Part shown: piece after piece, positions 1 to 64,000 of the stretch | Layout: each line of letters opens with the position of its first letter | Numbering within the stretch: the first letter of the stretch is position 1 | Assembly: GCF_900112175.1 (NCBI RefSeq) | Contig: NZ_FOYT01000003.1 | Coordinates: 248,001 to 312,000 of the forward strand | Direction: 5' to 3' | DNA: 64,000 nucleotides | From: Halogeometricum rufum | GTDB taxonomy: Archaea; Halobacteriota; Halobacteria; Halobacteriales; Haloferacaceae | Translations under genes and position numbers: made by a program | The notes under the pieces: model-generated | What the model saw: the letters and a program-made list of their open reading frames with translations, nothing else | Told to the model about the DNA's origin: nothing | Database searches by the model: none

Positions 1-170
1 TGTTCGGCCGCCCGTACGGCGCTTCTCGCGGTCGCTCTCCCCTCGAACCGGAGTCCCGTCGTGGGGATGGGTCGCTCTCCGGTGCGGGCGCAGACGAGGA
101 AGTACGTCCCCCCGTCGCTGGCGAGACTCTCGACGCGTTCGCGGAGTTCGATGAGTGTCGTTCCGACCAT
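1..170 (-). CDS. Small conserved haloarchaeal protein, N-terminal part (runs off window)
   Basis: Reading leftward from the ATG at 168-170, an uninterrupted frame encodes MVGTTLIELRERVESLA followed by a stretch containing YFLVCARTGERP and RFEGRATA, and continues beyond base 1. It resembles the short single-domain proteins (often called DUF7552) common in Halobacteria; I recall the family by appearance and its function is unknown. Only 56 residues are visible. The promoter region lies to the right. A TATA-like TAAATAAG (minus strand, 296-303) overlaps an iron-box palindrome at 302-315, so iron-dependent repression of this gene or its downstream operon is plausible. The leader would then be about 100 nt, long for this group, so other promoters are possible. 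Confidence 0.65.
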   Translation of the reverse strand, partial: MVGTTLIELRERVESLASDGGTYFLVCARTGERPIPTTGLRFEGRATARSAVRAAE

Positions 171-301
171 TGTCTGTGTCTCCGTGTTCGCTCGTGTCGC
201 CCGGTTCCTCCCTGCCGACGGCGGCCGTGACGGTTCGCTGGCGGTCTGGCGGCAGTCCGGTCACCGCCGACAGTCGCCATCGGGTGACTCTCTCTGCTTA
301 T

Positions 302-315
302 TTAGGCCACCCTAA
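302..315. promoter_or_regulatory. DtxR/IdeR-like iron box 1
   Basis: TTAGGCCACCCTAA is a perfect inverted repeat, TTAGG-N4-CCTAA, the form recognised by DtxR/IdeR/SirR-type metal-dependent repressors. It overlaps the likely TATA box of the leftward gene. A second copy lies 35 bp away. Metal dependence is inferred from the motif alone. Confidence 0.6.
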
Positions 316-336
316 AACACTAAGCTGTTTCGATTG

Positions 337-350
337 TTAGGCGAACCTAA
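337..350. promoter_or_regulatory. DtxR/IdeR-like iron box 2
   Basis: TTAGGCGAACCTAA is a second perfect TTAGG-N4-CCTAA palindrome next to box 1. The same architecture appears at 27778-27791 upstream of the P1B-type metal ATPase, which supports a shared metal regulon. Confidence 0.6.
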
Positions 351-792
351 ACGACCGCGACGACGGTCCCCGACACCGTGATTCCACAACCTCGGACGAT
401 GATCTTGATGCGCGGCTCATCTGTGCTATGTTCTGTCCTGAACTAGCCGATCGGTACGCTTGCGAAGTCTGTGACCCATACCGGCCGTCCGAATCCCGTG
501 GCCGAGTTAGAGGCCGTGACTGGACCTCGCGTCGGAACAAACGTTGGGGTGCGCTCGTTCTTCCAAGCGTCTCGAGACTCCACGTCTCACGTCTGTGTGA
601 GCAGGTCTTCGAGTTGGATAGCCACCACTCACTACGACCTGTTCGCTTCTCGACCTCTCTCGACCAGGCAGTGCCGGTGTTTACAAGATGTGGGTGGAAT
701 TACACAATATTCGTTCCTCATCGATTATTTTTTGTAAATGTCGTGGTATTGACGAAGATTGTTTATACGAGTGTAAAGAACACTTGAACCGC
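351..792. other. Gap with the promoter of the dmsR-like gene
   Basis: No convincing gene is present. A TATA box (TTTATA, 762-767) lies about 26 bp before the ATG at 793, so the downstream message is probably leaderless. The AT-rich stretch 700-790 contrasts with the GC-rich surroundings. Confidence 0.55.
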
Positions 793-1434
793 ATGGAGCA
801 GTCTGAGAGCGGGGTCGTTGATTCAGCAGAAAGTGACCCGAAGAGGCGAACCCTTCAGGTCGTATTCGAGATCGAACTCTCTGAAAGTGGTTCGTGTCCG
901 CTCTCGAACCCGGAGTCCTCGGTCGAAGCCGTTCACAACCAAATCGACGGAGAGGTTTGTCACGCAGACGTGACCGTCGCCGACGAGGGCGACAGCACGC
1001 AGATGCTGCATACGACAACTCAGGTCGGGGACTCGTGTCTCTGTCTCGCGTTCGGCGACGTCGGGTGCGTCCCCCGATTCCGACGTGTCGACGGCGGGAC
1101 CATTCTCATCGAGACGTACGCTGGAGACCGGAACGACATCAGTGAACTCGTCGCCCGACTGAAATCCGTGACCGACCGTGTGAGTCTGCGTCGACTCACG
1201 ACCCGACAACAGACTGACGGCGCGACGGTCGAGTCGACGACGGTCGACCTCTCGCGTCTCACCGCGAAACAGCGGGAGGCAGCGACGATTGCGGTGTCCG
1301 AGGGGTATTACCAGACTCCTCGTCAGACGAGTCTCGAGGAACTGTCGGAAGCGCTCGGTATCTCGAAATCCGCCCTCTCACAGCGACTGAGTGCGGTCGA
1401 ATCGAAACTCGCGACGGCGGCGTTCGACCCGTAG
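793..1434 (+). CDS. dmsR: DmsR-like HTH_10 (Bat-type) regulator, cysteine-rich
   Basis: This 213-residue protein ends in an HTH_10 domain (about 150-210, with LTAKQREAATIAVSEGYYQTPR followed by ISKSALSQRL), the DNA-binding domain of the haloarchaeal bacterio-opsin activator family. The N-terminal half is a sensory domain with five cysteines (35, 56, 82, 84, 92), many for a haloarchaeal protein, which suggests a redox or metal-cofactor sensor. It sits directly upstream of a DMSO-reductase-type operon in the same orientation, as dmsR does in Halobacterium, where it controls anaerobic DMSO/TMAO respiration. ATG 793 was chosen because the TATA box at 762 predicts a start there; an upstream in-frame ATG at 688 precedes the promoter. 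Regulation of the dms operon is inferred from context. Confidence 0.85.
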   Translation: MEQSESGVVDSAESDPKRRTLQVVFEIELSESGSCPLSNPESSVEAVHNQIDGEVCHADVTVADEGDSTQMLHTTTQVGDSCLCLAFGDVGCVPRFRRVDGGTILIETYAGDRNDISELVARLKSVTDRVSLRRLTTRQQTDGATVESTTVDLSRLTAKQREAATIAVSEGYYQTPRQTSLEELSEALGISKSALSQRLSAVESKLATAAFDP

Positions 1435-1535
1435 CGTCGGTTGCACGTCCGTCCGTGCGAGCGGTGACTCTTCTCAGTCTCCTTCTTCGAGGAGTGACTC
1501 GACCGCGGGGAGGCCACGCCGTCGATACCCTCCCC

Positions 1536-1555
1536 CATATAAACCGCTTCAATAT
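1536..1555 (+). promoter_or_regulatory. Promoter of the dms operon, motif shared with 8591-8610
   Basis: CATATAAACCGCTTCAATAT contains the TATA element (TATAAA) of the small-subunit/dmsABCD operon, 67 bp before ATG 1603. By my count 17 of 20 positions match the sequence at 8591-8610 in front of the molybdenum-cofactor genes, more than a TATA box requires, so a common regulator site is likely. Confidence 0.6.
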
Positions 1556-1602
1556 ACAGCGTTCGTCCTACCGGACTCCGACAGCACGTACTAGATAGAG
1601 CC

Positions 1603-1845
1603 ATGAACGACCCACAACAGCCGCGGTTGACGCCGATCGACGAGTGGGAAGAGGAAGCCGAAGCGATGCTGGACGGCGTCGAGTACGACACCGATCTGGG
1701 AGTACGAATGGCTCGCGACGCGATTCGTGTCTCAAACGGTGATATGACCGACGCCGAGTTCCACGAGAAGTACCACGACGAGGTGCTCGAGGAGTTCGGT
1801 GAAGACGAGCGTCCGACCAAACCAGAGGGATTCGACGATGACTGA
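1603..1845 (+). CDS. Small acidic protein (4Fe-4S ferredoxin N-terminal-like) leading the dms operon
   Basis: This 80-residue, very acidic protein contains WEEEAEAMLDGVEYDTDLGVRMARD and ADAEFHEKYHDEVLEEFG-like helical segments. The same segments occur as a short N-terminal module on some haloarchaeal iron-sulfur subunits and as a stand-alone gene in front of dmsA. It has no cysteines and so cannot bind a cluster itself. It is probably a structural or assembly partner of the reductase (inference). Its stop codon overlaps the dmsA start (ATGACTGA), which implies translational coupling. Confidence 0.75.
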   Translation: MNDPQQPRLTPIDEWEEEAEAMLDGVEYDTDLGVRMARDAIRVSNGDMTDAEFHEKYHDEVLEEFGEDERPTKPEGFDDD

Positions 1846-4327
1846 CGAGGGAGTCCACCGACGCGACGTGTTGAAGGCCGGCGGTGCTGCTGCCGCCCTC
1901 GGCCTCGGCGGTGGCGGGTTCGTCCAGACGCTGGCCGAGAGCGTCGACGACGAGCAATCGACGCGCGACCCCAGCGTCGAGAGTTTCGTCGGGCAGAACG
2001 AGGTTATCCAGACCGTCTGCTCGCCCAACTGTCGGGGGAAGTGTCCGATCGACGTCCACGTCCGTGACGGACAGGTCAAGAAGATCGAGCCCCACCCGCC
2101 CGAGGACGAACAGTACAAGCGCGCCTGTGTGCTCGGCCTCTCGCACACCCAGCGCGTCTACGACCCGACGCGGCTGAAGTATCCGATGAAGCGCGCCGAC
2201 TGGTCACCCGACGCACCCAATCCGAAGGGTCGCGGCCCAGACGCCGAGTTCGAGCGTGTCTCCTGGGACGAGGCGCTCGACCTCGTCGCCGGGAAGATGC
2301 AGTCGCTGAAAGCCGACCACGGCGCGGAGAGCGTGCTCTTTCACGAGGGGTCGGGCAACTACGGACAGACGGGGAAGTCGTTCAACCGACTGGCTTCGCT
2401 GTTCGGTGCGACCCAGTCCGCGTGGGGTATCGACGCCAACGTCGGCCGCGGGTTCAACCGCGTCACTGGCGTCGGCTTCTTCCTCCCGCCGACGAACGAG
2501 GCGGAAGACTGGGAGAACGCCAACACCATCATCGTCTGGGGGTCGGACATCTTCTCCAGTCAGTTCCAGATGGACGCCTCGAAGATACTCGACGCCGTCG
2601 AGAACGGGGCGAAACTCGTCGTCGTCGACCCCGTGTACACGACGACGGCGTCGAAGGCCGACCTGTGGCTTCCGGTCAAGCCCGGCAAGGACGTGCACCT
2701 CGCGCTCGCGATGATGCACACCGTCTTCGAGGACGAGACGTACGACGAGGAGTTCCTCCGGAAGCGGACGACCGCGCCCGCGCTTATCCGCAAAGACACC
2801 GGCGAACTGCTCAGCGCGAGCGAGGTCTTCGACGACGGCGGCGAGAACCAGGTCGTCGCCTTCGAGCAGGGGACCGACAGCCCGGTCGAACTCGAACCCG
2901 AAACCGGCGGTCCGTACGCCCTCTTCGGGGAGTACACCGTCGACGGTATCGAGTGTGAGACGGCTCTCGAACGGCTTCGAGACCACGTGGCGGACTACGC
3001 GCCCGAGAACGTCGCCGAGAAGACGGGTGTCGACGCGGAGAACATCCGGACGGCCATCCGCTGGCTTGCGACGCGTGGTCCCGGCGGAATCGCCCCGAGT
3101 TACGCCATCGGGCGCTACAAACACGGGCATATCTTCGGGCAGGCGTACGCGATGCTGATGGGCCTGACCGGCGACTACGGTCGGCACGGCAACATCCACG
3201 CTCACCACTCGGGCGGGGCGACGCTCAGCGCGGGCGACTGGGCCGCACCCGAGGGGGCCGACCCCGGGCCGTCGATGTTCTTCCCCGACTACCCCGACGC
3301 GATGATAGACGGCGACCCGCACGAGGTTCGGGCCGTCTACTCCATCGAGTCGAACATGATGGGGAACCAGTTCCCCGACCGCAAGCGGTTCCAAGAGGCC
3401 ATCGAGAGCCTCGACATGTACGTGGTCGCGGACATGCACCACACGGACACGGTCCAGCACGCGGACATCATCTTGCCCGTTCCGCACTGGTTCGAGCAAG
3501 AGGACATCAGCTCCGGGTGGGGCTCGCACCCGCACCTCGGCTATCGGCACAAGGTGCAGGAGCCGCTGTGGGAGACGAGAGACGACTACTACGCGATCCG
3601 TGGGCTCGCCGAGCGACTCGGCTTCGGTGACCGGTTCCCAGAGACGAAACGCGAGATGCTCCGAGAACTCGTGAGCCGAGACGACGACATCGACTTCGAC
3701 ACCCTGTTCGAGCAGGGAACCCAGAAGAAAGAGAGCGTCCCCATCGTCAAGTACACCGACGAGTTCCCCACGGAGACGGGTCGCATCAAGATGTACGACG
3801 ACGACGCGCCGAGCGAAGAGGGCGTCACGTTCGACGTCCCGCGCCCCCTCGAAGACCGGACGGCCGACGACTACGAGAAGGCCGACGACTACCCGCTGAT
3901 GTTCATGCAGAAGCACAGCCGGTTCCGCATCCACTCGCAGTACGAGATGCTGAACTGGGTGCGGGAGATCAACCCCGAGCCGCAGTTGGACATCCATCCG
4001 AAGGATGCGAAGGCTCGCGGTATCGAAGACGGCGACTACGTTCGGGTGCACAACGACCGCGGCGAGATGGTCGTGAAGGCGAAGTACAACGAGGCGTTCC
4101 AGCCCGGTCTGGTCAACACCGACCAGGGCTGGTGGTCGCGTGACTACGTCAAGGGCCACCACAACGACCTCACGCACAACGAGACCAGCGAAATCGGGAA
4201 GACAATGTCGTTCTACGACGTGCGTGTCGAAGTCGAGCCCGCACCCGACGACATCGAGACGGAACAGTACGAAGCGAACAACCCGCGCGGAGCCGGCGCC
4301 GAGGCGTCGCACGCAGGAGGTGACTGA
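1838..4327 (+). CDS. dmsA: DMSO/TMAO reductase-type molybdopterin catalytic subunit
   Basis: This 829-residue complex iron-sulfur molybdoenzyme is the catalytic subunit, predicted to reduce DMSO, TMAO or a similar terminal acceptor on the outer membrane face. A twin-arginine signal (R8-R9, then a Gly/Ala-rich hydrophobic stretch) predicts folded export. A [4Fe-4S] site is formed by C61, C65, C69 and C97. Bis-MGD-binding segments follow, including IIVWGSDIF and VVVDPVYTT, and a C-terminal molydopterin dinucleotide-binding domain (about 690-800). The molybdenum ligand cannot be assigned by eye. The FFLPPTNEAEDWENANTI segment resembles the equivalent part of NarG-like enzymes but lacks their Asp, so substrate specificity is uncertain. 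ATG 1838 overlaps the upstream stop and places the Tat motif correctly; the first in-frame ATG (1799) lies inside the preceding gene. Confidence 0.88.
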   Translation: MTDEGVHRRDVLKAGGAAAALGLGGGGFVQTLAESVDDEQSTRDPSVESFVGQNEVIQTVCSPNCRGKCPIDVHVRDGQVKKIEPHPPEDEQYKRACVLGLSHTQRVYDPTRLKYPMKRADWSPDAPNPKGRGPDAEFERVSWDEALDLVAGKMQSLKADHGAESVLFHEGSGNYGQTGKSFNRLASLFGATQSAWGIDANVGRGFNRVTGVGFFLPPTNEAEDWENANTIIVWGSDIFSSQFQMDASKILDAVENGAKLVVVDPVYTTTASKADLWLPVKPGKDVHLALAMMHTVFEDETYDEEFLRKRTTAPALIRKDTGELLSASEVFDDGGENQVVAFEQGTDSPVELEPETGGPYALFGEYTVDGIECETALERLRDHVADYAPENVAEKTGVDAENIRTAIRWLATRGPGGIAPSYAIGRYKHGHIFGQAYAMLMGLTGDYGRHGNIHAHHSGGATLSAGDWAAPEGADPGPSMFFPDYPDAMIDGDPHEVRAVYSIESNMMGNQFPDRKRFQEAIESLDMYVVADMHHTDTVQHADIILPVPHWFEQEDISSGWGSHPHLGYRHKVQEPLWETRDDYYAIRGLAERLGFGDRFPETKREMLRELVSRDDDIDFDTLFEQGTQKKESVPIVKYTDEFPTETGRIKMYDDDAPSEEGVTFDVPRPLEDRTADDYEKADDYPLMFMQKHSRFRIHSQYEMLNWVREINPEPQLDIHPKDAKARGIEDGDYVRVHNDRGEMVVKAKYNEAFQPGLVNTDQGWWSRDYVKGHHNDLTHNETSEIGKTMSFYDVRVEVEPAPDDIETEQYEANNPRGAGAEASHAGGD

Positions 4328-4329
4328 AG

Positions 4330-5160
4330 ATGACGAACTACGGTTTAGTAATCGACCAGGAGCGGTGTATCGGCTGCCAAGCGTGTGCAGTGTCGTGTAA
4401 GCAGGAGAACAACGTCCCGATGGGGCAGTTCTGGAACCGCGTCCTCACGGAGGGGGGCGACAAGATGGACACCCCGGCTGGCGGCTACCCCGAAGACGGG
4501 GGAAGCGGCTCGCTGGACATGCAGTACCAGCCGACCGCGTGTCAACACTGTGAGAACGCCCCCTGCGTGAAGGTCTGCCCCGTCAACGCGACGTACACCC
4601 GCGACGACGGCATCGTCGAGATCGACTACGACAAGTGTATCGGCTGTCGCTACTGCATGGCCGCCTGTCCGTACAACGCGCGGGTGTTCAACTGGGACGA
4701 ACCCGAGCACATGCCCGAGGAGGGGACGGGAGACGTTCCCGCCCGGCCACAGGGTGTCGTCGAGAAATGTACGTTCTGTAGCCACCGCGTCGACGAGGGC
4801 CTCGACCCGGCCTGTGTCGTCAACTGTCCGGCCGACGCACGTATCTTCGGTGACCTCGACGACGAGGAGAGCACCGTCTCGAAGTACATCAACCAGTACG
4901 AGACGAACCAGTTACTCGAAGACCGCGGGACGAACCCGAAGACGCACTACATCAGCGGCGAGATGAGTCCCGGCCGCCCGCAGACGTCCGACAAACTGGA
5001 GAGCGAACTCGACGACGTCTCGCCGTGGTCGGACGGGGCCGACGACGTGCCGTCTGATCCGTCGGAAGGCGGCAGTAGCGACTCGGCTGGTGGCCACCAC
5101 TCGGTCGACAACGGGGCCGTTCCGCACGTCCCTGCCGCGAAACCGGGAGGTGACGACTGA
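4330..5160 (+). CDS. dmsB: DMSO reductase-type iron-sulfur electron-transfer subunit
   Basis: This 276-residue subunit has sixteen cysteines in four clusters: C13/16/19/23, C71/74/79/83, C103/106/109/113 and C147/150/162/166. This is the DmsB/NrfC/PsrB pattern, in which four cubane clusters pass electrons from the membrane anchor to the molybdenum subunit. A purine-rich GGAGGTGA (about 4316-4323) precedes the start, two bases after the dmsA stop. It has no signal of its own and is presumably exported with DmsA. The C-terminal 60 residues are a Ser/Gly/Asp-rich, probably disordered tail. Confidence 0.92.
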   Translation: MTNYGLVIDQERCIGCQACAVSCKQENNVPMGQFWNRVLTEGGDKMDTPAGGYPEDGGSGSLDMQYQPTACQHCENAPCVKVCPVNATYTRDDGIVEIDYDKCIGCRYCMAACPYNARVFNWDEPEHMPEEGTGDVPARPQGVVEKCTFCSHRVDEGLDPACVVNCPADARIFGDLDDEESTVSKYINQYETNQLLEDRGTNPKTHYISGEMSPGRPQTSDKLESELDDVSPWSDGADDVPSDPSEGGSSDSAGGHHSVDNGAVPHVPAAKPGGDD

Positions 5161-6467
5161 TGACGACGAGCACTGACCGGTCACGCATCGCGATTCCGCA
5201 GTTCGGCACGAAGGGGAAACTGTGGCTCGGTCTGCTCGCCGCGGTTATGCTCGGCGGACTGGCAGCCTGGGGCTATCAGCTCACGACGGGTCTGGTCGTC
5301 ACGGGAATGCGCAACGTGTTCTCGTGGGGGCTGTACATCATGATGTTCGTCCTGTTCGTCGGGCTGTCGGCGGGTGGGCTCATCATCTCGAGTGCGCCGA
5401 AGTTCTTCCACTCGCACCGCTACGAGGGGTTCGCTCGGCTCGGCGTGCTGGTCAGCCTCGCGTGTATCACCGTCGCGGGACTGCTCATCCTCCCCGACAT
5501 CGGCCGTCCGGAACGGCTGTACCAGTTCTTCACCTCACCGGACTTCCGGTCACCGATGGTCTGGGACTTCGGTATCGTCCTCCTCTACGGCCTCTTGAAC
5601 GTCTGGTATCTGTGGCTGCTGACCAGACGTGACCTCGCTGCTCGGGGGTCGCCGCTGGCCCTCGGTGTCGAAGACACCGAAGTCGGCCGTGAGCGCGACC
5701 GCACGCTCATGTTCTGGACGGCCGCAGTCGCGCTGCCGACTGCCGTCGCACTCCACTCGGTGACGGGGTGGATCTTCGCGACGCAGATCGGTCGCGGTGA
5801 CTGGTTCAGCCCGCTCGTCGCCCCGGTGTTCATCGCCAAGGCGCTCGTCTCCGGGCTCGGGCTGTTGTTGGTCGTGTCGGTCCTCGCCGACCGGCTGACG
5901 AACTTCGAGGTCGACCGCGAGGAGCTCACGAGTCTCGGCAAGATACTCGGTATCTTCCTCGCGTTCCACGTGGTCTACCTGCTCGCAGCCGAGCGACTCC
6001 CACACGCCTGGGCCGACCACTTCGAGTTCTGGGCCATCACGAGCAGTTTCCTCATCGGTGAGTCGGCGTACTTCTGGCTGTGGACGGTCGTCGGCGGGGC
6101 AGTTCCCCTCGCGATGCTGGCGATTCCACGGCTTCGCAAGCGTGTGGCAGTCATCTTCACGGCGAGCGCTCTCGCCGTCTTCGGCACGATGTTCGAGGGC
6201 GTTCGACTGGTGTTCACGGGCTACGACGTTGCCAACATCGACCTCCCGCCGGGCATCTCGCTCGGTGGCGCGTATTCGGGCATCACGACCGACGTCTGGG
6301 CGACTGCAGGAGCTTACACCCCGACGCTGGTCGAGGTGGCTGTCACCCTCGGCATCGTCGCCTTCGGCGCACTCATCGTCACCCTCGGTCTGAAATACGT
6401 CCCGATCCAGCGAGCTGACGAACAGGCATCGTACGTGACTGACGGCGGCAGCGAGGAAGGCCGATGA
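5160..6467 (+). CDS. dmsC: NrfD/PsrC-type membrane anchor subunit of the reductase
   Basis: This 435-residue protein has about nine or ten hydrophobic helices (for example LWLGLLAAVMLGGLAAWGY and MMFVLFVGLSAGGLIISS). It fits the NrfD/PsrC anchor family, which oxidises menaquinol and passes electrons to the four-cluster subunit. At 435 residues it is longer than E. coli DmsC and closer to NrfD/PsrC-type anchors. Its ATG shares one base with the dmsB stop. Conserved Gly and charged residues in the first helices fit a quinol site, but I cannot assign it. Confidence 0.85.
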   Translation: MTTSTDRSRIAIPQFGTKGKLWLGLLAAVMLGGLAAWGYQLTTGLVVTGMRNVFSWGLYIMMFVLFVGLSAGGLIISSAPKFFHSHRYEGFARLGVLVSLACITVAGLLILPDIGRPERLYQFFTSPDFRSPMVWDFGIVLLYGLLNVWYLWLLTRRDLAARGSPLALGVEDTEVGRERDRTLMFWTAAVALPTAVALHSVTGWIFATQIGRGDWFSPLVAPVFIAKALVSGLGLLLVVSVLADRLTNFEVDREELTSLGKILGIFLAFHVVYLLAAERLPHAWADHFEFWAITSSFLIGESAYFWLWTVVGGAVPLAMLAIPRLRKRVAVIFTASALAVFGTMFEGVRLVFTGYDVANIDLPPGISLGGAYSGITTDVWATAGAYTPTLVEVAVTLGIVAFGALIVTLGLKYVPIQRADEQASYVTDGGSEEGR

Positions 6468-7051
6468 CCGAACAGACGAACGCACCCCGCGAGCGGGACC
6501 GACCAGCCGCACTCGACACCGAGAGCGACGAGCTCCAGTCGGCGGTCGCGGCGACGTACGCCGTTCTCGCCGAGTGCTGGCGGGAGCCGACCGAGCAACT
6601 GGTCGAGGTCGCCCACGCTGGTGAACTGGCCCCCGTCGTCGGCGACGTCGGGTCGGTGGACCTTCGAGACCTCCGAACCGAATACACCCGGCTGTTCATC
6701 GGCCCGGCGGGACCACCGTGTCCGCCCTACGAGAGCGTCTACCGCGACGGTGAAGCCCCGGACGAACTCGGGCCGGTCAAGGGACCAGCCACGATGGCGG
6801 TCACGCGCTGGTACCGGGAGTTCGGCGTCCAGCCCGCACCGGACCACCCGGACCTCCCGGACCACCTCGCGACGGAACTGGAGTTCACCGCCTACCTCGC
6901 AGAGCAGGGGTTCGACGACCGACTCGACCAGTTCCTCGACGAGCACCTCAGACAGTGGGCCGACGAGTTCCTGACGCGGGTGGAACGAGAGACGCGTGAA
7001 CCGTTCTACACGGCGCTCGCAGAAACGACCCGAGAGGTGGTCCATCAGTAG
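6464..7051 (+). CDS. dmsD: TorD/DmsD-family molybdoenzyme maturation chaperone
   Basis: This 195-residue, mostly helical protein starts in an ATGA overlap with dmsC. The family fingerprint YTRLFIGPAGPPCPPYESVYRDG (about 66-88) is clear, followed by a helical bundle with LPDHLATELEFTAYLAEQ. These cytoplasmic chaperones bind the Tat signal of the catalytic subunit until the molybdenum cofactor is inserted. Its position at the end of dmsABC supports a dedicated role for DmsA. Confidence 0.9.
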   Translation: MTEQTNAPRERDRPAALDTESDELQSAVAATYAVLAECWREPTEQLVEVAHAGELAPVVGDVGSVDLRDLRTEYTRLFIGPAGPPCPPYESVYRDGEAPDELGPVKGPATMAVTRWYREFGVQPAPDHPDLPDHLATELEFTAYLAEQGFDDRLDQFLDEHLRQWADEFLTRVERETREPFYTALAETTREVVHQ

Positions 7052-7105
7052 ACGGCCTCCGGGTTGCTCGCCGGAACCCCCCGAGACAACCCAGGTGTAT
7101 GTCCC

Positions 7106-7477
7106 ATGACCACTCACGAACGATACGTGTACGAAGTCACGTACGATGTCGTCGACCCCCACCGTGAGGAGTACGAGACGTGGCTTCCGGAGACGACAGA
7201 ACAGTGGATACTAACCCCGACCGTCGCCGGCTTCAGCAGCGAACAGAGCGTGACGGACGAGAGCCCAGAGATGCGTCTCCGGCTCGAATTCGAGACGCTC
7301 GCCGACTGGCTGGTGTTCGTCGAATCAGATCCGTTCACGCACCGCCTCGAACAGCTCCAAGATATGACAGATACACTGACGACGCACCTCTGGAAACCGA
7401 CCGCAATCTCACTGAACCCGACAGCCGACGGCGGCGTCTCGATGGCTGCACACACCTCGGGAGTCCACGATGACTGA
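7106..7477 (+). CDS. Predicted dimeric alpha/beta-barrel protein of the dms operon
   Basis: This 123-residue protein of unknown function is in the operon after dmsD. The beta-alpha-beta-type layout (YVYEVTYDVV, then EEYETWLPETTEQWI, later LRLEFETLADWLVFVESDPF) resembles the ferredoxin-like half barrel of antibiotic-biosynthesis-monooxygenase/EthD proteins. It has no cysteines or obvious catalytic residues. ATG 7106 lies at the start of the homologous-looking region; an upstream in-frame ATG at 7064 would add an unlikely Gly/Pro-rich leader. It overlaps the following Mrp gene by eight bases. A role in reductase maturation or sulfur-compound handling is only a guess. Confidence 0.7.
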   Translation: MTTHERYVYEVTYDVVDPHREEYETWLPETTEQWILTPTVAGFSSEQSVTDESPEMRLRLEFETLADWLVFVESDPFTHRLEQLQDMTDTLTTHLWKPTAISLNPTADGGVSMAAHTSGVHDD

Positions 7478-8510
7478 CGTCGCCCCTCGCGAGGTCTTAC
7501 AGACCGTAGACGACCCGCAACTCGGCACGGACATCCTCTCGCAGGGGCTCGTGACCGACGTCACGGTCGAAGACGGCGTCGTGTCGGTTTCGGTGGCACT
7601 CGGCGCACCGCACGCCCCAGTGGCGAACGAGATCAGCCGTCGTATCGAGGGGGCATTCGAGGAGCGAGGCGTCGAGGCAGTGGTCTCGACGGAGCCCGAA
7701 ACGGCAGGGCACGAAGACGGCGGTCCGCTCTCCGGCGTGAAGAACGTCATCGCAGTCGCGTCTGGCAAAGGTGGGGTGGGGAAGAGCACCGTTGCGGTGA
7801 ACCTCGCTGCCAGCATGGTCCGTCGTGGCGCACGCGTCGGCATCCTCGACGCCGACGTGTACGGCCCGAACATCCCCCGGATGCTGGACGCCCGTGAGCG
7901 ACCGGACGTGACCGAGGACAAGCACCTCGTCCCAGTCGAACGCCACGGGCTTTCGGTCATGAGCATGGAGTTCATCACCGAGGGGGAAGGGCCCGTCATC
8001 TGGCGCGGTCCGATGGTCGACAAAGTCATCACCCAACTGCTCGACGACGTCGCGTGGGGAACACTCGACTATCTCGTCGTCGACCTTCCCCCGGGAACGG
8101 GCGACACACAACTGACGCTCCTCCAGCGTGTGCCCGTGACCGGCGCGGTGGTCGTCACGACGCCGCAAGCGGTCGCTGTGGACGACGCGGATAGGGGCAT
8201 GCAGATGTTCAGCGAGTACGACACCCCCGTCCTCGGCGTCGTCGAGAACATGAGTGGGTTCGTCTGCCCAGACTGCGGGTCAGAACACGACATCTTCAAC
8301 AGCGGTGGCGGACAGGCGTTGGCCGAGAGCTTCGACTTGCCGTTCCTCGGGAGCGTACCCCTCGACCCCGAGATACGGACGCGCGGAGACGACGGACGGC
8401 CGGTCGCGTTAGACGAGACGACAGAGACGGGCCGGGCGTTTCACGAACTCACGGCCGCCGTCATGGACAATACCAGTCTGGTGCACCGACGAGAACGGTC
8501 TGACGAGTGA
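7470..8510 (+). CDS. mrp: Mrp/NBP35-type P-loop ATPase, Fe-S cluster carrier
   Basis: This 346-residue protein has an N-terminal MIP18/DUF59 domain (about 1-80), then a P-loop ATPase with the deviant Walker A SGKGGVGKS (98-106) and DADVYGPNIPRML. A C-x2-C pair (VCPDCGSEH, about 267-270) can hold a bridging [4Fe-4S] cluster at the dimer interface. The family transfers iron-sulfur clusters to apoproteins. Its place at the end of an operon for an enzyme with five clusters suggests a dedicated maturation role. It is cytoplasmic. Confidence 0.88.
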   Translation: MTDVAPREVLQTVDDPQLGTDILSQGLVTDVTVEDGVVSVSVALGAPHAPVANEISRRIEGAFEERGVEAVVSTEPETAGHEDGGPLSGVKNVIAVASGKGGVGKSTVAVNLAASMVRRGARVGILDADVYGPNIPRMLDARERPDVTEDKHLVPVERHGLSVMSMEFITEGEGPVIWRGPMVDKVITQLLDDVAWGTLDYLVVDLPPGTGDTQLTLLQRVPVTGAVVVTTPQAVAVDDADRGMQMFSEYDTPVLGVVENMSGFVCPDCGSEHDIFNSGGGQALAESFDLPFLGSVPLDPEIRTRGDDGRPVALDETTETGRAFHELTAAVMDNTSLVHRRERSDE

Positions 8511-8590
8511 GCCAGTCGCTCGTCGCACCGGCCGTTCGCACGGGTAGGTGACGTGCCTCCGATCGAATCGAAACCATCTCCCGCCACGGT

Positions 8591-8610
8591 CATTTAAACC
8601 GCTTAATTAT
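8591..8610 (+). promoter_or_regulatory. Promoter of the molybdenum-cofactor/transport operon
   Basis: CATTTAAACCGCTTAATTAT includes a TATA-like TTTAAA and closely matches 1536-1555. It stands 72 bp before ATG 8663, almost the same distance as the dms copy from its gene (67 bp). This suggests co-regulation of enzyme and cofactor supply. Confidence 0.55.
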
Positions 8611-8662
8611 TCGGGGTTACACACAGCGTCGCTGGGCACCAACGTTTCGCCAGTGAGCACCA

Positions 8663-9148
8663 ATGAACTCACCAGACGCTCATCCCCAAGAGATTCCCTC
8701 ACTATCCACCCCGATTACCGTCTCGGGCGACCGACGTCTGTCGCTGTCCGGTGACGCGCTGTCGGCGCACCCTATCGAGACACGGACGGTCACGGTCAGG
8801 TGCGCGTCGGGGACGCGCCACACAGCGACGTGGGCGGGCGTTCCGGTACTCGAACTGCTCTCTGCCGCCGCCGTCCCAGGTGAGACGACCCACGTGGTCG
8901 TCGAAAGCGACGGCGGCTATCGTATCTGCGTCGATATGTACGCGGCGCTCGACGGCTTGCTCGCGTTCTTCCGGGACGGAACGCCGATTTCGGAGCACCA
9001 GCCGTACGAGACGCGGTTCATCGCACCCAGTATCGACGGCGCTCGAACGGTGAAAGCCGTCACCCTGCTGGAAGCACGGTCCTTCTCTGCGGGCGCTGAC
9101 CCGGAATCGGTCGAACGGATGTCTCGGGAGGAAGAGTACTCCGCATGA
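8663..9148 (+). CDS. Short molybdopterin-binding-fold (SUOX-like) protein
   Basis: This 161-residue protein resembles part of the sulfite-oxidase-type molybdopterin-binding fold (oxidoreductase molybdopterin-binding domain): TWAGVPVLELLSAA, THVVVESDGGYRICVDMYAAL and YETRFIAPSIDGARTVKAV. Full enzymes are about 300 residues and carry a cofactor-ligating Cys. Here the N-terminal part with that Cys is absent, so this is a cofactor-binding or carrier version or a reduced enzyme. It has no signal peptide. It starts the operon continuing to mobA with an ATGA overlap, which supports a molybdenum-cofactor link. Confidence 0.7.
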   Translation: MNSPDAHPQEIPSLSTPITVSGDRRLSLSGDALSAHPIETRTVTVRCASGTRHTATWAGVPVLELLSAAAVPGETTHVVVESDGGYRICVDMYAALDGLLAFFRDGTPISEHQPYETRFIAPSIDGARTVKAVTLLEARSFSAGADPESVERMSREEEYSA

Positions 9149-9801
9149 GGAGCGAATCACCCGACGTGACTGGCGTGGTTCTCGCAGGCGGGGACAGCCG
9201 CCGATTCGACGCCGGAGACAAAGCACTCGCCACGCTCGACGGCGAGACGTTCATCGAACGAGTGCTCGGTGAACTCCGCGCCTCGACGGCACAGCCCCCG
9301 ATTGTCGCGGTCCGAACCGAGACACAGCGGAAGCAACTTCACAGGACAATCTCGCCGTCGTGGGACGGGCGCTTCGTGCTGGACGACGGCAGTCTCACGG
9401 GACCGCTCGCTGGACTACTGTCGGCGTGCGAGACGGCGTCGACACCGTGGATATTCGCAGTCGGGTGCGACATGCCGCTCCTCGATTCGAGAGCAATCGA
9501 TGAAGTATGCGTCCGAGTTCCACGAGACGCCGAGCGAGCGCCCGAAGCAGTCGTTCCAGTCTCACAGCACGGACGACGCGAACCACTGCACGCGGTATAC
9601 CGGCGCTCTGCAATCGTCAACTGCCGAAGGCACCTGTCGAACGGGGATAGCTTCAACGCGCTCCTCACCGCGCTTGACGACGTCGATTACGCCGTTCTCG
9701 ACGAACTACCGCAACTGGTCCGGCTATCGGTGACGAACGTGAACACGCTCTCGGAACTCGAACGCGTCGCAACGAGCGTCGAGGGGGAACGAAGTGACTG
9801 A
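9145..9801 (+). CDS. mobA: Molybdenum cofactor guanylyltransferase
   Basis: This 218-residue MobA homologue has the nucleotidyltransferase signature VVLAGGDSRRFDAGDKAL (11-28) and the metal-binding VGCDMPLL. MobA joins GMP to molybdopterin, giving the bis-MGD form needed by DMSO-reductase-family enzymes such as the DmsA encoded upstream. Start and stop overlap with neighbours (ATGA; the GTG of the next gene lies inside the end of this one), which indicates one transcript. Confidence 0.9.
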   Translation: MRSESPDVTGVVLAGGDSRRFDAGDKALATLDGETFIERVLGELRASTAQPPIVAVRTETQRKQLHRTISPSWDGRFVLDDGSLTGPLAGLLSACETASTPWIFAVGCDMPLLDSRAIDEVCVRVPRDAERAPEAVVPVSQHGRREPLHAVYRRSAIVNCRRHLSNGDSFNALLTALDDVDYAVLDELPQLVRLSVTNVNTLSELERVATSVEGERSD

Positions 9802-10690
9802 TTCGCACTCCAAGGGTACTCGTCGGGCCTTCCTCACGACGACGGCTGGGCTCGCGACGATGGGTGGTTGCCTCGGGTGTTCCGGCTCGGCGTCGACCGT
9901 CTCGGTCCTCGCGGCCGGGAGCCTTCAGAACGCGCTCACGTCCGACTTCCGGTCGCAGACCGACGCTCACGTCGAAGTCGAAGCCCACGGGTCTGCACGT
10001 GCCGCCCGCATGGTTGCCGAGGGCCAGCGCGACCCGGACATCGTCGCGCTCGCCGACCCGGTGTTGTTCTCGTCCCCCCTCGACGCGGAGTGGTATGCGA
10101 CCTTCGCGAACAACGCGATCGTCCTCGCCTACAACTCCCAGACGCCGAGCGGAAAACAGATACAGAGCGCCGAGACGTGGTTCGCCCCGCTTCTTCGCGA
10201 GGACGTGCGCCTCGGTCGCACCGACCCGGACCTCGATCCGCTCGGATACCGAACGCTGTTCACACTCGCTCTCGCGGTTGACCACTACGATAGGCCCGCG
10301 TTGGCCGACGAGCTCCTCTCTCGGACCCAGATCTATCCCGAGACGCAACTGCTCGCACAGTTCGACTCCGGGAGCGTCGACGCAGCGTTCGTCTACCGGA
10401 GCATGGCGGTCGAACGAGAGTATCCCTACGTCGAACTCCCCGCGGCCATAGACATGAGCGACTCCGACCACGCGGCATCGTACGCGTCGATGTCGTATTC
10501 GTTACCCGGCGGCACTGTCGTCCGGGGAGCACCGATTCAGTACGCCGCGACCCGCCGGACGCAGACAGAGGCTGCGACCGACTCGTTCGATGCACTCGTC
10601 GAATCGTCAGCTCGGTATCTCGAATCGCACGGCTTCACCGTCACCGACGCACATCCGGAGTACGTGGGCGATGTCCCGACGTCACAGTAG
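9794..10690 (+). CDS. Molybdate/tungstate ABC transporter, substrate-binding lipoprotein
   Basis: This 298-residue ModA/WtpA-type extracellular binding protein starts at GTG 9794, overlapping mobA by eight bases. The N-terminus has R10-R11 and a hydrophobic stretch ending in GGCLGC, so Tat export and lipid anchoring at C26 or C29 are likely. The mature part begins VSVLAAGSLQNAL, typical of the WtpA/ModA family, and contains DIVALADPVLF and the closing-domain segment GSVDAAFVYRSMAVE. It supplies oxyanion to the permease encoded next. ModA versus WtpA (tungstate-preferring) cannot be separated by eye. Confidence 0.85.
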   Translation: MTDSHSKGTRRAFLTTTAGLATMGGCLGCSGSASTVSVLAAGSLQNALTSDFRSQTDAHVEVEAHGSARAARMVAEGQRDPDIVALADPVLFSSPLDAEWYATFANNAIVLAYNSQTPSGKQIQSAETWFAPLLREDVRLGRTDPDLDPLGYRTLFTLALAVDHYDRPALADELLSRTQIYPETQLLAQFDSGSVDAAFVYRSMAVEREYPYVELPAAIDMSDSDHAASYASMSYSLPGGTVVRGAPIQYAATRRTQTEAATDSFDALVESSARYLESHGFTVTDAHPEYVGDVPTSQ

Positions 10691-11483
10691 CCGTCGCTGG
10701 CACCGCTCCAGCGACGCGGCCGTCACTACCGGATTGCGAGGAATCACGCTCGTTCTCGCCTGTGTGCTCCTGCTGTACTATCTCGTACCACTCGTCACGC
10801 TCTGGGTTTCACAGTCGCCAGGTGAGCTACTCGGAAACCTCACCCGCGACTACGTCGTGACAGCGGCGACCAACTCGGTCCTCGCCGCGTCGGTGAGTAC
10901 GATGGCCGCAGTCGTGTTCGGCCTCCCACTCGCGTACTGGCTCTCTCGCACGGATTTCCGCGGCCAAAACGTGGTTCTCACCGTGGTGATTCTCCCGCTC
11001 GTCTTGCCGCCCGTCGTGAGCGGGATGCTCCTCCTTCGAGTCGTTGGACCCGCAGGGATCGGAACTCTCGTCACAATCCCGTTCACCCGCTCGTTGCTCG
11101 GCGTTGTCATCGCTCAACTCTACGTCGCGTCCCCCTTTCTCGTAGTCACCGCGAAGACGGCGTTCGACGGCGTCGACAGGCAACTCGAGGCGGCGTCGCA
11201 GTCTCTCGGCAGAGGAAAGCTGTCGACGTTTCGACGCGTGACACTCCCGCTCGCTAAGCCTGGAATCATCGCCGGCGTGACACTCACTTTCGCCCGTGCA
11301 ATCGGCGAATTCGGCGCGACCCTCATGATGGCGTACTATCCGCGGACGCTCCCCGTCCAGATTTGGGTCTCGTACCTGTCGACGGGTCTCGACGCGGCAC
11401 TTCCGGTCGCGCTCGTCCTCCTGACGATTGCCGTTGGGACAGTCCTGTTGATTTACACCGTTGGAACGAATCCGTGGCAGTGA
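10671..11483 (+). CDS. Molybdate/tungstate ABC transporter permease
   Basis: This 270-residue integral membrane protein has about six helices and the EAA-loop region QLEAASQSLGRGKLSTFRRVTLPLAKPGI that contacts the ATPase. AIGEFGATLMMAYYPRTLPVQIW is characteristic of ModB/WtpB. ATG 10671 begins MSRRHSSRRW and overlaps the binding-protein gene by 20 bases; an earlier in-frame ATG at 10590 is deep inside that gene. No ModC/WtpC ATPase follows, so the ATPase must be encoded elsewhere or be shared. Confidence 0.85.
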   Translation: MSRRHSSRRWHRSSDAAVTTGLRGITLVLACVLLLYYLVPLVTLWVSQSPGELLGNLTRDYVVTAATNSVLAASVSTMAAVVFGLPLAYWLSRTDFRGQNVVLTVVILPLVLPPVVSGMLLLRVVGPAGIGTLVTIPFTRSLLGVVIAQLYVASPFLVVTAKTAFDGVDRQLEAASQSLGRGKLSTFRRVTLPLAKPGIIAGVTLTFARAIGEFGATLMMAYYPRTLPVQIWVSYLSTGLDAALPVALVLLTIAVGTVLLIYTVGTNPWQ

Positions 11484-11607
11484 TTCTACCGTGTGACACC
11501 CAGTGAACCCGCTCGAAGTCACTCGAGGTGCACCTTCACTGTCCCCACGATTCGTAGCGGACGGACACCGCCGAAATGGTTATTCTCTCGCTGCTACAAC
11601 AACATTC

Positions 11608-11937
11608 ATGGCCGATACAGCCGAAAAACCGGAAGAGCTCCCGTCGATTGCGGGGAAACTGGCTGAACAGCATCCCGAGGTCTGGGAAGAGTACGCCGAC
11701 CTCGGGAAGGCCTGCTCTGAGGCCGGGCCGCTCGACGATGACGCGAAGCGGCTCGTTAAACTCGGGCTGGCTGTCGGGGTGCAGTCGGAGGGTGCCGTCC
11801 ACTCGCACGTCCGTCGCGCACTCGACGAAGGAATCGATCCCGAGGAGTTGCGCCACGTCGCGATTCTGTCGATTCCCACGATCGGATTCCCGAAGGCGAT
11901 GGCCGCGCTGACGTGGATTGAAGACTTAACGGAGTAA
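11608..11937 (+). CDS. Carboxymuconolactone-decarboxylase/AhpD-fold protein lacking the redox CxxC
   Basis: This 109-residue single-domain CMD/AhpD-like protein aligns with the family core, KRLVKLGLAVGVQSEGAVHSHVRRALDEGI. In AhpD-type members the active site is C-E-x-C-x-x-x-H. Here the matching positions are S60-E-G-A63-V-H-S-H67, so both redox cysteines are replaced while the histidine is kept. Peroxidase-reductase activity is therefore unlikely. ATG 11608 is preferred because the family core begins directly after it; the open frame upstream to 11503 has no family similarity. Confidence 0.8.
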   Translation: MADTAEKPEELPSIAGKLAEQHPEVWEEYADLGKACSEAGPLDDDAKRLVKLGLAVGVQSEGAVHSHVRRALDEGIDPEELRHVAILSIPTIGFPKAMAALTWIEDLTE

Positions 11938-12334
11938 TATCTCGAAACCATTCATACCCTGAGACCTTGACGGAGACGACTCCTGTCTTCGACACTGGTT
12001 ACTTATTTCCCATTGGCTCCGGCTCGTAACTTGCGGACCGACGGTATAGTATTGCGATATGTAGTTTATCCCTCGGCGTAGGAACTGTCGTCCCCCGCGC
12101 ACCTCGGTCACCGTGGCGACTCGCGTTCGAACGCCCTCTCAACGCTCGCCGAACGCGTGACGGCGGTCGCCCCCGGGCGAACGGGAGCGGAGAAACGGGA
12201 TTCAGGGCGGCGCGAACGATGGGGTGCCTTGCGGGACGGGACACTCGGTGTTCGGGTGCCACACGACCCACTCGGAGTGAGTTACTACACTGTTGTTACT
12301 CTTTCGCAGGGGAGTCACGTTCTCCGACGGGTGA
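11938..12334. other. 397-bp gap, no gene seen
   Basis: The stretch lies between two converging genes (11608-11937 rightward, 12335-15073 leftward). It has AT-rich patches around 12000-12070 and no convincing coding frame, repeat or RNA gene. It probably contains the terminators of both neighbours. Confidence 0.4.
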
Positions 12335-15073
12335 CTACTGCTGGGCCGGAATGGACGCCGACAGCAGGTGGTCGAACACTTTCCGTTCCGCCTTTCGGAG
12401 GTGCTGGTGGAACGTCGGCGGCGCGACGTTCAGCGACGCCGCGACTTCCTCGCCGGTGCTCTCTCGCGGCCACTCGAAGAAACCGGAGTGGAACGCGGCC
12501 TCCAGCGCCTGATGTTGGCGCTCGGTGAGTTCGGCGGTCATCACACGCTGCACCCGAGTCGGTGGATGTTTCAGCCGCGTAATCTGTCGCTGCTTGAGTA
12601 GCCGAGCCGTCGGATACACTTCCCGGACGCGGTCGATTATCCGACGGACCTCTCCCGTCGGGGGCGCGTGGATGGTCATGCTGAAACCGCCGTCCTCGAT
12701 GACCGCCCGTTCGACGGACCCCCCGACGGACGCCACGGCCGACAGGACGGGGGGGTCGGACAGACGCGCCTCGAACCCGCCATCGTGGAACGTCACCGTC
12801 TCCCAGTGCGGGCGGTGCTCCAGCACGCTGCGGACGACGTCCGCGCCGTCACCCGTCGTCGTCCCGAACAGGAGGTACGACCCGCTCTCGACGGGAATCG
12901 CGTGGTCGAAGGTGACGCGCCCGTCCGTCGCGTCGACGACGTTCAGCGTCGTGAAGAGGTCCGGAACCTCGAAGGCGAGTTCGACCACGTCGTCGCTCAT
13001 CAGCGCTCGCTTCCGTTCGGCCGCGGCGATGGCGTGACCGACGACTTCGCCGAGTTGCCGCATCACCGACCGCTCTTCGCCCTCGAACGCTCCCGGTCGC
13101 TCGCTGTAGACGTTCAGTACGCCGTAGGTCGCGTCCTCGTGGACGACGGGGATGGCCGCCGACGAGCGGAAGTCGTACCGTTCGACGTGGTCGCGCCACG
13201 GGTCGTGGCGGGCGTCGGCCGCGACGTTCTGCGTGGTCTGCACCTCGCCCGTCCGTATGGCCCGTCCCGTCGGTCCCTCGCTTCGCTCGTCGTCCGGGTC
13301 GACCGAAATCGTCACCCCGTCCAGATAGCCCTCGACGCCCGCCTCGGTCCGGAGGTCCACCGTCTTCGTGGCCGCGTCGACGTCGCCGACCCACGCGAAC
13401 GAGTAGGACTCCGACTCGGCGAGGCGCGTGCAGACCGTCTCCTCTATCTCCCCGCGCGTCGACTGTCCGATGACCGCGTCGGTCGTCTCGCGGACCACTT
13501 CGTGGAGGCTGTTGAGTGCCGCGAGTCGCTCTCTGCGGCGTTCGAGTTCGCGCTCCCGGTCGTGACGCGCGATGGCGGACGCGAGGATGTTGGCGACGCT
13601 CTGGACGAAGTTGACGTCGTACGTGGTGAACTCCGTCGACGACCGATTGTGCGTGCCGAGGATTCCCCACGGGTCGTCGCGGGGGCCGATGACCGTGCTG
13701 ACGCCGCTCCGAACGCCGTGGTCCGTGAGCAACGACGGTCCGCCGAATCGCCGTTCGGTCGCGAGGTCGGTCACGACGACGGGGCCGTCGGCTCGGAGCG
13801 TGTGGGCCGCCTGCGAGTCGTCTCCGTCCGCCGAGACGCGCGCCGTCCCGACCAGTCCGTCGTCCCATCCCACGCCGCTCCGAAGCAGCAGTTCGTCGCC
13901 CGACTCGTCGAGGTCGAGCACTTTACACAGGTCGCTGTCGAGGGTCTCGGCCACCAGTTCCGCCGCCTCGGCCAGCAACGCGTCGATGTTGCGGTCCTCG
14001 AGTGCGCGCCGACCCAGGTTCGTAACGACCGACTGCTGGTGGACCCGTCGCTGGAGTTCGTCCTCGCGTTCGAGGCGGTCGGACACGTCGCGGACCACCC
14101 CGCACCGGCCGTACCCGTCCTCGACCGAGTACGCCGCGAGTCGCGTCTCACACGGTACCCGTCTGCCCGCCTTCGTCTCCACGTCGAGGTCGATTCGCGT
14201 CGATTCGCGTTCGCCGGCGACTATCGCTCCGACCTTCGACTCGGCCTCCGGCGTTATCTCGTCGTCGTGAACCATCGTCGCGTGCGCTCCCAGCAGTTCC
14301 TCGCGGTCGTACCCGGTCAACTCGCAGAACCCGTGGTTGACCGCGACGAACCGGGCGTCCTCGTTCACCGCGTAGATGCCGTCTTCGACCGTCTCCACTA
14401 TCGTCTCGTACTGCGCGCGGTGTTCCCGGAGTTCCCGCTCCCGCCGCTTCCGCTCGGTCACGTCGCGGTACACGGCCGCGCGGCCGCCGGCGAACGTCCC
14501 CGCCGTCACGCGCTCGCTTCTGCGTTCGAGCCACCGTTCGGTTCGCTCTCCGCTCGGAGTCACGCGGCACTCGACCCGGTCGCTGCTCTCGGCACCGCCC
14601 GCCGCCAGAACCCGGTCGACGAACGCCTCGGCGTCGTCGAGGGTCGGTGCAACCTCGTCCACGACGAAATCTCGTTTCTCCCGCCCGACGACTCCCGTTC
14701 GGTCGACGCCGAAGTACCGCTCGACGGCCGCGTTGGCCCACGCGACGGTGGACTCCGAATCGAAGACGACCACGGCGGCGCCGACGTCGACGCCGTCGAG
14801 AACGCCGCCCGCCACGGTCCCGGCGTTCGCCGCCGCGTCGTCGCCGACGTGCGTCGCCGCCGACTGCGTGGGTCGCCACCAGACCCGGGCGTTCGCCCCC
14901 ACCTTCTTGGTGGCCAGGCGGTCGCGTTCGGCCAGTCGGTCCAGTCGGTCGTACGCGCTTCGGCGCCCGACCTCCAGTCGGTCGGCCACCTCCGTCGTCG
15001 TCACCGGGTCTCCCGTCTCCTCGAACAGCGCGAGCGTCTCTCGGAGCGCGCCGGTCAGCGAACTGTCGGTCAC
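12335..15073 (-). CDS. Large PAS/GAF sensor-regulator of the Bat family (left copy)
   Basis: This 912-residue cytoplasmic sensor-transcription factor has an N-terminal winged helix (1-70, VTTTEVADRLEVGRRSAYDRL), PAS (about 90-210), PAS (215-340, GIYAVNEDARFVAVNHGFCELTGY), GAF (350-500), GAF (505-660), the bacterio-opsin-activator domain (690-800) and C-terminal HTH_10 (about 850-905, LTERQHQALEAAFHSGFFEWPRE). There is no histidine kinase. It has DNA-binding domains at both ends, so ligand or redox sensing is probably coupled directly to transcription. It is divergent from the DUF7344-like gene at 15305. A close paralogue (18156-21512) mirrors it on the other side of the ParA locus; across one 89-residue GAF stretch 76 positions are identical by my count. 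Confidence 0.88.
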   Translation of the reverse strand: MTDSSLTGALRETLALFEETGDPVTTTEVADRLEVGRRSAYDRLDRLAERDRLATKKVGANARVWWRPTQSAATHVGDDAAANAGTVAGGVLDGVDVGAAVVVFDSESTVAWANAAVERYFGVDRTGVVGREKRDFVVDEVAPTLDDAEAFVDRVLAAGGAESSDRVECRVTPSGERTERWLERRSERVTAGTFAGGRAAVYRDVTERKRRERELREHRAQYETIVETVEDGIYAVNEDARFVAVNHGFCELTGYDREELLGAHATMVHDDEITPEAESKVGAIVAGERESTRIDLDVETKAGRRVPCETRLAAYSVEDGYGRCGVVRDVSDRLEREDELQRRVHQQSVVTNLGRRALEDRNIDALLAEAAELVAETLDSDLCKVLDLDESGDELLLRSGVGWDDGLVGTARVSADGDDSQAAHTLRADGPVVVTDLATERRFGGPSLLTDHGVRSGVSTVIGPRDDPWGILGTHNRSSTEFTTYDVNFVQSVANILASAIARHDRERELERRRERLAALNSLHEVVRETTDAVIGQSTRGEIEETVCTRLAESESYSFAWVGDVDAATKTVDLRTEAGVEGYLDGVTISVDPDDERSEGPTGRAIRTGEVQTTQNVAADARHDPWRDHVERYDFRSSAAIPVVHEDATYGVLNVYSERPGAFEGEERSVMRQLGEVVGHAIAAAERKRALMSDDVVELAFEVPDLFTTLNVVDATDGRVTFDHAIPVESGSYLLFGTTTGDGADVVRSVLEHRPHWETVTFHDGGFEARLSDPPVLSAVASVGGSVERAVIEDGGFSMTIHAPPTGEVRRIIDRVREVYPTARLLKQRQITRLKHPPTRVQRVMTAELTERQHQALEAAFHSGFFEWPRESTGEEVAASLNVAPPTFHQHLRKAERKVFDHLLSASIPAQQ

Positions 15074-15304
15074 GAGGCGGGGTACGATGGCGACTCACTT
15101 CATGCCTCCGACGACGGAGCCTTTCCGTTCGTGACCCGCGCGATACGACCGCTCACCGTGATATATGACCGACAGAATCGACTTCCCGCGGAGAACGCTC
15201 CCGCTACCCGACCGTCGAAACCTAATATGTTATAGATAGCTCTTAACCGGTCGTGATGATTCTGCAGTGATACACGTCGGAGCGACTCCGACTACATTCC
15301 CATC

Positions 15305-15610
15305 ATGGCCTCGTCCCCGAACGAACCAACGGCTCTCGCAGCGGTTACGAGCGAACTCTCGGCGAACGAACGACACCGACTGTTGTCGGCCGAACGACGG
15401 CGACTGACGCTCGACGTCGTCACGAACCGCTCCACGTCCGTCAGTCTCGACGCCGTCGCACGCGTGGTTGCGGACCGCGAAACCGACGCCGACGTCCCGG
15501 ACGACGAAACCGTCGAACGGGTGGCGATTTCACTCCACCACGTCCACCTCCCGAAGTTACACGACGCCGGCGTGGTCGAGTACGACACCGAAACGAACCA
15601 GATAGCCTGA
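15305..15610 (+). CDS. DUF7344-like winged-helix protein (left copy)
   Basis: This 101-residue protein resembles haloarchaeal DUF7344 winged-helix proteins: HRLLSAERRRLTLDVV, SLDAVARVVADRE, then ISLHHVHLPKLHDAGVVEYD as recognition helix and wing. It is probably a transcription factor or co-regulator. It is transcribed divergently from the large Bat-type regulator on its left. A second DUF7344-like gene (17619-17927) with the same terminal motif is placed in mirror image, next to the second Bat-type regulator. Confidence 0.8.
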   Translation: MASSPNEPTALAAVTSELSANERHRLLSAERRRLTLDVVTNRSTSVSLDAVARVVADRETDADVPDDETVERVAISLHHVHLPKLHDAGVVEYDTETNQIA

Positions 15611-15721
15611 CTCGGTCGCGAGACCCGCGACCGGAGTCGGGAGTCCCCGCTGACCGCCCTCTTCTCGAACGAAATACCCGGTTTCGACGGACCGAGCGAA
15701 CGTCCTCACGAATCGACGTTC

Positions 15722-16132
15722 TCAGTCGAACGTCATCCCGTAGCCCCACTCCTCGAGGTGTTCCTCGGCTTCGTCGAGGTGGTCGAGGCCCACCATCACC
15801 AGCGCCTCCCGGAGGTCCGTCAGCGAGACGTCGCCGTCGAAACGGTCCTCCAACTCGCGGAGGGCGTCTCGCTCCGCGGTCTTCGTCTCGGACTGGAGAA
15901 ACAGGGGGACGCGACTCCGGCCGTCTTGAACCCCATCGCGGCGGAACTTGTACGGAATCTGTATCGACTGCCTTCGTTCGTCGGCCGTCGTCTCCGTCTG
16001 GTCTGCCGTCCCGGCATCGTCCGTCGTCTCTGTCGACGTCGAACCGCTCTCCGTCTCGTCGTCCGCGTCGTCCGTGACCGGGTCGTCGTCGGCGAACGGG
16101 TCCTCGCCGGCGCCTTTCTTCATCCCGGTCAT
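15722..16132 (-). CDS. ParA partner protein (putative ParB-like, iteron-binding candidate)
   Basis: This 136-residue protein is encoded immediately after parA with an ATGA overlap (shared bases 16129-16132). Residues 1-65 are acidic, Asp/Thr/Ser-rich and probably disordered. The C-terminal half contains RQSIQIPYKFRRDGVQDGRSRV and SLTDLREALVMVGLDHLDEAEEHLEEWGYGM, a pattern I associate with genes following parA on haloarchaeal plasmids. Its function is not established. By position it is the likely adaptor or centromere-binding protein that recognises the 13-bp iterons upstream of parA (inference). Confidence 0.72.
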   Translation of the reverse strand: MTGMKKGAGEDPFADDDPVTDDADDETESGSTSTETTDDAGTADQTETTADERRQSIQIPYKFRRDGVQDGRSRVPLFLQSETKTAERDALRELEDRFDGDVSLTDLREALVMVGLDHLDEAEEHLEEWGYGMTFD

Positions 16133-17004
16133 ACGGTCATCACCTCGTGGTCCACGTCGCCCGGTTCCGGCGGGTCGGGTGCTTCGAGGCCGACTTCGGA
16201 CTCGAGGTGTCGCGCGAGGCGGTCGAACTGCGCGAGCGTCTCGACCTCGTAGTCGCGGCGACGCTCCCGGTGTTCGCGGACGTACTCGAACGCCGAACAC
16301 TGCTGCATCCAGCAGCCTTCCATCATCGACGCCCGTTCGCCGACGATTTCGGGGATGGGGTAGTCGATTTCGTCGAGGATGGAGCGCTGGTCGCGCGTGT
16401 TCTTGAAGCCCATCGGAATCGCGGCGAGGACGCCGACTTCGACCGCCAACTGCTCTTCGAGGCCGACGACGAGCGACTCCAACCCCTCGACGGCGGCGCG
16501 CCCCTTCGCGCTCGGTTCGACCGGGATGACGAGCGACCGCGTCGCGTTGATGGCGTTGTAGAGGTGCGGTCCTTCGGTCGCGGGTGGGTCGCAGATGAGC
16601 ACGTCGTACGTGTCGGGGACGCCCGCCTCGCGGAGGACGCGCAGCAGTTGCGCGTGCATCCCGAACGCCTCGCCCATCGCCTCCGACTGCTCTTTCTCTC
16701 GCTGGAGGTACTCCGCGAGGTCCGACAGCATGTTGTGTTCCGGGACGATGTCGACGCCTTCGACCGTCCGCACCAGGTCGTCGAACTCTCCCTTCGGTCG
16801 CCGAATCATGTGCCGGACGACGTTGTCGACCGACTCAGTTCGTCGACCGTCGACGCCGAACAGGCGCGAGAGGTCGCCGTCCTGTGGGTCGAGCGGTACG
16901 ACGAGCGGTTTCAGGCCCGCGCGAGCGTGCGCCACGGCGAGGTTCGCCGCGGTCGTCGTCTTCCCCACGCCCCCGGCCTCGCTGTACGTCGAATATGCCA
17001 GCAT
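16129..17004 (-). CDS. parA: ParA-family partition ATPase
   Basis: This 291-residue ParA/Soj-like ATPase segregates replicons by ATP-dependent binding to nucleoid DNA. The P-loop is SEAGGVGKTTTAANLA (8-23). The signature lysine of the deviant Walker A (KGG) is replaced by Ala, as I recall is common in haloarchaeal plasmid ParA proteins. VVPLDPQDGDLSRLFGVDG and VLICDPPATEGPHLYNAI are the A-prime and Walker B regions. Start: a TATA-like CATTAAA (minus strand, 17031-17037) predicts transcription beginning near 17007, favouring ATG 17004 (MLAYSTYSEAG) over ATG 17016. Iterons lie directly upstream. Confidence 0.88.
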   Translation of the reverse strand: MLAYSTYSEAGGVGKTTTAANLAVAHARAGLKPLVVPLDPQDGDLSRLFGVDGRRTESVDNVVRHMIRRPKGEFDDLVRTVEGVDIVPEHNMLSDLAEYLQREKEQSEAMGEAFGMHAQLLRVLREAGVPDTYDVLICDPPATEGPHLYNAINATRSLVIPVEPSAKGRAAVEGLESLVVGLEEQLAVEVGVLAAIPMGFKNTRDQRSILDEIDYPIPEIVGERASMMEGCWMQQCSAFEYVREHRERRRDYEVETLAQFDRLARHLESEVGLEAPDPPEPGDVDHEVMTV

Positions 17005-17054
17005 CGTCGTGTACATTACGACAACTCGTCTTTAATGTTCGTCAGACAAACTCG

Positions 17055-17119
17055 TGAACACTCTTGATGAATGTATGTAGTGGATGAATGCGGTGAACAC
17101 AACTAGTGAATATCACCGA
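17055..17119 (+). repeat. 13-bp iteron array A (5 units)
   Basis: Five consecutive 13-bp units start at 17055, 17068, 17081, 17094 and 17107. Each begins TGAA or TGGA (for example TGAACACTCTTGA and TGAACACAACTAG). The period is exact, with divergence outside the TGAAYAC core. The array lies 50 bp upstream of parA, suiting a centromere or operator site. Confidence 0.85.
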
Positions 17120-17262
17120 GGCCGCTCTCCTACCCTATTCGGCGAGGCACGCCGGTGATTCCGCGAGAACGCCGTCGAACGCCGTTCAGAGTCGGTATCG
17201 GGGAACGCCGAGACCACCGCACACGGATTCACGGGAGTCACGTCGGTACCGGAGTCCTGCGA

Positions 17263-17314
17263 TGAACGAATACGGTGAACATCCTCGCTGAACACGTCCG
17301 ACGAACGAACTGTC
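17263..17314 (+). repeat. 13-bp iteron array B (4 units)
   Basis: Four units at exact 13-bp spacing start at 17263, 17276, 17289 and 17302, with cores TGAACGA, TGAACAT, TGAACAC and CGAACGA. They have the same core and period as arrays A and C. Confidence 0.8.
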
Positions 17315-17344
17315 CCGGTGATCCGCTACAGGTGGAATACGTCG

Positions 17345-17526
17345 TGAACGACGTTCGAGAATCTCACCACCGAACCACTGTCGCGAACACGTCCGCTGAA
17401 TCATGTGAATGAATACACTTGATGAATACAAACGGTGAACACAAACAATGAACACAAGTAACGAATACAACTGATGGACGAAACACGTGGACGCGGAGCA
17501 CGAACACACGGCGCGAGCATCTCGTC
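17345..17526 (+). repeat. 13-bp iteron array C (14 units), putative parS/iteron centre
   Basis: Fourteen units run in exact 13-bp register from 17345: 17358, 17371, 17384, 17397, 17410, 17423, 17436, 17449, 17462, 17475, 17488, 17501 and 17514. The best units, such as TGAATACAAACGG and TGAACACAAACAA, are central; the outer ones decay to CGAAC or TGGAC. Consensus is YGAAYAC-N6. A 13-bp period rotates around the helix, so binding would form a spiral rather than lie on one face. With ParA and its partner gene this is most likely the partition site, possibly also a replication iteron. Confidence 0.85.
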
Positions 17527-17618
17527 GAGGAGTCCCGCCGGTGCCGTCGTCACCGCCGCGAACGACACGGCGACGGGAGAAGAGTCAGCGGGGGTCGCGA
17601 GTGGCCATCGAACGCTCG

Positions 17619-17927
17619 CTACGACTCGATTCGACGGGAGTCCGGGTCGTACTCGACGACGCCGGCGTCGTGCAACTTCGGGAGGTGGACGTGGTGGAGC
17701 GAACTCGCCACGCGCGTCAGGACGGCGTCGTCCGCGGCGTCGAGTTCGTCGTCTCGCGTCGCGATTTCCGCCGCGAGTGAATCGAGTGCGAGGGGACCGC
17801 TCCGGTCGTCGAACACGTCGAGCAACTCCCGGCGTCGTTCGGCCGAGAGCAGTCGGTACCAGTCTCTCTCCGTCACGTGGTCGGGCCGTTCGTACTCCGT
17901 CGCGAGTTTCGGTACTGTGTGGCTCAT
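17619..17927 (-). CDS. DUF7344-like winged-helix protein (right copy)
   Basis: This 102-residue paralogue of the 15305 gene contains WYRLLSAERRRELLDVF, LALDSLAAEIATRDDE and SSLHHVHLPKLHDAGVVEYD. ATG 17925-17927 gives MSHTVPKLATEY. The long open frame continuing leftward from 19175 belongs to the opposite strand's gene. It is divergent from the second Bat-type regulator (18156). Like its twin it is probably a DNA-binding co-regulator of the neighbouring sensor (inference from repeated linkage). Confidence 0.8.
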   Translation of the reverse strand: MSHTVPKLATEYERPDHVTERDWYRLLSAERRRELLDVFDDRSGPLALDSLAAEIATRDDELDAADDAVLTRVASSLHHVHLPKLHDAGVVEYDPDSRRIES

Positions 17928-18155
17928 GGGAGGCGCTTCGTCGCTACTGTCATCCAGTCTCCGGGGCCTCCTAAGGAACGTCCCTAACGAGTTAGGTACC
18001 TGTCGTCGCCGAGGACGAAATATTTCGTCGCCAAGGAGTAAACGTCGTGTCACGACGGCCCCTGTCGGTTGGGGGTTCCGGTCACCTCGTCTCTCGGTCC
18101 GGTTCCGTTTCCATCGACGGAACTTTAATATACCGAGGCAGTGCACCTTCAGGAA

Positions 18156-21100
18156 ATGGAATCCCGACCGCTGACGGACCCGCTCAGACAGACCCTCGAC
18201 GCGTTCGGGGCGGTCGGTGAACCGGTGACGACGCCCGAAGTGGCCGAGCGTCTCGACATCGGCCGCCGAACCGCGTACGCTCGGCTCGAACGACTCGTCG
18301 AGGACGGACGGGTCGAGACGAAGAAGGTGGGAGCGAACGCCCGGGTCTGGTGGCGACCGGTGGGCGACGCCCCGACGGCGACGCTCGGCCCGTCGACCGC
18401 GGCCGATTCGCTCGTCGGCGAGGTGCTCGACGACGTCGAAGTCGGGATCTTCGTCCTCGACGAGTCCTTCGACGTCGTCTGGGTCAACGGCGCGACCGAA
18501 CGCTACTTCGGTCTCGACCGGACGGCGGTTCTGGGGGCGAACAAGCGTCGACTCGTCACCGACCGCATCGCTGCGACCGTCGAGGACTCGGCGTCGTTCG
18601 CGGACACCGTGCTGGCGACGTACGACGACAACAGTTCTCCCCAGGAGTTCGAGTGTCACGTGACGGCCGCCGACGAACGCGAGGAGCGGTGGCTCGAACA
18701 CCGCAGCGAACCCATCGAATCGGGCACGTACGCGGGCGGTCGGGTCGAACTCTACTACGACGTCACCGAACGGAAGCGGTCGGAACGCTCCCGTCGAGAG
18801 GACCGCGAGGTGTTCGAGTCGTTCGTCGAACGCGTCGACGAGTACGCCATCTTCACGCTCGACACCGAGGGTCGCGTCCAGACGTGGAACCGGGGGGCCG
18901 AGCGAATCAAGGGCTACGCGCAGGAGGACATCGTGGGCGAGCACGTCTCGACGTTCTACACGGCGGAAGACTGCGCCGCCGGCGTCCCGGAGGAGAACCT
19001 CGCGGCGGCGGCAGAGCGAGGTTCGGTCGAGTTCGAGGGCTGGCGCGTGGACGCGGACGGCGACCGGTTCTGGGCGAACGTGGCGATGTGGGCGATACGC
19101 GACGCGAACGGGGAACTGGAGGGCTACGCGAAGGTGACCCGGGACCTGACGGAGCGACGGGACCGCGAACGGCAACTGCGCCGCGAACGTGACCTCACGG
19201 ACCGGTTGCTGGAGACGGCACCCGTCAGGCTCGCCATCTTCCGACCCGACGGGACGGTGGAGCGAACGAACGCCGTCGCCGGCAGGGAACTGGGCCTCGA
19301 CGACGCCGAGCTAGAGACGCTGCGAGTCGAGGACCTCGACCTCTACGACCCCGACGGCGAGCCGATTCCGACGGCCGAACACCCGGTTTCTCGCGTCGTC
19401 GAGACCGGAGAGCCGGTCTCCGACAGGTTGGTCCAACACGACGGCTCCGACGGCACCCGGCGGTGGGTGTCGCTGACCGCGACGCCCCTGTTCGACGACG
19501 GGACCCTCGAACGCGTCGTCGTCGCCGGGAAGGACGTGACGGAACTGAAGCGGAAGGAACGGCGACTCGAACGCCAGCGGGACGAGTTGGACGCCGAACT
19601 CGACGAGGTGTTCGCGCGCATCGACGACGCCTTCTTCGCCCTCGACGAGGAGTTGCGGTTCGTCTACCTCAACGAGCAGGCGGTGACGCTCATGGACCTG
19701 TCGGGGGCCGGTCCGGTGGGCGAGCACGTCGGGAACGTCATCCCCACCGATACCGAGGTGGTGGCGGCGTTCGAGGAGGCGTTCGAGACGCAGGAGTCCG
19801 TCTCGGTCGAAGAGTACCACGCCTCGTTGGGCCGGTGGTTCGAGACGCACGTCTACCCGTCGGAGACGGGTCTGTCGGTCTACTTCCGGGACGTCTCCCG
19901 GCGGAAAGCCCACGAACGCGAACTCGAACGGTACGAGACCATCGTCGAAACGGTCCCCGACGGCGTCTACGCCCTCGACGACGAGGGTCGGTACGCTCTG
20001 GTCAACGACGCGTTCTGCGAGTTGACGGGGTACGACAGCGAGGACCTGCTCGGCCGCCGGCCGACGCTCGTCGAGGGCCGAGAAGTCCACGAACGGGCGA
20101 ACGAACTCGGACGGGAGATACTTGCCGGTGACCGGGACGACGGGACGCTCCAGTACAGTCTCCAGACCGCCGAGGGCGGTGAAGTCGCCGTCGAGGGGAA
20201 CTTCACCACCTACCGATACGGGGACGACGCGGCCGGTCGGGCCGGCGTCGTCCGCGACGTGACGGCACGGGTCGAACGCGAACGCGAACTCGAACGCCGG
20301 CGTGAGCGACTCCGAGCGCTCAACAGTCTCAACGAGGTGGTGCGGGGCATCGCCGAGGCCGTCATCGAGCAGTCGACGCGCGAGGAGATAGAGGAGACGG
20401 TCTGCGACCGACTCGCCGCGGCGGAGCCGTATCTGTTCGCGTGGGTCGGCGACGTCGACCCGGCCTCGCAGACGGTGTCGCTGCGGTCCGAAGCGGGCGT
20501 CGAGGGCTATCTGGACGGCGTGACGATTTCGGTCGACTCGGACGACGAACGCAGCGAGGGGCCGACGGGACGGGCCATACGGACGGGGGAAGTGCAGACC
20601 ACGCGGGACACCGTGGCGGACGTCCGCCACGACCCGTGGCGCGACCACATCGAGCAGTACGACTTCCGGTCGTCCGCCGCGATACCGATAACTCACGAGG
20701 ACACGCCCTACGGCGTGCTGAACGTCTACAGCGACCGCCCGGGCGCGTTCGAGGGCGAGGAGTACGAGATGGTCGGACAACTCGGCGAAATCGTCGGTCA
20801 CGCCATCGCGGCCGTGGAACGCAAGCACGCACTGATGAGCGACGACGTGGTCGAACTCGTCTTCCAGATCGAGAACGTCTTCGAGTCGCTCGGCGTGGAC
20901 GACGCCACGGACGCCCCGATTCGCCTCGAACACATCGTCCGGGTCGGCGACGACAAGTTCGTCTTCTTCGGACGGACGACTCCCGAGGGCGTCGGCACCG
21001 TCGAGGCGATGGTCGAGTCGGTGCCGTTCTACGAGTCCGTCACCGTCCACGACGGCGGCGACGAACGGCGGTTCGAACTCCGAGTGTCGGAGCCACCGGT

Positions 21101-21512
21101 ACTCGCCGCCATCAGTACGCTGGGCGGCGGCGTCGCCGAGGCGGTCATCGAGGGCGGCGACTATCGGCTCTCCGTCCACCTCCCGCCGAGCGCCGACGTC
21201 CGCCGGGTGGTCGAGACGATGACGGACGCCTACCCGACCACGAAACTGCTGAAGCGCCGGCAACTGACCAAACACAGCCGCGCCGAGGAACGGCAGGTGA
21301 GCACGCTCACGTCCGACCTGACGGACAGGCAGCGCACCGCGCTGGAAACCGCCTACTACGCGGGATTCTTCGAGTGGCCGCGGGCGGTGACGGGCGAAGA
21401 CGTCGCCGAGTCTCTGGGCGTGAGTCCGCCGACGTTCCACCAGCACCTCCGCAAGGCCGAGCGGAAGATGTTCGACGCGGTGTTCGGTTCGGGGATGCGC
21501 GAGTCGACGTGA
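18156..21512 (+). CDS. Large multi-PAS/GAF sensor-regulator of the Bat family (right copy)
   Basis: This 1118-residue protein has a winged helix (1-65), five PAS-like domains (about 80-205, 210-335 with IKGYAQEDIVGEHVSTFYT, 340-465, 470-580, 580-705 with GVYALDDEGRYALVNDAFC), a GAF (715-860), the bacterio-opsin-activator domain (870-1000) and HTH_10 (1055-1110, LTDRQRTALETAYYAGFFEWPRA). It is a paralogue of 12335-15073 with three extra PAS modules. A TATA element (TTTAATATA, about 18123-18131) supports a leaderless start at ATG 18156 rather than 18141. It has no kinase domain. The signal sensed is unknown; several PAS domains may bind heme, flavin or nothing. Confidence 0.88.
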   Translation: MESRPLTDPLRQTLDAFGAVGEPVTTPEVAERLDIGRRTAYARLERLVEDGRVETKKVGANARVWWRPVGDAPTATLGPSTAADSLVGEVLDDVEVGIFVLDESFDVVWVNGATERYFGLDRTAVLGANKRRLVTDRIAATVEDSASFADTVLATYDDNSSPQEFECHVTAADEREERWLEHRSEPIESGTYAGGRVELYYDVTERKRSERSRREDREVFESFVERVDEYAIFTLDTEGRVQTWNRGAERIKGYAQEDIVGEHVSTFYTAEDCAAGVPEENLAAAAERGSVEFEGWRVDADGDRFWANVAMWAIRDANGELEGYAKVTRDLTERRDRERQLRRERDLTDRLLETAPVRLAIFRPDGTVERTNAVAGRELGLDDAELETLRVEDLDLYDPDGEPIPTAEHPVSRVVETGEPVSDRLVQHDGSDGTRRWVSLTATPLFDDGTLERVVVAGKDVTELKRKERRLERQRDELDAELDEVFARIDDAFFALDEELRFVYLNEQAVTLMDLSGAGPVGEHVGNVIPTDTEVVAAFEEAFETQESVSVEEYHASLGRWFETHVYPSETGLSVYFRDVSRRKAHERELERYETIVETVPDGVYALDDEGRYALVNDAFCELTGYDSEDLLGRRPTLVEGREVHERANELGREILAGDRDDGTLQYSLQTAEGGEVAVEGNFTTYRYGDDAAGRAGVVRDVTARVERERELERRRERLRALNSLNEVVRGIAEAVIEQSTREEIEETVCDRLAAAEPYLFAWVGDVDPASQTVSLRSEAGVEGYLDGVTISVDSDDERSEGPTGRAIRTGEVQTTRDTVADVRHDPWRDHIEQYDFRSSAAIPITHEDTPYGVLNVYSDRPGAFEGEEYEMVGQLGEIVGHAIAAVERKHALMSDDVVELVFQIENVFESLGVDDATDAPIRLEHIVRVGDDKFVFFGRTTPEGVGTVEAMVESVPFYESVTVHDGGDERRFELRVSEPPVLAAISTLGGGVAEAVIEGGDYRLSVHLPPSADVRRVVETMTDAYPTTKLLKRRQLTKHSRAEERQVSTLTSDLTDRQRTALETAYYAGFFEWPRAVTGEDVAESLGVSPPTFHQHLRKAERKMFDAVFGSGMREST

Positions 21513-21822
21513 GTGGCGACTGAACGGATGTCAGCCGCTCTCGCCGGGGCCGAGGCCACGGATTCGTCCCGACTCCCGGAGTAAATCTCATGTCGCTATA
21601 CGCTCGCTCCTCGCAGTGGGAGTTGAGACTCTCGGGTTGAGCGGGGCTGTGATGCGTGGTCTTGGACGAATCGGCGAGCGGAACCTGACTTAGAACACTC
21701 TCGAAACGCGTCGAACTGGAAACTAATTCGGAGTGTTTCCGACACCTCGGACAGTGTAGCCACTTCGACGCCGCGCTAATACGGGTCGAGCTCCTTCACT
21801 ATCCGAGTCCCGTTTCTTGTTT

Positions 21823-22210
21823 TAAATCGGCAGTGTATTGTCGGCCGTTACGGTCGCCGAACGGTCGTACTCACCGGTCAACTCGACCTGTACGAACAAT
21901 CCTCCGCTCGCCAGACCGAGTACAGCAGGCAGGCGAATTCGAAGTAGAAGAACCGTCGTCCGAAGTCCTTCGATGCCGTCGCCGTCACGAACCGCTTAAT
22001 GCACTTGTAGCCACTCTCGATTTCCAACGGTGTCCGTACTCCGCGAGGTGTCCGCTCCCTCGATTCGTCATGAACACCGAACACTGTCGCTGGTCGTCGT
22101 ACTCTGAGTCCTCTTTCTGTCGGTCGGTCAGCGTCGTCTCGTCCCATTCGTTCTGCCCGAGATGGTGCTTGCGGTCGGCCTCGTCCCGGTCTTGGCGCCG
22201 TCAGGGAACT
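21823..22210 (-). pseudogene. Remnant of an ISH-type transposase with several frameshifts
   Basis: On the minus strand the C-terminal part of a haloarchaeal DDE transposase is recognisable across frames: SVFMTNRGSGHLAEYGHRW, then IESGYKCIKRFVTATASKDF and RRFFYFEFACLLYSVWRA, then DLFVQVELTGEYDRSATVTA ending at the TAA around 21823-21825. The first join (near 22027) and the second (near 21905) each need a frame change, and the upstream part is also broken. The N-terminal half is absent. This is a decayed insertion marking past transposition beside the duplicated regulators. Confidence 0.8.
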
Positions 22211-22282
22211 CCGCTCGTACAGTGGGGTGAGTCGTATGCTGGCAAGTCGACGTGTGGACGCTGAGCGATTTGTCGAAAAGTT

Positions 22283-22400
22283 CGTTCGCGTCCAATCGTC
22301 GAACCGAATCGCAATCTCTGGTCTGTGAGCCCTGGATGAGACCGCTCCATATGGAGTCGATTCGATAGCTGTACGAAGATTCGAGGATTGGACGCGAACG
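22283..22400. repeat. 118-bp MITE-like inverted repeat element
   Basis: A 21-bp arm at 22283-22303 (core GTTCGCGTCCAATC) is repeated inverted at 22380-22400 with one mismatch, enclosing 76 bp. The interior contains a perfect 12-bp palindrome CTCCATATGGAG (22345-22356) and further GAATCG/CGATTC symmetry. The size and termini suit a small non-autonomous element or a large hairpin. The adjacent transposase relic supports a mobile origin. No clear target-site duplication was identified. Confidence 0.6.
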
Positions 22401-22433
22401 GCTTACTAAGAGTGTCTTAACCCTCTATTCGCA

Positions 22434-22493
22434 ATGGCAGAACGCAACGACCGCCACGTCGAAGAGAGCGATTCGAAACCGAGGGGAAGCTAA
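22434..22493 (+). CDS. 19-residue leader ORF before the redox operon
   Basis: ATG 22434 encodes MAERNDRHVEESDSKPRGS with a stop at 22491-22493, two bases before the next ATG. The composition is charged, with no motif. The tight spacing suggests a leader peptide or a small co-translated protein, but it could be an untranslated leader. There is no independent support. Confidence 0.35.
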   Translation: MAERNDRHVEESDSKPRGS

Positions 22494-22495
22494 TC

Positions 22496-22846
22496 ATGCG
22501 GGTTCCCGTCCCGAAAAACAAACTCGTCGCTTTCACACTCGTAGGTGCGCTCCTCACAGCAGGCGTCACCGGGGCCCTTGCGCTGCCCGGTGGCGGCCTC
22601 GCGCAGGTTGGCGAGCAACCTGACGCATCAGGTACGACCGCGTCGGACGCATCACAACAGACCGCTGCTACTCCAACGCCGAATCAGGACTTCACCCCAG
22701 CAGTCCAGACACAGTCCGGATACGAGGACGAGGAACACGAGGAGTACGAAGAAGACGACGAACACGAAGAAGAATACGAAGAGGGACACGGAGACGACGA
22801 ATACGAAGAGGGACACGGAGACGACGAACACGACGAGGACGAGTGA
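22496..22846 (+). CDS. Exported His/Glu/Asp-rich protein with metal-binding tail
   Basis: This 116-residue protein has an N-terminal signal or anchor (KNKLVAFTLVGALLTAGVTGALAL), a Ser/Thr/Ala/Gln linker, then a C-terminal tail of about 45 residues made almost only of E, D, H, Y and G, containing the duplicated block EYEEGHGDD. Such a tail should bind divalent or ferric metal outside the membrane. The linker holds DASGTTAS, which resembles the ApbE flavinylation motif (D-x2-SGA[ST]-x-[ST]) with one residue fewer and A-to-T. It heads the ApbE/ferric-reductase-like operon. The protein family is not recognised. Confidence 0.75.
   Translation: MRVPVPKNKLVAFTLVGALLTAGVTGALALPGGGLAQVGEQPDASGTTASDASQQTAATPTPNQDFTPAVQTQSGYEDEEHEEYEEDDEHEEEYEEGHGDDEYEEGHGDDEHDEDE
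22772..22825 (+). repeat. 27-bp tandem direct repeat in the acidic tail
   Basis: Positions 22772-22798 and 22799-22825 are identical 27-mers encoding a nine-residue block ending EGHGDD. The duplication is recent (no differences) and can change length by slippage, tuning the number of metal-binding residues. Confidence 0.75.
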
Positions 22847-23721
22847 CCGAGATGATAGGCTCACTCGCATCGGTCTACGAACGGTTCGGGGACGCCCACC
22901 GCGAGTTCGACTGTTGTGACACGACGTTTCGAATCCAGACGACAGGCATTCGGGCCGACGCTGCGGTGACTGCGGCTCGAGAAACGGCGGCGTCACTTGA
23001 AGCACAGCTGAACGCCTTCGATGAGACAAGTGCTGTCAGCCAGCTCAACCGCGAAGGCGAGGTCGCGAACGAACACGTCGCCCGTATCGTCCGCCGTGGG
23101 CTCGAATACCACGACCGGACCGACGGGGTGTTCGATGTACACCAGGGTCGCGTCGAACACGACCTTAAAGCGTTCCTGCGTGGCGATAGCGACTCACTGC
23201 CGGCGACCTTCGACACCGGAACAGTCCACGTCGACGGCGCCACCGTCACCACCGACGTCGAACTCGACCTGAACGGGCTTGCCAAGGGATACATCGTCGA
23301 CCGAACCGCCGAGACACTCGCGGGACTCGGCCGACGCGGGTTCGTCAGCGGTGGCGGGGATATGTCCCCACCGACGGGACCGGTCGCCATCGAGAGCCCG
23401 TACGGCGACGATACACCGCTGAAGATACTGGACACGGACTGGCCTGTCGCGACGTCCGGGGGATATCGACGCTCGCGAAGCGGCACGGACCACGTCTACG
23501 ACCCGACCACCGAGACGGCCGGCTCTCGTCACGAGTCCGTCACCGTCGTGGCGCGCCGAGACTGCATGGAAGCCGACGCCGTAGCGACGGCTCTTGCAGT
23601 ACTCCCCCTCGCCGAAGCACGCGAGTTAGCGGTGGAGTGGGAGGGACTGGAGGCACTCATCATCCACGACGGCGTCTTTCGTACGACTGAGGGGTTCGAC
23701 ACACATGTCATGGACGCATGA
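22843..23721 (+). CDS. apbE: ApbE-family FAD:protein FMN transferase
   Basis: This 292-residue ApbE-type protein has AARETAASLEAQLNAFDETSAVSQLNREGE, ELDLNGLAKGYIVDRTAETL (nucleotide-binding region), GFVSGGGDM and a C-terminal ESVTVVARRDCMEADAVATALAVLP. ApbE proteins attach FMN through a phosphoester to Ser/Thr of extracytoplasmic redox proteins. GTG 22843 overlaps the stop of the acidic-protein gene; ATG 22852 is an alternative start. No signal peptide is evident, unlike many bacterial ApbE lipoproteins, so the modification may occur before export. No NqrC/RnfG-type FMN-binding domain is present nearby. Confidence 0.88.
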   Translation: MTEMIGSLASVYERFGDAHREFDCCDTTFRIQTTGIRADAAVTAARETAASLEAQLNAFDETSAVSQLNREGEVANEHVARIVRRGLEYHDRTDGVFDVHQGRVEHDLKAFLRGDSDSLPATFDTGTVHVDGATVTTDVELDLNGLAKGYIVDRTAETLAGLGRRGFVSGGGDMSPPTGPVAIESPYGDDTPLKILDTDWPVATSGGYRRSRSGTDHVYDPTTETAGSRHESVTVVARRDCMEADAVATALAVLPLAEARELAVEWEGLEALIIHDGVFRTTEGFDTHVMDA

Positions 23722-23992
23722 ACAGCGGGTCACCGTCGTCGCGATCGTCGTCCTGGTCGTGGCGGTACCAGTCCTCTGGCAGATCGGTGACGTCCGTGCT
23801 ACTCAGGCGACCGAAGAGAAACAGAGTGACCTGGTCAGTCAGACAGTCTCGTCGAGACAGGCACCAGCCGATTACGATGGCGATGGCATCGACGATTCCG
23901 CCGATCGGTGTCCGACGCGACCGGAGACGACGAACGGGTTCCAAGACTCGGACGGCTGTCCCGATGTCGTGGCGACGACGGGGGCGTCGTGA
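23705..23992 (+). CDS. Membrane-anchored thrombospondin-type-3-repeat protein
   Basis: This 95-residue protein has one N-terminal membrane helix (VTVVAIVVLVVAVPVLWQIG, about 9-28) and an external C-terminal segment DYDGDGIDDSADRCPTRPE plus FQDSDGCPD. This is a thrombospondin type 3 (OmpA-linker-like) calcium-binding repeat with two cysteines. It overlaps apbE by 17 bases and the next gene by one. It probably provides a Ca-stabilised external platform for the redox complex (inference). Confidence 0.82.
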   Translation: MSWTHEQRVTVVAIVVLVVAVPVLWQIGDVRATQATEEKQSDLVSQTVSSRQAPADYDGDGIDDSADRCPTRPETTNGFQDSDGCPDVVATTGAS

Positions 23993-24534
23993 TGTCGGCG
24001 ATCGTCTGGTATCTCGATCGGGGTGCCGCGCTCGTCACGTATCCGACGTTGTATCTGGCGGTCCTCACGGGTATCATCTACAACATCGAATCGTTCGGTG
24101 TGCTCCACGAGGCGGCCCGGCGCGTCCATATCGAACTGTCCGTGTTCGCGATGCTCGTCACGTTGCTACACTCGGGTCTCGGCGTCATAGACGCGTGGTT
24201 CGTCGTCACCGGCCGGGTTCCAGCGCCGGCGTGCTCGATGCCGTACTTCCTCGGCGGCGTCGCCGTGGGCGCGGGGGCGCTGCTGATGCTCGTCGTCGCG
24301 GTGCTGGGCTTCACCGACGCGAAACGCTTCCAGCGACCGTGGGGGCCACGCGTCGTCCACTCGTTCGCGTACGCCGGATTTGCCTTCGGAACGATTCACG
24401 CGGCAGCGATCGGGACTGACTTGACGGGACTCGTCCGTCCCCTGCTGGGCCCCTCGGTGGCGTTTCTCGTGTACGTGCTCTTGTTGCGCCTGCTGGTGAT
24501 TCGAAGGCTGCCGTCGGACACAACTCCGGGTTAG
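23992..24534 (+). CDS. Ferric-reductase-like bis-heme membrane protein
   Basis: This 180-residue integral membrane protein has about five hydrophobic helices. Histidines H46 and H60 are separated by 13 residues and H123 and H136 by 12, exactly the H-x13-H and H-x12-H heme-ligand pattern of the ferric reductase/NADPH oxidase transmembrane domain, placed on two helices. It therefore likely carries two stacked b hemes that move electrons across the membrane. No FAD/NAD(P) domain is attached, so the electron donor must be another protein or quinol. ATG 23992 overlaps the previous stop; earlier in-frame starts lie inside the TSP3 gene. Confidence 0.8.
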   Translation: MSAIVWYLDRGAALVTYPTLYLAVLTGIIYNIESFGVLHEAARRVHIELSVFAMLVTLLHSGLGVIDAWFVVTGRVPAPACSMPYFLGGVAVGAGALLMLVVAVLGFTDAKRFQRPWGPRVVHSFAYAGFAFGTIHAAAIGTDLTGLVRPLLGPSVAFLVYVLLLRLLVIRRLPSDTTPG

Positions 24535-25052
24535 TAGTTGTCCCAGAGGCCCAGAATACGGTCGACGACTTTGTCAGTGAACGAGCGCCGGTGGACCGTG
24601 TAGAGGTAGTTAACCCGATCAGGATCGCTGACTTCGTAGACGACGCTCCGGCCGTCGCGCTCTTTCGTGACGAGGTCGGCCTCGGCGAGCCTCGAAAGAT
24701 GCCACGAGACGGTCGACTGGGCTTTGTCGAGGCGGTCGCTCAGGTCAGTCGTCGAGAGCGGGCCGTCAGTGAGAAGATGTGCGAGAATGCGACGGCTGTA
24801 CTCCCGACGAAGGGCGTTCATCACGACCTGATCGGCTTCGTCGAACTCGGCAGCCGGATAGTACCGCGTGTACTTGCCGTCGTCCGAGACATCGATCAGG
24901 CCCTCGTCGACGAGCCACCGGAGCTGATACTGGAGCGTCCCCTGCGCGTACTCGAGGTCGTCGAGAAGCGCGCGAAAGTGAACCCCCGGCGTGTCGGCTA
25001 TCCGCTGGTAGATTGTCCGCCGAGAGGCCAGTTCGAGATCCGGATTCGACAT
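24531..25052 (-). CDS. Two-domain winged-helix regulator (ArsR/MarR type)
   Basis: This 173-residue protein has two consecutive winged helices: residues 5-60 (ASRRTIYQRIADTPGVHFRALLDDLEYAQGTLQYQLRWL) and 78-150 (YSRRILAHLLTDGPLSTTDLSDRLDKAQSTVSWHLSRL). This tandem arrangement is common in haloarchaeal regulators next to redox and copper proteins. It converges with the ferric-reductase-like gene, overlapping it by four bases, and lies three bases after a small membrane gene transcribed with it. The signal is unknown and no metal-binding Cys cluster is visible. Confidence 0.85.
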   Translation of the reverse strand: MSNPDLELASRRTIYQRIADTPGVHFRALLDDLEYAQGTLQYQLRWLVDEGLIDVSDDGKYTRYYPAAEFDEADQVVMNALRREYSRRILAHLLTDGPLSTTDLSDRLDKAQSTVSWHLSRLAEADLVTKERDGRSVVYEVSDPDRVNYLYTVHRRSFTDKVVDRILGLWDNY

Positions 25053-25055
25053 TGC

Positions 25056-25343
25056 TCACTCCCGCGTCAAAGCGATGAAGAACGCCAGGAGGCCACCGAG
25101 AATCAGGACCGCACTCCCGTGTTCGAGCAATTCGAGCGTTGCGTACGGGAAATACGGGAGCAACGGATACTCGAGAAACACGATGAGTCCGTAGACGGCG
25201 AACATCGCGTAGCCGAGCGTGACGATTCGCATACGTCCATCGCGTTCCCGTCGCCATGCGAGGAAGCTGAGGACGCTGAGCCCTGCAGCGAGGACGAAGA
25301 TACCGAGACTGACGTACTGTTCGAGGAGTTGAGCGAGTGGCAT
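25056..25343 (-). CDS. Small three-helix membrane protein co-transcribed with the regulator
   Basis: This 95-residue protein has three hydrophobic segments (LGIFVLAAGLSVLSFLAW, VTLGYAMFAVYGLIVFLEY, GSAVLILGGLLAFFIAL). It resembles the small DUF7521-type haloarchaeal membrane proteins often encoded beside two-domain winged-helix regulators. It may act as membrane partner or sensor for the regulator (inference). Confidence 0.75.
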   Translation of the reverse strand: MPLAQLLEQYVSLGIFVLAAGLSVLSFLAWRRERDGRMRIVTLGYAMFAVYGLIVFLEYPLLPYFPYATLELLEHGSAVLILGGLLAFFIALTRE

Positions 25344-25663
25344 ACGGTGCTATCTGTGCATACGGCCGGCGCGGCGTGCTCGGCGTTCGGAACAACTCAA
25401 CCGACGGGGGTGGCAGGGAAAACGATTGGCGTTCAACCGTCGAATCTAAGCGGTCAGAAGCCACCGACACTTCGGGAGGTGCTTCAGACGATACCGCCGA
25501 GACGGTTTCCAACGGTGTCGGTGACGACCGCGGGGGCCAATTAAACACGAACAGTTCTGTCCCATTTATGAACCGCCGCCGAATCATCACGAGATCTCGA
25601 CGGAACCCCCACAGAGAGCATACGAGCCCGCTGATGGCAGCCAAGAGACGACGGTCTATCCGG
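25344..25663. other. 320-bp gap, leader of the small membrane gene
   Basis: The stretch lies between the end of the metal ATPase and the start of the regulator operon (both leftward). I see no convincing gene or operator. Confidence 0.35.
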
Positions 25664-27700
25664 TCAATCGTCGAACCGCAACAGCCGTAACCCGTTCAGA
25701 CTGACGAGGACAGTCGAGCCCTCGTGTCCGACGACTGCGAGGGGGAGCGGAATCCCCGTGGTGAGTATTGCGGTCAGCATGACAGCGATTGCACCGAAGG
25801 CGATCGCGAAGTTGACGTGCAGCGTGCGGCGGGCCTTCCGACTGAGCGCGAACGCGTAGGGAAGCCGACTGAGCTTGTCGGACATGAGTACGATATCGGC
25901 CGTCTCAAGTGCCACGTCGGTGCCCGCGCCGCCCATGCCGATACTGATGTCCGCCGTGGCGAGCGCCGGGGCGTCGTTCACCCCGTCTCCGACCATCGCC
26001 ACGGTCTCGTGGCGTTCCCGTAGCGCCTCGATATGGTCGATCTTTTCCTCGGGGAGCAACTCGGCATACGCCTCGTCGATACCGAGTTCCTCCGCGGTAT
26101 GTCGGGCGACGCGTTCGTTGTCGCCCGTGAGCATGACGATCTGTTCGACGCCTCGTTGCCGGAGTCGTTCGATGGTCTCTCTCGCATCGGACCGGATCGT
26201 GTCGGTGAACGCAAGCCAGCCCAGCACACTCAGTCGGCCGTCCTCCTCCCCGATCACGAGAACGCTCGTCTCACCGTTCTGTTCGCGGTCACGGACGGCT
26301 GCAAGACCGGTCTCGAGGCCGTCGATCGAGCGGCCGTCCAGTACAGTCTCGACGTAGCGTGGGTTCCCGATGTGGACCGTCTGACTCCCCACGGTCGCCC
26401 GGACCCCTTTACCGACGACAGCCTCGAAGTCACTAGCATCGGGGATCTCGATTGAACGGCCATTGGCGGCCTCGACAGTCGCCTCCGCGAGGTGGTGCTC
26501 CGAGCGAGACTGGACTGCTGCTGCGAGGGTCAACAGCCGATCCTCAGTCAGCGATTCAGTGGACCGAGTGCTGTTCCCGATCACGTCGCTTTCGACACCC
26601 CCGTCAGTCGACACGAGAGCTCCGTCACGCGCGTGCAGCTCGGTCAAGCGCGTGTTGCCTTCGGTGAGTGTTCCCGTCTTGTCGAAGGCGACGGCGTCGG
26701 TGTTGCCTGCGGTCTCGATGTGCTCGCCGCCCTTGAACAGGACGCCCTGTCGCCCGCCCGCGGAGATTGCAGAGAGTACCGCTGCTGGCGTCGAGATGAT
26801 GATCGCACACGGCGACGCCGCGACCATGAGCGTCATCGCGCGGTAGAACGTCGGCTCGAAGGGGCGATTCATGAGCACCATCGGGACCGTGATCGCGAGC
26901 GCGGTCATCGCGAACACACCCAGCACGTAGGGCTGCTCTAAGCGGTCGAGGAGTTGTTGGGTCGGGGCTCGCTTCTCTTGGGCCTCCTCGACCATGCGGA
27001 TGAGTCGGGAGAGCGCGGACTCGTCGGGTTCCCGCGTCACGCGCACTTCGAGGCTCCCCGTCTCGTTGATCGTGCCGCTGAAGATCTCGTCACCGGGTTC
27101 TTTCGGAACGGGGACCGACTCCCCGGTGAGCGACGATTGATCGACAGTACTCTCGCCGGATTCGACAACTCCGTCGAGCGGGATTCGGTCTCCGGGCCGC
27201 ACGACGAACACGTCGCCGACCTCGACGTCGTCTATGTGTGTCTCCGTTTCCTCACCGTCGTCGAGAACCTGTGCGGACTCCGGCCGCATCTCGACGAGAG
27301 ACTTGATCGCCGATCGCGAGCGTCCGATCGCGTACTCTTCAAGCACGCCCGACAACGAGAACAGGAACAACAGCATCGCGCCCTCGAACGGCGCACCGAT
27401 GTAGAGCGCCCCGAGCGCAGCGATGATCATCAGGAAGTCGATCTCTATCGCAGGCTCCCGAAACGCCTCGATGCTCTCTTTGGCCCCGTACCAGCCACCG
27501 AACACGTAGGCGGCGCCGTAACAGCCCCAGACGACCCACGACGGTGCACCGACCCAGTTGCCCACCAGTCCGCCGACCATCCCGAGAAGCGTAATCGCGA
27601 CGAACACGACCTGCCGGAGGATCTCTGGCCGCTCTGTCAACGCTGCGAGACGGTCCAGCGTGTCCGGCTTCGAACTCGAAGAGACGTCCATATCAGACAT
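25664..27700 (-). CDS. P1B-4-type heavy-metal ATPase (Fe2+/Co2+ exporter candidate)
   Basis: This 678-residue P-type ATPase has the actuator motif TGES, DKTGT phosphorylation site (AVAFDKTGTLTEGN), MVGDGVNDAPAL hinge, and the membrane metal-site motif SPC (AASPCAIII). The last helices contain HEGST (VGHEGSTVLVSLNGLRLL). SPC with HEG[GS]T defines subgroup P1B-4, whose members export Fe2+ or Co2+ (PfeT, CtpD, FrvA). There is no N-terminal Cys-type metal-binding domain, as is usual for this subgroup. Two iron boxes lie 45-91 bp upstream. The likely role is iron detoxification when metal is in excess. Confidence 0.9.
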   Translation of the reverse strand: MSDMDVSSSSKPDTLDRLAALTERPEILRQVVFVAITLLGMVGGLVGNWVGAPSWVVWGCYGAAYVFGGWYGAKESIEAFREPAIEIDFLMIIAALGALYIGAPFEGAMLLFLFSLSGVLEEYAIGRSRSAIKSLVEMRPESAQVLDDGEETETHIDDVEVGDVFVVRPGDRIPLDGVVESGESTVDQSSLTGESVPVPKEPGDEIFSGTINETGSLEVRVTREPDESALSRLIRMVEEAQEKRAPTQQLLDRLEQPYVLGVFAMTALAITVPMVLMNRPFEPTFYRAMTLMVAASPCAIIISTPAAVLSAISAGGRQGVLFKGGEHIETAGNTDAVAFDKTGTLTEGNTRLTELHARDGALVSTDGGVESDVIGNSTRSTESLTEDRLLTLAAAVQSRSEHHLAEATVEAANGRSIEIPDASDFEAVVGKGVRATVGSQTVHIGNPRYVETVLDGRSIDGLETGLAAVRDREQNGETSVLVIGEEDGRLSVLGWLAFTDTIRSDARETIERLRQRGVEQIVMLTGDNERVARHTAEELGIDEAYAELLPEEKIDHIEALRERHETVAMVGDGVNDAPALATADISIGMGGAGTDVALETADIVLMSDKLSRLPYAFALSRKARRTLHVNFAIAFGAIAVMLTAILTTGIPLPLAVVGHEGSTVLVSLNGLRLLRFDD

Positions 27701-27745
27701 TACTTCCCAGAGAGGAAATAAGAGTTTCTAATCTACATATCCTTT

Positions 27746-27759
27746 TTTGGATTACCTAA
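27746..27759. promoter_or_regulatory. Imperfect iron box proximal to the metal ATPase
   Basis: TTTGGATTACCTAA differs at one position from TTAGG-N4-CCTAA. It lies 45 bp before the ATPase start and 32 bp from the perfect box at 27778, giving a paired-operator layout like that at 302-350. Confidence 0.5.
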
Positions 27760-27777
27760 ATTCAGTTTGCCAAAACG

Positions 27778-27791
27778 TTAGGATAGCCTAA
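27778..27791. promoter_or_regulatory. DtxR/IdeR-like iron box upstream of the metal ATPase
   Basis: TTAGGATAGCCTAA is a perfect TTAGG-N4-CCTAA palindrome 77 bp before the ATPase ATG (minus strand). Its identity to boxes 302-315 and 337-350 in both half-sites supports metal-dependent control of an Fe2+-type exporter. Confidence 0.65.
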
Positions 27792-28047
27792 AGCCCGCGG
27801 CGTCCTCCCAAAATGTACGTAATGTGTAGTATTCGCTGACTCACCGCGACAGGGGGTTTCGGTAGGTTGTGAACAGCGCTGCCGATAGTGGTTCATTGGC
27901 TAGTAGATATTTTGCATCACGTCTTGAGAGACCGGCTCACCGACATGTAGGAGAGTTGTCACTCGACTACTGAGTTGTCTACGGGGTCTCGGTCGATAGT
28001 TCCGTTGAGAACCACTCACTAGACGTGTTGTTCGAGAACCGCATGGA
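27792..28047. other. Gap between the metal ATPase promoter and the xdhC relic
   Basis: The stretch is lower in GC than its flanks and has no recognisable gene. It probably contains the deletion or insertion junction that removed the start of the xdhC gene on its right. Confidence 0.35.
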
Positions 28048-29000
28048 TTGAGACATCTAGTCTCGATACTGTCCCCGGCGGGGGCCGTCACTTCTGCTGT
28101 CTGCACCGTCGGCTCGGCCCTATTCCGCGGCGACGACGTGTGGGGACTCGGCGTCGGCTGTAACGGCGTCATCGACATCCTGCTGGAACCGCTGGACGAG
28201 ACGTATCGCCCGGCCGTCGAGGCGTTCGAGGCGGGGCGAGGCGTGGGCGTCCTCACCGTCGTCGAGGCGACGGACGCCGACCGGGTCGCCGCCCGCGCGT
28301 ACTACGACCCGGACGCCGACGAGTTCTCACTCGGCGAGTCGTTCCCGGCAGACGTCGCGGAACGCGTCCGCGAGGCGACCGCCGAACTCACGGCGCAGGG
28401 GCGCGCGGACACGTTCGAACATGGACGAGGCGTCGGTGTTCGTTGACGGTCTGGCCGCCCCGTCGGACCTCGTCGTCGTCGGCACGGGCCACGACGTCGG
28501 CCCCATCGTCGAGTTCGGCAAGCAGGCCGACTTCCGGGGTGACCGTCGTCGGCTTCCGCGGCGCGAACGCCCGCGCGGGCCGGTTTCCGGCGGCTGACGC
28601 CGTCGTCTCGACGTCGCCGGCGGGGATTCGCGACGCCGTCGACTTCGACGCGGAGACGTACGTCGTGGTGGCCGCGCACGACTTCGTGGACGACCGCCTC
28701 ACCGCCGAGCAACTGTTCGAGACGGACGTGCCGTACGTCGGACTGACGGGGCTACGCGACCGGTTCGAGGAGATACTGGACGACTTCGACTCGGAGGGGC
28801 GGACGTTCTCCGCCGCCGACCCCGACCGACTCTACACGCCGGTCGGACTGGACCTCGGCGGCGGGTCGACGCAGCAGGTCGCCCTGAGCGTCGTCTCGGG
28901 GGTGCCGGCCGTCGAGAACGAGCGAACGCCACAGCACCTCCGGAGTCGCGCGGGCACGATTCGCGACCGAGTCGAAGTCCGGAGCGACGGCGGCCGCTAG
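28048..29000 (+). pseudogene. xdhC/coxI-family molybdenum-enzyme maturation gene, frameshifted and N-terminally truncated
   Basis: The XdhC family binds molybdenum cofactor for xanthine dehydrogenase/CO dehydrogenase-type enzymes. Recognisable parts need three frames: DDVWGLGVGCNGVIDILLEPLD (from about 28132), then VFVDGLAAPSDLVVVGTGHDVGPIVEFGKQ (from about 28430), then VTVVGFRGANARAG through VGLDLGGGSTQQVALSVVSG to the stop at 28998-29000. Frames change near 28415-28425 and near 28537 beside GGGG. The N-terminal 70-80 residues expected before DDVWG, including the usual GS.YRRPGA-type region, are missing. Either the gene is dead or both shifts are base-calling errors; the missing N-terminus favours a true relic. 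Confidence 0.8.
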
Positions 29001-29133
29001 CGAGCGACTGTCGGGTTCGGTCGGGAGCCCACCGAACGGGGGCGCGGACGCCGAGCCGGCGACTCACGGTCCGGCCCTGCGCCGCGGCGGACGGACCCGA
29101 CGTCTCGGACTCGACGTGCGGCCGTTCCCGCGT

Positions 29134-29430
29134 CTACCGCTCGCCGAGTTCGTCGACGGTCGAGTTCTCCCACTCGCGCCGCCGTTTGAGAGCCTCGTAG
29201 CCCTGTTCGGAGAGCGCGTAGTAGTTCGTCCGGCGGTCTATCTCGCCTTTCTCGACGTACCCCTCCTCGACGACGGCGTCGAGGTTCGGGTAGAGTCGAC
29301 CGTGGTTGATGTCGCCGATATCTTTCTGGAGTTCCTCTTTGACGTCCTGTCCGGAGGGTCTGTCCAGACCAGCGATGACGGTCAGGATGTCCCGTTGAAA
29401 TCCCGTTAGCTCGAACAGTTGGCCTGTCAT
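29134..29430 (-). CDS. PadR-family transcriptional regulator
   Basis: This 98-residue PadR-type winged-helix protein contains LTGFQRDILTVIAGLDRPSGQDVKEEL, then INHGRLYPNLDAVVEEGYVEKGEIDRRTNYYALSEQG. It lacks the long C-terminal helical domain of larger PadR proteins, as usual in Halobacteria. ATG 29428-29430 was chosen because the domain begins immediately after it; the in-frame ATG at 29463 adds an unlike sequence. A candidate self-operator is at 29472-29492. Confidence 0.88.
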   Translation of the reverse strand: MTGQLFELTGFQRDILTVIAGLDRPSGQDVKEELQKDIGDINHGRLYPNLDAVVEEGYVEKGEIDRRTNYYALSEQGYEALKRRREWENSTVDELGER

Positions 29431-29471
29431 ACAGGTTCGTGGACGGTAACAGTCAAAAATCATATGCCCAT

Positions 29472-29492
29472 AACTCCTGAAATACGGGAGTT
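29472..29492. promoter_or_regulatory. Inverted repeat, candidate PadR operator
   Basis: AACTCC and GGAGTT arms (29472-29477 and 29487-29492) flank nine bases, 42-62 bp upstream of the PadR start, where it would overlap the promoter. Autoregulation is inferred from position. Confidence 0.45.
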
Positions 29493-29836
29493 AGAGACTG
29501 TCTACTCGACTGACTACAGCGACGGATACTGAAATGGCCGCGACCCGGACGGACACCGACGGCCGCGAACGTCCGAATCGTTCTCGCACGAAAATATATC
29601 TGCACTGAGGTGACTGTTCGAGCGGACGTCCCGGTCTTCACCGACGGAACCACACCTGCGAACGCGCCGACGACCGGGCCTTCGGGCGAGTCAGCGACAC
29701 GGGCGGCGTCGACGGGGAGCGACTCCACACTCCCGGCTTCGAGACGTTACAGCGCGGACGAACCGCGGTCACGCCGGTCACGGCGGCTTCCTGCGGCCGT
29801 CGCGTCGGAGAACGAGGGTGGAACCGAGGGGTCGAC
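29493..29836. other. Gap between padR and the antiporter gene end
   Basis: Contains an isolated TATA-like AAATATATC near 29592 but no supported gene. A short Ser/Thr-rich frame starting at GTG 29610 overlaps the antiporter gene antisense and looks non-coding. Confidence 0.35.
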
Positions 29837-31399
29837 TCAGTCAGACGAGGAGCCGAACACCGTCGGCATCCGCGTGTCGGCGTGTTGGGAGAAGTAGTAC
29901 GCGGCGACGACCAGTCCGACGACGCCGACGGGAAGGAGCGCCAGCGCACCGACGCCGTAACCGCTCGCGAGGAACAGTCCCGTCGCGACGGCCCCGCAGA
30001 GCACCGCGTACGGAATCTGCGTGTTCACGTGGTCGACGTGGTCCGCGCCGGCGAACATCGACGAGAGGACCGTCGTGTCGCTGATGGGTGAACAGTGGTC
30101 ACCGAACAGCGAGCCGGTGAGGATGGCGCCGATGGCGCCCGGCAACGGCGCGCCGAGTTGGTAGGCCAGCGGAACCGCGACGGGGAACATGATGCCCATC
30201 GTCCCCCACGAGGTGCCGATGGAGAATGAGATGACGGCCGCCGAGATGAACACCACGGCCGGCAGTAGCGCCGGCGTGATGACGCCCTCGGCGATGCTGA
30301 CGACGTACGGGCCGACGCCGAGCGACTCGCTGACGCCGCCGATGGTCCACGCGAGCGAGAGGATGGCGACGGGGAACATCACCATCTTGAACCCCTCGAA
30401 GATGGAGTCGCTGACCGCCTCGAGTTCGACGCGGGCGTGTCCGACGAGGATGGCCAACAGGAGCGCGCAGGCCGAGAAGACGCCCCAGAGGATGGCGTCG
30501 GCGGTGGCCGCCCCCTTCAGCGCTTCGACGGGGGCCTTCGAGGGCCACCCGCCGGAGTAGAGCAATCCGAACCCGGTGACGGCGACGAGGACGACGATGG
30601 GTGCCGCGAAGTACCACCAGCGAGCGTCCACGTGGTCGGGGGTAACGATGTCCTCTTCACGCGTCTCGATGAGGGGGTCGGCGTCGTCGGCGAGCACCTT
30701 CCCCTCCTCCTTCGCGCGTCGTTCGGCCCGCTTCATCGGACCGAAGTTCCACCCCATGAAGACGAGGATGAAGACGAGGGCGACGGCGAGGATGCTGTAG
30801 AAGCGGAACGGGATGCTCTGGAGGAACACCACGAACGCGCTCTGGTCGATGCCGAGTTGCGTGAACTGGTCGCGGATGAGGCCCACCTCGAATCCGACCC
30901 ACGTCGAGACGACGGCGATGCTCACGACGGGGGAGGTGGTGGAGTCGAGGAGGTAGGCGAGTTTCTCTCGACTGATGTCGAACTGGTCGGTGATGGGCCG
31001 CATCACCGACCCCGTGATCATCGTACTCGCGTAGGAGTCGACGAAGATGAGCATCCCGAGGACGCTCGTTCCCAACTCCGCCTGTCTGCGAGTCTGGACG
31101 CGGGAGATGATGCGCTGTGCGAGCGCGTTCATCCCGCCCGAGAGGAATATCATCCCGAGCATCGCACCCGAGAGGAACGTGAACAACAGCAGTTTGCTGT
31201 TGAACGACGCAGTGACGCTGTTGATGACCAACTGGAGGGAGTGAGCCACGCCGCCGATCGGATTCCATCCCACCAGGATGGTCGCACCTATCCAGATTCC
31301 GGTGAACAACGAGAGCAATACCTGCCTGCTCACCAGCGTCAGCACGATGGCGAAGAGTGCCGGGAGCAGACTGATTATGCCATACGTTTCAGCGGGCAT
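29837..31399 (-). CDS. nhaC: NhaC-family Na+/H+ antiporter
   Basis: This 520-residue membrane protein has about 12 hydrophobic helices. It contains MLIFVDSYASTMITGSVMRPITDQFDISREKLAYLLDSTTSPVVSI, with the conserved STTSP element, and VISFSIGTSWGTMGIMFPVAVPLAY plus GSLFGDHCSPISDTTVLSS, characteristic of the NhaC/arginine-ornithine antiporter-like superfamily. Most likely it exchanges Na+ for H+ in this halophile; an amino-acid-type substrate is a weaker alternative. A purine-rich GGAGGAG sequence (about 31412-31418, minus strand) lies just before the ATG. Confidence 0.87.
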   Translation of the reverse strand: MPAETYGIISLLPALFAIVLTLVSRQVLLSLFTGIWIGATILVGWNPIGGVAHSLQLVINSVTASFNSKLLLFTFLSGAMLGMIFLSGGMNALAQRIISRVQTRRQAELGTSVLGMLIFVDSYASTMITGSVMRPITDQFDISREKLAYLLDSTTSPVVSIAVVSTWVGFEVGLIRDQFTQLGIDQSAFVVFLQSIPFRFYSILAVALVFILVFMGWNFGPMKRAERRAKEEGKVLADDADPLIETREEDIVTPDHVDARWWYFAAPIVVLVAVTGFGLLYSGGWPSKAPVEALKGAATADAILWGVFSACALLLAILVGHARVELEAVSDSIFEGFKMVMFPVAILSLAWTIGGVSESLGVGPYVVSIAEGVITPALLPAVVFISAAVISFSIGTSWGTMGIMFPVAVPLAYQLGAPLPGAIGAILTGSLFGDHCSPISDTTVLSSMFAGADHVDHVNTQIPYAVLCGAVATGLFLASGYGVGALALLPVGVVGLVVAAYYFSQHADTRMPTVFGSSSD

Positions 31400-31451
31400 G
31401 ACAAACCGTGGGAAACACTCCTCCGTGTTAAGGGTTTTAGCTTCGAGGCGG

Positions 31452-31466
31452 AATAATTGGATTATT
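31452..31466. promoter_or_regulatory. AT-rich palindrome at the nhaC promoter
   Basis: AATAAT-TGG-ATTATT is a perfect inverted repeat located just downstream of the TATA element TTTATAAAT (31477-31485, minus strand), overlapping the predicted transcription start. It is well placed for a repressor. Confidence 0.5.
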
Positions 31467-31646
31467 GTAACTTACATTTATAAATCCTTGTGTATCGTTT
31501 TCATCCCACACTGTCGCCAGCGTCGCTGTCCTCGCGTCCGCGTCGGGTCCGACGGGCCCTACCGGGCCGGCGTGGTCACTCTGAGAACGGCGCAGACTCC
31601 CGTTCGGACTCGGCGGTCGCCGGAGCGTCGGACGAGACGACGCCCC

Positions 31647-32213
31647 TCACTGGGATATCGGCTGGACGGTTTCGGAGAAGTCGTAGCAGTCGTGGTCGGC
31701 GTGCAGACGGCGGCGAATCGCGTCGGCGTCACCGACCGGAACCGGTTCGAAGAACCGCCGGGTCTGTTGTAACTTCTCCCGGCAGGTCGGCGAGTGGGGG
31801 TCGCGTTCGGTTTCGACGCTGTGTGTCGTGTCTATCGTCGTGTCCGGACCGAAGCAGTGTTCGAAGGCACACTTCGCCCGCGGCGCGTGAAAGTCGTCCG
31901 TCACGAGGTGGACGCGACTCGGGTCGAGTCCGACGTCGTCCAACAACACCCGGGAGAAGTACGCGTTGCCGATAGTGTCGTAGGCGAACGGGTCCAGCAC
32001 GATTCGGTCCGGGTCGACTCCGCGTCGGACCGCGTACTCGCCCATCACGCCGCACTCAGTTCGGTCCACCTCGGGGTTCGATTGTCCGCCGGTGCAGAGG
32101 AGGTACGACTCGTCCTCGGCGTCGAGCGCTCTCATCCCGCCGACGACTCGCGCCCGGAGTCGCGTGTGTATCTGCGGGGATTCGAGGCGGTGTCCGAGCA
32201 CGACGACGACCAT
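31647..32213 (-). CDS. YdcF/DUF218-like protein
   Basis: This 188-residue protein of the YdcF/DUF218 type begins MVVVVLGHRL and contains LLCTGGQSNPE, AVRRGVDPDRIVLDPFAYDTIGNAYFSRVLL, and VHLVTDDFHAPRAKCAFEH. The family binds nucleotide-like or cell-envelope ligands and its reaction is unclear. There is no signal peptide or membrane helix, unlike SanA-type relatives, so it is cytoplasmic. ATG 32211-32213 fits the family start; a TATA-like ATTATATATC (minus strand, about 32236-32245) supports it. Confidence 0.8.
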   Translation of the reverse strand: MVVVVLGHRLESPQIHTRLRARVVGGMRALDAEDESYLLCTGGQSNPEVDRTECGVMGEYAVRRGVDPDRIVLDPFAYDTIGNAYFSRVLLDDVGLDPSRVHLVTDDFHAPRAKCAFEHCFGPDTTIDTTHSVETERDPHSPTCREKLQQTRRFFEPVPVGDADAIRRRLHADHDCYDFSETVQPISQ

Positions 32214-32346
32214 ACGACGTTCTACATTCCCTGATATATAATATTTCTGTATATTCACGATTCAGTAACGCTCGCTCGAAGCGGAGTCCGTCCCCATCCG
32301 CCGGTGCCACGGCGGTAGCGCGGCCGCCGACGCACTCGTCGCCGCG

Positions 32347-33219
32347 TCAGTCGTTCGGTTCGAAGACCCGACGGGCGAAGCGGCGGACGGCGTCCGTGAA
32401 GAACGCGGGGTTGTCGACGTTCGAGGCGTGGCCGGCGGCGGGGACGACTCGCACGTCCACGTCGGCGTTCGTCAGTCGGGCGGCGAGTCGTTCGTGCATC
32501 TCGACGAGCACGTCGGGGTTGTGTTCGCCGTACAGGACGAGGGTCGGCGCGGTGATTCCGGCCACGTCGAAGTCGCTGTCCGGGAACGCCGCCACCGAGT
32601 CGGCAATCTTGACGAACTCCGCGTGGGGAATCCGCGGACCCGTCTCCATCACCCGCTGGATTGCGGTGCCGTCGCCGGCGACGCCCGGGGCGAGGCGGTT
32701 TCCGACCCAGGTCTGGAGTCGATTGAGGGTCGTGTAGCGAACGACGCCGTCCAGTCGTCCCAACAGACGGAGGTTCGCGAAGACGAGACGGGCACCGAAA
32801 GACAGTTCGTCCGCGGAGAACGTGTCAGCCAACACCAGGCCGGTGACGTTCTCCGGCTGTCTCGCCGCGTACACCTGTGCGATACAGCCCCCCATCGAGA
32901 GGCCGCAGAGGAGCGGTCGCTCCACGTCGAGCGCCGTGAGGAGGGCGTCGAGGTCGGACGCGTACAGTTCGACGTCGTACGATTTGCGGTCCGATCCGCC
33001 GGTCCGGCCGTGCCCGCGGACGTCGTACGCGATGGTCGTGTACTCCGAGAGCGCGTCCATCTGCGCGTCCCACTGGGCGGTGCTCGTGGCCATCCCGTGG
33101 ACGAAGACGACGGGCGGGCCGTCGCCGCGCCGTACGTAGTAGGTGTCTACGTCGTTCGTTCGGACCCGTCCCGTCTCGGTTCGTGTGCCGTTCGCCGGCG
33201 TCGACCGCTCGACTTCCAT
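32347..33219 (-). CDS. Alpha/beta-fold hydrolase
   Basis: This 290-residue protein has the core motifs HG-x (VVFVHGMATS), the nucleophile elbow GLSMGG with Ser, a VLYGEHNPDV acid-strand region and the C-terminal AAGHASNVDNP histidine. It resembles soluble lactonase/haloperoxidase-like serine hydrolases such as 3-oxoadipate enol-lactonases. The substrate cannot be told. It is cytoplasmic. Confidence 0.85.
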   Translation of the reverse strand: MEVERSTPANGTRTETGRVRTNDVDTYYVRRGDGPPVVFVHGMATSTAQWDAQMDALSEYTTIAYDVRGHGRTGGSDRKSYDVELYASDLDALLTALDVERPLLCGLSMGGCIAQVYAARQPENVTGLVLADTFSADELSFGARLVFANLRLLGRLDGVVRYTTLNRLQTWVGNRLAPGVAGDGTAIQRVMETGPRIPHAEFVKIADSVAAFPDSDFDVAGITAPTLVLYGEHNPDVLVEMHERLAARLTNADVDVRVVPAAGHASNVDNPAFFTDAVRRFARRVFEPND

Positions 33220-33383
33220 CCGTCTACCTACGCGGTCCGAGAACGAGAATCAGTCGCTTCTGTGGGTGGCTGTCGTCCACCGACGACGCGACGAGCGCAC
33301 GCGGCCGGTCGGTATTCGGCGGTGGCTGAAACGGGCCTTTGTCTCAACGGGAGGTACTTTATCTCGCGGTGTCACGAAACGGC

Positions 33384-34232
33384 ATGGTCGACTTCGACTC
33401 CGACACGCTGTTCAACGGCGCCGCGGCCATCGTCGCGACCATCGCCGTCGTCGTCTTCGTCGTCGACGTGGAGTTCGGCTACTCGCCCGTCTCGAAGTTC
33501 GCTCTGGTCGTCCTGTTCCTCGCCGGTGTCTTCGCGCTCACGCAACGGACGAGCGACCACCAGTTGACCCTGCTCGGTTACGGCGTGGTCGTCGTCTCGG
33601 CCGTCGCGCTCTTCGTCGAGACGGTGAACACGTTCGACGTCGGGAACGCACTCACCGTCGCCGGTCTGCTGGCCGTGGCGGCCGTACTCTTCTGGGTGCG
33701 GACGCGGGTAGACGAGAACGACCGCTTCACCACGGGCCGTCGGGCCACACTCGCGCTGGTCGTGGTCGCCGCTCTCGTCGCCGGCGTCCTCGTCGTGGAC
33801 GTCGCCTCCGGCGGCCCCGCGTACGAACTCCGATCGCAAAGCGAGGTCACGGTGCCGGACTCCGACCGCAATCAGTTGCGCGTCGCCTCCGTGGTCGTGA
33901 CGAATCCGACGCCGCTTCCCGAACGCGTCGACGCGCCGAACTACGCCGTGTGTCCGGCGGGAGACTGGAGCGCGCACCGGCGGTCGACGGACTCGGGTGA
34001 ACGCCAACGTCCCGTCCACGCGCATCTGAACGTCCGAGACGGATACAACGAGCACGTGCTGAGTTTCTCCGAGAAGACGTACCCGGTGGGGCTGTACCTC
34101 GACGGCGCCAACCTCTCCGGGGAGACGTTCCCGATCCAGCGAACCGACGCCTGCCCGGAGTCGGAGACCGGTGCACCGTTCCTCGCCGTCTACGAGGCTC
34201 CCGACGACCGGCCGTCCGCTCGCCCGGTGTGA
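33384..34232 (+). CDS. Membrane protein with external C-terminal domain, unknown function
   Basis: This 282-residue protein has five or so N-terminal helices (for example AAAIVATIAVVVFVVDVEFG and ALTVAGLLAVAAVLFWV), then an external beta-rich domain of about 130 residues with TNPTPLPERVDAPNYAVCPAGDW and YNEHVLSFSEKTYPVGLYLDG. ATG 33384 is preferred (MVDFDSDTLFNG); the in-frame ATG 33339 adds a hydrophilic leader. I do not recognise a named family. Confidence 0.72.
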   Translation: MVDFDSDTLFNGAAAIVATIAVVVFVVDVEFGYSPVSKFALVVLFLAGVFALTQRTSDHQLTLLGYGVVVVSAVALFVETVNTFDVGNALTVAGLLAVAAVLFWVRTRVDENDRFTTGRRATLALVVVAALVAGVLVVDVASGGPAYELRSQSEVTVPDSDRNQLRVASVVVTNPTPLPERVDAPNYAVCPAGDWSAHRRSTDSGERQRPVHAHLNVRDGYNEHVLSFSEKTYPVGLYLDGANLSGETFPIQRTDACPESETGAPFLAVYEAPDDRPSARPV

Positions 34233-34270
34233 CGGCTCCGTGCGACGATGCCGACCCGGGCGGCGGTCGA

Positions 34271-34318
34271 TGAACACGCTGAACACACGTACTGAACATT
34301 TATGGTGAACACGAATGG
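34271..34318 (+). repeat. Distant 13-bp iteron mini-array D
   Basis: TGAACAC-type units start at 34271, 34280, 34293 and 34306. The last three are at exact 13-bp spacing (TGAACACACGTAC, TGAACATTTATGG, TGAACACGAATGG). Core and period match arrays A-C at 17055-17526, 17 kb away, so the same protein probably binds here. No par gene is adjacent. Confidence 0.7.
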
Positions 34319-34618
34319 GTAGACAAACGACGTTGGGCCCGCGGACGCCGTCGGTGGCCGTTGCGCGTCTGACGACCGAACCGACAGCTTCGTTCGCCGG
34401 ATACGTCGATAGATACCGGGAGATAGAGGTCGAACGGCGATTTCGAGAACACAGCGACGCTACTAAGCGTACTCTTTCCGATACTAATAGCATCTAATGT
34501 ATTACTGTGTTCATACCTCCCGATTCTATCTGCAGATTCGTCTATTCGGACACGAACGACTTTCAGGCTCCGCTACGACGACACGAACGCGACGGCGTCG
34601 CGATGGGGTCCGGGAGGA
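34319..34618. other. Gap after iteron array D
   Basis: AT-rich from 34440 to 34550. I see no supported gene. It may serve as downstream region for the convergent flavodoxin gene. Confidence 0.35.
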
Positions 34619-35206
34619 CTACGACTCGGTGACCCCGTCTGCGGACGGCGGAACGACGCCGAGTCGTCCCTCCACGAACGCGGCGACGTCGGCGGCGAAC
34701 GCCTCGACTTCGTCCCAGTCGGTGAACTCGACGTCCTCGGAGCCGTCCACCTCCGGCATCGTCTTCTTCACGATCTGACGCATCAGGAGGCGCTTGAAGA
34801 ACCCGTACTCGGAGTAGCGCAACGCGCCGCCGAACAGGCCGATTCGGTCCGGATGCCACCCCGTGGCGTCGACGAACTCCTCGACGTACGTCGCCGCCTG
34901 TGCCGCCGCCTCCTCGTCGTCGCGGGAGGAGGTCAGCGACACCTGGAAGAACGCGGTCGGTCGCGCCGCCAGCGTGTCGCGAGCGGACTCGACGAAGGTC
35001 CGGACCGCCTCCTGGTGTTTGCCGGCGTGGATGGACGCCCCGACGAGGACGGCGTCGTACGCCGACACGTCGAGGTCGGCGGGTGGGTCCCCGGCGTTCA
35101 CCGTGGTCGCGTCGTGGCCGCGTTCGCGAAGCACCTCGGCGATTCGCGACGCCACTTTCTCCGTCTGTCCTTCACCGGTTCCGTAGACGACGAGGAGGGA
35201 TATCAT
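34619..35206 (-). CDS. Flavodoxin-domain protein (HemG-like)
   Basis: This 195-residue protein has the FMN-phosphate loop YGTGEGQTEKVA (8-19), DAVLVGASIHAGKHQEAVRTFVE and FGGALRYSEYGFFKRLLMRQIVKKTMPE. The layout matches the flavodoxin domain of menaquinone-dependent protoporphyrinogen IX oxidase (HemG) and its archaeal relatives. It may take part in heme synthesis or act as a general flavodoxin. ATG 35204-35206 directly precedes the fold; the frame upstream to 35326 is not family-like. Confidence 0.8.
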   Translation of the reverse strand: MISLLVVYGTGEGQTEKVASRIAEVLRERGHDATTVNAGDPPADLDVSAYDAVLVGASIHAGKHQEAVRTFVESARDTLAARPTAFFQVSLTSSRDDEEAAAQAATYVEEFVDATGWHPDRIGLFGGALRYSEYGFFKRLLMRQIVKKTMPEVDGSEDVEFTDWDEVEAFAADVAAFVEGRLGVVPPSADGVTES

Positions 35207-35409
35207 GTTTCGAGCGTTCTTCGTTCGGGCGGCTAAAGAAGCTATACTCGCCGTGCCGAGACTGTAACGCGTGACGACGTGTGCGTTCCTCCTCGCGTCG
35301 GTGTGTTTAACTCGCCCTGCGAACAACCCGAACTCATGCCGAGCAGTGACGACGGCGTCGGTCGTCCCCGAACGGACGCCCGGCGTCTCGACCGGAGAGG
35401 TGGTCTCGT

Positions 35410-36480
35410 ATGAAGGCAGTCGCCGTGACGCGCGAGGGGTCCGGCCCCGAACTCATCGAGGTACCGGACCCGACCCCCGAAGCGGGGGAGGCCCTCTTGC
35501 GAACGCTCAGAGTCGGCATCGACGGCACCGACCACGAGGTAATCGCGGGCAATCACGGCGGGTATCCCGAGGGCGACGACCACCAGATTCTGGGTCACGA
35601 GGCCGTCGCCGTGGTCGAAGACGCGAACGGGACGGGTCTGGAGGAGGGGTCGCTCGTCGTCCCGACCGTTCGGCGACCCAGCGGTGCCGACGGCGGCCAC
35701 TTCGAACGCGGCGAACCCGACATGGCGCCCGACGGCGCGTACGTCGAACGCGGTATCGTCGGCGCGCACGGCTACATGTCGGAGTTGTTCACCAGTCCCC
35801 CCGAGTTTCTGGTTCCCGTCCCGGACTCGTTCGCCGAGTACGGCTTCCTCGTGGAGCCGATATCGAACTCCGAGAAGGCGTTCGAACACGCGTTCGCCGC
35901 CCGGTCGGCGTTCGACTGGCGACCCGAGAGCGCACTCGTCCTCGGCAACGGACCGCTCGGGCTGCTCACCCTCGCGATGCTGGAGACGGAGCGCTCGCCG
36001 TTCGACCGGACCTACTGTCTGGGGCGGCGGGACAGACCCGACCCGACCGTCGACATCGTCGACCGTCTCGGCAGCACCTACGTGGACTCCCGACAGACGC
36101 CCGTCGACGAGATACCCGAGGCGCACGAGGCGGTCGACTTCGTCTACGAGGCGACGGGGTACGCGAAGCACGCCTTCGAGACGGTGGACGCCCTCGCGCC
36201 GAACGGCGTCGGTGCGCTCCTCGGCATCCCCGAGGACTGGACGTTCGAGATCGACGGCGGCCGACTGCACCGCGAACTCGTGCTGGAGAACAAGGCGCTG
36301 TTCGGGAGCGTCAACTCCAACGTGGGGCAGTACGAGGCCGCCAAAGACCGCCTCACGGCGTTCCCCGACTGGTTCACCGACGCGTTGGTCACCGGCGTCT
36401 ACGACCCCGACGACGCCGACGCGGCGTTCGAGACGGGCGACGACGTCATCAAGACGGTGGTCGAGTTCGACACGCCCTGA
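35410..36480 (+). CDS. gdh: Glucose 1-dehydrogenase (zinc-dependent, NAD(P)+)
   Basis: This 356-residue medium-chain dehydrogenase closely resembles the haloarchaeal glucose dehydrogenase first studied in Haloferax mediterranei. Zinc ligands are at D38 (GIDGTDHEV), H63 (GHEAVAVV) and E149 (FLVEPISNSEKA). The Rossmann motif is LVLGNGPLGLL (about 177-187). It oxidises glucose to gluconolactone, the first step of the semi-phosphorylative Entner-Doudoroff route. ATG 35410 follows a purine-rich stretch. A MFS transporter is encoded 72 bp downstream. Confidence 0.92.
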   Translation: MKAVAVTREGSGPELIEVPDPTPEAGEALLRTLRVGIDGTDHEVIAGNHGGYPEGDDHQILGHEAVAVVEDANGTGLEEGSLVVPTVRRPSGADGGHFERGEPDMAPDGAYVERGIVGAHGYMSELFTSPPEFLVPVPDSFAEYGFLVEPISNSEKAFEHAFAARSAFDWRPESALVLGNGPLGLLTLAMLETERSPFDRTYCLGRRDRPDPTVDIVDRLGSTYVDSRQTPVDEIPEAHEAVDFVYEATGYAKHAFETVDALAPNGVGALLGIPEDWTFEIDGGRLHRELVLENKALFGSVNSNVGQYEAAKDRLTAFPDWFTDALVTGVYDPDDADAAFETGDDVIKTVVEFDTP

Positions 36481-36552
36481 GTTGCGCTCGCGTCGCGGCG
36501 GACGCCGAACGGAGCCGAGCGATTAAGATGCTGGGCGCTGAACCCGGAGTCG

Positions 36553-37698
36553 ATGGACCAGCGTCGCCACTTTAGAGCCTTCTACTTCCTCTACTTCGCG
36601 GCGTGGAGCGGGTTCGTCGTGTTCCGGAACGCCTACTTCGAGACCGTCGGCTTGACCGGCGTCCAGATGGGGACCATCGGCTTCCTGCTCAAGGTGGCCG
36701 GCATCGCCGCGCTCCCGGGGTGGGGGCTGTTGAGCGACCGGTTCGGCGCGCAGAAGCGAATCCTGCTGTCGAGCGTCGCCGTCTCGGGGGCGCTGGGGCT
36801 CCTCTATCCGCAGACTGCGGCCGTGTTCCCGCTTCTGGCGGCCGTCACCGTCGCGTTCGCGGCGTTCCGCGCCCCGGTGAAGCCCGTCGCCAACTCGATG
36901 CTGCTCTCGACGGGGTTGTCGTACGGCGGCGTCCGCGCGTTCGGCAGTATCGCGTTCGGCGTCGCAGCGCTCGGAACCGGGCTACTCAGTTCCCGCGTCG
37001 GTTCGGTCGTCGTCTTCTACGCCTTCGCCGCCGGGATGGCCGTCCTCGCCGTCATCGTCCTGCGCATCCCCGTCGCGAGTCGGCCGCCGACCGAGAGCGT
37101 CGGTCTCCGGGCCGCGTCGCTCGTGAGAGACCGGAACTTCGCCGCCCTGCTGGTCGCCGCGTTCCTCATGGGGACGATGTTCCCCGCCGGGAGCGCGTAC
37201 CTGTCGGTGTACGTCCGCAGCATCGGCGGGACCGACGCGATAACCGGGCTCTCGGTCGCCGCGAAGACGCTCGCGGAGGCCGTCGTCTTCCTCACCGCCG
37301 CGCGGTTCACGACGACGTACCGCAGTTTGCTGGTCGCGGGTGCCGGCTGTCACATCGTCGCGTTCGGGTTCTACGCGTCGGCCCCGGCGCCGGCGTTCGT
37401 CGTCGCGATGCAGTTGCTACTCGGCGTCGGCTACGCGGCGTTCATGCTCGCGGCGGTGAACCTCGCGCACGAACTCGCGCCCGCGGCCATCGGTTCGACG
37501 GCGCAGACGTTTCTCACCGGGTTCGGCTTCGCCGCCGGCACGGGCGTCGGCGAACTCGCCGCGGGACGCCTGCTCGACGTCGTCGGCGTCCAGTCGATGT
37601 ACGCGTACGCCGCCGCCGTGGGCTTCGCCGTCGTCGCGGTGAGCGCCCTCCTCGACGGGTCGCTCGGTGCCGACGGCTTCGTTCCCGCCGATGGCTGA
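36553..37698 (+). CDS. MFS transporter
   Basis: This 381-residue protein has 12 predicted helices and MFS-type loop signatures (WGLLSDRFGAQKRILL, motif A-like, and GVRAFGSIAFGVAALGTGLLSSRVGS). It resembles MFS_1/nucleoside-symporter-like proteins with the N-terminal FYFLYFAAWSGFVVFRNAYFETVGLTG. The substrate is unknown. It is in the same orientation as gdh. Confidence 0.85.
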   Translation: MDQRRHFRAFYFLYFAAWSGFVVFRNAYFETVGLTGVQMGTIGFLLKVAGIAALPGWGLLSDRFGAQKRILLSSVAVSGALGLLYPQTAAVFPLLAAVTVAFAAFRAPVKPVANSMLLSTGLSYGGVRAFGSIAFGVAALGTGLLSSRVGSVVVFYAFAAGMAVLAVIVLRIPVASRPPTESVGLRAASLVRDRNFAALLVAAFLMGTMFPAGSAYLSVYVRSIGGTDAITGLSVAAKTLAEAVVFLTAARFTTTYRSLLVAGAGCHIVAFGFYASAPAPAFVVAMQLLLGVGYAAFMLAAVNLAHELAPAAIGSTAQTFLTGFGFAAGTGVGELAAGRLLDVVGVQSMYAYAAAVGFAVVAVSALLDGSLGADGFVPADG

Positions 37699-37770
37699 GC
37701 GTGGTGGGGTGAGCGTCCCGACGCGGTAGCCGTCGCCCGTCGCCGGTGCGGTCGGTCACCCTCCGACCGT

Positions 37771-39204
37771 CTACGGCGACCACGTCACGTCCTCGTCCAG
37801 CGGGTAGCAGGGGCGCGGGACGCGTTCGTACGGGAGCGACGCGAGTCGCTGGTCGGTCTCCCCTCGCGTCAAGGCGAACAGACGCTTGGCGGCGAGGTCC
37901 TTCCACGCCGGACTCAGGTAGCCGCTCTTGAGGGCGACGACCCGCCGCGCGGACGGGTCGACGCCGAGGCGACGGAGGAACGCCGGGTCGCGGTGGACGT
38001 TGGTCCGGCGGTCCGCGACGACGACGTCGACGCCCTCGTCGAGCGAGACGAGCGCCGTCCTCGCGTCGTCGGTGTCGTGATGCGCGAGGACGGTTCCGGA
38101 GACGTCGAGCGGCGTCCCCTCGGGGTAGGCGCGGCCGAGCGAGAGCGAGACGGCGGTACCGCGCTCCGCGGCCCGGCACGTCGCGTGACTGTCGGCGTCG
38201 GCGACGACGGCGACGACGGGCCGCCCGAGGTCCGACCGCTCCAGCAGCATCGCGAGGAGGTTCGTCGCGTTCTCGCCCGCCCCCGCGCCGGGGATGTCGC
38301 CCGTGTCGGCGACGACGACGGGCCGCGCGTCCGCGGCGGCGGCCTCGTCCAGCGCGGCCGCCGGGTCGTGCGCCTCCGTCGTGAAGTCGAACTCGTCGCG
38401 CCGTCGCCAGAACGCCGCCGCGAGGTCCGTCGCCGTCTCTTCGACCGTCGCGGACGCCGAGGCGTCGCCGGTGACGAGCGCGTGACAGCCCGCGTGCGGC
38501 GAGTCGGCCCACGGGAACCCGAGGAAGTAGTTGGCGTCGTAGACGCCGTCCGTCTCGTCGGCCTCGCGCAACCGCTCCAGCAGGGTGCGCATCGGTTCGG
38601 CCTCCGACTCGGACCGCTCGCCGGCCAACAGCATCGGGAACGGCTCCCACCCGAGTGCGAGCGACGCCTCGCCGGACAGCGACGCGAGCAACAGGTCCGC
38701 CGCTCGCGCGCCCGTCTCCTCGACGTCCGTGTGCGGGGCGGTGCGATAGCCCGCGACGCCGTCGAGGTGGGCGACCATGCGCTCGGTAACCGTCGCGTGC
38801 ATGTCCAGCGCGGCGGTGACGGGCACCTCGGGACCGACCGCCTCGCGAACGGACGCGAGGAGCGCACCTTCGGGGTCCGGTTCGCCCTCGACGGACATCG
38901 ACCCGTGGAGGTCGAGACAGACGCCGTCGACCGTCTCGCCGTCCAGACGGGCGCGGAACTCCGCTCGGACCCACTCGAACGCCTCGCGCTCGACGGTCGG
39001 TCCCGGGAGCGCGCTCGCCCCGGCCGTGGGCAGTATCTCGGCGTCGGCGTCCGCCAGCGTCTCGACGATACCGCCGAGCGACCGGCCGACGCCGTCGGCG
39101 TCCGGCAGGTCCGTCCCCGTCGCCGTCGCGAACGACTCGATTCCGGTCGTGCCGTCCGCGAACGTGTTCGTCTCGTGGCTCATCGCGCCGACTGCGACTC
39201 TCAT
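37771..39204 (-). CDS. M81/MlrC-family metalloprotein
   Basis: This 477-residue protein begins MRVAVGAMSHETNTF, the hallmark N-terminus of the MlrC/M81 family, with GVCLDLHGSMSVEGEPDPEG, VTAALDMHATVTERMV (metal ligands) and AVVADADSHATC. Family members include microcystin-degrading MlrC and amidohydrolase-like metal peptidases; the substrate here is unknown. ATG 39204 is preferred over 39216 because it starts exactly at the conserved motif. It is monocistronic. Confidence 0.88.
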   Translation of the reverse strand: MRVAVGAMSHETNTFADGTTGIESFATATGTDLPDADGVGRSLGGIVETLADADAEILPTAGASALPGPTVEREAFEWVRAEFRARLDGETVDGVCLDLHGSMSVEGEPDPEGALLASVREAVGPEVPVTAALDMHATVTERMVAHLDGVAGYRTAPHTDVEETGARAADLLLASLSGEASLALGWEPFPMLLAGERSESEAEPMRTLLERLREADETDGVYDANYFLGFPWADSPHAGCHALVTGDASASATVEETATDLAAAFWRRRDEFDFTTEAHDPAAALDEAAAADARPVVVADTGDIPGAGAGENATNLLAMLLERSDLGRPVVAVVADADSHATCRAAERGTAVSLSLGRAYPEGTPLDVSGTVLAHHDTDDARTALVSLDEGVDVVVADRRTNVHRDPAFLRRLGVDPSARRVVALKSGYLSPAWKDLAAKRLFALTRGETDQRLASLPYERVPRPCYPLDEDVTWSP

Positions 39205-39294
39205 GGGGACGACCACGCGACCGACTCACATGAATGGTTCCCCGGCGGCAGTCCGTCCGACGGCCGCCCGGGCGAGCGGTCGCCGAGCGTCGGA

Positions 39295-40278
39295 CTACGG
39301 CAGCGAGAGCGCGCGCCGACCCATCGTGGACCGGCGGAGCAGGTAGGCGAACGCGACGGGGGGAAGCAGGGCCGCACTCAGGTAGAGATACCGCGTCGGG
39401 CCCCAGTCGAGGCCGTAGTCGCGGAGCGCCTCGACGTCGAGGTGGACCATCGGGAGGAGCGCGAGACCGAACGGGAGCCACAGGAGCGCCGCCAGTCGCC
39501 ACAGGCCGACCGAGAGGAGGCCCGGCGTGCCGCCGAGGACGACGAACAGCAGGAAGTAGGCGGCCGTCGCGAGGGCGATGCGGCGGTACCACGGCGAGGG
39601 GACGGGCTCGACGGGTTCCGCCTCGACGCCGCGGAGTTCGACGGTGTCGGGGTCGCTCGTCTCCGCGAACTCGGCGCGCCGGCGGAGCAGGTACGCTCCG
39701 CCGACGAAGACGTTCACCACCGGGACGCTGACGCCGGCCAACCAGAACCGCTTCGACGGGGACCAGTGCGTGTGTCCGCGGACGTGTTCGACGTCGAGAT
39801 AACAGGCCAACGGGAGGCCGGCGAGGGCGACGAGGACGAGGGGGCCCGCGAAGACGGCGCCGACGACGCCCGTCTCGACCACCGCCGAGAGGAGGTTGAC
39901 GAGGACGAGAGCGACCCAGAACGCGACGCCGGCGGCGACGCCGTACGCCCACCGTCCGGACGGGACCGTGTTCCGAAGCGCGCTCTCGCGGCGGACGCAG
40001 TACGCGGTTCCGGCGGCGACGTTCGCCAACCAGACGACCGAGACGAGGAGCCACGGACCGAGTGCGAGGTCCCAGGCGGCGTCCTCGCGGACGGCGCGCC
40101 AGTCGAGGGCGACGAAGACGGGCAACAGGAACCAGAGGGCGAACAGGCCGACGCGGAGTCCGAGACCGACCCCCGCCGTCGAGAGGAGTGCCACGAGGTC
40201 CGCAGACCGACCGAGGAAGAGGTAGACGGCCCACGCAACGGCCGTCGTCGCGGCGCCGTACCACCATCGTGCGCTCAT
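39295..40278 (-). CDS. Polytopic membrane protein of unknown function
   Basis: This 327-residue protein has about eight hydrophobic helices with acidic loops. WSPSKRFWLAGVSVPVVNVFVGGAYLLRRR is duplicated in pattern by WGPTRYLYLSAALLPPVAFAYLLRRS near the end, suggesting an internal repeat of a four-helix unit. There is no transporter motif. It lies downstream of the sugar ABC operon in the same direction, 45 bp after it, and may be co-transcribed. Confidence 0.72.
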   Translation of the reverse strand: MSARWWYGAATTAVAWAVYLFLGRSADLVALLSTAGVGLGLRVGLFALWFLLPVFVALDWRAVREDAAWDLALGPWLLVSVVWLANVAAGTAYCVRRESALRNTVPSGRWAYGVAAGVAFWVALVLVNLLSAVVETGVVGAVFAGPLVLVALAGLPLACYLDVEHVRGHTHWSPSKRFWLAGVSVPVVNVFVGGAYLLRRRAEFAETSDPDTVELRGVEAEPVEPVPSPWYRRIALATAAYFLLFVVLGGTPGLLSVGLWRLAALLWLPFGLALLPMVHLDVEALRDYGLDWGPTRYLYLSAALLPPVAFAYLLRRSTMGRRALSLP

Positions 40279-40323
40279 GCCAGTCGTGTAGGAGAGAGGG
40301 AGATAAAATACCCCGTGAAAGAG

Positions 40324-40566
40324 TCAGTGCGGCCAGGGGCGACTCGGCCAGAAGTACGACAGGAGCGTCAGGACGAACAGCAGCACCGTCCCGGCCTTCA
40401 GCACGATGCCGGCGCCGAACTCCCGTCTGACGAACGAGAGGTAGCCGAGCGCGAGCGTGACGAAGCCGAAGACGAGCACGCCGGCCCACACGCGTTGGTC
40501 GAGTCCGGCCGTGCCGATTCGCAGGGGGACGGCCGCGAATGCGGCGAGTGTGGCGAGTGTGGTCAT
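40324..40566 (-). CDS. Small membrane protein ending the sugar ABC operon
   Basis: This 80-residue protein has two or three hydrophobic helices (LATLAAFAAVPLRIG, AGVLVFGFVTLALGYLSFV, VLLFVLTLLSYFW). Its ATG overlaps the stop of the permease gene in an ATGA junction, strong evidence that it is expressed. Its role is unknown; it may be an accessory to the importer. Confidence 0.72.
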   Translation of the reverse strand: MTTLATLAAFAAVPLRIGTAGLDQRVWAGVLVFGFVTLALGYLSFVRREFGAGIVLKAGTVLLFVLTLLSYFWPSRPWPH

Positions 40567-41444
40567 CCTTTCGACCCCGTGAGGGCGATGCCCTCCATGA
40601 ACGTCTTCTGCGCCAGCAGGTAGGCGGTGATGACCGGGAGCGCGGCGATGATGGCCGCGGCCATCAGCTGCCCCCACTGGGAGCCGTACTGTCCGGTGAG
40701 GCCGGCGAGACCGACCTGTAGCGGGTACATCGACGAGTCCGAGAGGACGATGAGCGGCCAGAGGAACGCCCCCCAGATGAACGTGAACGTGAACACGGCC
40801 AGCGACGACAGCGCCGGCTTCGCCATGGGGAGCATGATGCGGGTGTATATCTGCAGGGTGCTGCAGCCGTCCATCCGTGCCGCCTCCAGGTAGGAGTCGG
40901 GCACCGAGAGGAAGAACTGCCGCATCATGAACACCCCGAACGGGTTGGCGATGTAGAGCAGCATCACCGCCCAGTACGTGTTGACGAGGTCGAACTGCGA
41001 CATCTCGATGTACAGCGGGACGACGATGGCCTGCGGGGGGACGATGAGCGTCCCGACGACGAGCAGGTAGACGAACCGCTGTCCCTTGAAGTCGCCCTTC
41101 GCGAGCGCGTAGCCCGCGAGACTGTCGAGCAGCAGGGTGAAAAAGACGACGCCGGCGGCCAGCAGGAGGCTGTTGAATATCCACCGGTCCAGCGGGTTCT
41201 GCATCCAGATGTTGACGTAGTTCATCAGCGTCGGCTCCGCCGGGATGAGCTGTCCCATCGTGCTGAAGATGTTCTCCTCGGGCTTCATCGAGGTCAGGAG
41301 CGCGTACGCGAACGGGACGACGGCGAGCGCGCTCGCGACGATGAGGATGCCGTGCGCGAGGGCCTTGACGACGTACTGGCCGGCACCGGCGGCGTGACCC
41401 GACTGCGGTCGGTCCTCGCTGCCGAGGTCGAGGTCAGTACTCAA
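40563..41444 (-). CDS. Sugar ABC transporter permease (MalG type)
   Basis: This 293-residue inner-membrane permease of the CUT1 carbohydrate family has six helices and the EAA loop SYLEAARMDGCSTLQIYTRIMLPMAKPAL that docks the ATPase. It overlaps the first permease by 11 bases. It forms the channel with the protein at 41434-42369. Confidence 0.92.
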   Translation of the reverse strand: MSTDLDLGSEDRPQSGHAAGAGQYVVKALAHGILIVASALAVVPFAYALLTSMKPEENIFSTMGQLIPAEPTLMNYVNIWMQNPLDRWIFNSLLLAAGVVFFTLLLDSLAGYALAKGDFKGQRFVYLLVVGTLIVPPQAIVVPLYIEMSQFDLVNTYWAVMLLYIANPFGVFMMRQFFLSVPDSYLEAARMDGCSTLQIYTRIMLPMAKPALSSLAVFTFTFIWGAFLWPLIVLSDSSMYPLQVGLAGLTGQYGSQWGQLMAAAIIAALPVITAYLLAQKTFMEGIALTGSKG

Positions 41445-42369
41445 CGTCGGACCCCCACGTTTGCTGTTGGAAGATGCTCAACGTGAACACGATGACGAGG
41501 AGCACGACGGCCATCGCGCTGGCGTAGCCGTAGTTGAACTGGCCGAAGCCCTGCTCCCAGAAGTAGAACATCAGCGTGTACGTCGAGTTGACCGGACCGC
41601 CGTTCGTCATGACGTACACCTGCGTGTAGACGCGGAACGAGAAGATCATCGTCACGGTGACGACGAAGAACGCCGTCGGCTTGAGCAGGGGCAGGGTGAT
41701 GTACCGGAAGCGCTGCCAGCGGGACGCGCCGTCCACGATGGCGGCCTCGTAGTAGTGGTCGGGAATCCCGCCGAGGCCGGCGAGGAAGATGACCATGTTG
41801 AACCCGATGTGCTTCCAGATGCTCATCGCCGTGATGGCCGGCATCGCCAGCGAGCGGTTGCCCAGCCAGTCGTACGTGGGCAGTCCGAGCGACGCCAGCG
41901 TGACGTTCAGGATGCCGTTCGTCGGGCTGTATATCCAGGTCCAGATGAGCGAGACGACGACCCAGGAGGTGACGACGGGCAGGAAGATGGCCGCCGAGTA
42001 GAAGCGCGTCCCCCGGAGCTTCATGTTGAGCAGGAGCGCCAACCCGAGCGCGATGGGCACGTCGAACAGCAGCAGCATCGCGGCGTAGAAGGCGGTGTTC
42101 TGCAGCGACTTCCAGAACACCTCGTCGTTGAGCAACTGCACGTAGTTCTCCAGGCCGACGAAGGGATGCGTCTGCGCGAGCGGTGCCCACTCGTGGAAGC
42201 TGACGTAGAACGCCCCGATGAACGGGATGACCATGATGACCCCGAACAGGACCACCTTCGGGACGACGATGAGGTACCACATCGGGTTCGTCTGGCCGTC
42301 CACGAGGCCGGTCTCCGTCAGCCACTCGGACACCTGCTTCGGAATCTCCCGTGCTGTGTGTGTGCTCAT
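41434..42369 (-). CDS. Sugar ABC transporter permease (MalF type)
   Basis: This 311-residue CUT1 permease has six main helices and the EAA-type loop DHYYEAAIVDGASRWQRFRYITLPLLKPTAF. It is the usual first-permease partner, 21 bp downstream of the binding-protein gene. It has the short N-terminus common in archaeal and Gram-positive members rather than the long MalF loop. Confidence 0.92.
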   Translation of the reverse strand: MSTHTAREIPKQVSEWLTETGLVDGQTNPMWYLIVVPKVVLFGVIMVIPFIGAFYVSFHEWAPLAQTHPFVGLENYVQLLNDEVFWKSLQNTAFYAAMLLLFDVPIALGLALLLNMKLRGTRFYSAAIFLPVVTSWVVVSLIWTWIYSPTNGILNVTLASLGLPTYDWLGNRSLAMPAITAMSIWKHIGFNMVIFLAGLGGIPDHYYEAAIVDGASRWQRFRYITLPLLKPTAFFVVTVTMIFSFRVYTQVYVMTNGGPVNSTYTLMFYFWEQGFGQFNYGYASAMAVVLLVIVFTLSIFQQQTWGSDVEY

Positions 42370-42390
42370 CGCTGAATGGGAGAGGGGTCT

Positions 42391-43719
42391 TCAGAGGACA
42401 CTCTCTATCTCCTGTGCGGCCTTGTCGAGCGCCTGCTTCGGCTCGGTCCCCGTCCAGAGCGCCTCCGCCTGCGTGTGGACCGCCGTCCACATCGTCCCGA
42501 CTTCGGGGTGGTCCGGGAAGGCGATGGTGTTCGACATCTCCTGCTCTATCGTCTTCAGCTTCGGGTGTTCCTCGATGTAGTTGTTGAAGTAGTCCGTCTC
42601 GTACGCCTCCTTCAGTCCGGGGAAGCCGCCGATGGCCTCGACGACCTTCTTCTGCGTCTCGACCGAGGAGATGTACTCGAGGAACCGGAGGCCGGCCTCC
42701 TGGTTGGCCCCGCCGCGACTGGGGACCGAGTAGTAGACGCCGGCGCTCCACGTGTGACTGGTGTCTATCTGCGGCCCGCTCGGGTGCGGGACGTACTGCC
42801 AGTCGAGTCCGGCGTCCTCCATGCGGCCGTAGTCCCACGACCCGGCGTAGTACATCGGGATGTTCTTCGACTCGAACTGGGCGCCGGCCGTCGTCGCGCC
42901 GCCCCCGGTGTACGTCTCTATCTTCCCGTCCGTCACCATCGGCTGGAGGAACTCGGCGGCTTCGAGGGCGACGTCGTTGTTGATGATGGCCTCGCTGGCG
43001 TCGTCGTTGATGTAGCCGCCGCCGTTCGAGAGCACGAAGCCGTCGAACCCCTCGCCCGCCGGCATCCCGTACCCGGTCCCGTGTTCCTCCGCGAGCGCGT
43101 CGACCCAGGACTTCCACTCCTCCCACGAGGGACGCGTCATCGGGTCCGGAATCTCCAGGCCGGCCGCCTCGAACATCGTCTTGTTGATGGCGAGGGCGCG
43201 GCAGTCGGCGTACCACGGGACGCTGTACAGCGAGCCGTTCGTCATGGCGTTTCGCTTGGCACCGCCGACGTAGTTGTCCGAACTGAACCCCTCCTGTTCG
43301 AGGTCGAGGATGACGTTCTGGGCGGCGTAGCGGGGCACCCACAGCACCGACAGCGCGGTGGTGTCGGGCGCGTTGCCTCCCTGCAGCGCCGACGTGAACT
43401 TGGCCGTGAAGTCGCCGAAGGGGAACGTCTGCCAGTTGATGGACGTCCCCGTCATCTCCTCGAACTCGGCCGCCTGGTCCTCCCTGACGGGCTGGAGCGA
43501 GGGGTCGTTCCACGCCCAGTTCGTCATCGAATCCGGCATCTGTCCCGACCCGGAGTCGCTCCCGCCTTCGGTGTCACCGCCACTCGTCGTACTCCCGCCT
43601 TCGGTGCCACCGCCGCCGCCGGTGGTCTCCGTACCGGTTCCACCGCTACACCCTGCGAGACCGGCGACGCCGGCCGTTCCGATCGCTCCGAGGAGCGTTC
43701 GCCTGTTGACTCTAGTCAT
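42391..43719 (-). CDS. Sugar ABC transporter substrate-binding lipoprotein
   Basis: This 442-residue CUT1-type binding protein begins MTRVNRRTLLGAIGTAGVAGLAGCSGG, with a twin-arginine-type signal and lipobox (AGCS), so it is a Tat-exported lipoprotein. A Gly/Thr-rich linker (about 25-60) follows, then the extracellular solute-binding fold (FEEMTGTSINWQTFPFGDF, QGGNAPDTTALSVLWVPRYA). A TATA-like ATTAAATG (minus strand, 43743-43750) predicts a start near ATG 43719 rather than the in-frame ATG 43734. The sugar is unknown; neighbours suggest an amino sugar or its oligomer. Confidence 0.9.
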   Translation of the reverse strand: MTRVNRRTLLGAIGTAGVAGLAGCSGGTGTETTGGGGGTEGGSTTSGGDTEGGSDSGSGQMPDSMTNWAWNDPSLQPVREDQAAEFEEMTGTSINWQTFPFGDFTAKFTSALQGGNAPDTTALSVLWVPRYAAQNVILDLEQEGFSSDNYVGGAKRNAMTNGSLYSVPWYADCRALAINKTMFEAAGLEIPDPMTRPSWEEWKSWVDALAEEHGTGYGMPAGEGFDGFVLSNGGGYINDDASEAIINNDVALEAAEFLQPMVTDGKIETYTGGGATTAGAQFESKNIPMYYAGSWDYGRMEDAGLDWQYVPHPSGPQIDTSHTWSAGVYYSVPSRGGANQEAGLRFLEYISSVETQKKVVEAIGGFPGLKEAYETDYFNNYIEEHPKLKTIEQEMSNTIAFPDHPEVGTMWTAVHTQAEALWTGTEPKQALDKAAQEIESVL

Positions 43720-43856
43720 GCGTTCCCATGACATATTTCACGCCATTTAATGGTTTTGCATATGGTCAATATGTACGACAATCAGTCGCAGTCTGAGAGC
43801 GAGCGTCGGCCGTCGACGGACGACCGCCCGGCGACACAGCCCGGTTCGCTCGGGAG

Positions 43857-45005
43857 TCAGACGCTCTGGCGGTCCAGCGTCATCTCTTTCGGTGCGGTCC
43901 GGTTCTTGATGGCCTCGCCCGTCGCCCCGTCGAACAGGTGTATCTTCTCCTCGGGGAACTCGATGTGGACCGTCGTACCCTCCTCGATGAGCACGTCGCC
44001 GCCGACGCTCACGGTGTACGTCACGCCGTCCTCGAGTTCGAAGTAGACGTAGCTGACCTCGCCGAGCGGTTCGACCACCTGCACGGTGACGGGGAACGAG
44101 GCGTCCGTCGCCTCCGAGACGACGCGGACGTCCTCCGGTCGGATGCCGAGCGTGAGGGCGTCGCTGGCACCGGCGTCCTCGACCAGCGACTGCGTCTCTC
44201 GGCTCAGAGGGTAGGTGAATCGGTCGTGGACGAGTTCGCTCGCGCCGGTCCGGACCGAGACGTCGATGAAGTTCATCGAGGGCGACCCGATGAAGCCGGC
44301 GACGAACTCGTTGGCCGGTTCGTGATAACACTCCAGCGGGGTGCCTATCTGCTGGAGTTCGCCGTCGTTCAGGATGGCGACTCGGTCGCCCATCGTCATC
44401 GCCTCCGTCTGGTCGTGCGTGACGTAGATAGTCGTGACGCCGAGGCGTTGCTGGAGTTCCTGCAGTTCGGTCCGCATCGTCGTGCGGAGTTTGGCGTCCA
44501 GGTTGGAGAGCGGTTCGTCCATCAGGAACACCTCCGGTTCGCGCACGATGGACCGCCCGAGGGCGACACGCTGTTGCTGACCGCCGGACAGTTCGCCGGG
44601 CTTCTTCTCCAGGAGGTCCTCGATGCCCATCATCTCGGCCGTCTCCTGCACCCGGTCGCTGATGACCTCCTTCGAGAGGTCGGTCCCCATCCGCAGACCG
44701 AACGACATGTTCTCCCGCGCCGTCATGTGGGGGTAGAGCGCGTAGTTCTGGAACACCATCGCCATGTCTCGGTCGGTCGCGCTCTTGTCGGTGATGTCGT
44801 CGCCGTTGAGCACGATGGAGCCACTCGACGGGAGTTCGAGACCGGCGATACAGCGGAGCGTCGTCGACTTGCCACAGCCGGACGGGCCGACGAACACGAC
44901 GAACTCGCCGTCCTCGATGTCGATGTCCAGACCGTCGACGGCGACTATCTCGCCACCGCCGTCCTGAAATACTTTGGTCAACTCTCCCAGGCTAAGCGTT
45001 CCCAT
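43857..45005 (-). CDS. Sugar ABC transporter ATPase (MalK/UgpC type)
   Basis: This 382-residue ATPase has Walker A GPSGCGKST (38-46), ABC signature LSGGQQQR, Walker B VFLMDEP and the H-loop THDQTEAMTMGDR. A C-terminal regulatory OB-fold (TOBE) domain (about 240-370) contains LGIRPEDVRVV. It energises uptake by the permease pair. A TATA box (TTTATATC, minus strand, about 45028-45036) predicts a leaderless start at 45005. About 140 bp separates it from the binding-protein gene, which has its own promoter. Confidence 0.93.
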   Translation of the reverse strand: MGTLSLGELTKVFQDGGGEIVAVDGLDIDIEDGEFVVFVGPSGCGKSTTLRCIAGLELPSSGSIVLNGDDITDKSATDRDMAMVFQNYALYPHMTARENMSFGLRMGTDLSKEVISDRVQETAEMMGIEDLLEKKPGELSGGQQQRVALGRSIVREPEVFLMDEPLSNLDAKLRTTMRTELQELQQRLGVTTIYVTHDQTEAMTMGDRVAILNDGELQQIGTPLECYHEPANEFVAGFIGSPSMNFIDVSVRTGASELVHDRFTYPLSRETQSLVEDAGASDALTLGIRPEDVRVVSEATDASFPVTVQVVEPLGEVSYVYFELEDGVTYTVSVGGDVLIEEGTTVHIEFPEEKIHLFDGATGEAIKNRTAPKEMTLDRQSV

Positions 45006-45129
45006 GTACCGTCAAAATCCTCTCGCGATATAAATTTCTTGCCCCGCGGTGACGGCACGGACCGGTAGCCGTGACATTCGCTCACGTCACACGAACCATT
45101 AACTCGGTTCGGGACGCACGTGGGGCCGC
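45006..45129. promoter_or_regulatory. Divergent promoter region of the sugar cluster
   Basis: A leftward TATA (TTTATATC on the minus strand, near 45028-45036) serves the ATPase gene. A rightward TATA-like CATTAACT near 45096-45103 serves the isomerase at 45130. Both give leaderless starts. Shared control of uptake and catabolism is likely; no dedicated regulator gene is adjacent. Confidence 0.55.
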
Positions 45130-45933
45130 ATGCAGTTCGCACTGAACCAGATGGGATTCCCAGCGGACGGGCTCGGTCGGAACGCCGAACTCGTCGCCGA
45201 CGCCGGGTACGACGGCATCGAACCGAACCTGACCGCGGACGGACCGCTCTGGGACGACGACTCGGTCGCCGCGTTCGCCGACCGACTTGACGAACTCGGA
45301 CTCGCCGTCCCCGCCGTCGCGACGACGCTCCACTGGGACCGCCAGTTGGCGAGCGACGACGACGCCACGCGCGCGGCCGGCATCGACGTGGGCGAACGGA
45401 TGATCGAACTCGCGGCCGAACTCGGCGCGGGTGCCGTCCTCGTCGTCCCCGGCGTCGTCGGCGAGTCCGAACCGTACGACGAGGTGTACGACCGGGCGCT
45501 GAACTCCGTTCGCGCGCTGGCGACCGTCGGCGCCGAACACGGCGTAACCGTCTGCGTCGAGAACGTCTGGAACGACTTCCTGCTCTCGCCGATGGAGTTC
45601 GCCGAGTTCGTCGACCGAGCCTCCGCGTCGGGCCCCGTCGGGGCGTACTTCGACGTGGGCAACGTCAGGCGGTTCGGCCACCCCGAGCAGTGGATTCGTA
45701 TCCTCGGCGACCGCATCGAACGCGTCCACGTGAAGGACTACCGGACCGACGTGGACACGATGGAGGCGTTCACCTATCCGCTGGAGGGCGACGTGGACTG
45801 GCCCGCCGTCGAGGCGGCGTTGCGCGACGCCGGCTACGACGGCTGGGTGACCGCGGAGGTTCCGCCGTACCGGACGGCGGCGGAGCGGATGCTCCCGCGC
45901 GTGCAGTCGGACCTCTCGTACCTCTTCTCGTGA
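45130..45933 (+). CDS. Xylose-isomerase-like TIM-barrel protein (sugar isomerase/epimerase)
   Basis: This 267-residue AP-endonuclease-2/xylose-isomerase-like TIM barrel has metal ligands E144 (CVENVWND), D175 (YFDVGN), H200 (HVKDY) and E243 (VTAEV), the set used by tagatose/psicose 3-epimerases, IolE/IolI-type enzymes and 3-keto-glycoside lyases. It starts the rightward arm of the catabolic cluster. The substrate is probably an oxidised or keto sugar made by the Gfo/Idh enzymes nearby. Confidence 0.88.
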   Translation: MQFALNQMGFPADGLGRNAELVADAGYDGIEPNLTADGPLWDDDSVAAFADRLDELGLAVPAVATTLHWDRQLASDDDATRAAGIDVGERMIELAAELGAGAVLVVPGVVGESEPYDEVYDRALNSVRALATVGAEHGVTVCVENVWNDFLLSPMEFAEFVDRASASGPVGAYFDVGNVRRFGHPEQWIRILGDRIERVHVKDYRTDVDTMEAFTYPLEGDVDWPAVEAALRDAGYDGWVTAEVPPYRTAAERMLPRVQSDLSYLFS

Positions 45934-46048
45934 CGCCGCGTCGCTTCCGACGCCGTTCGCGCGCGCTCCCCGACTCGCTCGCCGCGTCGCCGGGCACGCG
46001 TCTCGCCCGGCGCAACGCTTATTAGCGGTTTCTCTCACTATCGTGTGT

Positions 46049-46747
46049 ATGCATCTCACAGCAGTAGTCGCGCATCCCGACGACGCAGACATCTTCTGCG
46101 GCGGGACGCTCGCAAAGCACGCTGACCGTGGCGACGACGTGACTATCGTGTACATGACCCGCGGCGAGTACGGCGGGTTCGACACCACCGAGGCGGAACT
46201 GGCCGCGACGCGCGAGGCAGAGGCGGAGGCGGCCGCCGAGACACTCGGCGCGGAGGCGTCGTTCCTCGACTTCCAGGACGGCCGGGTGACGTACTCGCTG
46301 GAGAACCGACTCACCCTCGTCGAAGAACTCCGCGAACTGCGACCGGACGTCGTCCTCACGCACTTCCGCGACGACATGCATCCCGACCACCGCGTCACCT
46401 CCCGACTCGTCACCGACGCCTACTACATGTGTTCGCTGCCGCTGTTGGAGACGGACGCGGACCCGTGCGAACCGGACAACGTCTACTACTTCGGCAAGCC
46501 GACGTCGTCGTTCGAACCGGAGGTTCACATCGACGTGACCGACCACCACTCGACGAAAGAGGAGGCGATTCTCCAACACGAGTCACAGGTCGAGTGGCTG
46601 GAGGAACACGGCGGCATCGACGCGGAGTTCGACGGCCTCGTCGAGGGCGTCCGCGCCGAGGCGCGCGTCCTCGGGCGGACCAGAGGCGTCGAGTTCGCCG
46701 AGGGGTTCGTCCCCCTGCACAAAGGGGCCGACGAGTACCTCGGCTGA
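46049..46747 (+). CDS. PIG-L/LmbE-family deacetylase
   Basis: This 232-residue zinc-dependent N-deacetylase has AHPDD (H9-P10-D11-D12, catalytic Asp and Zn ligands) and HPDH (H111-H114, third Zn ligand). The family removes acetyl groups from N-acetylglucosamine-containing compounds and chitobiose. ATG 46049 is chosen because the TATA-like CTTATTAG (46018-46025) predicts it; GTG 46043 is also in frame. In this cluster it probably deacetylates the imported amino sugar. Confidence 0.88.
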   Translation: MHLTAVVAHPDDADIFCGGTLAKHADRGDDVTIVYMTRGEYGGFDTTEAELAATREAEAEAAAETLGAEASFLDFQDGRVTYSLENRLTLVEELRELRPDVVLTHFRDDMHPDHRVTSRLVTDAYYMCSLPLLETDADPCEPDNVYYFGKPTSSFEPEVHIDVTDHHSTKEEAILQHESQVEWLEEHGGIDAEFDGLVEGVRAEARVLGRTRGVEFAEGFVPLHKGADEYLG

Positions 46748-46825
46748 CGGCTTCGGCCAGTCGGCCCCCGTAGTCCCTTCTGTCGACTTCACTCGCTACG
46801 AACGCCCGCAGCGACTGCGAACGCC

Positions 46826-46837
46826 GTTCACGTGAAC
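46826..46837. promoter_or_regulatory. 12-bp perfect palindrome upstream of orc1/cdc6
   Basis: GTTCACGTGAAC lies in the 250-bp intergenic region before the initiator gene, near an inverted repeat GCATTAC/GTAATGC (46864-46870 and 46883-46889). It could be an operator or part of an origin. Confidence 0.4.
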
Positions 46838-46890
46838 TCCTTCGGTAGTAAACGACTCACACGGCATTACGATAGTAGGTCTGTAATGCG

Positions 46891-46917
46891 ATACAGGTGA
46901 AACGAGGGGAGGGGGTG
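46891..46917 (+). other. Candidate ORB (Orc1/Cdc6 binding site), possible origin
   Basis: Within this stretch ACAGGTGAAACGAGGGGAGG followed by GGGT resembles haloarchaeal origin recognition boxes, which have a GAAACGAAGGGG-type core and a G-tract. It lies 81 bp upstream of an orc1/cdc6 gene, as usual for archaeal origins. Only one box was found and no inverted partner or extended AT-rich unwinding element is clear, so an active origin is unproven. Confidence 0.45.
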
Positions 46918-46997
46918 GTGTTCGGAGACGGGAACGGCCGGCCCTTGCCTGCGACTGCCCGGTGCGTTTATGGAGCGCGTCGGCGTATTGTCAACTC

Positions 46998-48278
46998 ATG
47001 ACACGGCAGGGCGGACCGGTCGAGAACGCCAGCGGCCTCGGGGACGCGTTCAGCGCGCAGGACCACGTCTTCTCGAAGAAGGAACTCCTCGACGTGGGGT
47101 ACGTCCCCGACCCGTCCCACATCGTCGCGCGGAACGAGGAGATCCGCCGTCTCGCGACCGCTCTCAACCCCGCCATCACCGGCGACGACCCGAGTAACGT
47201 CTTCCTGTACGGGAAGACCGGGACGGGCAAGTCGCTCTGCGCCCGCTACACCACGAACCGCATCGTCGCCGCCGCGAGCGAGAACGACGTCACGGTCGGT
47301 CGCGTCATCGTCGACTGTTCGCAGGAGAACACGGAGACGCGCGCCGTGCGAGCGACCGCCCGCGGATTGAACGACCCCGAGGAGACGGACGTCACCGTCC
47401 CGGAGAGCGGCTACGGTCGTTCTCGGTACTACAGCCTCCTGTGGGAGGTTCTCGACGACCGCTTCGACGTCGCCTTCGTCGTCCTCGACGAGATAGACTG
47501 CCTCGACGGGACGGACTTTCTCATGCAGTTGTCGCGGGCGACGGAGGCGAAGAAACTCCGGCACTGTTCGGTCGGCATCGTCGGCATCAGTAACAAGATC
47601 AAGTACCGCGACCGACTGGAGGAACGGGTCAAGAGCAGCCTCCAGGAGCGCGAACTGGTCTTCACCCCGTACGACCGCGAAGCGCTCCGCGAGATAGTCC
47701 GCAGTCGATTGGACGCGTTCGACAGCGGCGTGCTCTCTGACGACGCGGTGTCCGAGTGCGCGTCGCTCGCCGCCGAGGAACACGGCGACGCCCGGAAGGC
47801 CATCAACCTGCTCCGCCACACCGGCGAACTCGCCGCGAACGAGGGGGCCGACACCATCACCGCCGACCACGTGCGGGAGGCGCGGACCCTCGCCGAACGC
47901 GACCGGGTCAGAGCGCTCCTCGCGGGCGCGACGGCCCAACAGAAGGCGGCGCTGCTCTCGGTCGTCTCGCTCGCCCTCGTCGAGAAGACGCGGACGTTCA
48001 AGACCGCGGAGGTGTACGCGGCCTACGAGGACATCTGCGCGGACGCGGGACTCGAGACGCTCTCGAAGCGACGCGTCCACGACCTGCTGCGCGAGTGGGA
48101 GTTCCTCGAAGTCCTCGAAATCGAACGGACGGGCGACGGACGCGCCCGCGGGAGCTACCTCCAGCACCGGCTCTTAGAGGACCCGTCGGTCGTCCGGTCG
48201 GTGTTCGATCAGAGCGACCGATTCGCCGGCGTCGGGTTCACGTCCGGGACGGTCACGACGACGTGGTCGAACATCTAA
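46998..48278 (+). CDS. orc1: Orc1/Cdc6 replication initiator
   Basis: This 426-residue AAA+ initiator has Walker A YGKTGTGKS (71-79), Walker B VVLDEIDCL, sensor region VGISNKIKYRDRLEERVKSSL and a C-terminal winged helix (about 330-410, KTAEVYAAYEDICADAGLETLSKRRVHDLLREWEFL). The family binds ORB elements and recruits MCM. ATG 46998 starts the recognisable protein; the in-frame ATG 46962 is upstream. Haloarchaea carry many orc paralogues, often on secondary replicons next to their own origin. It is unrelated in function to the sugar genes on either side. Confidence 0.9.
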   Translation: MTRQGGPVENASGLGDAFSAQDHVFSKKELLDVGYVPDPSHIVARNEEIRRLATALNPAITGDDPSNVFLYGKTGTGKSLCARYTTNRIVAAASENDVTVGRVIVDCSQENTETRAVRATARGLNDPEETDVTVPESGYGRSRYYSLLWEVLDDRFDVAFVVLDEIDCLDGTDFLMQLSRATEAKKLRHCSVGIVGISNKIKYRDRLEERVKSSLQERELVFTPYDREALREIVRSRLDAFDSGVLSDDAVSECASLAAEEHGDARKAINLLRHTGELAANEGADTITADHVREARTLAERDRVRALLAGATAQQKAALLSVVSLALVEKTRTFKTAEVYAAYEDICADAGLETLSKRRVHDLLREWEFLEVLEIERTGDGRARGSYLQHRLLEDPSVVRSVFDQSDRFAGVGFTSGTVTTTWSNI

Positions 48279-48333
48279 CCGTCGTCCGCGGCTGCACAAA
48301 CTTTAATACCTCCAGTTCCGCACGATAAATCCG

Positions 48334-49332
48334 ATGCAACGAATTGGACTAGTGGGGAGTGGCTTCATGGCCGAGACCCATGCGAATTGTTACCAAGAGA
48401 TACCCGGCGCGGAGGTCGTCGCCGTCGCGTCTCTCGAAGACGACAAGGAGGCGTTCGCCGCGGCGCACACGCCGGACGCGGACACGTACGACGACGCCGA
48501 ACAGATGATGGACGAGGCGGACCTCACCGCCGTCGACATCTGCTCGCCGACGCCGACACACCGACCGTTCATCGAGGCCGCCGTCGACCGCGGGCTCTCG
48601 GCGTTCTGCGAGAAACCGCTCGCTCGCACCGCGGCGGACGCGGACGCCATCGTCGACGCCGTCGCGGACGCCGACGTCACCTTCATGACGGGACACGTGT
48701 TGCGGTACTTCCCCGAGTACGTCGAGGCGAAGCGACGAATCGACGCCGGCGAAATCGGCGCGCCGGGGACGATGACCACCGAACGGCTCTCGTCGCCGCC
48801 GCGCTACGGCACGAACTCGTGGTTCGGCGACAAGGAGCAGAGCGGCGGCGTCCTGCTCGACATGGCCATCCACGACTTCGACTATCTCCGGTGGGTCGTC
48901 GGCGAAGTCGACCGCGTGTTCGCCCGGACCGCCGAGTGGGACGACGGCCACTTGCACCAGCACTCGTCGGTCGTCCTCCGCTTCGAGGACGGGACGGTCG
49001 GCCACGTCGAAGCCTCCTGGGCCTACCCGGAGGGGTCGCCGTTCGTCACGAGCTACGAGTTCGCGGGGGACGAGGGCTTGCTGGAGTTCGACGCCCGAGA
49101 CGAGAACGCCGTCCGCGTCTCCGGCGGCGCGGAGGGGGCGAACGCGCCGGCCAGTCCGCTGGCGGTGAGTCCATACACGAAGGAACTCGAACACTTCGTC
49201 GAGTGCGCCGAGACCGGTCGGGAGCCGGAAATCACTCCCGACGACGCCCGGCAGGCGGTCAAAATCGCCCTCGCGGCCATCGAGTCGAGCGAGCGCGGTG
49301 AACCCGTCGCGCCCGCGGAGGTGGGCACGTGA
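48334..49332 (+). CDS. Gfo/Idh/MocA-family oxidoreductase 1
   Basis: This 332-residue NAD(P)-dependent dehydrogenase has the Rossmann motif IGLVGSGFMAETHA (4-17), the EKP motif (FCEKPLA) and GGVLLDMAIHDFDYLRWVVGE, with a His at the proton-relay position. The TATA element CTTTAATA (about 48300-48307) gives a leaderless start at ATG 48334. The family oxidises hydroxyls of sugars, inositols and amino sugars. It is coupled to the next gene by GTGA overlap. Confidence 0.9.
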   Translation: MQRIGLVGSGFMAETHANCYQEIPGAEVVAVASLEDDKEAFAAAHTPDADTYDDAEQMMDEADLTAVDICSPTPTHRPFIEAAVDRGLSAFCEKPLARTAADADAIVDAVADADVTFMTGHVLRYFPEYVEAKRRIDAGEIGAPGTMTTERLSSPPRYGTNSWFGDKEQSGGVLLDMAIHDFDYLRWVVGEVDRVFARTAEWDDGHLHQHSSVVLRFEDGTVGHVEASWAYPEGSPFVTSYEFAGDEGLLEFDARDENAVRVSGGAEGANAPASPLAVSPYTKELEHFVECAETGREPEITPDDARQAVKIALAAIESSERGEPVAPAEVGT

Positions 49333-50342
49333 CCGTCCGTCTCGGCATCTGTTCGACCGCGCACCTGCACGCCGACTCCTACGCCGCCGCTCTCGACGAC
49401 CACCCCGACGCCGAGTTCGTCGGCGTCACCGACGCCGCGGCGGACGCCGACCGGGGTCGCTCGAAGGCCGCGGAGTACGGCGTCGAGTACCGGGACGCCG
49501 ACGCGTTGCTCGCCGACGCCGACGGCGTCGTCGTCTGCTCGACGAACGTCGACCACCTCGACTGGGTCGAACGCGCCGCCGACGCCGGCGCGGACGTCCT
49601 CTGCGAGAAACCCCTCGCGCCGACGGTGGCGGAGGCCGAGGAGATGGTCGAGACCTGTCGGGACGCCGGCGTCAACCTCGGCGTGGCGATGCCGCTCCGC
49701 TTCAGCCAACCCGTCCTGAACGCGAAGACGGCGATGGACAACGGCGCGCTGGGCGACCTGCAGTTCCTCCGCGGGACGAACCGCGGGAAGATGCCCGGCG
49801 GGTGGTTCGTCGAGAGCGACGCCTCCGGCGGCGGCGCCGTCGTCGACCACTCGGTCCACCTCCTCGACGTGGTCCGATGGATAACCGGTGAGGAGGTCGA
49901 GGAAGTGTACGCGGAGGCGGACACGCGCTTCCACGACATCGAGGTCGAAGACGTGAACCTGCTGTCGATGACGCTCACCGACGGCACCGAGTTCGTCCTC
50001 GACGGGTCGTGGAGCAAACCCGACGAGTGGGACTTCTGGGGCGACGCGACGCTCCGACTCGTCGGCACCGAGGGCGTCGTCTCCATCGACTGCTTCGACC
50101 AGACGATAAAGCAGACGCGCGACGCCGGCGACCCCGGCATCAAGTCGCTCTACTGGGGGTCGAACCCCGACGAGGGACTCGTCGACGACTTCGTGGAGGC
50201 CGTCGCGGAGGACCGCCCTCCGTCGAAGACGGGGGCGGACGCCGTCGAGGACGTCGCCGTGGTCGAAGCCGCCTACGAGTCGATAGCCGAGACCGAACCG
50301 GTCGCCGTCGAGAAATCGGAACTCACTGCGCCGTCCAACTGA
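49329..50342 (+). CDS. Gfo/Idh/MocA-family oxidoreductase 2
   Basis: This 337-residue protein starts at GTG 49329 inside the previous stop. It has LCEKPLAPT (EKP motif), GKMPGGWFVESDASGGGAVVDHSVHLLDVVRW and the C-terminal EDVNLLSMTLTDGTEFVLDGSW. It is a close paralogue of the converging gene at 50379-51365, with which it shares blocks such as VRWIT-EEVEEVYAE and VEDVNLLSMTL. Probably a sugar 3- or 1-dehydrogenase; the hydroxyl oxidised is unknown. Confidence 0.9.
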   Translation: MTVRLGICSTAHLHADSYAAALDDHPDAEFVGVTDAAADADRGRSKAAEYGVEYRDADALLADADGVVVCSTNVDHLDWVERAADAGADVLCEKPLAPTVAEAEEMVETCRDAGVNLGVAMPLRFSQPVLNAKTAMDNGALGDLQFLRGTNRGKMPGGWFVESDASGGGAVVDHSVHLLDVVRWITGEEVEEVYAEADTRFHDIEVEDVNLLSMTLTDGTEFVLDGSWSKPDEWDFWGDATLRLVGTEGVVSIDCFDQTIKQTRDAGDPGIKSLYWGSNPDEGLVDDFVEAVAEDRPPSKTGADAVEDVAVVEAAYESIAETEPVAVEKSELTAPSN

Positions 50343-50378
50343 GTCGAACCGCCCGTCGACAGCGCGGAGAACGGAGAG

Positions 50379-51365
50379 TCAGTACGTCACTTCGACCGGT
50401 TCGCCGCGTTCGGCGGACTCGTACGCCGCGGCGATGACGGCGGCGGTCCGGACCGCGTCGTCCATGGACGTGGCCGGGGTCGCCTCGCCGCGAATCGCCG
50501 CGACGAACTCGCGCAACAGCGCGTTGTTCGGGTCCGCGCCCCAGAATATCGACTCGTTGCTCCGGTCCTTGCTCGTGTCGCTGACGTGCGTGTACCGTCG
50601 GCCGAAGCAGTCCCCGGACAGCGTCGTCTCGGTGCCGACGAGTTCGACGCTCGCGTCCCCCCAGAACGGGTTCTTCTGCGGCGTACTCCACGACCCGTCG
50701 AGGAAGAACGACGCGCCGTTCGAGAGCGTCATCGACAGCAGGTTCACGTCCTCGACCGGCAGTTCGTAGAACCGCGTTCCGGTCTCGGCGTACACCTCCT
50801 CGACCTCCTCGCTCGTTATCCACCGGACCACGTCGACGATGTGGTCGGTGTGGTCCGCGACGGCTCCCCCGCCGGCGAGTTCGGGGTCGACGAACCAGCC
50901 GCCCGGCATCCGACCGCGGTTGGTGCCGGAGACGGAGACGAGTTCGCCGATTGACCCCGCCTCGTAGCGCTCCTTGAGCCGTGCCATCGGTCGGCTGTGC
51001 CGAATCGGCATCGCCATTCCCGTCGGCAGGCCGCGCTTCGCACAGCGGTCCCGGATGGCCTTCGCCGTCGAGAGCGACGTCGCGAGCGGTTTCTCGCAGA
51101 GGACGGCCACGTCGTGGCGGAGCGCGAGGTCCACCAGTTCCTCGTGGACGGCCGTCGGCGAGCAGACGACGACGCCGTCTGCGGCGCGGACGAGTTCGCG
51201 GTGCGTCATCGCCGCGGTACCGACCGTCCCCGCCAGCTTGTGCGCCTGCTCTCTGGTCTGCTCGGAGACGCCGACGAGGTCCACGTCGGGGAGTTTCGCC
51301 AGGAGTGCCGCGTACACCTCGGCGTTGACGTGCGCCGTCGAACAGATGCCGACGCGGACGGTCAT
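50379..51365 (-). CDS. Gfo/Idh/MocA-family oxidoreductase 3
   Basis: This 328-residue paralogue of oxidoreductase 2 begins MTVRVGICSTAH (versus MTVRLGICSTAH) and has LCEKPLATS and GGGAVADHTDHIVDVVRWIT. It converges on oxidoreductase 2, the stop codons being about 40 bp apart, so the pair forms an inverted duplication at the cluster centre. It shares an ATGA overlap with the gene upstream (51362-52330). Presumably it acts on a related intermediate. Confidence 0.9.
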   Translation of the reverse strand: MTVRVGICSTAHVNAEVYAALLAKLPDVDLVGVSEQTREQAHKLAGTVGTAAMTHRELVRAADGVVVCSPTAVHEELVDLALRHDVAVLCEKPLATSLSTAKAIRDRCAKRGLPTGMAMPIRHSRPMARLKERYEAGSIGELVSVSGTNRGRMPGGWFVDPELAGGGAVADHTDHIVDVVRWITSEEVEEVYAETGTRFYELPVEDVNLLSMTLSNGASFFLDGSWSTPQKNPFWGDASVELVGTETTLSGDCFGRRYTHVSDTSKDRSNESIFWGADPNNALLREFVAAIRGEATPATSMDDAVRTAAVIAAAYESAERGEPVEVTY

Positions 51366-52330
51366 CGCGACGCCTCCGCGAGGGTCCGCGGTTCACCGGC
51401 CGCGATGGACCGCCGCATCGCGACGGCGACTCGCGACGGTCCCGTCGGTTCGACGCCGGCAGGGGGTCTGTCACCGCCGCGGAGGGACTCGACGAACTGG
51501 TGCAGGCAGCGTCCCCGGCAGTCGTCCTCCGGTGGGTCCACGTCGACCGGCGTCCCGGCCGCGTGCAACGTCGAGGAGACGTCGCCGTCGTCGAAGTCGA
51601 GTCGGCCGTGCGACCCGCTGTACTCCACTTCGACTCGCGGCGCCGGGGGCGAGTCGGCACACCACGTCGTCTCGACGGTGCCGCGCCCGCCCTCTCGGAA
51701 CGCGAGGACGGCGTGAACGTGGTCGCAGCGGTCACCCTCGCGGGCCCGCGCGAACGCTCGCTCGACCGGACCGAACGTCCACTCGAACACGTCGACGTCG
51801 TGTGCGACGACGGCGCAGAGGGCGTCCTCGAACGACTCGACGGCGCGGACGCCGTCGTACGACGCGTTCCAGTCGCCGGCGTCGAACGGCGCGGTCCGTT
51901 TGACTCGCGCCACGCCGACGTCGCCGATGCTGCCCGCCTCGACGGCCGAGCGAAGCTGTTCGTACAGTCGGGAGAACCGGTGCGGCGAGTGCGCCGCCAC
52001 CCACCCGTCGCCGTCCGACGCGAGCGAGACGACGTCGTCGAACCGCGACTCCGAGAGCGCGAACGGCGGGTCGCACCGGACCGGCACTCCGGCGTCGAGT
52101 GCGCCCGTCAGCGCGCCCGGGTGCGCGAACCCGGGACCGCAGACGTCGACGCCGTCGACGTCCGTCTCCGCGAGAGCGTCCGCGACCGACTCGTACCGCA
52201 GTCCGTCGACCGTCTGGTCCGAGTCGCCTCCGGTGACGACGCCCCTGACGGCCGCGCCGTCCAATCGCGCGTAGCGCGTAGCGTGCGCTTGCACCGCCGC
52301 ATCGTGCCCGACCACGACGATGCCTTCCAT
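51362..52330 (-). CDS. Gfo/Idh/MocA-like protein lacking the EKP lysine
   Basis: This 322-residue protein has the family fold order, but the Rossmann glycine motif is degenerate (VVVGHDAAVQAHA) and the EKP signature is CDPPFALSE, losing the lysine that positions cofactor and substrate. It may be non-catalytic, a subunit of oxidoreductase 3 (ATGA-coupled), or have changed chemistry. ATG 52330 fits the TATA-like CTTATC near 52354-52359 (minus strand); longer in-frame starts (52363, 52612) are unlikely. Confidence 0.78.
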   Translation of the reverse strand: MEGIVVVGHDAAVQAHATRYARLDGAAVRGVVTGGDSDQTVDGLRYESVADALAETDVDGVDVCGPGFAHPGALTGALDAGVPVRCDPPFALSESRFDDVVSLASDGDGWVAAHSPHRFSRLYEQLRSAVEAGSIGDVGVARVKRTAPFDAGDWNASYDGVRAVESFEDALCAVVAHDVDVFEWTFGPVERAFARAREGDRCDHVHAVLAFREGGRGTVETTWCADSPPAPRVEVEYSGSHGRLDFDDGDVSSTLHAAGTPVDVDPPEDDCRGRCLHQFVESLRGGDRPPAGVEPTGPSRVAVAMRRSIAAGEPRTLAEASR

Positions 52331-52485
52331 GCGAATCTGTACCGTATCGCCTCTGATAAGCATTGTGACCTGTCGCGTCTCCGGCGTCGCAGAACGGCGG
52401 ACCGTATCGGGAGACTGCGACGGGGTTGGCGTCACCGACGGCCTCCCCACCGGCGACGCTCGTCCGCCAGTCGCGCCGCGGCGAC

Positions 52486-53241
52486 TCAGGTCTCGTCGAG
52501 GAGCGCCGCCACCCGGTCCGTGCTCGACGCGAGCGTCGCCGCCGGGTCGGTCGTCAACCCGTTCTCGTGGACGACCCACGCCGCGTCGGCGTCGACGGCC
52601 GCCCGGGCGCACGCCGGGAGGTCAACCACTCCCTCGCCGAGTTCGACGTGCAGGGTGTCGTCGTCGCCGGGGACCGTATCGGTCAGGTGGACCAGCGAGA
52701 TGCGGTCGGCGTAGCGGTCGAGATACGCCGTCGGGTCGACGCCGCCGTGCCGCGCCAGTCCCACGTCGAACTCCAGTCCCAGTCGGTCGTCGGTCCGCGT
52801 CGCGAACGCGTCGTACGCCGTCTCGCCGTCGCCGTCCACGGCGGCGAACTCGTAGGCGTGGTTGTGGTAGTGCGTCTCGAAGCCGTCCTCGCGGAGTCGG
52901 TCGGCGAGCGAGGAGAGTTCATCGGCCGTCGCCTCAACCGCGGCCACCGACGCGAACCCCTCCTCGCCGTACGTCGGGACGACGATGCGCTCGCAGCCGA
53001 CGGTCCGGTACGCCCCGACCGTCTCGTCGTACTCCGTCCGGAGCGTTTCGAGGGGGACGTGCGCGCCGACGGCTTCGAGTCCGGTTTCGGCGAGTACGTC
53101 GGCGACCGCTTCGGGCGTCTGCTCGCCGAGGCCGGCGAACTCGACGCCCTCGTAGGCGGTGTCGGCGACGCGGTGCAGCGTCTCCGTCAGCGACGCGTCG
53201 AGTCCTCTGAGCGTGTACAGCTGAATCGCTGGGCGGACCAT
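52486..53241 (-). CDS. TIM-barrel sugar isomerase/epimerase-like protein 2
   Basis: This 251-residue xylose-isomerase-like TIM barrel has IQLYTLR at the start, YHNHAYEF, GLEFDVGLARHGGVDP, SLVHLTDTV and AAWVVHENG. The usual Glu/Asp/His/Glu metal set is only partly evident: D and H are clear. It resembles the 3-keto-sugar hydratase/IolE branch. ATG 53239-53241 begins the conserved VRPAIQLYTLR. It is the last metabolic gene before RidA, divergent from it. Confidence 0.82.
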   Translation of the reverse strand: MVRPAIQLYTLRGLDASLTETLHRVADTAYEGVEFAGLGEQTPEAVADVLAETGLEAVGAHVPLETLRTEYDETVGAYRTVGCERIVVPTYGEEGFASVAAVEATADELSSLADRLREDGFETHYHNHAYEFAAVDGDGETAYDAFATRTDDRLGLEFDVGLARHGGVDPTAYLDRYADRISLVHLTDTVPGDDDTLHVELGEGVVDLPACARAAVDADAAWVVHENGLTTDPAATLASSTDRVAALLDET

Positions 53242-53360
53242 CTCACCGGCGAGACGCGTGCCACTCACAAAGTCGTTCCCCCGCCGTACTCTCGCGGACC
53301 GGTCGCGGGCCGCGCGGGAGTAACGACTAAGCCCGCCGCCGTACACGACACGGACGACGC

Positions 53361-53738
53361 ATGGAAGAGATTCAGACCGACGCAGCACCCGCCAGCATCG
53401 GCCCCTTCTCGCAGGGAATCAGGGACGGCGACCGCATCTTCGTCTCCGGACAGGGCCCGGTCGACCCGGACTCCGGCGACGTGGTGAGCGAGGACATTCG
53501 CGAGCAGACCGCGCGGACGCTCGAAAACGTCGCGGCCGTCCTCGAAGCGGGCGGCAGTTCGCTCGACGGCGTCGTGAAGACGACGGTGTTCGTCACGGAC
53601 ATGTCGGACTACGACGCCATCAACGAGGTGTACGAGGAGTACGTGTCGGAGCCGTACCCGGCGCGGAGCGCCGTCGAAGTCGCCGACCTGCCGATAGACA
53701 TCGGCGTCGAGATAGAAGTCGTCGCCTCGGCGGAGTGA
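53361..53738 (+). CDS. ridA: RidA-family enamine/imine deaminase
   Basis: This 125-residue Rid protein has SIGPFSQGIRDGDRIFVSGQGP and PARSAVEVADLP. Arg102 matches the catalytic arginine that hydrolyses 2-aminoacrylate-type enamines. It converges with the PLP-lyase-like gene, four bases apart, whose predicted chemistry would release such an enamine. The association supports ammonia elimination from an amino sugar acid in this cluster. Confidence 0.92.
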   Translation: MEEIQTDAAPASIGPFSQGIRDGDRIFVSGQGPVDPDSGDVVSEDIREQTARTLENVAAVLEAGGSSLDGVVKTTVFVTDMSDYDAINEVYEEYVSEPYPARSAVEVADLPIDIGVEIEVVASAE

Positions 53739-53741
53739 GGC

Positions 53742-54950
53742 TCAGAGGTAGCTTCGGATTCGCTCGGCGACGTACGCGGCCTCCTCGTCGTCGAGACACA
53801 TCGGGTTGACGGCGAACAGGTCGTCCTGTAACTCGTCGGACCCGACGAATATTCGCGGGTCCTCTTTTCGGAGCGACCCCACCAGTTCCACCGCGTCGAC
53901 ACCGGCGGCGTCGGGATGGACCTCGACCCGGAGTTCGGGCGCGACCATCAGTTTCCCGCCCGGTTCCCGTCGCAGCGAGAGCCCCTCGCAGTCCGCGAGT
54001 TCGTCGGCGACGACGTCGAGTCGGCGCTCCCACTCGGCGTCGAGGGCCGCCTGATCCTCCTCGACGAACGCCTCCAACGCCGCGATGAGTCCGACGAGTT
54101 CCTCCTTGCCCACCTTCAGCGTCCGTCCGATGCCCTGCCGCGGGACGCCGGCGAGCGACTCCTTGTCGAACAGTTCGCTCGGGGGGTCCCAGACGGACTC
54201 GGCGACGTGCATGTCCAGATGCTGGAGTGCGGCCGAGCGGACGTACTCTCGCTTCCCCGCGAGGATGCCCGTCGTCTGCGGGCCGCGGATGGCTTTCCCG
54301 CCGCTGAAGACGACCATGTCCGCGCCCGCCTCGACGAACGCCGAGAGGTTCTCCCGCGGCGGCACCTCGGCGGCAGCGTCCACGATGACCGGCACGTCGT
54401 GGTCGTGCGCGACGTCGACCACCGTCTCCAGCGACGGCGCGCTGAACGCCTTCTCCATGTAGCCGACGGCGGCCGTCTCCTCGGTGATTGCCTCGGCCAG
54501 TTCCCACGGTTCGGTGCCGTTCGACCCCGTCCCGAGGTAGTTGTCGTTGTTGCCGACGTCGACGATGGTCGCGCCCGCGGCGCGGAACGCGTGGTCGTAG
54601 CCGTTGCGGTGGGTTCGCGGCATCACTATCTCGCTCGGGACGCCCTCCGTGTCGGGCAGGCGGGACATCGCCCCCAGGTCGTCGCCGGCGATTGCGGCCG
54701 CCGCGGCCAGCGTCATACACGCCGCCGCGCCGCTACCGACGTACCCCGCCTCCGCGCCCGTCACCTCGGAGACGAGTTCGCCCGCGCGCACCTGCAGGTC
54801 CGAGAGTCGCACGAACGACTCGGCAGCCCGGCTCATCGCCTCGACCGCCTCCGGTCGGATGAGACTCCCGCCGATGCGCGTCTTCGTCCCGGCGGCGTTG
54901 ACCACGCGCGGGACGCCCAACTCGTCGTAGACGGTGGTTTCCTCGTCCAT
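53742..54950 (-). CDS. SelA/DgaE-like PLP-dependent lyase
   Basis: This 402-residue fold-type I PLP enzyme of the SelA-like group has PLP Lys219 in VFSGGKAIRGPQTTGIL, the D191 cofactor partner in VIVDAAAEVPP, and VYDELGVPRVVNAAGTKTRIGGS at the start. SelA-like proteins without a selenocysteine system include D-glucosaminate-6-phosphate ammonia-lyase (DgaE) and related amino-sugar-acid dehydratases; this is the probable class. No SelB or SelD is nearby. It is cytoplasmic. Confidence 0.85.
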   Translation of the reverse strand: MDEETTVYDELGVPRVVNAAGTKTRIGGSLIRPEAVEAMSRAAESFVRLSDLQVRAGELVSEVTGAEAGYVGSGAAACMTLAAAAAIAGDDLGAMSRLPDTEGVPSEIVMPRTHRNGYDHAFRAAGATIVDVGNNDNYLGTGSNGTEPWELAEAITEETAAVGYMEKAFSAPSLETVVDVAHDHDVPVIVDAAAEVPPRENLSAFVEAGADMVVFSGGKAIRGPQTTGILAGKREYVRSAALQHLDMHVAESVWDPPSELFDKESLAGVPRQGIGRTLKVGKEELVGLIAALEAFVEEDQAALDAEWERRLDVVADELADCEGLSLRREPGGKLMVAPELRVEVHPDAAGVDAVELVGSLRKEDPRIFVGSDELQDDLFAVNPMCLDDEEAAYVAERIRSYL

Positions 54951-55019
54951 GACTACCGGGACGTGCGCGGCCGGAGGTTAAGAAACGTGGGTCTCTCGCA
55001 CCTCCCGCCGCGCGCCGGC

Positions 55020-56207
55020 CTACGCCGCGTCGTCGTCCCTCGTGCCGTCTCCTCTCGTTCCGTCTCTCGCCGCGCCGTCTCTCGCCGCGCCGTCTCTCGC
55101 CGCGCCGTCTCCCGCCGTGTCGTCGCCGCGTTCGGTCCCGCGCACCTCGCCGTCGGGCGTGACGGATTCGACCGACGAGAGGCCGCCGTACGTCGTCGCG
55201 ACGAACTCGGCCGACACCGTCTCGCCCGGAGACAGCGTCTTCACCGTCCCCGTCGCTCGCTGGCCGTCCGTGTCGCCGGGGTAGGCGGTGGTCGGTTCGA
55301 GACCGACGTTGTACGTGCGGTTCCAGAACGGCGCCTCCTCGTACCCGCCGAACGGCTGCCAGTACCACAGCGTCTCGAACGGGTCAGTCGGGAAGCGGAG
55401 GGCGAACCCGAGGTCCACGTCCGGATTCGTGAGCGCGTACCAGCCGTCTTCGAGGTCCACTGCGTACGCCAAGTCGTGAATCACGGCGTCTGCGTCGGGG
55501 AAGTCGGACGAGAGGTCGACTTCGCCGCCGTCGTCCGCGGGCGCGTCCGGCCAGTCGAACGCCGCTCCGCTCTCCAGTCGCCTGTTCGGGTACGCGTCGC
55601 CGTACTCCTCGACGACGCCTCGCCGCGCCGGCACGTCCAACCGGGCCTCCGGCCCGAGCAACGGGCGGCCGAGGGCGAGGTGCTGTTGCCACACGTAGTC
55701 GAGTTCGACGCCGCCTTCGTTCGTCACGCGCTCCTCCACTCGGAGTCGCGACTCCCCGGCCCGCATCGTCAGTTCTCGCTCGACGGTGAACGGGTAGCGC
55801 ACGAGTTCGACGTCGAGGCGGACGGTCACGGCGTCGCCGTCGGCGCGGGTGACCGTCGCGTCCCACGGCAGCAACGCGCTCTCGCCGTGCAGACCGTACT
55901 CGCTGCCGGCGATGTCGTGCCCGCCGCCGGCGTTCGGCAGGTTCGTCTGCCACCCGCCCGGGTAGTGGTCGTTCCACGTCGAGTTCGCGTCCGACGGGAG
56001 GTACCGGTCCGCCGGTGCACTCCAGTTGTGCGGCGCGTGCCACAGTACGTCCACGTCGGTTCGCTTGTCGCGGAACGAGACGACGTCGCCGCCCTTCTCG
56101 GCGAGGACGACGACGCGCAGGTGACTGTTCTCCAAGAGGACGGCGTCGAGTCCGCGGTACGCGTAGTCCGTGGTGACGCGGACGTCGCTGTTCCAGTCGG
56201 GGCGCAT
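55020..56207 (-). CDS. Aldose-1-epimerase-like (galactose-mutarotase fold) protein
   Basis: This 395-residue beta-sandwich protein related to DUF4432/aldose epimerases has LRVVVLAEKGGDVVSFRDKRTDVDVLWHAP, HYPGGWQTNLPNAG and YVWQQHLALGRPLLGPEARL. It probably epimerises or binds an anomeric carbon of the sugar handled by the cluster. The C-terminal 40 residues are a repetitive charged tail (GAARD units) encoded by 15-bp tandem repeats. ATG 56205-56207 starts the family-like sequence. Confidence 0.8.
   Translation of the reverse strand: MRPDWNSDVRVTTDYAYRGLDAVLLENSHLRVVVLAEKGGDVVSFRDKRTDVDVLWHAPHNWSAPADRYLPSDANSTWNDHYPGGWQTNLPNAGGGHDIAGSEYGLHGESALLPWDATVTRADGDAVTVRLDVELVRYPFTVERELTMRAGESRLRVEERVTNEGGVELDYVWQQHLALGRPLLGPEARLDVPARRGVVEEYGDAYPNRRLESGAAFDWPDAPADDGGEVDLSSDFPDADAVIHDLAYAVDLEDGWYALTNPDVDLGFALRFPTDPFETLWYWQPFGGYEEAPFWNRTYNVGLEPTTAYPGDTDGQRATGTVKTLSPGETVSAEFVATTYGGLSSVESVTPDGEVRGTERGDDTAGDGAARDGAARDGAARDGTRGDGTRDDDAA
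55046..55120 (+). repeat. 15-bp tandem repeat (5 units) in a coding tail
   Basis: Units start at 55046, 55061, 55076, 55091 and 55106. The three central ones are identical (CGTCTCTCGCCGCGC). They encode repeated pentapeptides on the minus strand at the end of the epimerase-like gene. Because the period is a multiple of three, copy-number changes keep the frame. Confidence 0.8.
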
Positions 56208-56405
56208 ACGCCGCCCGGTTCGTGCCACGAGGTAACAGTGTTGTGGGTGCCGGCGGGGCGACGGCCGAACGGCGACCGGTTCGCCTCCCGCTTCGAGCGA
56301 GCATCCGCGTCGACGGCCGAAAAATCGGCGACGTAACGCCACCTATATTCTGCTTTCGACTTCCGTAGATGTATTTCGGAATTCGACTTACAGATACGCG
56401 GATAT

Positions 56406-56855
56406 TTATTTAGAACAGGAGATAATGAAGGCGGATGCTTCTTTTTCTCCCTGAAAGTTGTCATCCACCGACGAACTGTTTTCAGACGGCTCTAATACCG
56501 GAGATACGAACGCCGCGAGGTGATAGTCACCCGAGTAGAGCGTGCCGACGGCGTCGCCGAGCAGGTGGGTGAACACGCCGACGGCGAACGCGGATACGAC
56601 CGACACCCCGCCGAATCGTCGCGCGACGGCGAACGCGACGGCGCAGACGAACACGGCCACGAACAGCGAGTGACCGATAGCTCGCCCGTCGAAGACGCCG
56701 AACCACCAGTTGAGCGGTTTGTCGACCAGGTCCGGCAACTGCGTCCCCACGGCGAGTGCGAGCACCGGTAACTCCCGCGGTGCCCTCCGGTGTCGTATCC
56801 TCGTCGCCACCGTGTAGACGAGGTAGCCGACGGCCAGGTGACCCCACGGCATCAT
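56406..56855 (-). CDS. YdjM/YbcI-like membrane-bound metal-dependent hydrolase
   Basis: This 149-residue protein has MMPWGHLAVGYLVYTVA (first conserved His), LPDLVDKPLNWWFGVFDGRAIGHSLF and GVFTHLLGD, the His/Asp pattern of the YdjM (DUF457) family, with three or four membrane helices. The C-terminal 35 residues (after YHLAAF) are hydrophilic and unlike the family, which is usually 20 or more residues longer with another helix; a late frameshift or divergence is possible. ATG 56853-56855 or 56850-56852 is the start. Confidence 0.75.
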   Translation of the reverse strand: MMPWGHLAVGYLVYTVATRIRHRRAPRELPVLALAVGTQLPDLVDKPLNWWFGVFDGRAIGHSLFVAVFVCAVAFAVARRFGGVSVVSAFAVGVFTHLLGDAVGTLYSGDYHLAAFVSPVLEPSENSSSVDDNFQGEKEASAFIISCSK

Positions 56856-57166
56856 CGTGACTACATCACCGTTCGACTTCGAACTCGGGCGGCTCACTGA
56901 TAGAAATGGTGACACGTATCCGTCCACCTCCGGCGCTGAAGGTGGTCGACCAACGGTCTCCGGGGGTCCGTTCGGTCGTCTCGTCCGCCCCTCGATGATG
57001 GCGACAATCCCCGTCACGTCGGCGACTATTCGTCGCCTAACACGACGAAACACTTCGTATCGGTCGGCTCTCGGGACTTTGCAACGCCCTAAGACTCGCC
57101 TCGGCGCGGACGGCAGAGCGGTAGTGAGAGGATAACAATACTTCGCAGCGACGTGGCACCTCACTG
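56856..57166. other. 311-bp divergent intergenic region
   Basis: The region contains the promoters of the YdjM-like gene (leftward) and the nucleotidyltransferase (rightward; AT-rich GATAACAATAC near 57131 about 30 bp before ATG 57167). No gene seen. Confidence 0.4.
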
Positions 57167-57904
57167 ATGAAAGCAGTCGTACTCGCCGCAGGGAAGGGGA
57201 CCCGACTTCGTCCGCTCACCGAAGACAAACCGAAGGGGATGGTCGAGGTGGACGGCGAACCCATCCTGACGCACTGCTTCGACAAACTCACCGAGTTGGG
57301 CGCCGACGAGTTGGTCGTCGTCGTCGGCTACCTGAAGGAGCGGATAATCGAACACTACGGCGACGAGTACGAGGGGACCCCGATAACCTACGCGCACCAG
57401 CGCGAACAGAAGGGCCTCGCTCACGCGTTGCTCAGCGTCGAGGAGCACATCGACGACGATTTCATGCTCATTCTCGGCGACAACATCTTCGACGCGAACC
57501 TCGCGGACGTGGTCAAGCGCCAGCGAGAGGACCGCGCGGACGCCGCGTTCCTGGTCGAGGAGGTGCCGTACGAGGAGGCCAGTCGCTACGGCGTCTGCGA
57601 CACCAACGCCTACGGCGAGATTACGGACGTCATCGAGAAACCGGACGACCCGCCGTCGAACCTCGTGATGACGGGGTTCTACACGTTCTCGCCCGCCATC
57701 TTCCACGCCTGCCACCTCGTCCAACCCTCCAACCGCGGCGAGTACGAGATAAGCGAGGCCATCGACCTCCTGATTCGCAGCGGTCGAACCATCGACGCGA
57801 TCGGCCTCGACGGCTGGCGCATCGACGTCGGCTACCCGGAGGACAGAGACGAGGCGGAACGGCGGTTACAGGGGAAAGAAGTCGAACAGACGCCGGAGGC
57901 GTAG
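57167..57904 (+). CDS. Sugar-1-phosphate nucleotidyltransferase (AglF/RmlA-like)
   Basis: This 245-residue enzyme has AAGKGTRLRPLTEDKPKGMVEV (7-28), the nucleotide-binding and catalytic loop of glucose-1-phosphate uridylyl/thymidylyltransferases, LILGDNIFD for metal binding, and DGWRIDVGYPED near the end. Size and sequence resemble Haloferax AglF (UTP-glucose-1-phosphate uridylyltransferase of N-glycosylation). UDP- versus dTDP-sugar specificity cannot be read by eye. Confidence 0.88.
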   Translation: MKAVVLAAGKGTRLRPLTEDKPKGMVEVDGEPILTHCFDKLTELGADELVVVVGYLKERIIEHYGDEYEGTPITYAHQREQKGLAHALLSVEEHIDDDFMLILGDNIFDANLADVVKRQREDRADAAFLVEEVPYEEASRYGVCDTNAYGEITDVIEKPDDPPSNLVMTGFYTFSPAIFHACHLVQPSNRGEYEISEAIDLLIRSGRTIDAIGLDGWRIDVGYPEDRDEAERRLQGKEVEQTPEA

Positions 57905-57930
57905 GCGTCGGACTATCGAACTCCGGACCG

Positions 57931-58746
57931 CTACCGCCTGTCGCGCCTTCCCGACGCGTTCTCCGCCGCGTCCCCCTCTGACCGCCGAGTCCGCGACGAA
58001 CCGCCCGACGACCGGAAGGCGAGACTGTACATCTCGCCCGCCGACTCCGACCCGATTTCCGCGCCCGTCCGCTCCGCCGCCGTCGCCAACCGCGTTCCCA
58101 CCTCCCCGTCTATCCGCTCTGCGGCACGTCGAGCGACGCCGACGTGCGCCCGGACGTGGCTCTCGGTCCACGGAACCGGGTCCAACAGCGTCGCCCGTCG
58201 GTCGAACGTCCACCCGCTTCCGACGAACAGACGCCGGAGAACGTCGGCCGGGTAGAACGTCACCGCGGGCCGGCCGTCGGCGGCCTCCGTCGCCGCGTTC
58301 TCCAGTGCGAACAGCCGTCGCATCTCGGCGTCCTCGGGGAGGGGTTCGTAGTCGTCGACGACGAGGTGACTCCCCGGCGACGCCACGCGGGTCACCTCGG
58401 CGACGATGGCCTCCAGTTCGGCGGGTGCGACGAGGTTGAACAGTCCGTGTGCGGTGACGAGTTCGACCGAATCGGTCGGGAGGGGAAGGGCGCGACCGTC
58501 CGCCTCCAGAACGCTCGCCCGCGACTGCTGGTTGGTTCCGAGGCGGTCACGGACGAGACGCGCGTGTTCGGGGTCGTTCGTGACCGCGTAGACGCGTTCG
58601 GCGCCCGCGTCGAGGAGCCCACAGGTGGCGTTGCCGACGCCGGCCCCGGCTTCGAGGCAGACGGCTCCCTCCACGGGGCGGTCCGCGAGTGCGGCCCGAA
58701 CCGTCCGCGGGACGTCCATGCGACGGCGGACGCGTTCGGACGACAT
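57931..58746 (-). CDS. SAM-dependent methyltransferase
   Basis: This 271-residue class I methyltransferase has the SAM-binding motif VCLEAGAGVGNATCGLLDAG (about 29-48), VYAVTNDP, LEADGRALPLPTDSVELVTAHGLFN and LVVDDYEP. The C-terminal 30 residues are disordered. The substrate is unknown. It is convergent with the nucleotidyltransferase. Confidence 0.85.
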   Translation of the reverse strand: MSSERVRRRMDVPRTVRAALADRPVEGAVCLEAGAGVGNATCGLLDAGAERVYAVTNDPEHARLVRDRLGTNQQSRASVLEADGRALPLPTDSVELVTAHGLFNLVAPAELEAIVAEVTRVASPGSHLVVDDYEPLPEDAEMRRLFALENAATEAADGRPAVTFYPADVLRRLFVGSGWTFDRRATLLDPVPWTESHVRAHVGVARRAAERIDGEVGTRLATAAERTGAEIGSESAGEMYSLAFRSSGGSSRTRRSEGDAAENASGRRDRR

Positions 58747-58783
58747 AGTTCGAACGGTGTCCCGCGAGCGAGGGACAGGCCCC

Positions 58784-59218
58784 TCAGTCGTCGCCGTTGA
58801 CGTTCACCGTCAACACGGGGACGGGCGCGTCGGCGACGACGCGGGCCGAGACGCTCCCGACCATGTTCTCCTGATAGTTCGACCCGTGGGTCCCCATGGT
58901 CACGACGTCGACGCCGGCCGTCTCGATGTAGTCGATGATCTCTTCGGCGGGGTTGCCGCGTCGCAGGACGGTGGTGGCCTCGACGCCCTCGGCTTCGAGT
59001 CGGTCGAGCGCTGCGGTCGTCGCCTCCTTCCCCTTCCCTTCGAGTTCGCCGACCACGTCGTCGACGAGGTCGGACGCCAGCGTGATGAACGCGCGGTCGT
59101 CGACGACGTAGAGGACGTGGACGGTCGCGTCGTGCTTCCGCGCGAGGTCGATAGTGTGCGCGTAGACGGGTTCCATCGAGTCGGTCCCATCCGTGGGCAG
59201 CAGGATATCGTCGTACAT
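58784..59218 (-). CDS. Universal stress protein (UspA)
   Basis: This 144-residue single UspA domain starts MYDDILLPTDGTDSMEP and has the ATP-binding signature GTHGSNYQENMVGSVSARVVADAPVPVLTV (G-x2-G-x9-G-S/T type). It is a cytoplasmic stress protein. It lies about 40 bp upstream of the methyltransferase gene in the same direction. Confidence 0.93.
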   Translation of the reverse strand: MYDDILLPTDGTDSMEPVYAHTIDLARKHDATVHVLYVVDDRAFITLASDLVDDVVGELEGKGKEATTAALDRLEAEGVEATTVLRRGNPAEEIIDYIETAGVDVVTMGTHGSNYQENMVGSVSARVVADAPVPVLTVNVNGDD

Positions 59219-59358
59219 CGGGTTCGTTCGAAGGTCTGCGTTCAGACGGTAAGAACACTTTCATACGTTCTTGCGGGTCGAGAACTGGCGAAATCCGCCC
59301 CCGACAGACGCCCGACGAGTGAGAGAGACTTTTGATTCGGGCGCCCCAACGGCCGCGC

Positions 59359-59679
59359 ATGGCAGCAATCGACGCCGACGACCTGCTCCCGAACGACCGC
59401 GTCCAGCAATCGGTTCTGGACGGCGACGTGACGCAACTCACCCGCGGGGCGAGTAACCGGTACGCGGAGGAGGGCGACACGTTCGAAGTCGACGGCGAGA
59501 CGTTCGCCGTCGTCAGCGTGGAACGACGAACGCTCGGCGACTTCACCGACGCCGACGCCCGACGCGAGGGCTCGGAGTCGCTCGAGGCGTACAAACGGCG
59601 CATGAAACGCGTCCACCCGGGCGACTTCGAGTGGGACGACGGGAGCGAGGTGCTGACGTACCGCTTCGAGCGTCGCTGA
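59359..59679 (+). CDS. ASCH-domain protein
   Basis: This 106-residue protein resembles small haloarchaeal ASCH (PUA-like) proteins: ADDLLPNDRVQQSVLDGDVTQLTRG, TFEVDGETFAVVSVERRTLGDFTDADARREGSESLEAYK and HPGDFEWDDGSEV. ASCH domains bind RNA or modified nucleosides. ATG 59359 fits the family start better than 59332. Confidence 0.85.
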   Translation: MAAIDADDLLPNDRVQQSVLDGDVTQLTRGASNRYAEEGDTFEVDGETFAVVSVERRTLGDFTDADARREGSESLEAYKRRMKRVHPGDFEWDDGSEVLTYRFERR

Positions 59680-59854
59680 CGAATCCAACTACGGCGCTCC
59701 CTCTCGCCGCCGCTTCCTCCCTTCTCGACCGCGGCCCCGTCCCCGACCGCTCGACGACCGACAGTCCGAACCGGTCGTGCGAACCGGTCGGTACTTACGC
59801 GGCCGGCGTGTGCAGGTCACGCCCTTTCGACCGTCCGCCCCGAACCGAGCGCCG

Positions 59855-60391
59855 ATGAGCGACAGTTCGAAACACGGGTCGCTGCTCGGTTCGGGCGGCC
59901 GCGCCGCGTCCGACGGCGTGACCCTTCGGGCCCTCCTGGCCGCCGGCGTCTTCGGCTTCGGGTTCAGCGGCCTCGTCGACGTCCTCGTGTTGCACCACGT
60001 CCTCCAGTGGCACCACCTCGTCTCGGGTATCTATCCGACGGACACCCTCGCCGGCCTGCGGACGAACATTTTCGCGGACGGCGCGTTCTCGCTCGCGATG
60101 CTCGTCATCACGTGCGTCGGCGGCGGACTCCTGTGGCAGTCCGAACGCCGTGCGGACGCGCCGTTGGCGATTCGCCCCGTCGCGGGCGCGGCGGTGATGG
60201 GTCTCGGGGCGTTCGACCTGTACGACGTCGTCGTGGACCACATGCTGTTGGGGCTCCACCAGCCCCTGTCCGCGGGCGGACGGTACAACCCGCACTGGAC
60301 CGTGGTCAGCCTCCTGCTCGTCGCCGCCGGGTACTACGTCTATCGTACCGGGACGCGCGACGCGTCGGGAGAGACGGCCGAATCGACCTGA
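59855..60391 (+). CDS. DUF2243-family membrane protein
   Basis: This 178-residue protein has four helices and conserved histidines: GLVDVLVLHHVLQWHHLVSGIYP and LYDVVVDHMLLGLHQ, the hallmark of DUF2243. Family function is unknown; the His pairs suggest metal or heme binding. ATG 59855 gives MSDSSKHGS. The next ORF starts immediately after its stop. Confidence 0.87.
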   Translation: MSDSSKHGSLLGSGGRAASDGVTLRALLAAGVFGFGFSGLVDVLVLHHVLQWHHLVSGIYPTDTLAGLRTNIFADGAFSLAMLVITCVGGGLLWQSERRADAPLAIRPVAGAAVMGLGAFDLYDVVVDHMLLGLHQPLSAGGRYNPHWTVVSLLLVAAGYYVYRTGTRDASGETAEST

Positions 60392-60706
60392 ATGCGCCGC
60401 CCCTCGACGCCGAATCACGACCGAGACGGACCGATGCCAGGCGACCAACACCACCCCTCGACGGCCGTCGCTCCGCCGGGCGTCCTACTGACGGCCGTCT
60501 CCACACTGCTCGCCCCGCCCCCGGTCATCCTCTCGGCGGCCGTCCACCCCGCGACCGTCCCCTTGCACGGCGCGGTGCGGACGCCGGTTCCGCACTGGGT
60601 AGTGCTCCTCGGCTCCGTCCCCGCACTCTGGCTCCTCGCTGCCGCCGTCGTCGTCGCGGTGGACCGACTACACCGGCGGTTCCGTCGGTCCGATGGTGCG
60701 GACTGA
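60392..60706 (+). CDS. Small two-helix membrane protein after DUF2243
   Basis: This 104-residue protein of unknown family begins at the base after the DUF2243 stop. It has two hydrophobic segments (PGVLLTAVSTLLAPPPVILS and WVVLLGSVPALWLLAAAVVVAV). The in-frame ATG 60434 is an alternative start. Coupling to DUF2243 suggests a partner. Confidence 0.55.
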   Translation: MRRPSTPNHDRDGPMPGDQHHPSTAVAPPGVLLTAVSTLLAPPPVILSAAVHPATVPLHGAVRTPVPHWVVLLGSVPALWLLAAAVVVAVDRLHRRFRRSDGAD

Positions 60707-60825
60707 CACGCCGGAGGGACGCGTCGTCGCCGTCGCGCGTCGACTCCCGCCGACAGTCGCCGCGGCGTCCGAGGTTCGGGCGCGAGACGACGGCCGGTGC
60801 GTTCGACCCACCCTTCACGCTCCGC

Positions 60826-61710
60826 TCAGTGGTGTAGCTGCTCGGGCACCGGACTCCCCTCGTGGCGGAGCCGTTCGACCAGCGAGCGTTGCGCGGCGTC
60901 GTCCATGCCGTCGTACCGGGCGGCGGCGTCGAGCACCATCGAGACGAGTTTCGGGTCGCCCGGGGAGACGACGCTCGTGACGCCCTGCGCGGCCGCGAAG
61001 TCGAATCGCTCGCGAATCTCGTCGGGGCGGCTGACCGGTTCGTACCAGTTCGCGAACGGTCGGTCCGCCTCCGGCAGTTCGTCGGTGGACGGCCACGACC
61101 CCTTGGCGAACGCCTTGATGCAGAGCGTGCCGATGTCCTCCTCCTCGCAGCGTTCGAGGACGCGTTCGTAGTCGTACTCGTCGCCGTCCTTCCCGACGAC
61201 GACGGGGTTCAGCGGGAACATCAGCGATTCGAGGTCGTCGATTCGGTCGATGGCGTCGAGAATCAGTTGGGGCGACCCGTGACTCGTCAGGCCGATGTGG
61301 TCTACGAGCCCCTCTTCCTTGGCGTCGCGGAACGCCGCCAGCGCGCCGTCGTCGGCCGTAATCGCGTCGAGTTCCTCCTCGTACTCCAGCCCGTGGACCT
61401 GGTAGAGGTCGATTTTCTCCACGCCGAGGCGGTTCAGCGACCGTTCGAGCTTCCGTCTCGCCCCGTCGTAGTCGCGTTCCTGCGTCTTGCAGCCGAGGAA
61501 GACGTCCTCGCGGTGCTGTCGGAGTTTCGGTCCGAGTTTGAGTTCGGCGTCGCCGTACGTCGGAGCGACGTCGAAGTGGTTCACGCCGTGGTCGAGGACG
61601 TGTTCGACCATCTGGTTCGCCCCCTCCTGTTCGAGCCAGTTGAGCGCGATGGTGCCGAACGTCGCTATCGTGCTGTCGTGACCCGTCTCGCCGAGTGTGC
61701 GCGTCTCCAT
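60826..61710 (-). CDS. Aldo/keto reductase
   Basis: This 294-residue AKR has METRTLGETGHDSTIATFGTIAL, FDVAPTYGDAELKLG (catalytic Asp/Tyr region), the catalytic Lys in VFLGCKTQER, and YQVHGLEYEEEL with the active-site His. It is an NADPH-dependent oxidoreductase of the AKR-like archaeal group. Substrate unknown. ATG 61708-61710 is the natural start; longer frames to 62043 run antisense inside the next gene. Confidence 0.9.
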   Translation of the reverse strand: METRTLGETGHDSTIATFGTIALNWLEQEGANQMVEHVLDHGVNHFDVAPTYGDAELKLGPKLRQHREDVFLGCKTQERDYDGARRKLERSLNRLGVEKIDLYQVHGLEYEEELDAITADDGALAAFRDAKEEGLVDHIGLTSHGSPQLILDAIDRIDDLESLMFPLNPVVVGKDGDEYDYERVLERCEEEDIGTLCIKAFAKGSWPSTDELPEADRPFANWYEPVSRPDEIRERFDFAAAQGVTSVVSPGDPKLVSMVLDAAARYDGMDDAAQRSLVERLRHEGSPVPEQLHH

Positions 61711-61747
61711 GTTCGGTTGTACTCCCCACCGTCGAATAAAGGATAGC

Positions 61748-62599
61748 CTACCCGCGCCGCTGAAGGAACGCCCGAGTTCTGGCGGCGACGGCCGACCGGA
61801 ACGCCGCCGGGTCCACGTCGCTCTCGTGGTGGTGCAGTCGCGCGTGCGACTCCCTGAAGGCCGCTTCGAGGGCGCGTTCGTACACCGAATCGACCGTGAC
61901 CGGTCGCCCCCGCGCCTCGAGTTCCGCCGCGATACGCTCGAACCGCTCCCGGGGAACGAGTTCCGCTGCGACGCCGTCGGCGTCACCCTCGACCGGTTTG
62001 ACGGCCGTTTTCTCGCGAAAGTCGGGGTGTCCGAGCGTCGCACGCTGACCCCCCTTGCCCCGTTTGTTCCGGACGACGACGCCCTTGGCAGGCCCGTCGT
62101 ACCACGCCGAGTCCGGGACTTCGTAGCCGTCGGGGTCGAAATCGCGCGTGTTCCGCTCCTTCTCGAACGCGTTGACCGGGTGGAGTCCCAGCCGGTCGAA
62201 AATCTGCTCGGCGGCGTCGGGCGGCCGGAACTCCCCCGCGTCGGCCGACCAGACGTCGTACCCGAGGAACGACGGCGTCCGCGTCCAGTCGTACGCTATC
62301 GACCGCCGCGTGGTGGCCACGCCGAAGAAGACGACGTCCTCGACGTTCGGGACGGCCGCTCGGAGCGCGTCCCTGTCGAGGTTCTCGCGGACGTGCCTGA
62401 CGGCGTGTCGGTACGACTCGGGGACGGAATCGGGGTCGCCGTACACCCGTCGCTCGTCGCCGAACCGGACGATTCCGGCGTCGTCGAGACCGAAGCGGAA
62501 CCACGCCCCGTCCACGAGTTCGAGAATCCACAGGTGACCGCTGGAGAGCAGTTCGTCGGGGGCGTCGGAGAGCGACGGGAGTGCGGGAAAGTCCTTCAT
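61748..62599 (-). CDS. RNA-ligase-fold protein with degenerate nucleotidyltransfer site
   Basis: This 283-residue protein resembles the nucleotidyltransferase domain of Rnl2-like RNA ligases: GHLWILELVDGAWFRF (motif I position), VVFFGVATTRRSIAYDW and SFLGYDVW (motif III/IIIa area), and AKGVVVRNKRGKGGQRATL (motif IV area). The nucleophile Lys of K-x-D-G is Leu28 (LVDG 28-31) and the motif IV Glu is Ala, so adenylate transfer is unlikely. It may be an RNA-binding derivative or use a different mechanism. Confidence 0.65.
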   Translation of the reverse strand: MKDFPALPSLSDAPDELLSSGHLWILELVDGAWFRFGLDDAGIVRFGDERRVYGDPDSVPESYRHAVRHVRENLDRDALRAAVPNVEDVVFFGVATTRRSIAYDWTRTPSFLGYDVWSADAGEFRPPDAAEQIFDRLGLHPVNAFEKERNTRDFDPDGYEVPDSAWYDGPAKGVVVRNKRGKGGQRATLGHPDFREKTAVKPVEGDADGVAAELVPRERFERIAAELEARGRPVTVDSVYERALEAAFRESHARLHHHESDVDPAAFRSAVAARTRAFLQRRG

Positions 62600-62701
62600 G
62601 CGTGAGAGAGACGGCCGTCGGTCGGAGTTCTCTCTCGGAGCTGATAAGTCCGGGGTACGCCGGGTTCGCCCGTCAGGGCGACCGGACGCGACCCGTCGTC
62701 C

Positions 62702-63820
62702 TCACTCGACGGGGAACCGGAGCAGCGCGCCGACGCCGTCGAACGCCGCTTCGAGTCGGTCGGTCCGGTCGAGTCCCGTCGGGGCGACGACGCTCTCGCC
62801 GCCCTGCTGTTCGGCGCGTTCGACCAGCGACTGCACCTCCGCCTCGGGGAGCGAGTCCGCGACGAGCAGCGTCTCGACGGCCTCCAGTTCGAGCGCTTCC
62901 TCGACGCCCTCGCGGCCCGTCGCGACGGGCGTCTCGTCGCCGTCGAGCGCGTCGAACAACCGGTCGAGCGTCTCCCGGGCGTCGGTCGTGCCGAGTTCGC
63001 CCGCCGACTCGGCCGCGTCGACGAGTTGTCTGAGGCCCTGTTCGGAGGCGTACTCCACCTCGAACGACCCGGTGACGGCGTCCCCGACCGGTTCGGGCAG
63101 GTGGTCGCCGTCCCGGAACTGCTCGACGACGACGTCGCTGCCGCCCAGGAGGAGCCCCGATGCCTCGAACTCGGCCTCGGGACTCGCCTCGTCGGCACCC
63201 TCGACGGGCGCGTCGTCGAGGAAGACGCGCGCGGCCGCCGAGCCGATTTCGTCGAAGAACTCCTCGGTCCGCTCCTCGCTTCGGCCCTCGAAGCGGTTCT
63301 CGTTCCGCCCCTCGGCCGCCTGCTTGCTCGGCACGTCGCTCTCGACGGTGTCGACGTGGGTGATGGTCTCGCCGTCGTACCGCCCGAACGCCGCGCTCTC
63401 GCGAGCGACGACCAGGAGGCCGTGGGTGTCGGTTCGCTCCGTCGCGGGTTCCAGCGGGTCCGTGTCGAACTCGTTGGCGTGCCCGTACGCCGACTCGGAG
63501 ACGGGTGCCGGCAGGTCGTCGAAGACGTACTGGACGAGGTCGGTGTCCGAGACGCCGACGTAGGCGGCGAACCCGTTCTCGGGCGTCTCCTCGTAGTCGT
63601 GGAGGAGACGCCGCGTCTCCTCCAGCGCCCGTTCGAGGGGTCGTCGGACCTCCTCGCGGACGTCGAGGTACTCCGCCTCGGCGTGTTCCGATTCGACGCG
63701 TCGCTGCATCGCCTGCATCGACTCGTCGGGCGGGACCGCGACGGTGACGAGTTGTTCGCCGTCCGCTTCGGTGGCCGAGACCGCTTCGATTCGGTCGTGG
63801 AGGGAGTCGTGTGTAGACAT
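62702..63820 (-). CDS. Vms1/aRF1-like release-factor-family protein without GGQ
   Basis: This 372-residue acidic protein is related to eRF1/aRF1 domains 2-3 and to Vms1/ANKZF1-type peptidyl-tRNA hydrolases: THGLLVVARESAAFGRYDGE, NRFEGRSEERTEEFFDEIGSAAARVFL and ASGLLLGGSDVVVEQF, followed by a C-terminal eL30-like fold ending ETLLVADSLPEAEVQSLVERAEQQGG. At the GGQ loop the sequence is AEGRNENRF (169-177), so the hydrolytic glutamine is absent. It probably works in ribosome rescue or as a regulator without hydrolysis. Confidence 0.75.
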   Translation of the reverse strand: MSTHDSLHDRIEAVSATEADGEQLVTVAVPPDESMQAMQRRVESEHAEAEYLDVREEVRRPLERALEETRRLLHDYEETPENGFAAYVGVSDTDLVQYVFDDLPAPVSESAYGHANEFDTDPLEPATERTDTHGLLVVARESAAFGRYDGETITHVDTVESDVPSKQAAEGRNENRFEGRSEERTEEFFDEIGSAAARVFLDDAPVEGADEASPEAEFEASGLLLGGSDVVVEQFRDGDHLPEPVGDAVTGSFEVEYASEQGLRQLVDAAESAGELGTTDARETLDRLFDALDGDETPVATGREGVEEALELEAVETLLVADSLPEAEVQSLVERAEQQGGESVVAPTGLDRTDRLEAAFDGVGALLRFPVE

Positions 63821-63896
63821 GCGTTCTGAGTGTTCGTTTCTCCCCTCGCCGAATGGAAGAATCTTGTCGCCGGTGTGTTGGCACGTCTCGTGCGAC

Positions 63897-64000
63897 CTAC
63901 GCTCCGTCCAGCGGGCCGAACCGCTCCGGCGGCGTTCGGGGGTCGGTCGCGCGCTCGAACCCGTAGCCCAACTCGAACAGGTGCGGTTCGGCGAACCGCC
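63897..64000 (-). CDS. C-terminal end of an amidase-like protein (runs off window)
   Basis: The last 34 codons before the TAG at 63897-63899 read RFAEPHLFELGYGFERATD and then a Pro/Arg tail. This resembles the C-terminus of amidase-signature enzymes, in which an RF.E..LL.LG.AFE segment follows the catalytic domain. Too little is visible for certainty. Confidence 0.5.
   Translation of the reverse strand, partial: RFAEPHLFELGYGFERATDPRTPPERFGPLDGA

Follow-up and report, generated by a model that had tools for sequence, protein, structure and literature searches.

An array of 13-bp-spaced repeats upstream of a parA-partner gene pair as the likely centromere of a widespread family of haloarchaeal DNA-partition systems

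The window analysed here is a 64,000-nucleotide stretch of Halogeometricum rufum (positions 248,001 to 312,000 of contig NZ_FOYT01000003.1, assembly GCF_900112175.1), and the contig, hereafter C3, measures 369,313 bp in a 4.19-Mb genome of seven contigs. It carries on the minus strand a parA gene followed by a small partner gene, whose ATG overlaps the parA stop (ATGA), and the repeats described below lie in the 602-bp intergenic region between parA and a DUF7344 gene (Table 1). This region is AT-richer than its surroundings (55.8% against 66.1% GC). The cassette is flanked by two similar gene pairs in opposite orientation, each made of a DUF7344 or DUF7344-like gene and a PAS/GAF/BAT/HTH_10 regulator, which looks like an old inverted duplication around the cassette. 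The annotated parA start may be four codons too early (17002-17016), as relatives are conserved from the second methionine (MLAY).

Table 1. Features of the parA-partner locus and of its satellite islands (window coordinates, except where contig C3 is named)
Feature	Position	Strand	Description
Iteron array 1	17055..17119	+	5 slots at 13 bp (4 with GAAY), nearest to parA and next to its probable promoter; lattice score 28.1
Iteron array 2	17263..17314	+	4 slots at 13 bp, same register as array 1; lattice score 29.8
Iteron array 3	17345..17526	+	14 slots at 13 bp (11 with GAAY), register shifted by 4 bp; strongest block 17397-17474; lattice score 42.7
Intergenic region	17017-17618		602 bp, contains the three arrays
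parA	16129..17016	-	295 aa Walker-type ATPase (PF13614); conserved family start probably Met5 (17002-17004)
ParA Walker A	16954..16980	-	EAGGVGKTT; alanine in place of the signature lysine of the ParA/MinD family
Partner gene	15722..16132	-	136 aa; presumed centromere-binding protein
Partner N-terminal peptide	16088..16132	-	MTGMKKGAGEDPFAD; conserved (K5 in >=90%, G7 invariant); presumed ParA-contacting tail, followed by an acidic linker of variable length
Partner C-terminal domain	15725..15976	-	Residues 53-136; presumed DNA-binding domain; extended strand plus helices, possibly ribbon-helix-helix
DUF7344-like gene	15305-15610	+	Judged by eye
DUF7344 gene	17619-17927	-	Pfam assignment; winged-helix protein
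PAS/GAF/BAT/HTH_10 regulator	12335-15073	-	
PAS/GAF/BAT/HTH_10 regulator	18141-21512	+	
Satellite island	34271..34318	+	TGAACAC / TGAACAC / TGAACAT / TGAACAC at 34271, 34280, 34293 and 34306 (last three at 13 bp); lattice score 36.5, second best on the contig
Second satellite island	about C3:226078-226122		TAAATAC, TGAATGT, TGAACAT, TGAACAC, each 13 bp apart; about 39 kb to the left on the same contig

A first-pass annotation of the sequence had described about 23 iterons of the form YGAAYAC-N6, in three arrays of 5, 4 and 14 units keeping a strict 13-bp register, and our analysis confirms that these arrays exist and lie where they were placed. In the intergenic region YGAAYAC occurs 11 times (shuffle mean 0.56, maximum 4), with 4 pairs at exactly 13 bp (mean 0.0005), while GAAY occurs 29 times, with 14 pairs at 13 bp (mean 0.17, maximum 3), and none of 2000 shuffles reached any of these values. 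GAAY spacings stand out at 13, 39, 26 and 52 bp only. However, several details need correction. The strict consensus YGAAYAC is found in only 10 of the 23 slots, whereas 19 of 23 have GAAY and the slots at 17081, 17475, 17488 and 17514 do not. The register is strict within arrays, and arrays 1 and 2 share it (208 = 16 x 13 bp apart), but array 3 is shifted. The six intervening bases are not free, since relatives show a fuller unit close to TGAACACAACTAR. Tandem Repeats Finder sees only 2.8 copies, because the units are diverged while the spacing is kept. Finally, the pattern extends outside these coordinates to two satellite islands on the same contig. Sigma-70 promoter and terminator scans, which do not suit archaea, found nothing.

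The first-pass annotation had named the presence of the repeat next to other haloarchaeal parA genes as a test of its reading, and this search came out strongly positive for the 13-bp spacing. ParA orthologues were collected from one genome per species, and partner homologues from 170 genomes of the same family, without any of them being chosen for its repeats. After removal of near-identical upstream regions, 118 loci remained. Of the 110 with ParA at >=45% identity, 103 have 13 or 26 bp as best self-match lag upstream of parA, and in 104 the lag-13 score is reached by at most one of 100 dinucleotide shuffles. Some loci show no lattice (those labelled L119 and L134 in our set) or a weak one (L054, L083 and L020), and of the eight with ParA near 30% identity only one shows it. 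Pooled matches upstream of parA are 0.350, 0.332, 0.318 and 0.297 at 13, 26, 39 and 52 bp, against 0.255 (sd 0.011) at other lags, with no signal at 13 or 26 bp far upstream, in the coding region or downstream. Short tandem repeats can arise by slippage, but neutral repeat growth or a chance pattern is refuted by the shuffles and by the recurrence of the same period, with unrelated words and at the same place, in about 100 loci, where in our locus the units are diverged while their spacing is exact.

The period is present in every word class, but the word itself changes by clade. In the close clade it is TGAAYA, with same-strand spacings of 13 (147 pairs), 26 (112), 39 (70) and 52 bp (36), followed by 35 bp (12), whereas in a clade with ParA 61-69% alike it is CTAAGA/TCTTAG, and in others TAGCTATA, CTAACTA-like or ACTGA-like. 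Some of these words are palindromic and some are not. A 13-column motif search by EM absorbed AT-rich background and was dropped in favour of lattice-paired k-mers. In the upstream regions of clade-A loci, secondary spacings of 9, 22 and 35 bp (13n + 9, that is, a slip of 4 bp) recur, like the register shift between arrays 2 and 3 here, and reverse-oriented units sit at preferred offsets on the lattice nearer to parA.

The word follows the partner protein rather than ParA. Partner identity and lattice-word similarity correlate at 0.81 (Mantel test, 0 of 2000 permutations), and with ParA identity held constant the correlation is 0.52 (0 of 500), the converse being 0.15. Locus pairs with ParA 66-80% alike and partners at least 60% alike have a mean word similarity of 0.50 (335 pairs), while pairs with ParA at least 66% alike but partners under 50% alike have 0.01 (926 pairs). 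ParA, partner and word share ancestry and the pairs are not independent, so this is strong comparative support and not proof of binding, and in particular it is the partner's C-terminal domain that the word tracks. An alternative is that the arrays are bound by a different protein, for example the DUF7344 product, whose gene is the next one upstream, or ParA itself. We consider this very unlikely, as ParA similarity adds little to explaining the word once the partner is taken into account, and as the annotated neighbours differ in Halobacterium salinarum pNRC200 (VNG_RS11715, VNG_RS11710) and Haloferax mediterranei pHME132 (E6P09_RS18875, E6P09_RS18870), which carry the same cassette and arrays, the partner being annotated there as a hypothetical protein.

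Concerning the partner, its gene lies downstream of parA in every examined locus where ParA was found, and overlaps or abuts it in nearly all loci. Eighty-nine partners align with invariant G7, P60, R65, R72, D106, E109, W129 and G130 and nearly invariant K5, R108, A110, L126 and Y131, and share an N-terminal peptide (MTGMKxGAGxDPFA, MxGFKxGA or MKxGA), the acidic linker and a C-terminal domain. Sequence-profile searches of the partner against the PDB, Pfam, PHROGs and NCBIfam gave nothing convincing, the protein has no Pfam or NCBIfam match and no solved relative by sequence, and it has no match to ParB, with its N-terminal CTPase domain and helix-turn-helix, in Pfam, NCBIfam or solved structures. 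The AlphaFold2 model of the full-length protein has low confidence at residues 18-52 and matches ribbon-helix-helix chains only weakly, the nearest being the F-plasmid TraM (4qpo, Z 5.1, 51 residues, rmsd 2.6), with TCP domains (7vp6 and 5zkt), MazE-mt1 (6kyt) and DinJ (9lew) also listed. The model of the C-terminal domain alone (pLDDT 90.8) matches instead UBA-like helical bundles (best Z 5.1), and Foldseek gave no match with E below 0.001 for either. The helices of the domain are predicted with high confidence in both, but since the nearest structures disagree, and since the models are monomers whereas the ribbon-helix-helix fold is a dimer, we do not claim this fold, and its comparison with ParG, omega and SegB does not come down on either side. 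TraM has a ribbon-helix-helix domain with plasmid-specific DNA binding, but serves conjugation.

The ParA of this locus belongs to the P-loop ATPases of the ParA family (PF13614, E 3e-18), and its nearest solved relatives are Soj segregation proteins. However, it lacks the deviant Walker A motif KGGxxK[S/T] with its signature lysine, a hallmark of type I ParA: the motif is E(A/S)GGxGK(S/T) in all 90 sequences with ParA at >=45% identity whose start could be read, whereas two other ParAs of the same genome, on contigs C4 and C6, have KGGVGKT. McdA also lacks the lysine (SGGQGKT, PMC9178275). We therefore regard the protein as working like a ParA, with a family-specific change.

TGAAYA-N7-TGAAYA occurs eight times in the genome, all on C3 and all in one orientation. 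A lattice scan of C3 at period 13 gives five arrays in only three places, namely the parA region and the two satellite islands, all scoring at least 28.1, while the next score is 15.8. In 29 relatives plus this genome, 18 satellite loci lie on parA contigs (8.2 Mb) and 14 elsewhere (104 Mb), a 16-fold enrichment, although genome sizes in this count are rounded values and, several genomes being drafts, some of the 14 may lie on the same replicon. These data bear on the possibility that the arrays are only an autoregulatory operator, through which the partner or ParA would repress transcription by covering the promoter, without any role in segregation. Array 1 does begin 39 bp from the annotated parA start, and centromere binders of this general kind usually double as repressors. 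Nevertheless, about 19-23 units over 470 bp are far more than repression needs, and satellites lie 17 and 39 kb away on the same replicon, which makes an operator-only role unlikely. It is likewise very unlikely that the arrays are replication-origin iterons bound by Orc1/Cdc6 or a Rep protein. Iterons are typical of origins and the region is AT-rich, but the two Orc1/Cdc6 genes of the contig lie about 30 and 60 kb away, the inverted ORB elements with a G-string that known haloarchaeal origins carry next to orc/cdc6 genes (PMC3528665) are not seen here, the word follows the partner, and satellites are spread over the replicon; autonomous replication from the array was not assayed.

We therefore propose, with high confidence, that the repeats are the centromere of a ParABS-like partition cassette (array - parA - partner) of a 369-kb haloarchaeal replicon. 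In this view, the partner would bind the 13-bp units through its conserved C-terminal domain, probably as dimers, one per unit, and cover the arrays cooperatively. Each protomer would be turned 86-90 degrees from the last, so that about four units would make one turn of a protein coil over about 52 bp, values that are arithmetic from the spacing and helical repeat and not a measurement. The conserved N-terminal lysine peptide, on its flexible acidic linker, would then reach ParA-ATP on the nucleoid and trigger its ATPase, which moves the replicon. As array 1 sits directly upstream of parA, the same binding probably also represses the parA-partner operon. Satellite islands would be further loading sites, and different words on the same lattice would keep the partition systems of different replicons apart. 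What the computation itself establishes is the lattice, its conservation and linkage to the cassette, the agreement of word and partner, and the satellites; binding, coil geometry, ATPase triggering, segregation and incompatibility are inferred, no binding, stability or localisation data being at hand. The interpretation of the first-pass annotation, a centromere-filament-like array bound by the 136-residue partner of ParA, is supported, the binder by comparison; its spiral geometry is a fair inference that nothing here tests, and it did not foresee that the word changes between clades while the spacing stays, nor the satellite sites.

Among the closest known systems is the type Ib partition system of TP228, ParF-ParG (called ParA-ParB in PMC5393062), where a ParA-type ATPase is followed by a small partner with a disordered ParA-binding N-terminus and a C-terminal ribbon-helix-helix DNA-binding motif. 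The partner here resembles the TP228 partner in this layout of N-terminus and DNA-binding domain. Repeats also lie upstream of that operon. Here ParA is larger (295 aa against 206) and lacks the signature lysine, the partner has no detectable sequence similarity, the period is 13 bp and constant across clades while the word changes, and satellite islands exist. The delta-omega system of pSM19035, with its heptad-repeat parS, likewise has short units in direct and inverted orientation at a non-helical spacing in promoter regions, bound by a small DNA-binding protein that coils along DNA, but these are 7-bp heptads, no sequence similarity was shown, and it belongs to a different domain of life. 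In Archaea, Sulfolobus SegAB (PMC5120986; structure described in PMC9178275) pairs a ParA-type ATPase with a small archaea-specific ribbon-helix-helix protein that wraps DNA as a helix, with sites upstream of the operon. However, SegB sites are a few imperfect palindromes and that system is chromosomal, whereas here we find long 13-bp arrays on extrachromosomal replicons and no detectable similarity of the partner. The AspA-ParB-ParA system of pNOB8 (PMC5120986) is an archaeal plasmid partition system with a superhelical protein-DNA complex, but it has three proteins and one 23-bp palindrome from which AspA spreads, against two proteins and a long iteron array here.

The components thus work like those of type I systems, but the signature lysine is missing, the partner belongs to no described family that we could find, and no description of a 13-bp array, of this partner family or of a centromere family with a constant 13-bp period and a changing word was found in the open-access literature, to which our search was restricted, so that this absence is weak evidence. 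A review of archaeal segregation lists as an open question how halophilic archaea segregate several replicons at once (PMC5120986), and a discussion of new Haloferax chromosomes assumes random partitioning (PMC6063281). A conserved centromere type with a readable code, present on replicons of H. salinarum and Hfx. mediterranei, makes this question directly testable. It also offers a natural experiment on how a centromere and its binder change together while the geometry stays fixed, and a way to predict compatible and incompatible replicons from sequence. A more far-reaching possibility, which we hold only tentatively, is that of a haloarchaea-wide partition family in which the spacing is fixed by the binder's geometry, at about four units per protein turn, while the word drifts between clades and sets the incompatibility group, replicons carry a main centromere plus scattered satellite centromeres, and the lysine missing from the Walker A motif of ParA is supplied in trans by the conserved N-terminal lysine (K5) of the partner, the latter being a hypothesis only.

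Six loci (L116, L126, L127, L130, L132 and L137), several of them on multi-megabase contigs, carry a related partner (N-terminus MTKDDRYGAAGDTYG) next to a ParA only about 30% identical, without any 13-bp lattice nearby, and perhaps represent a chromosomal version with a different or distant site. Moreover, upstream of the different, lysine-bearing ParA on contig C6 of H. rufum there is an AT-rich stretch (locus L007, 2430-2720) with a 9-bp self-match period (lags 9, 18 and 27), possibly another iteron type, and each large replicon of this genome may carry its own partition code.
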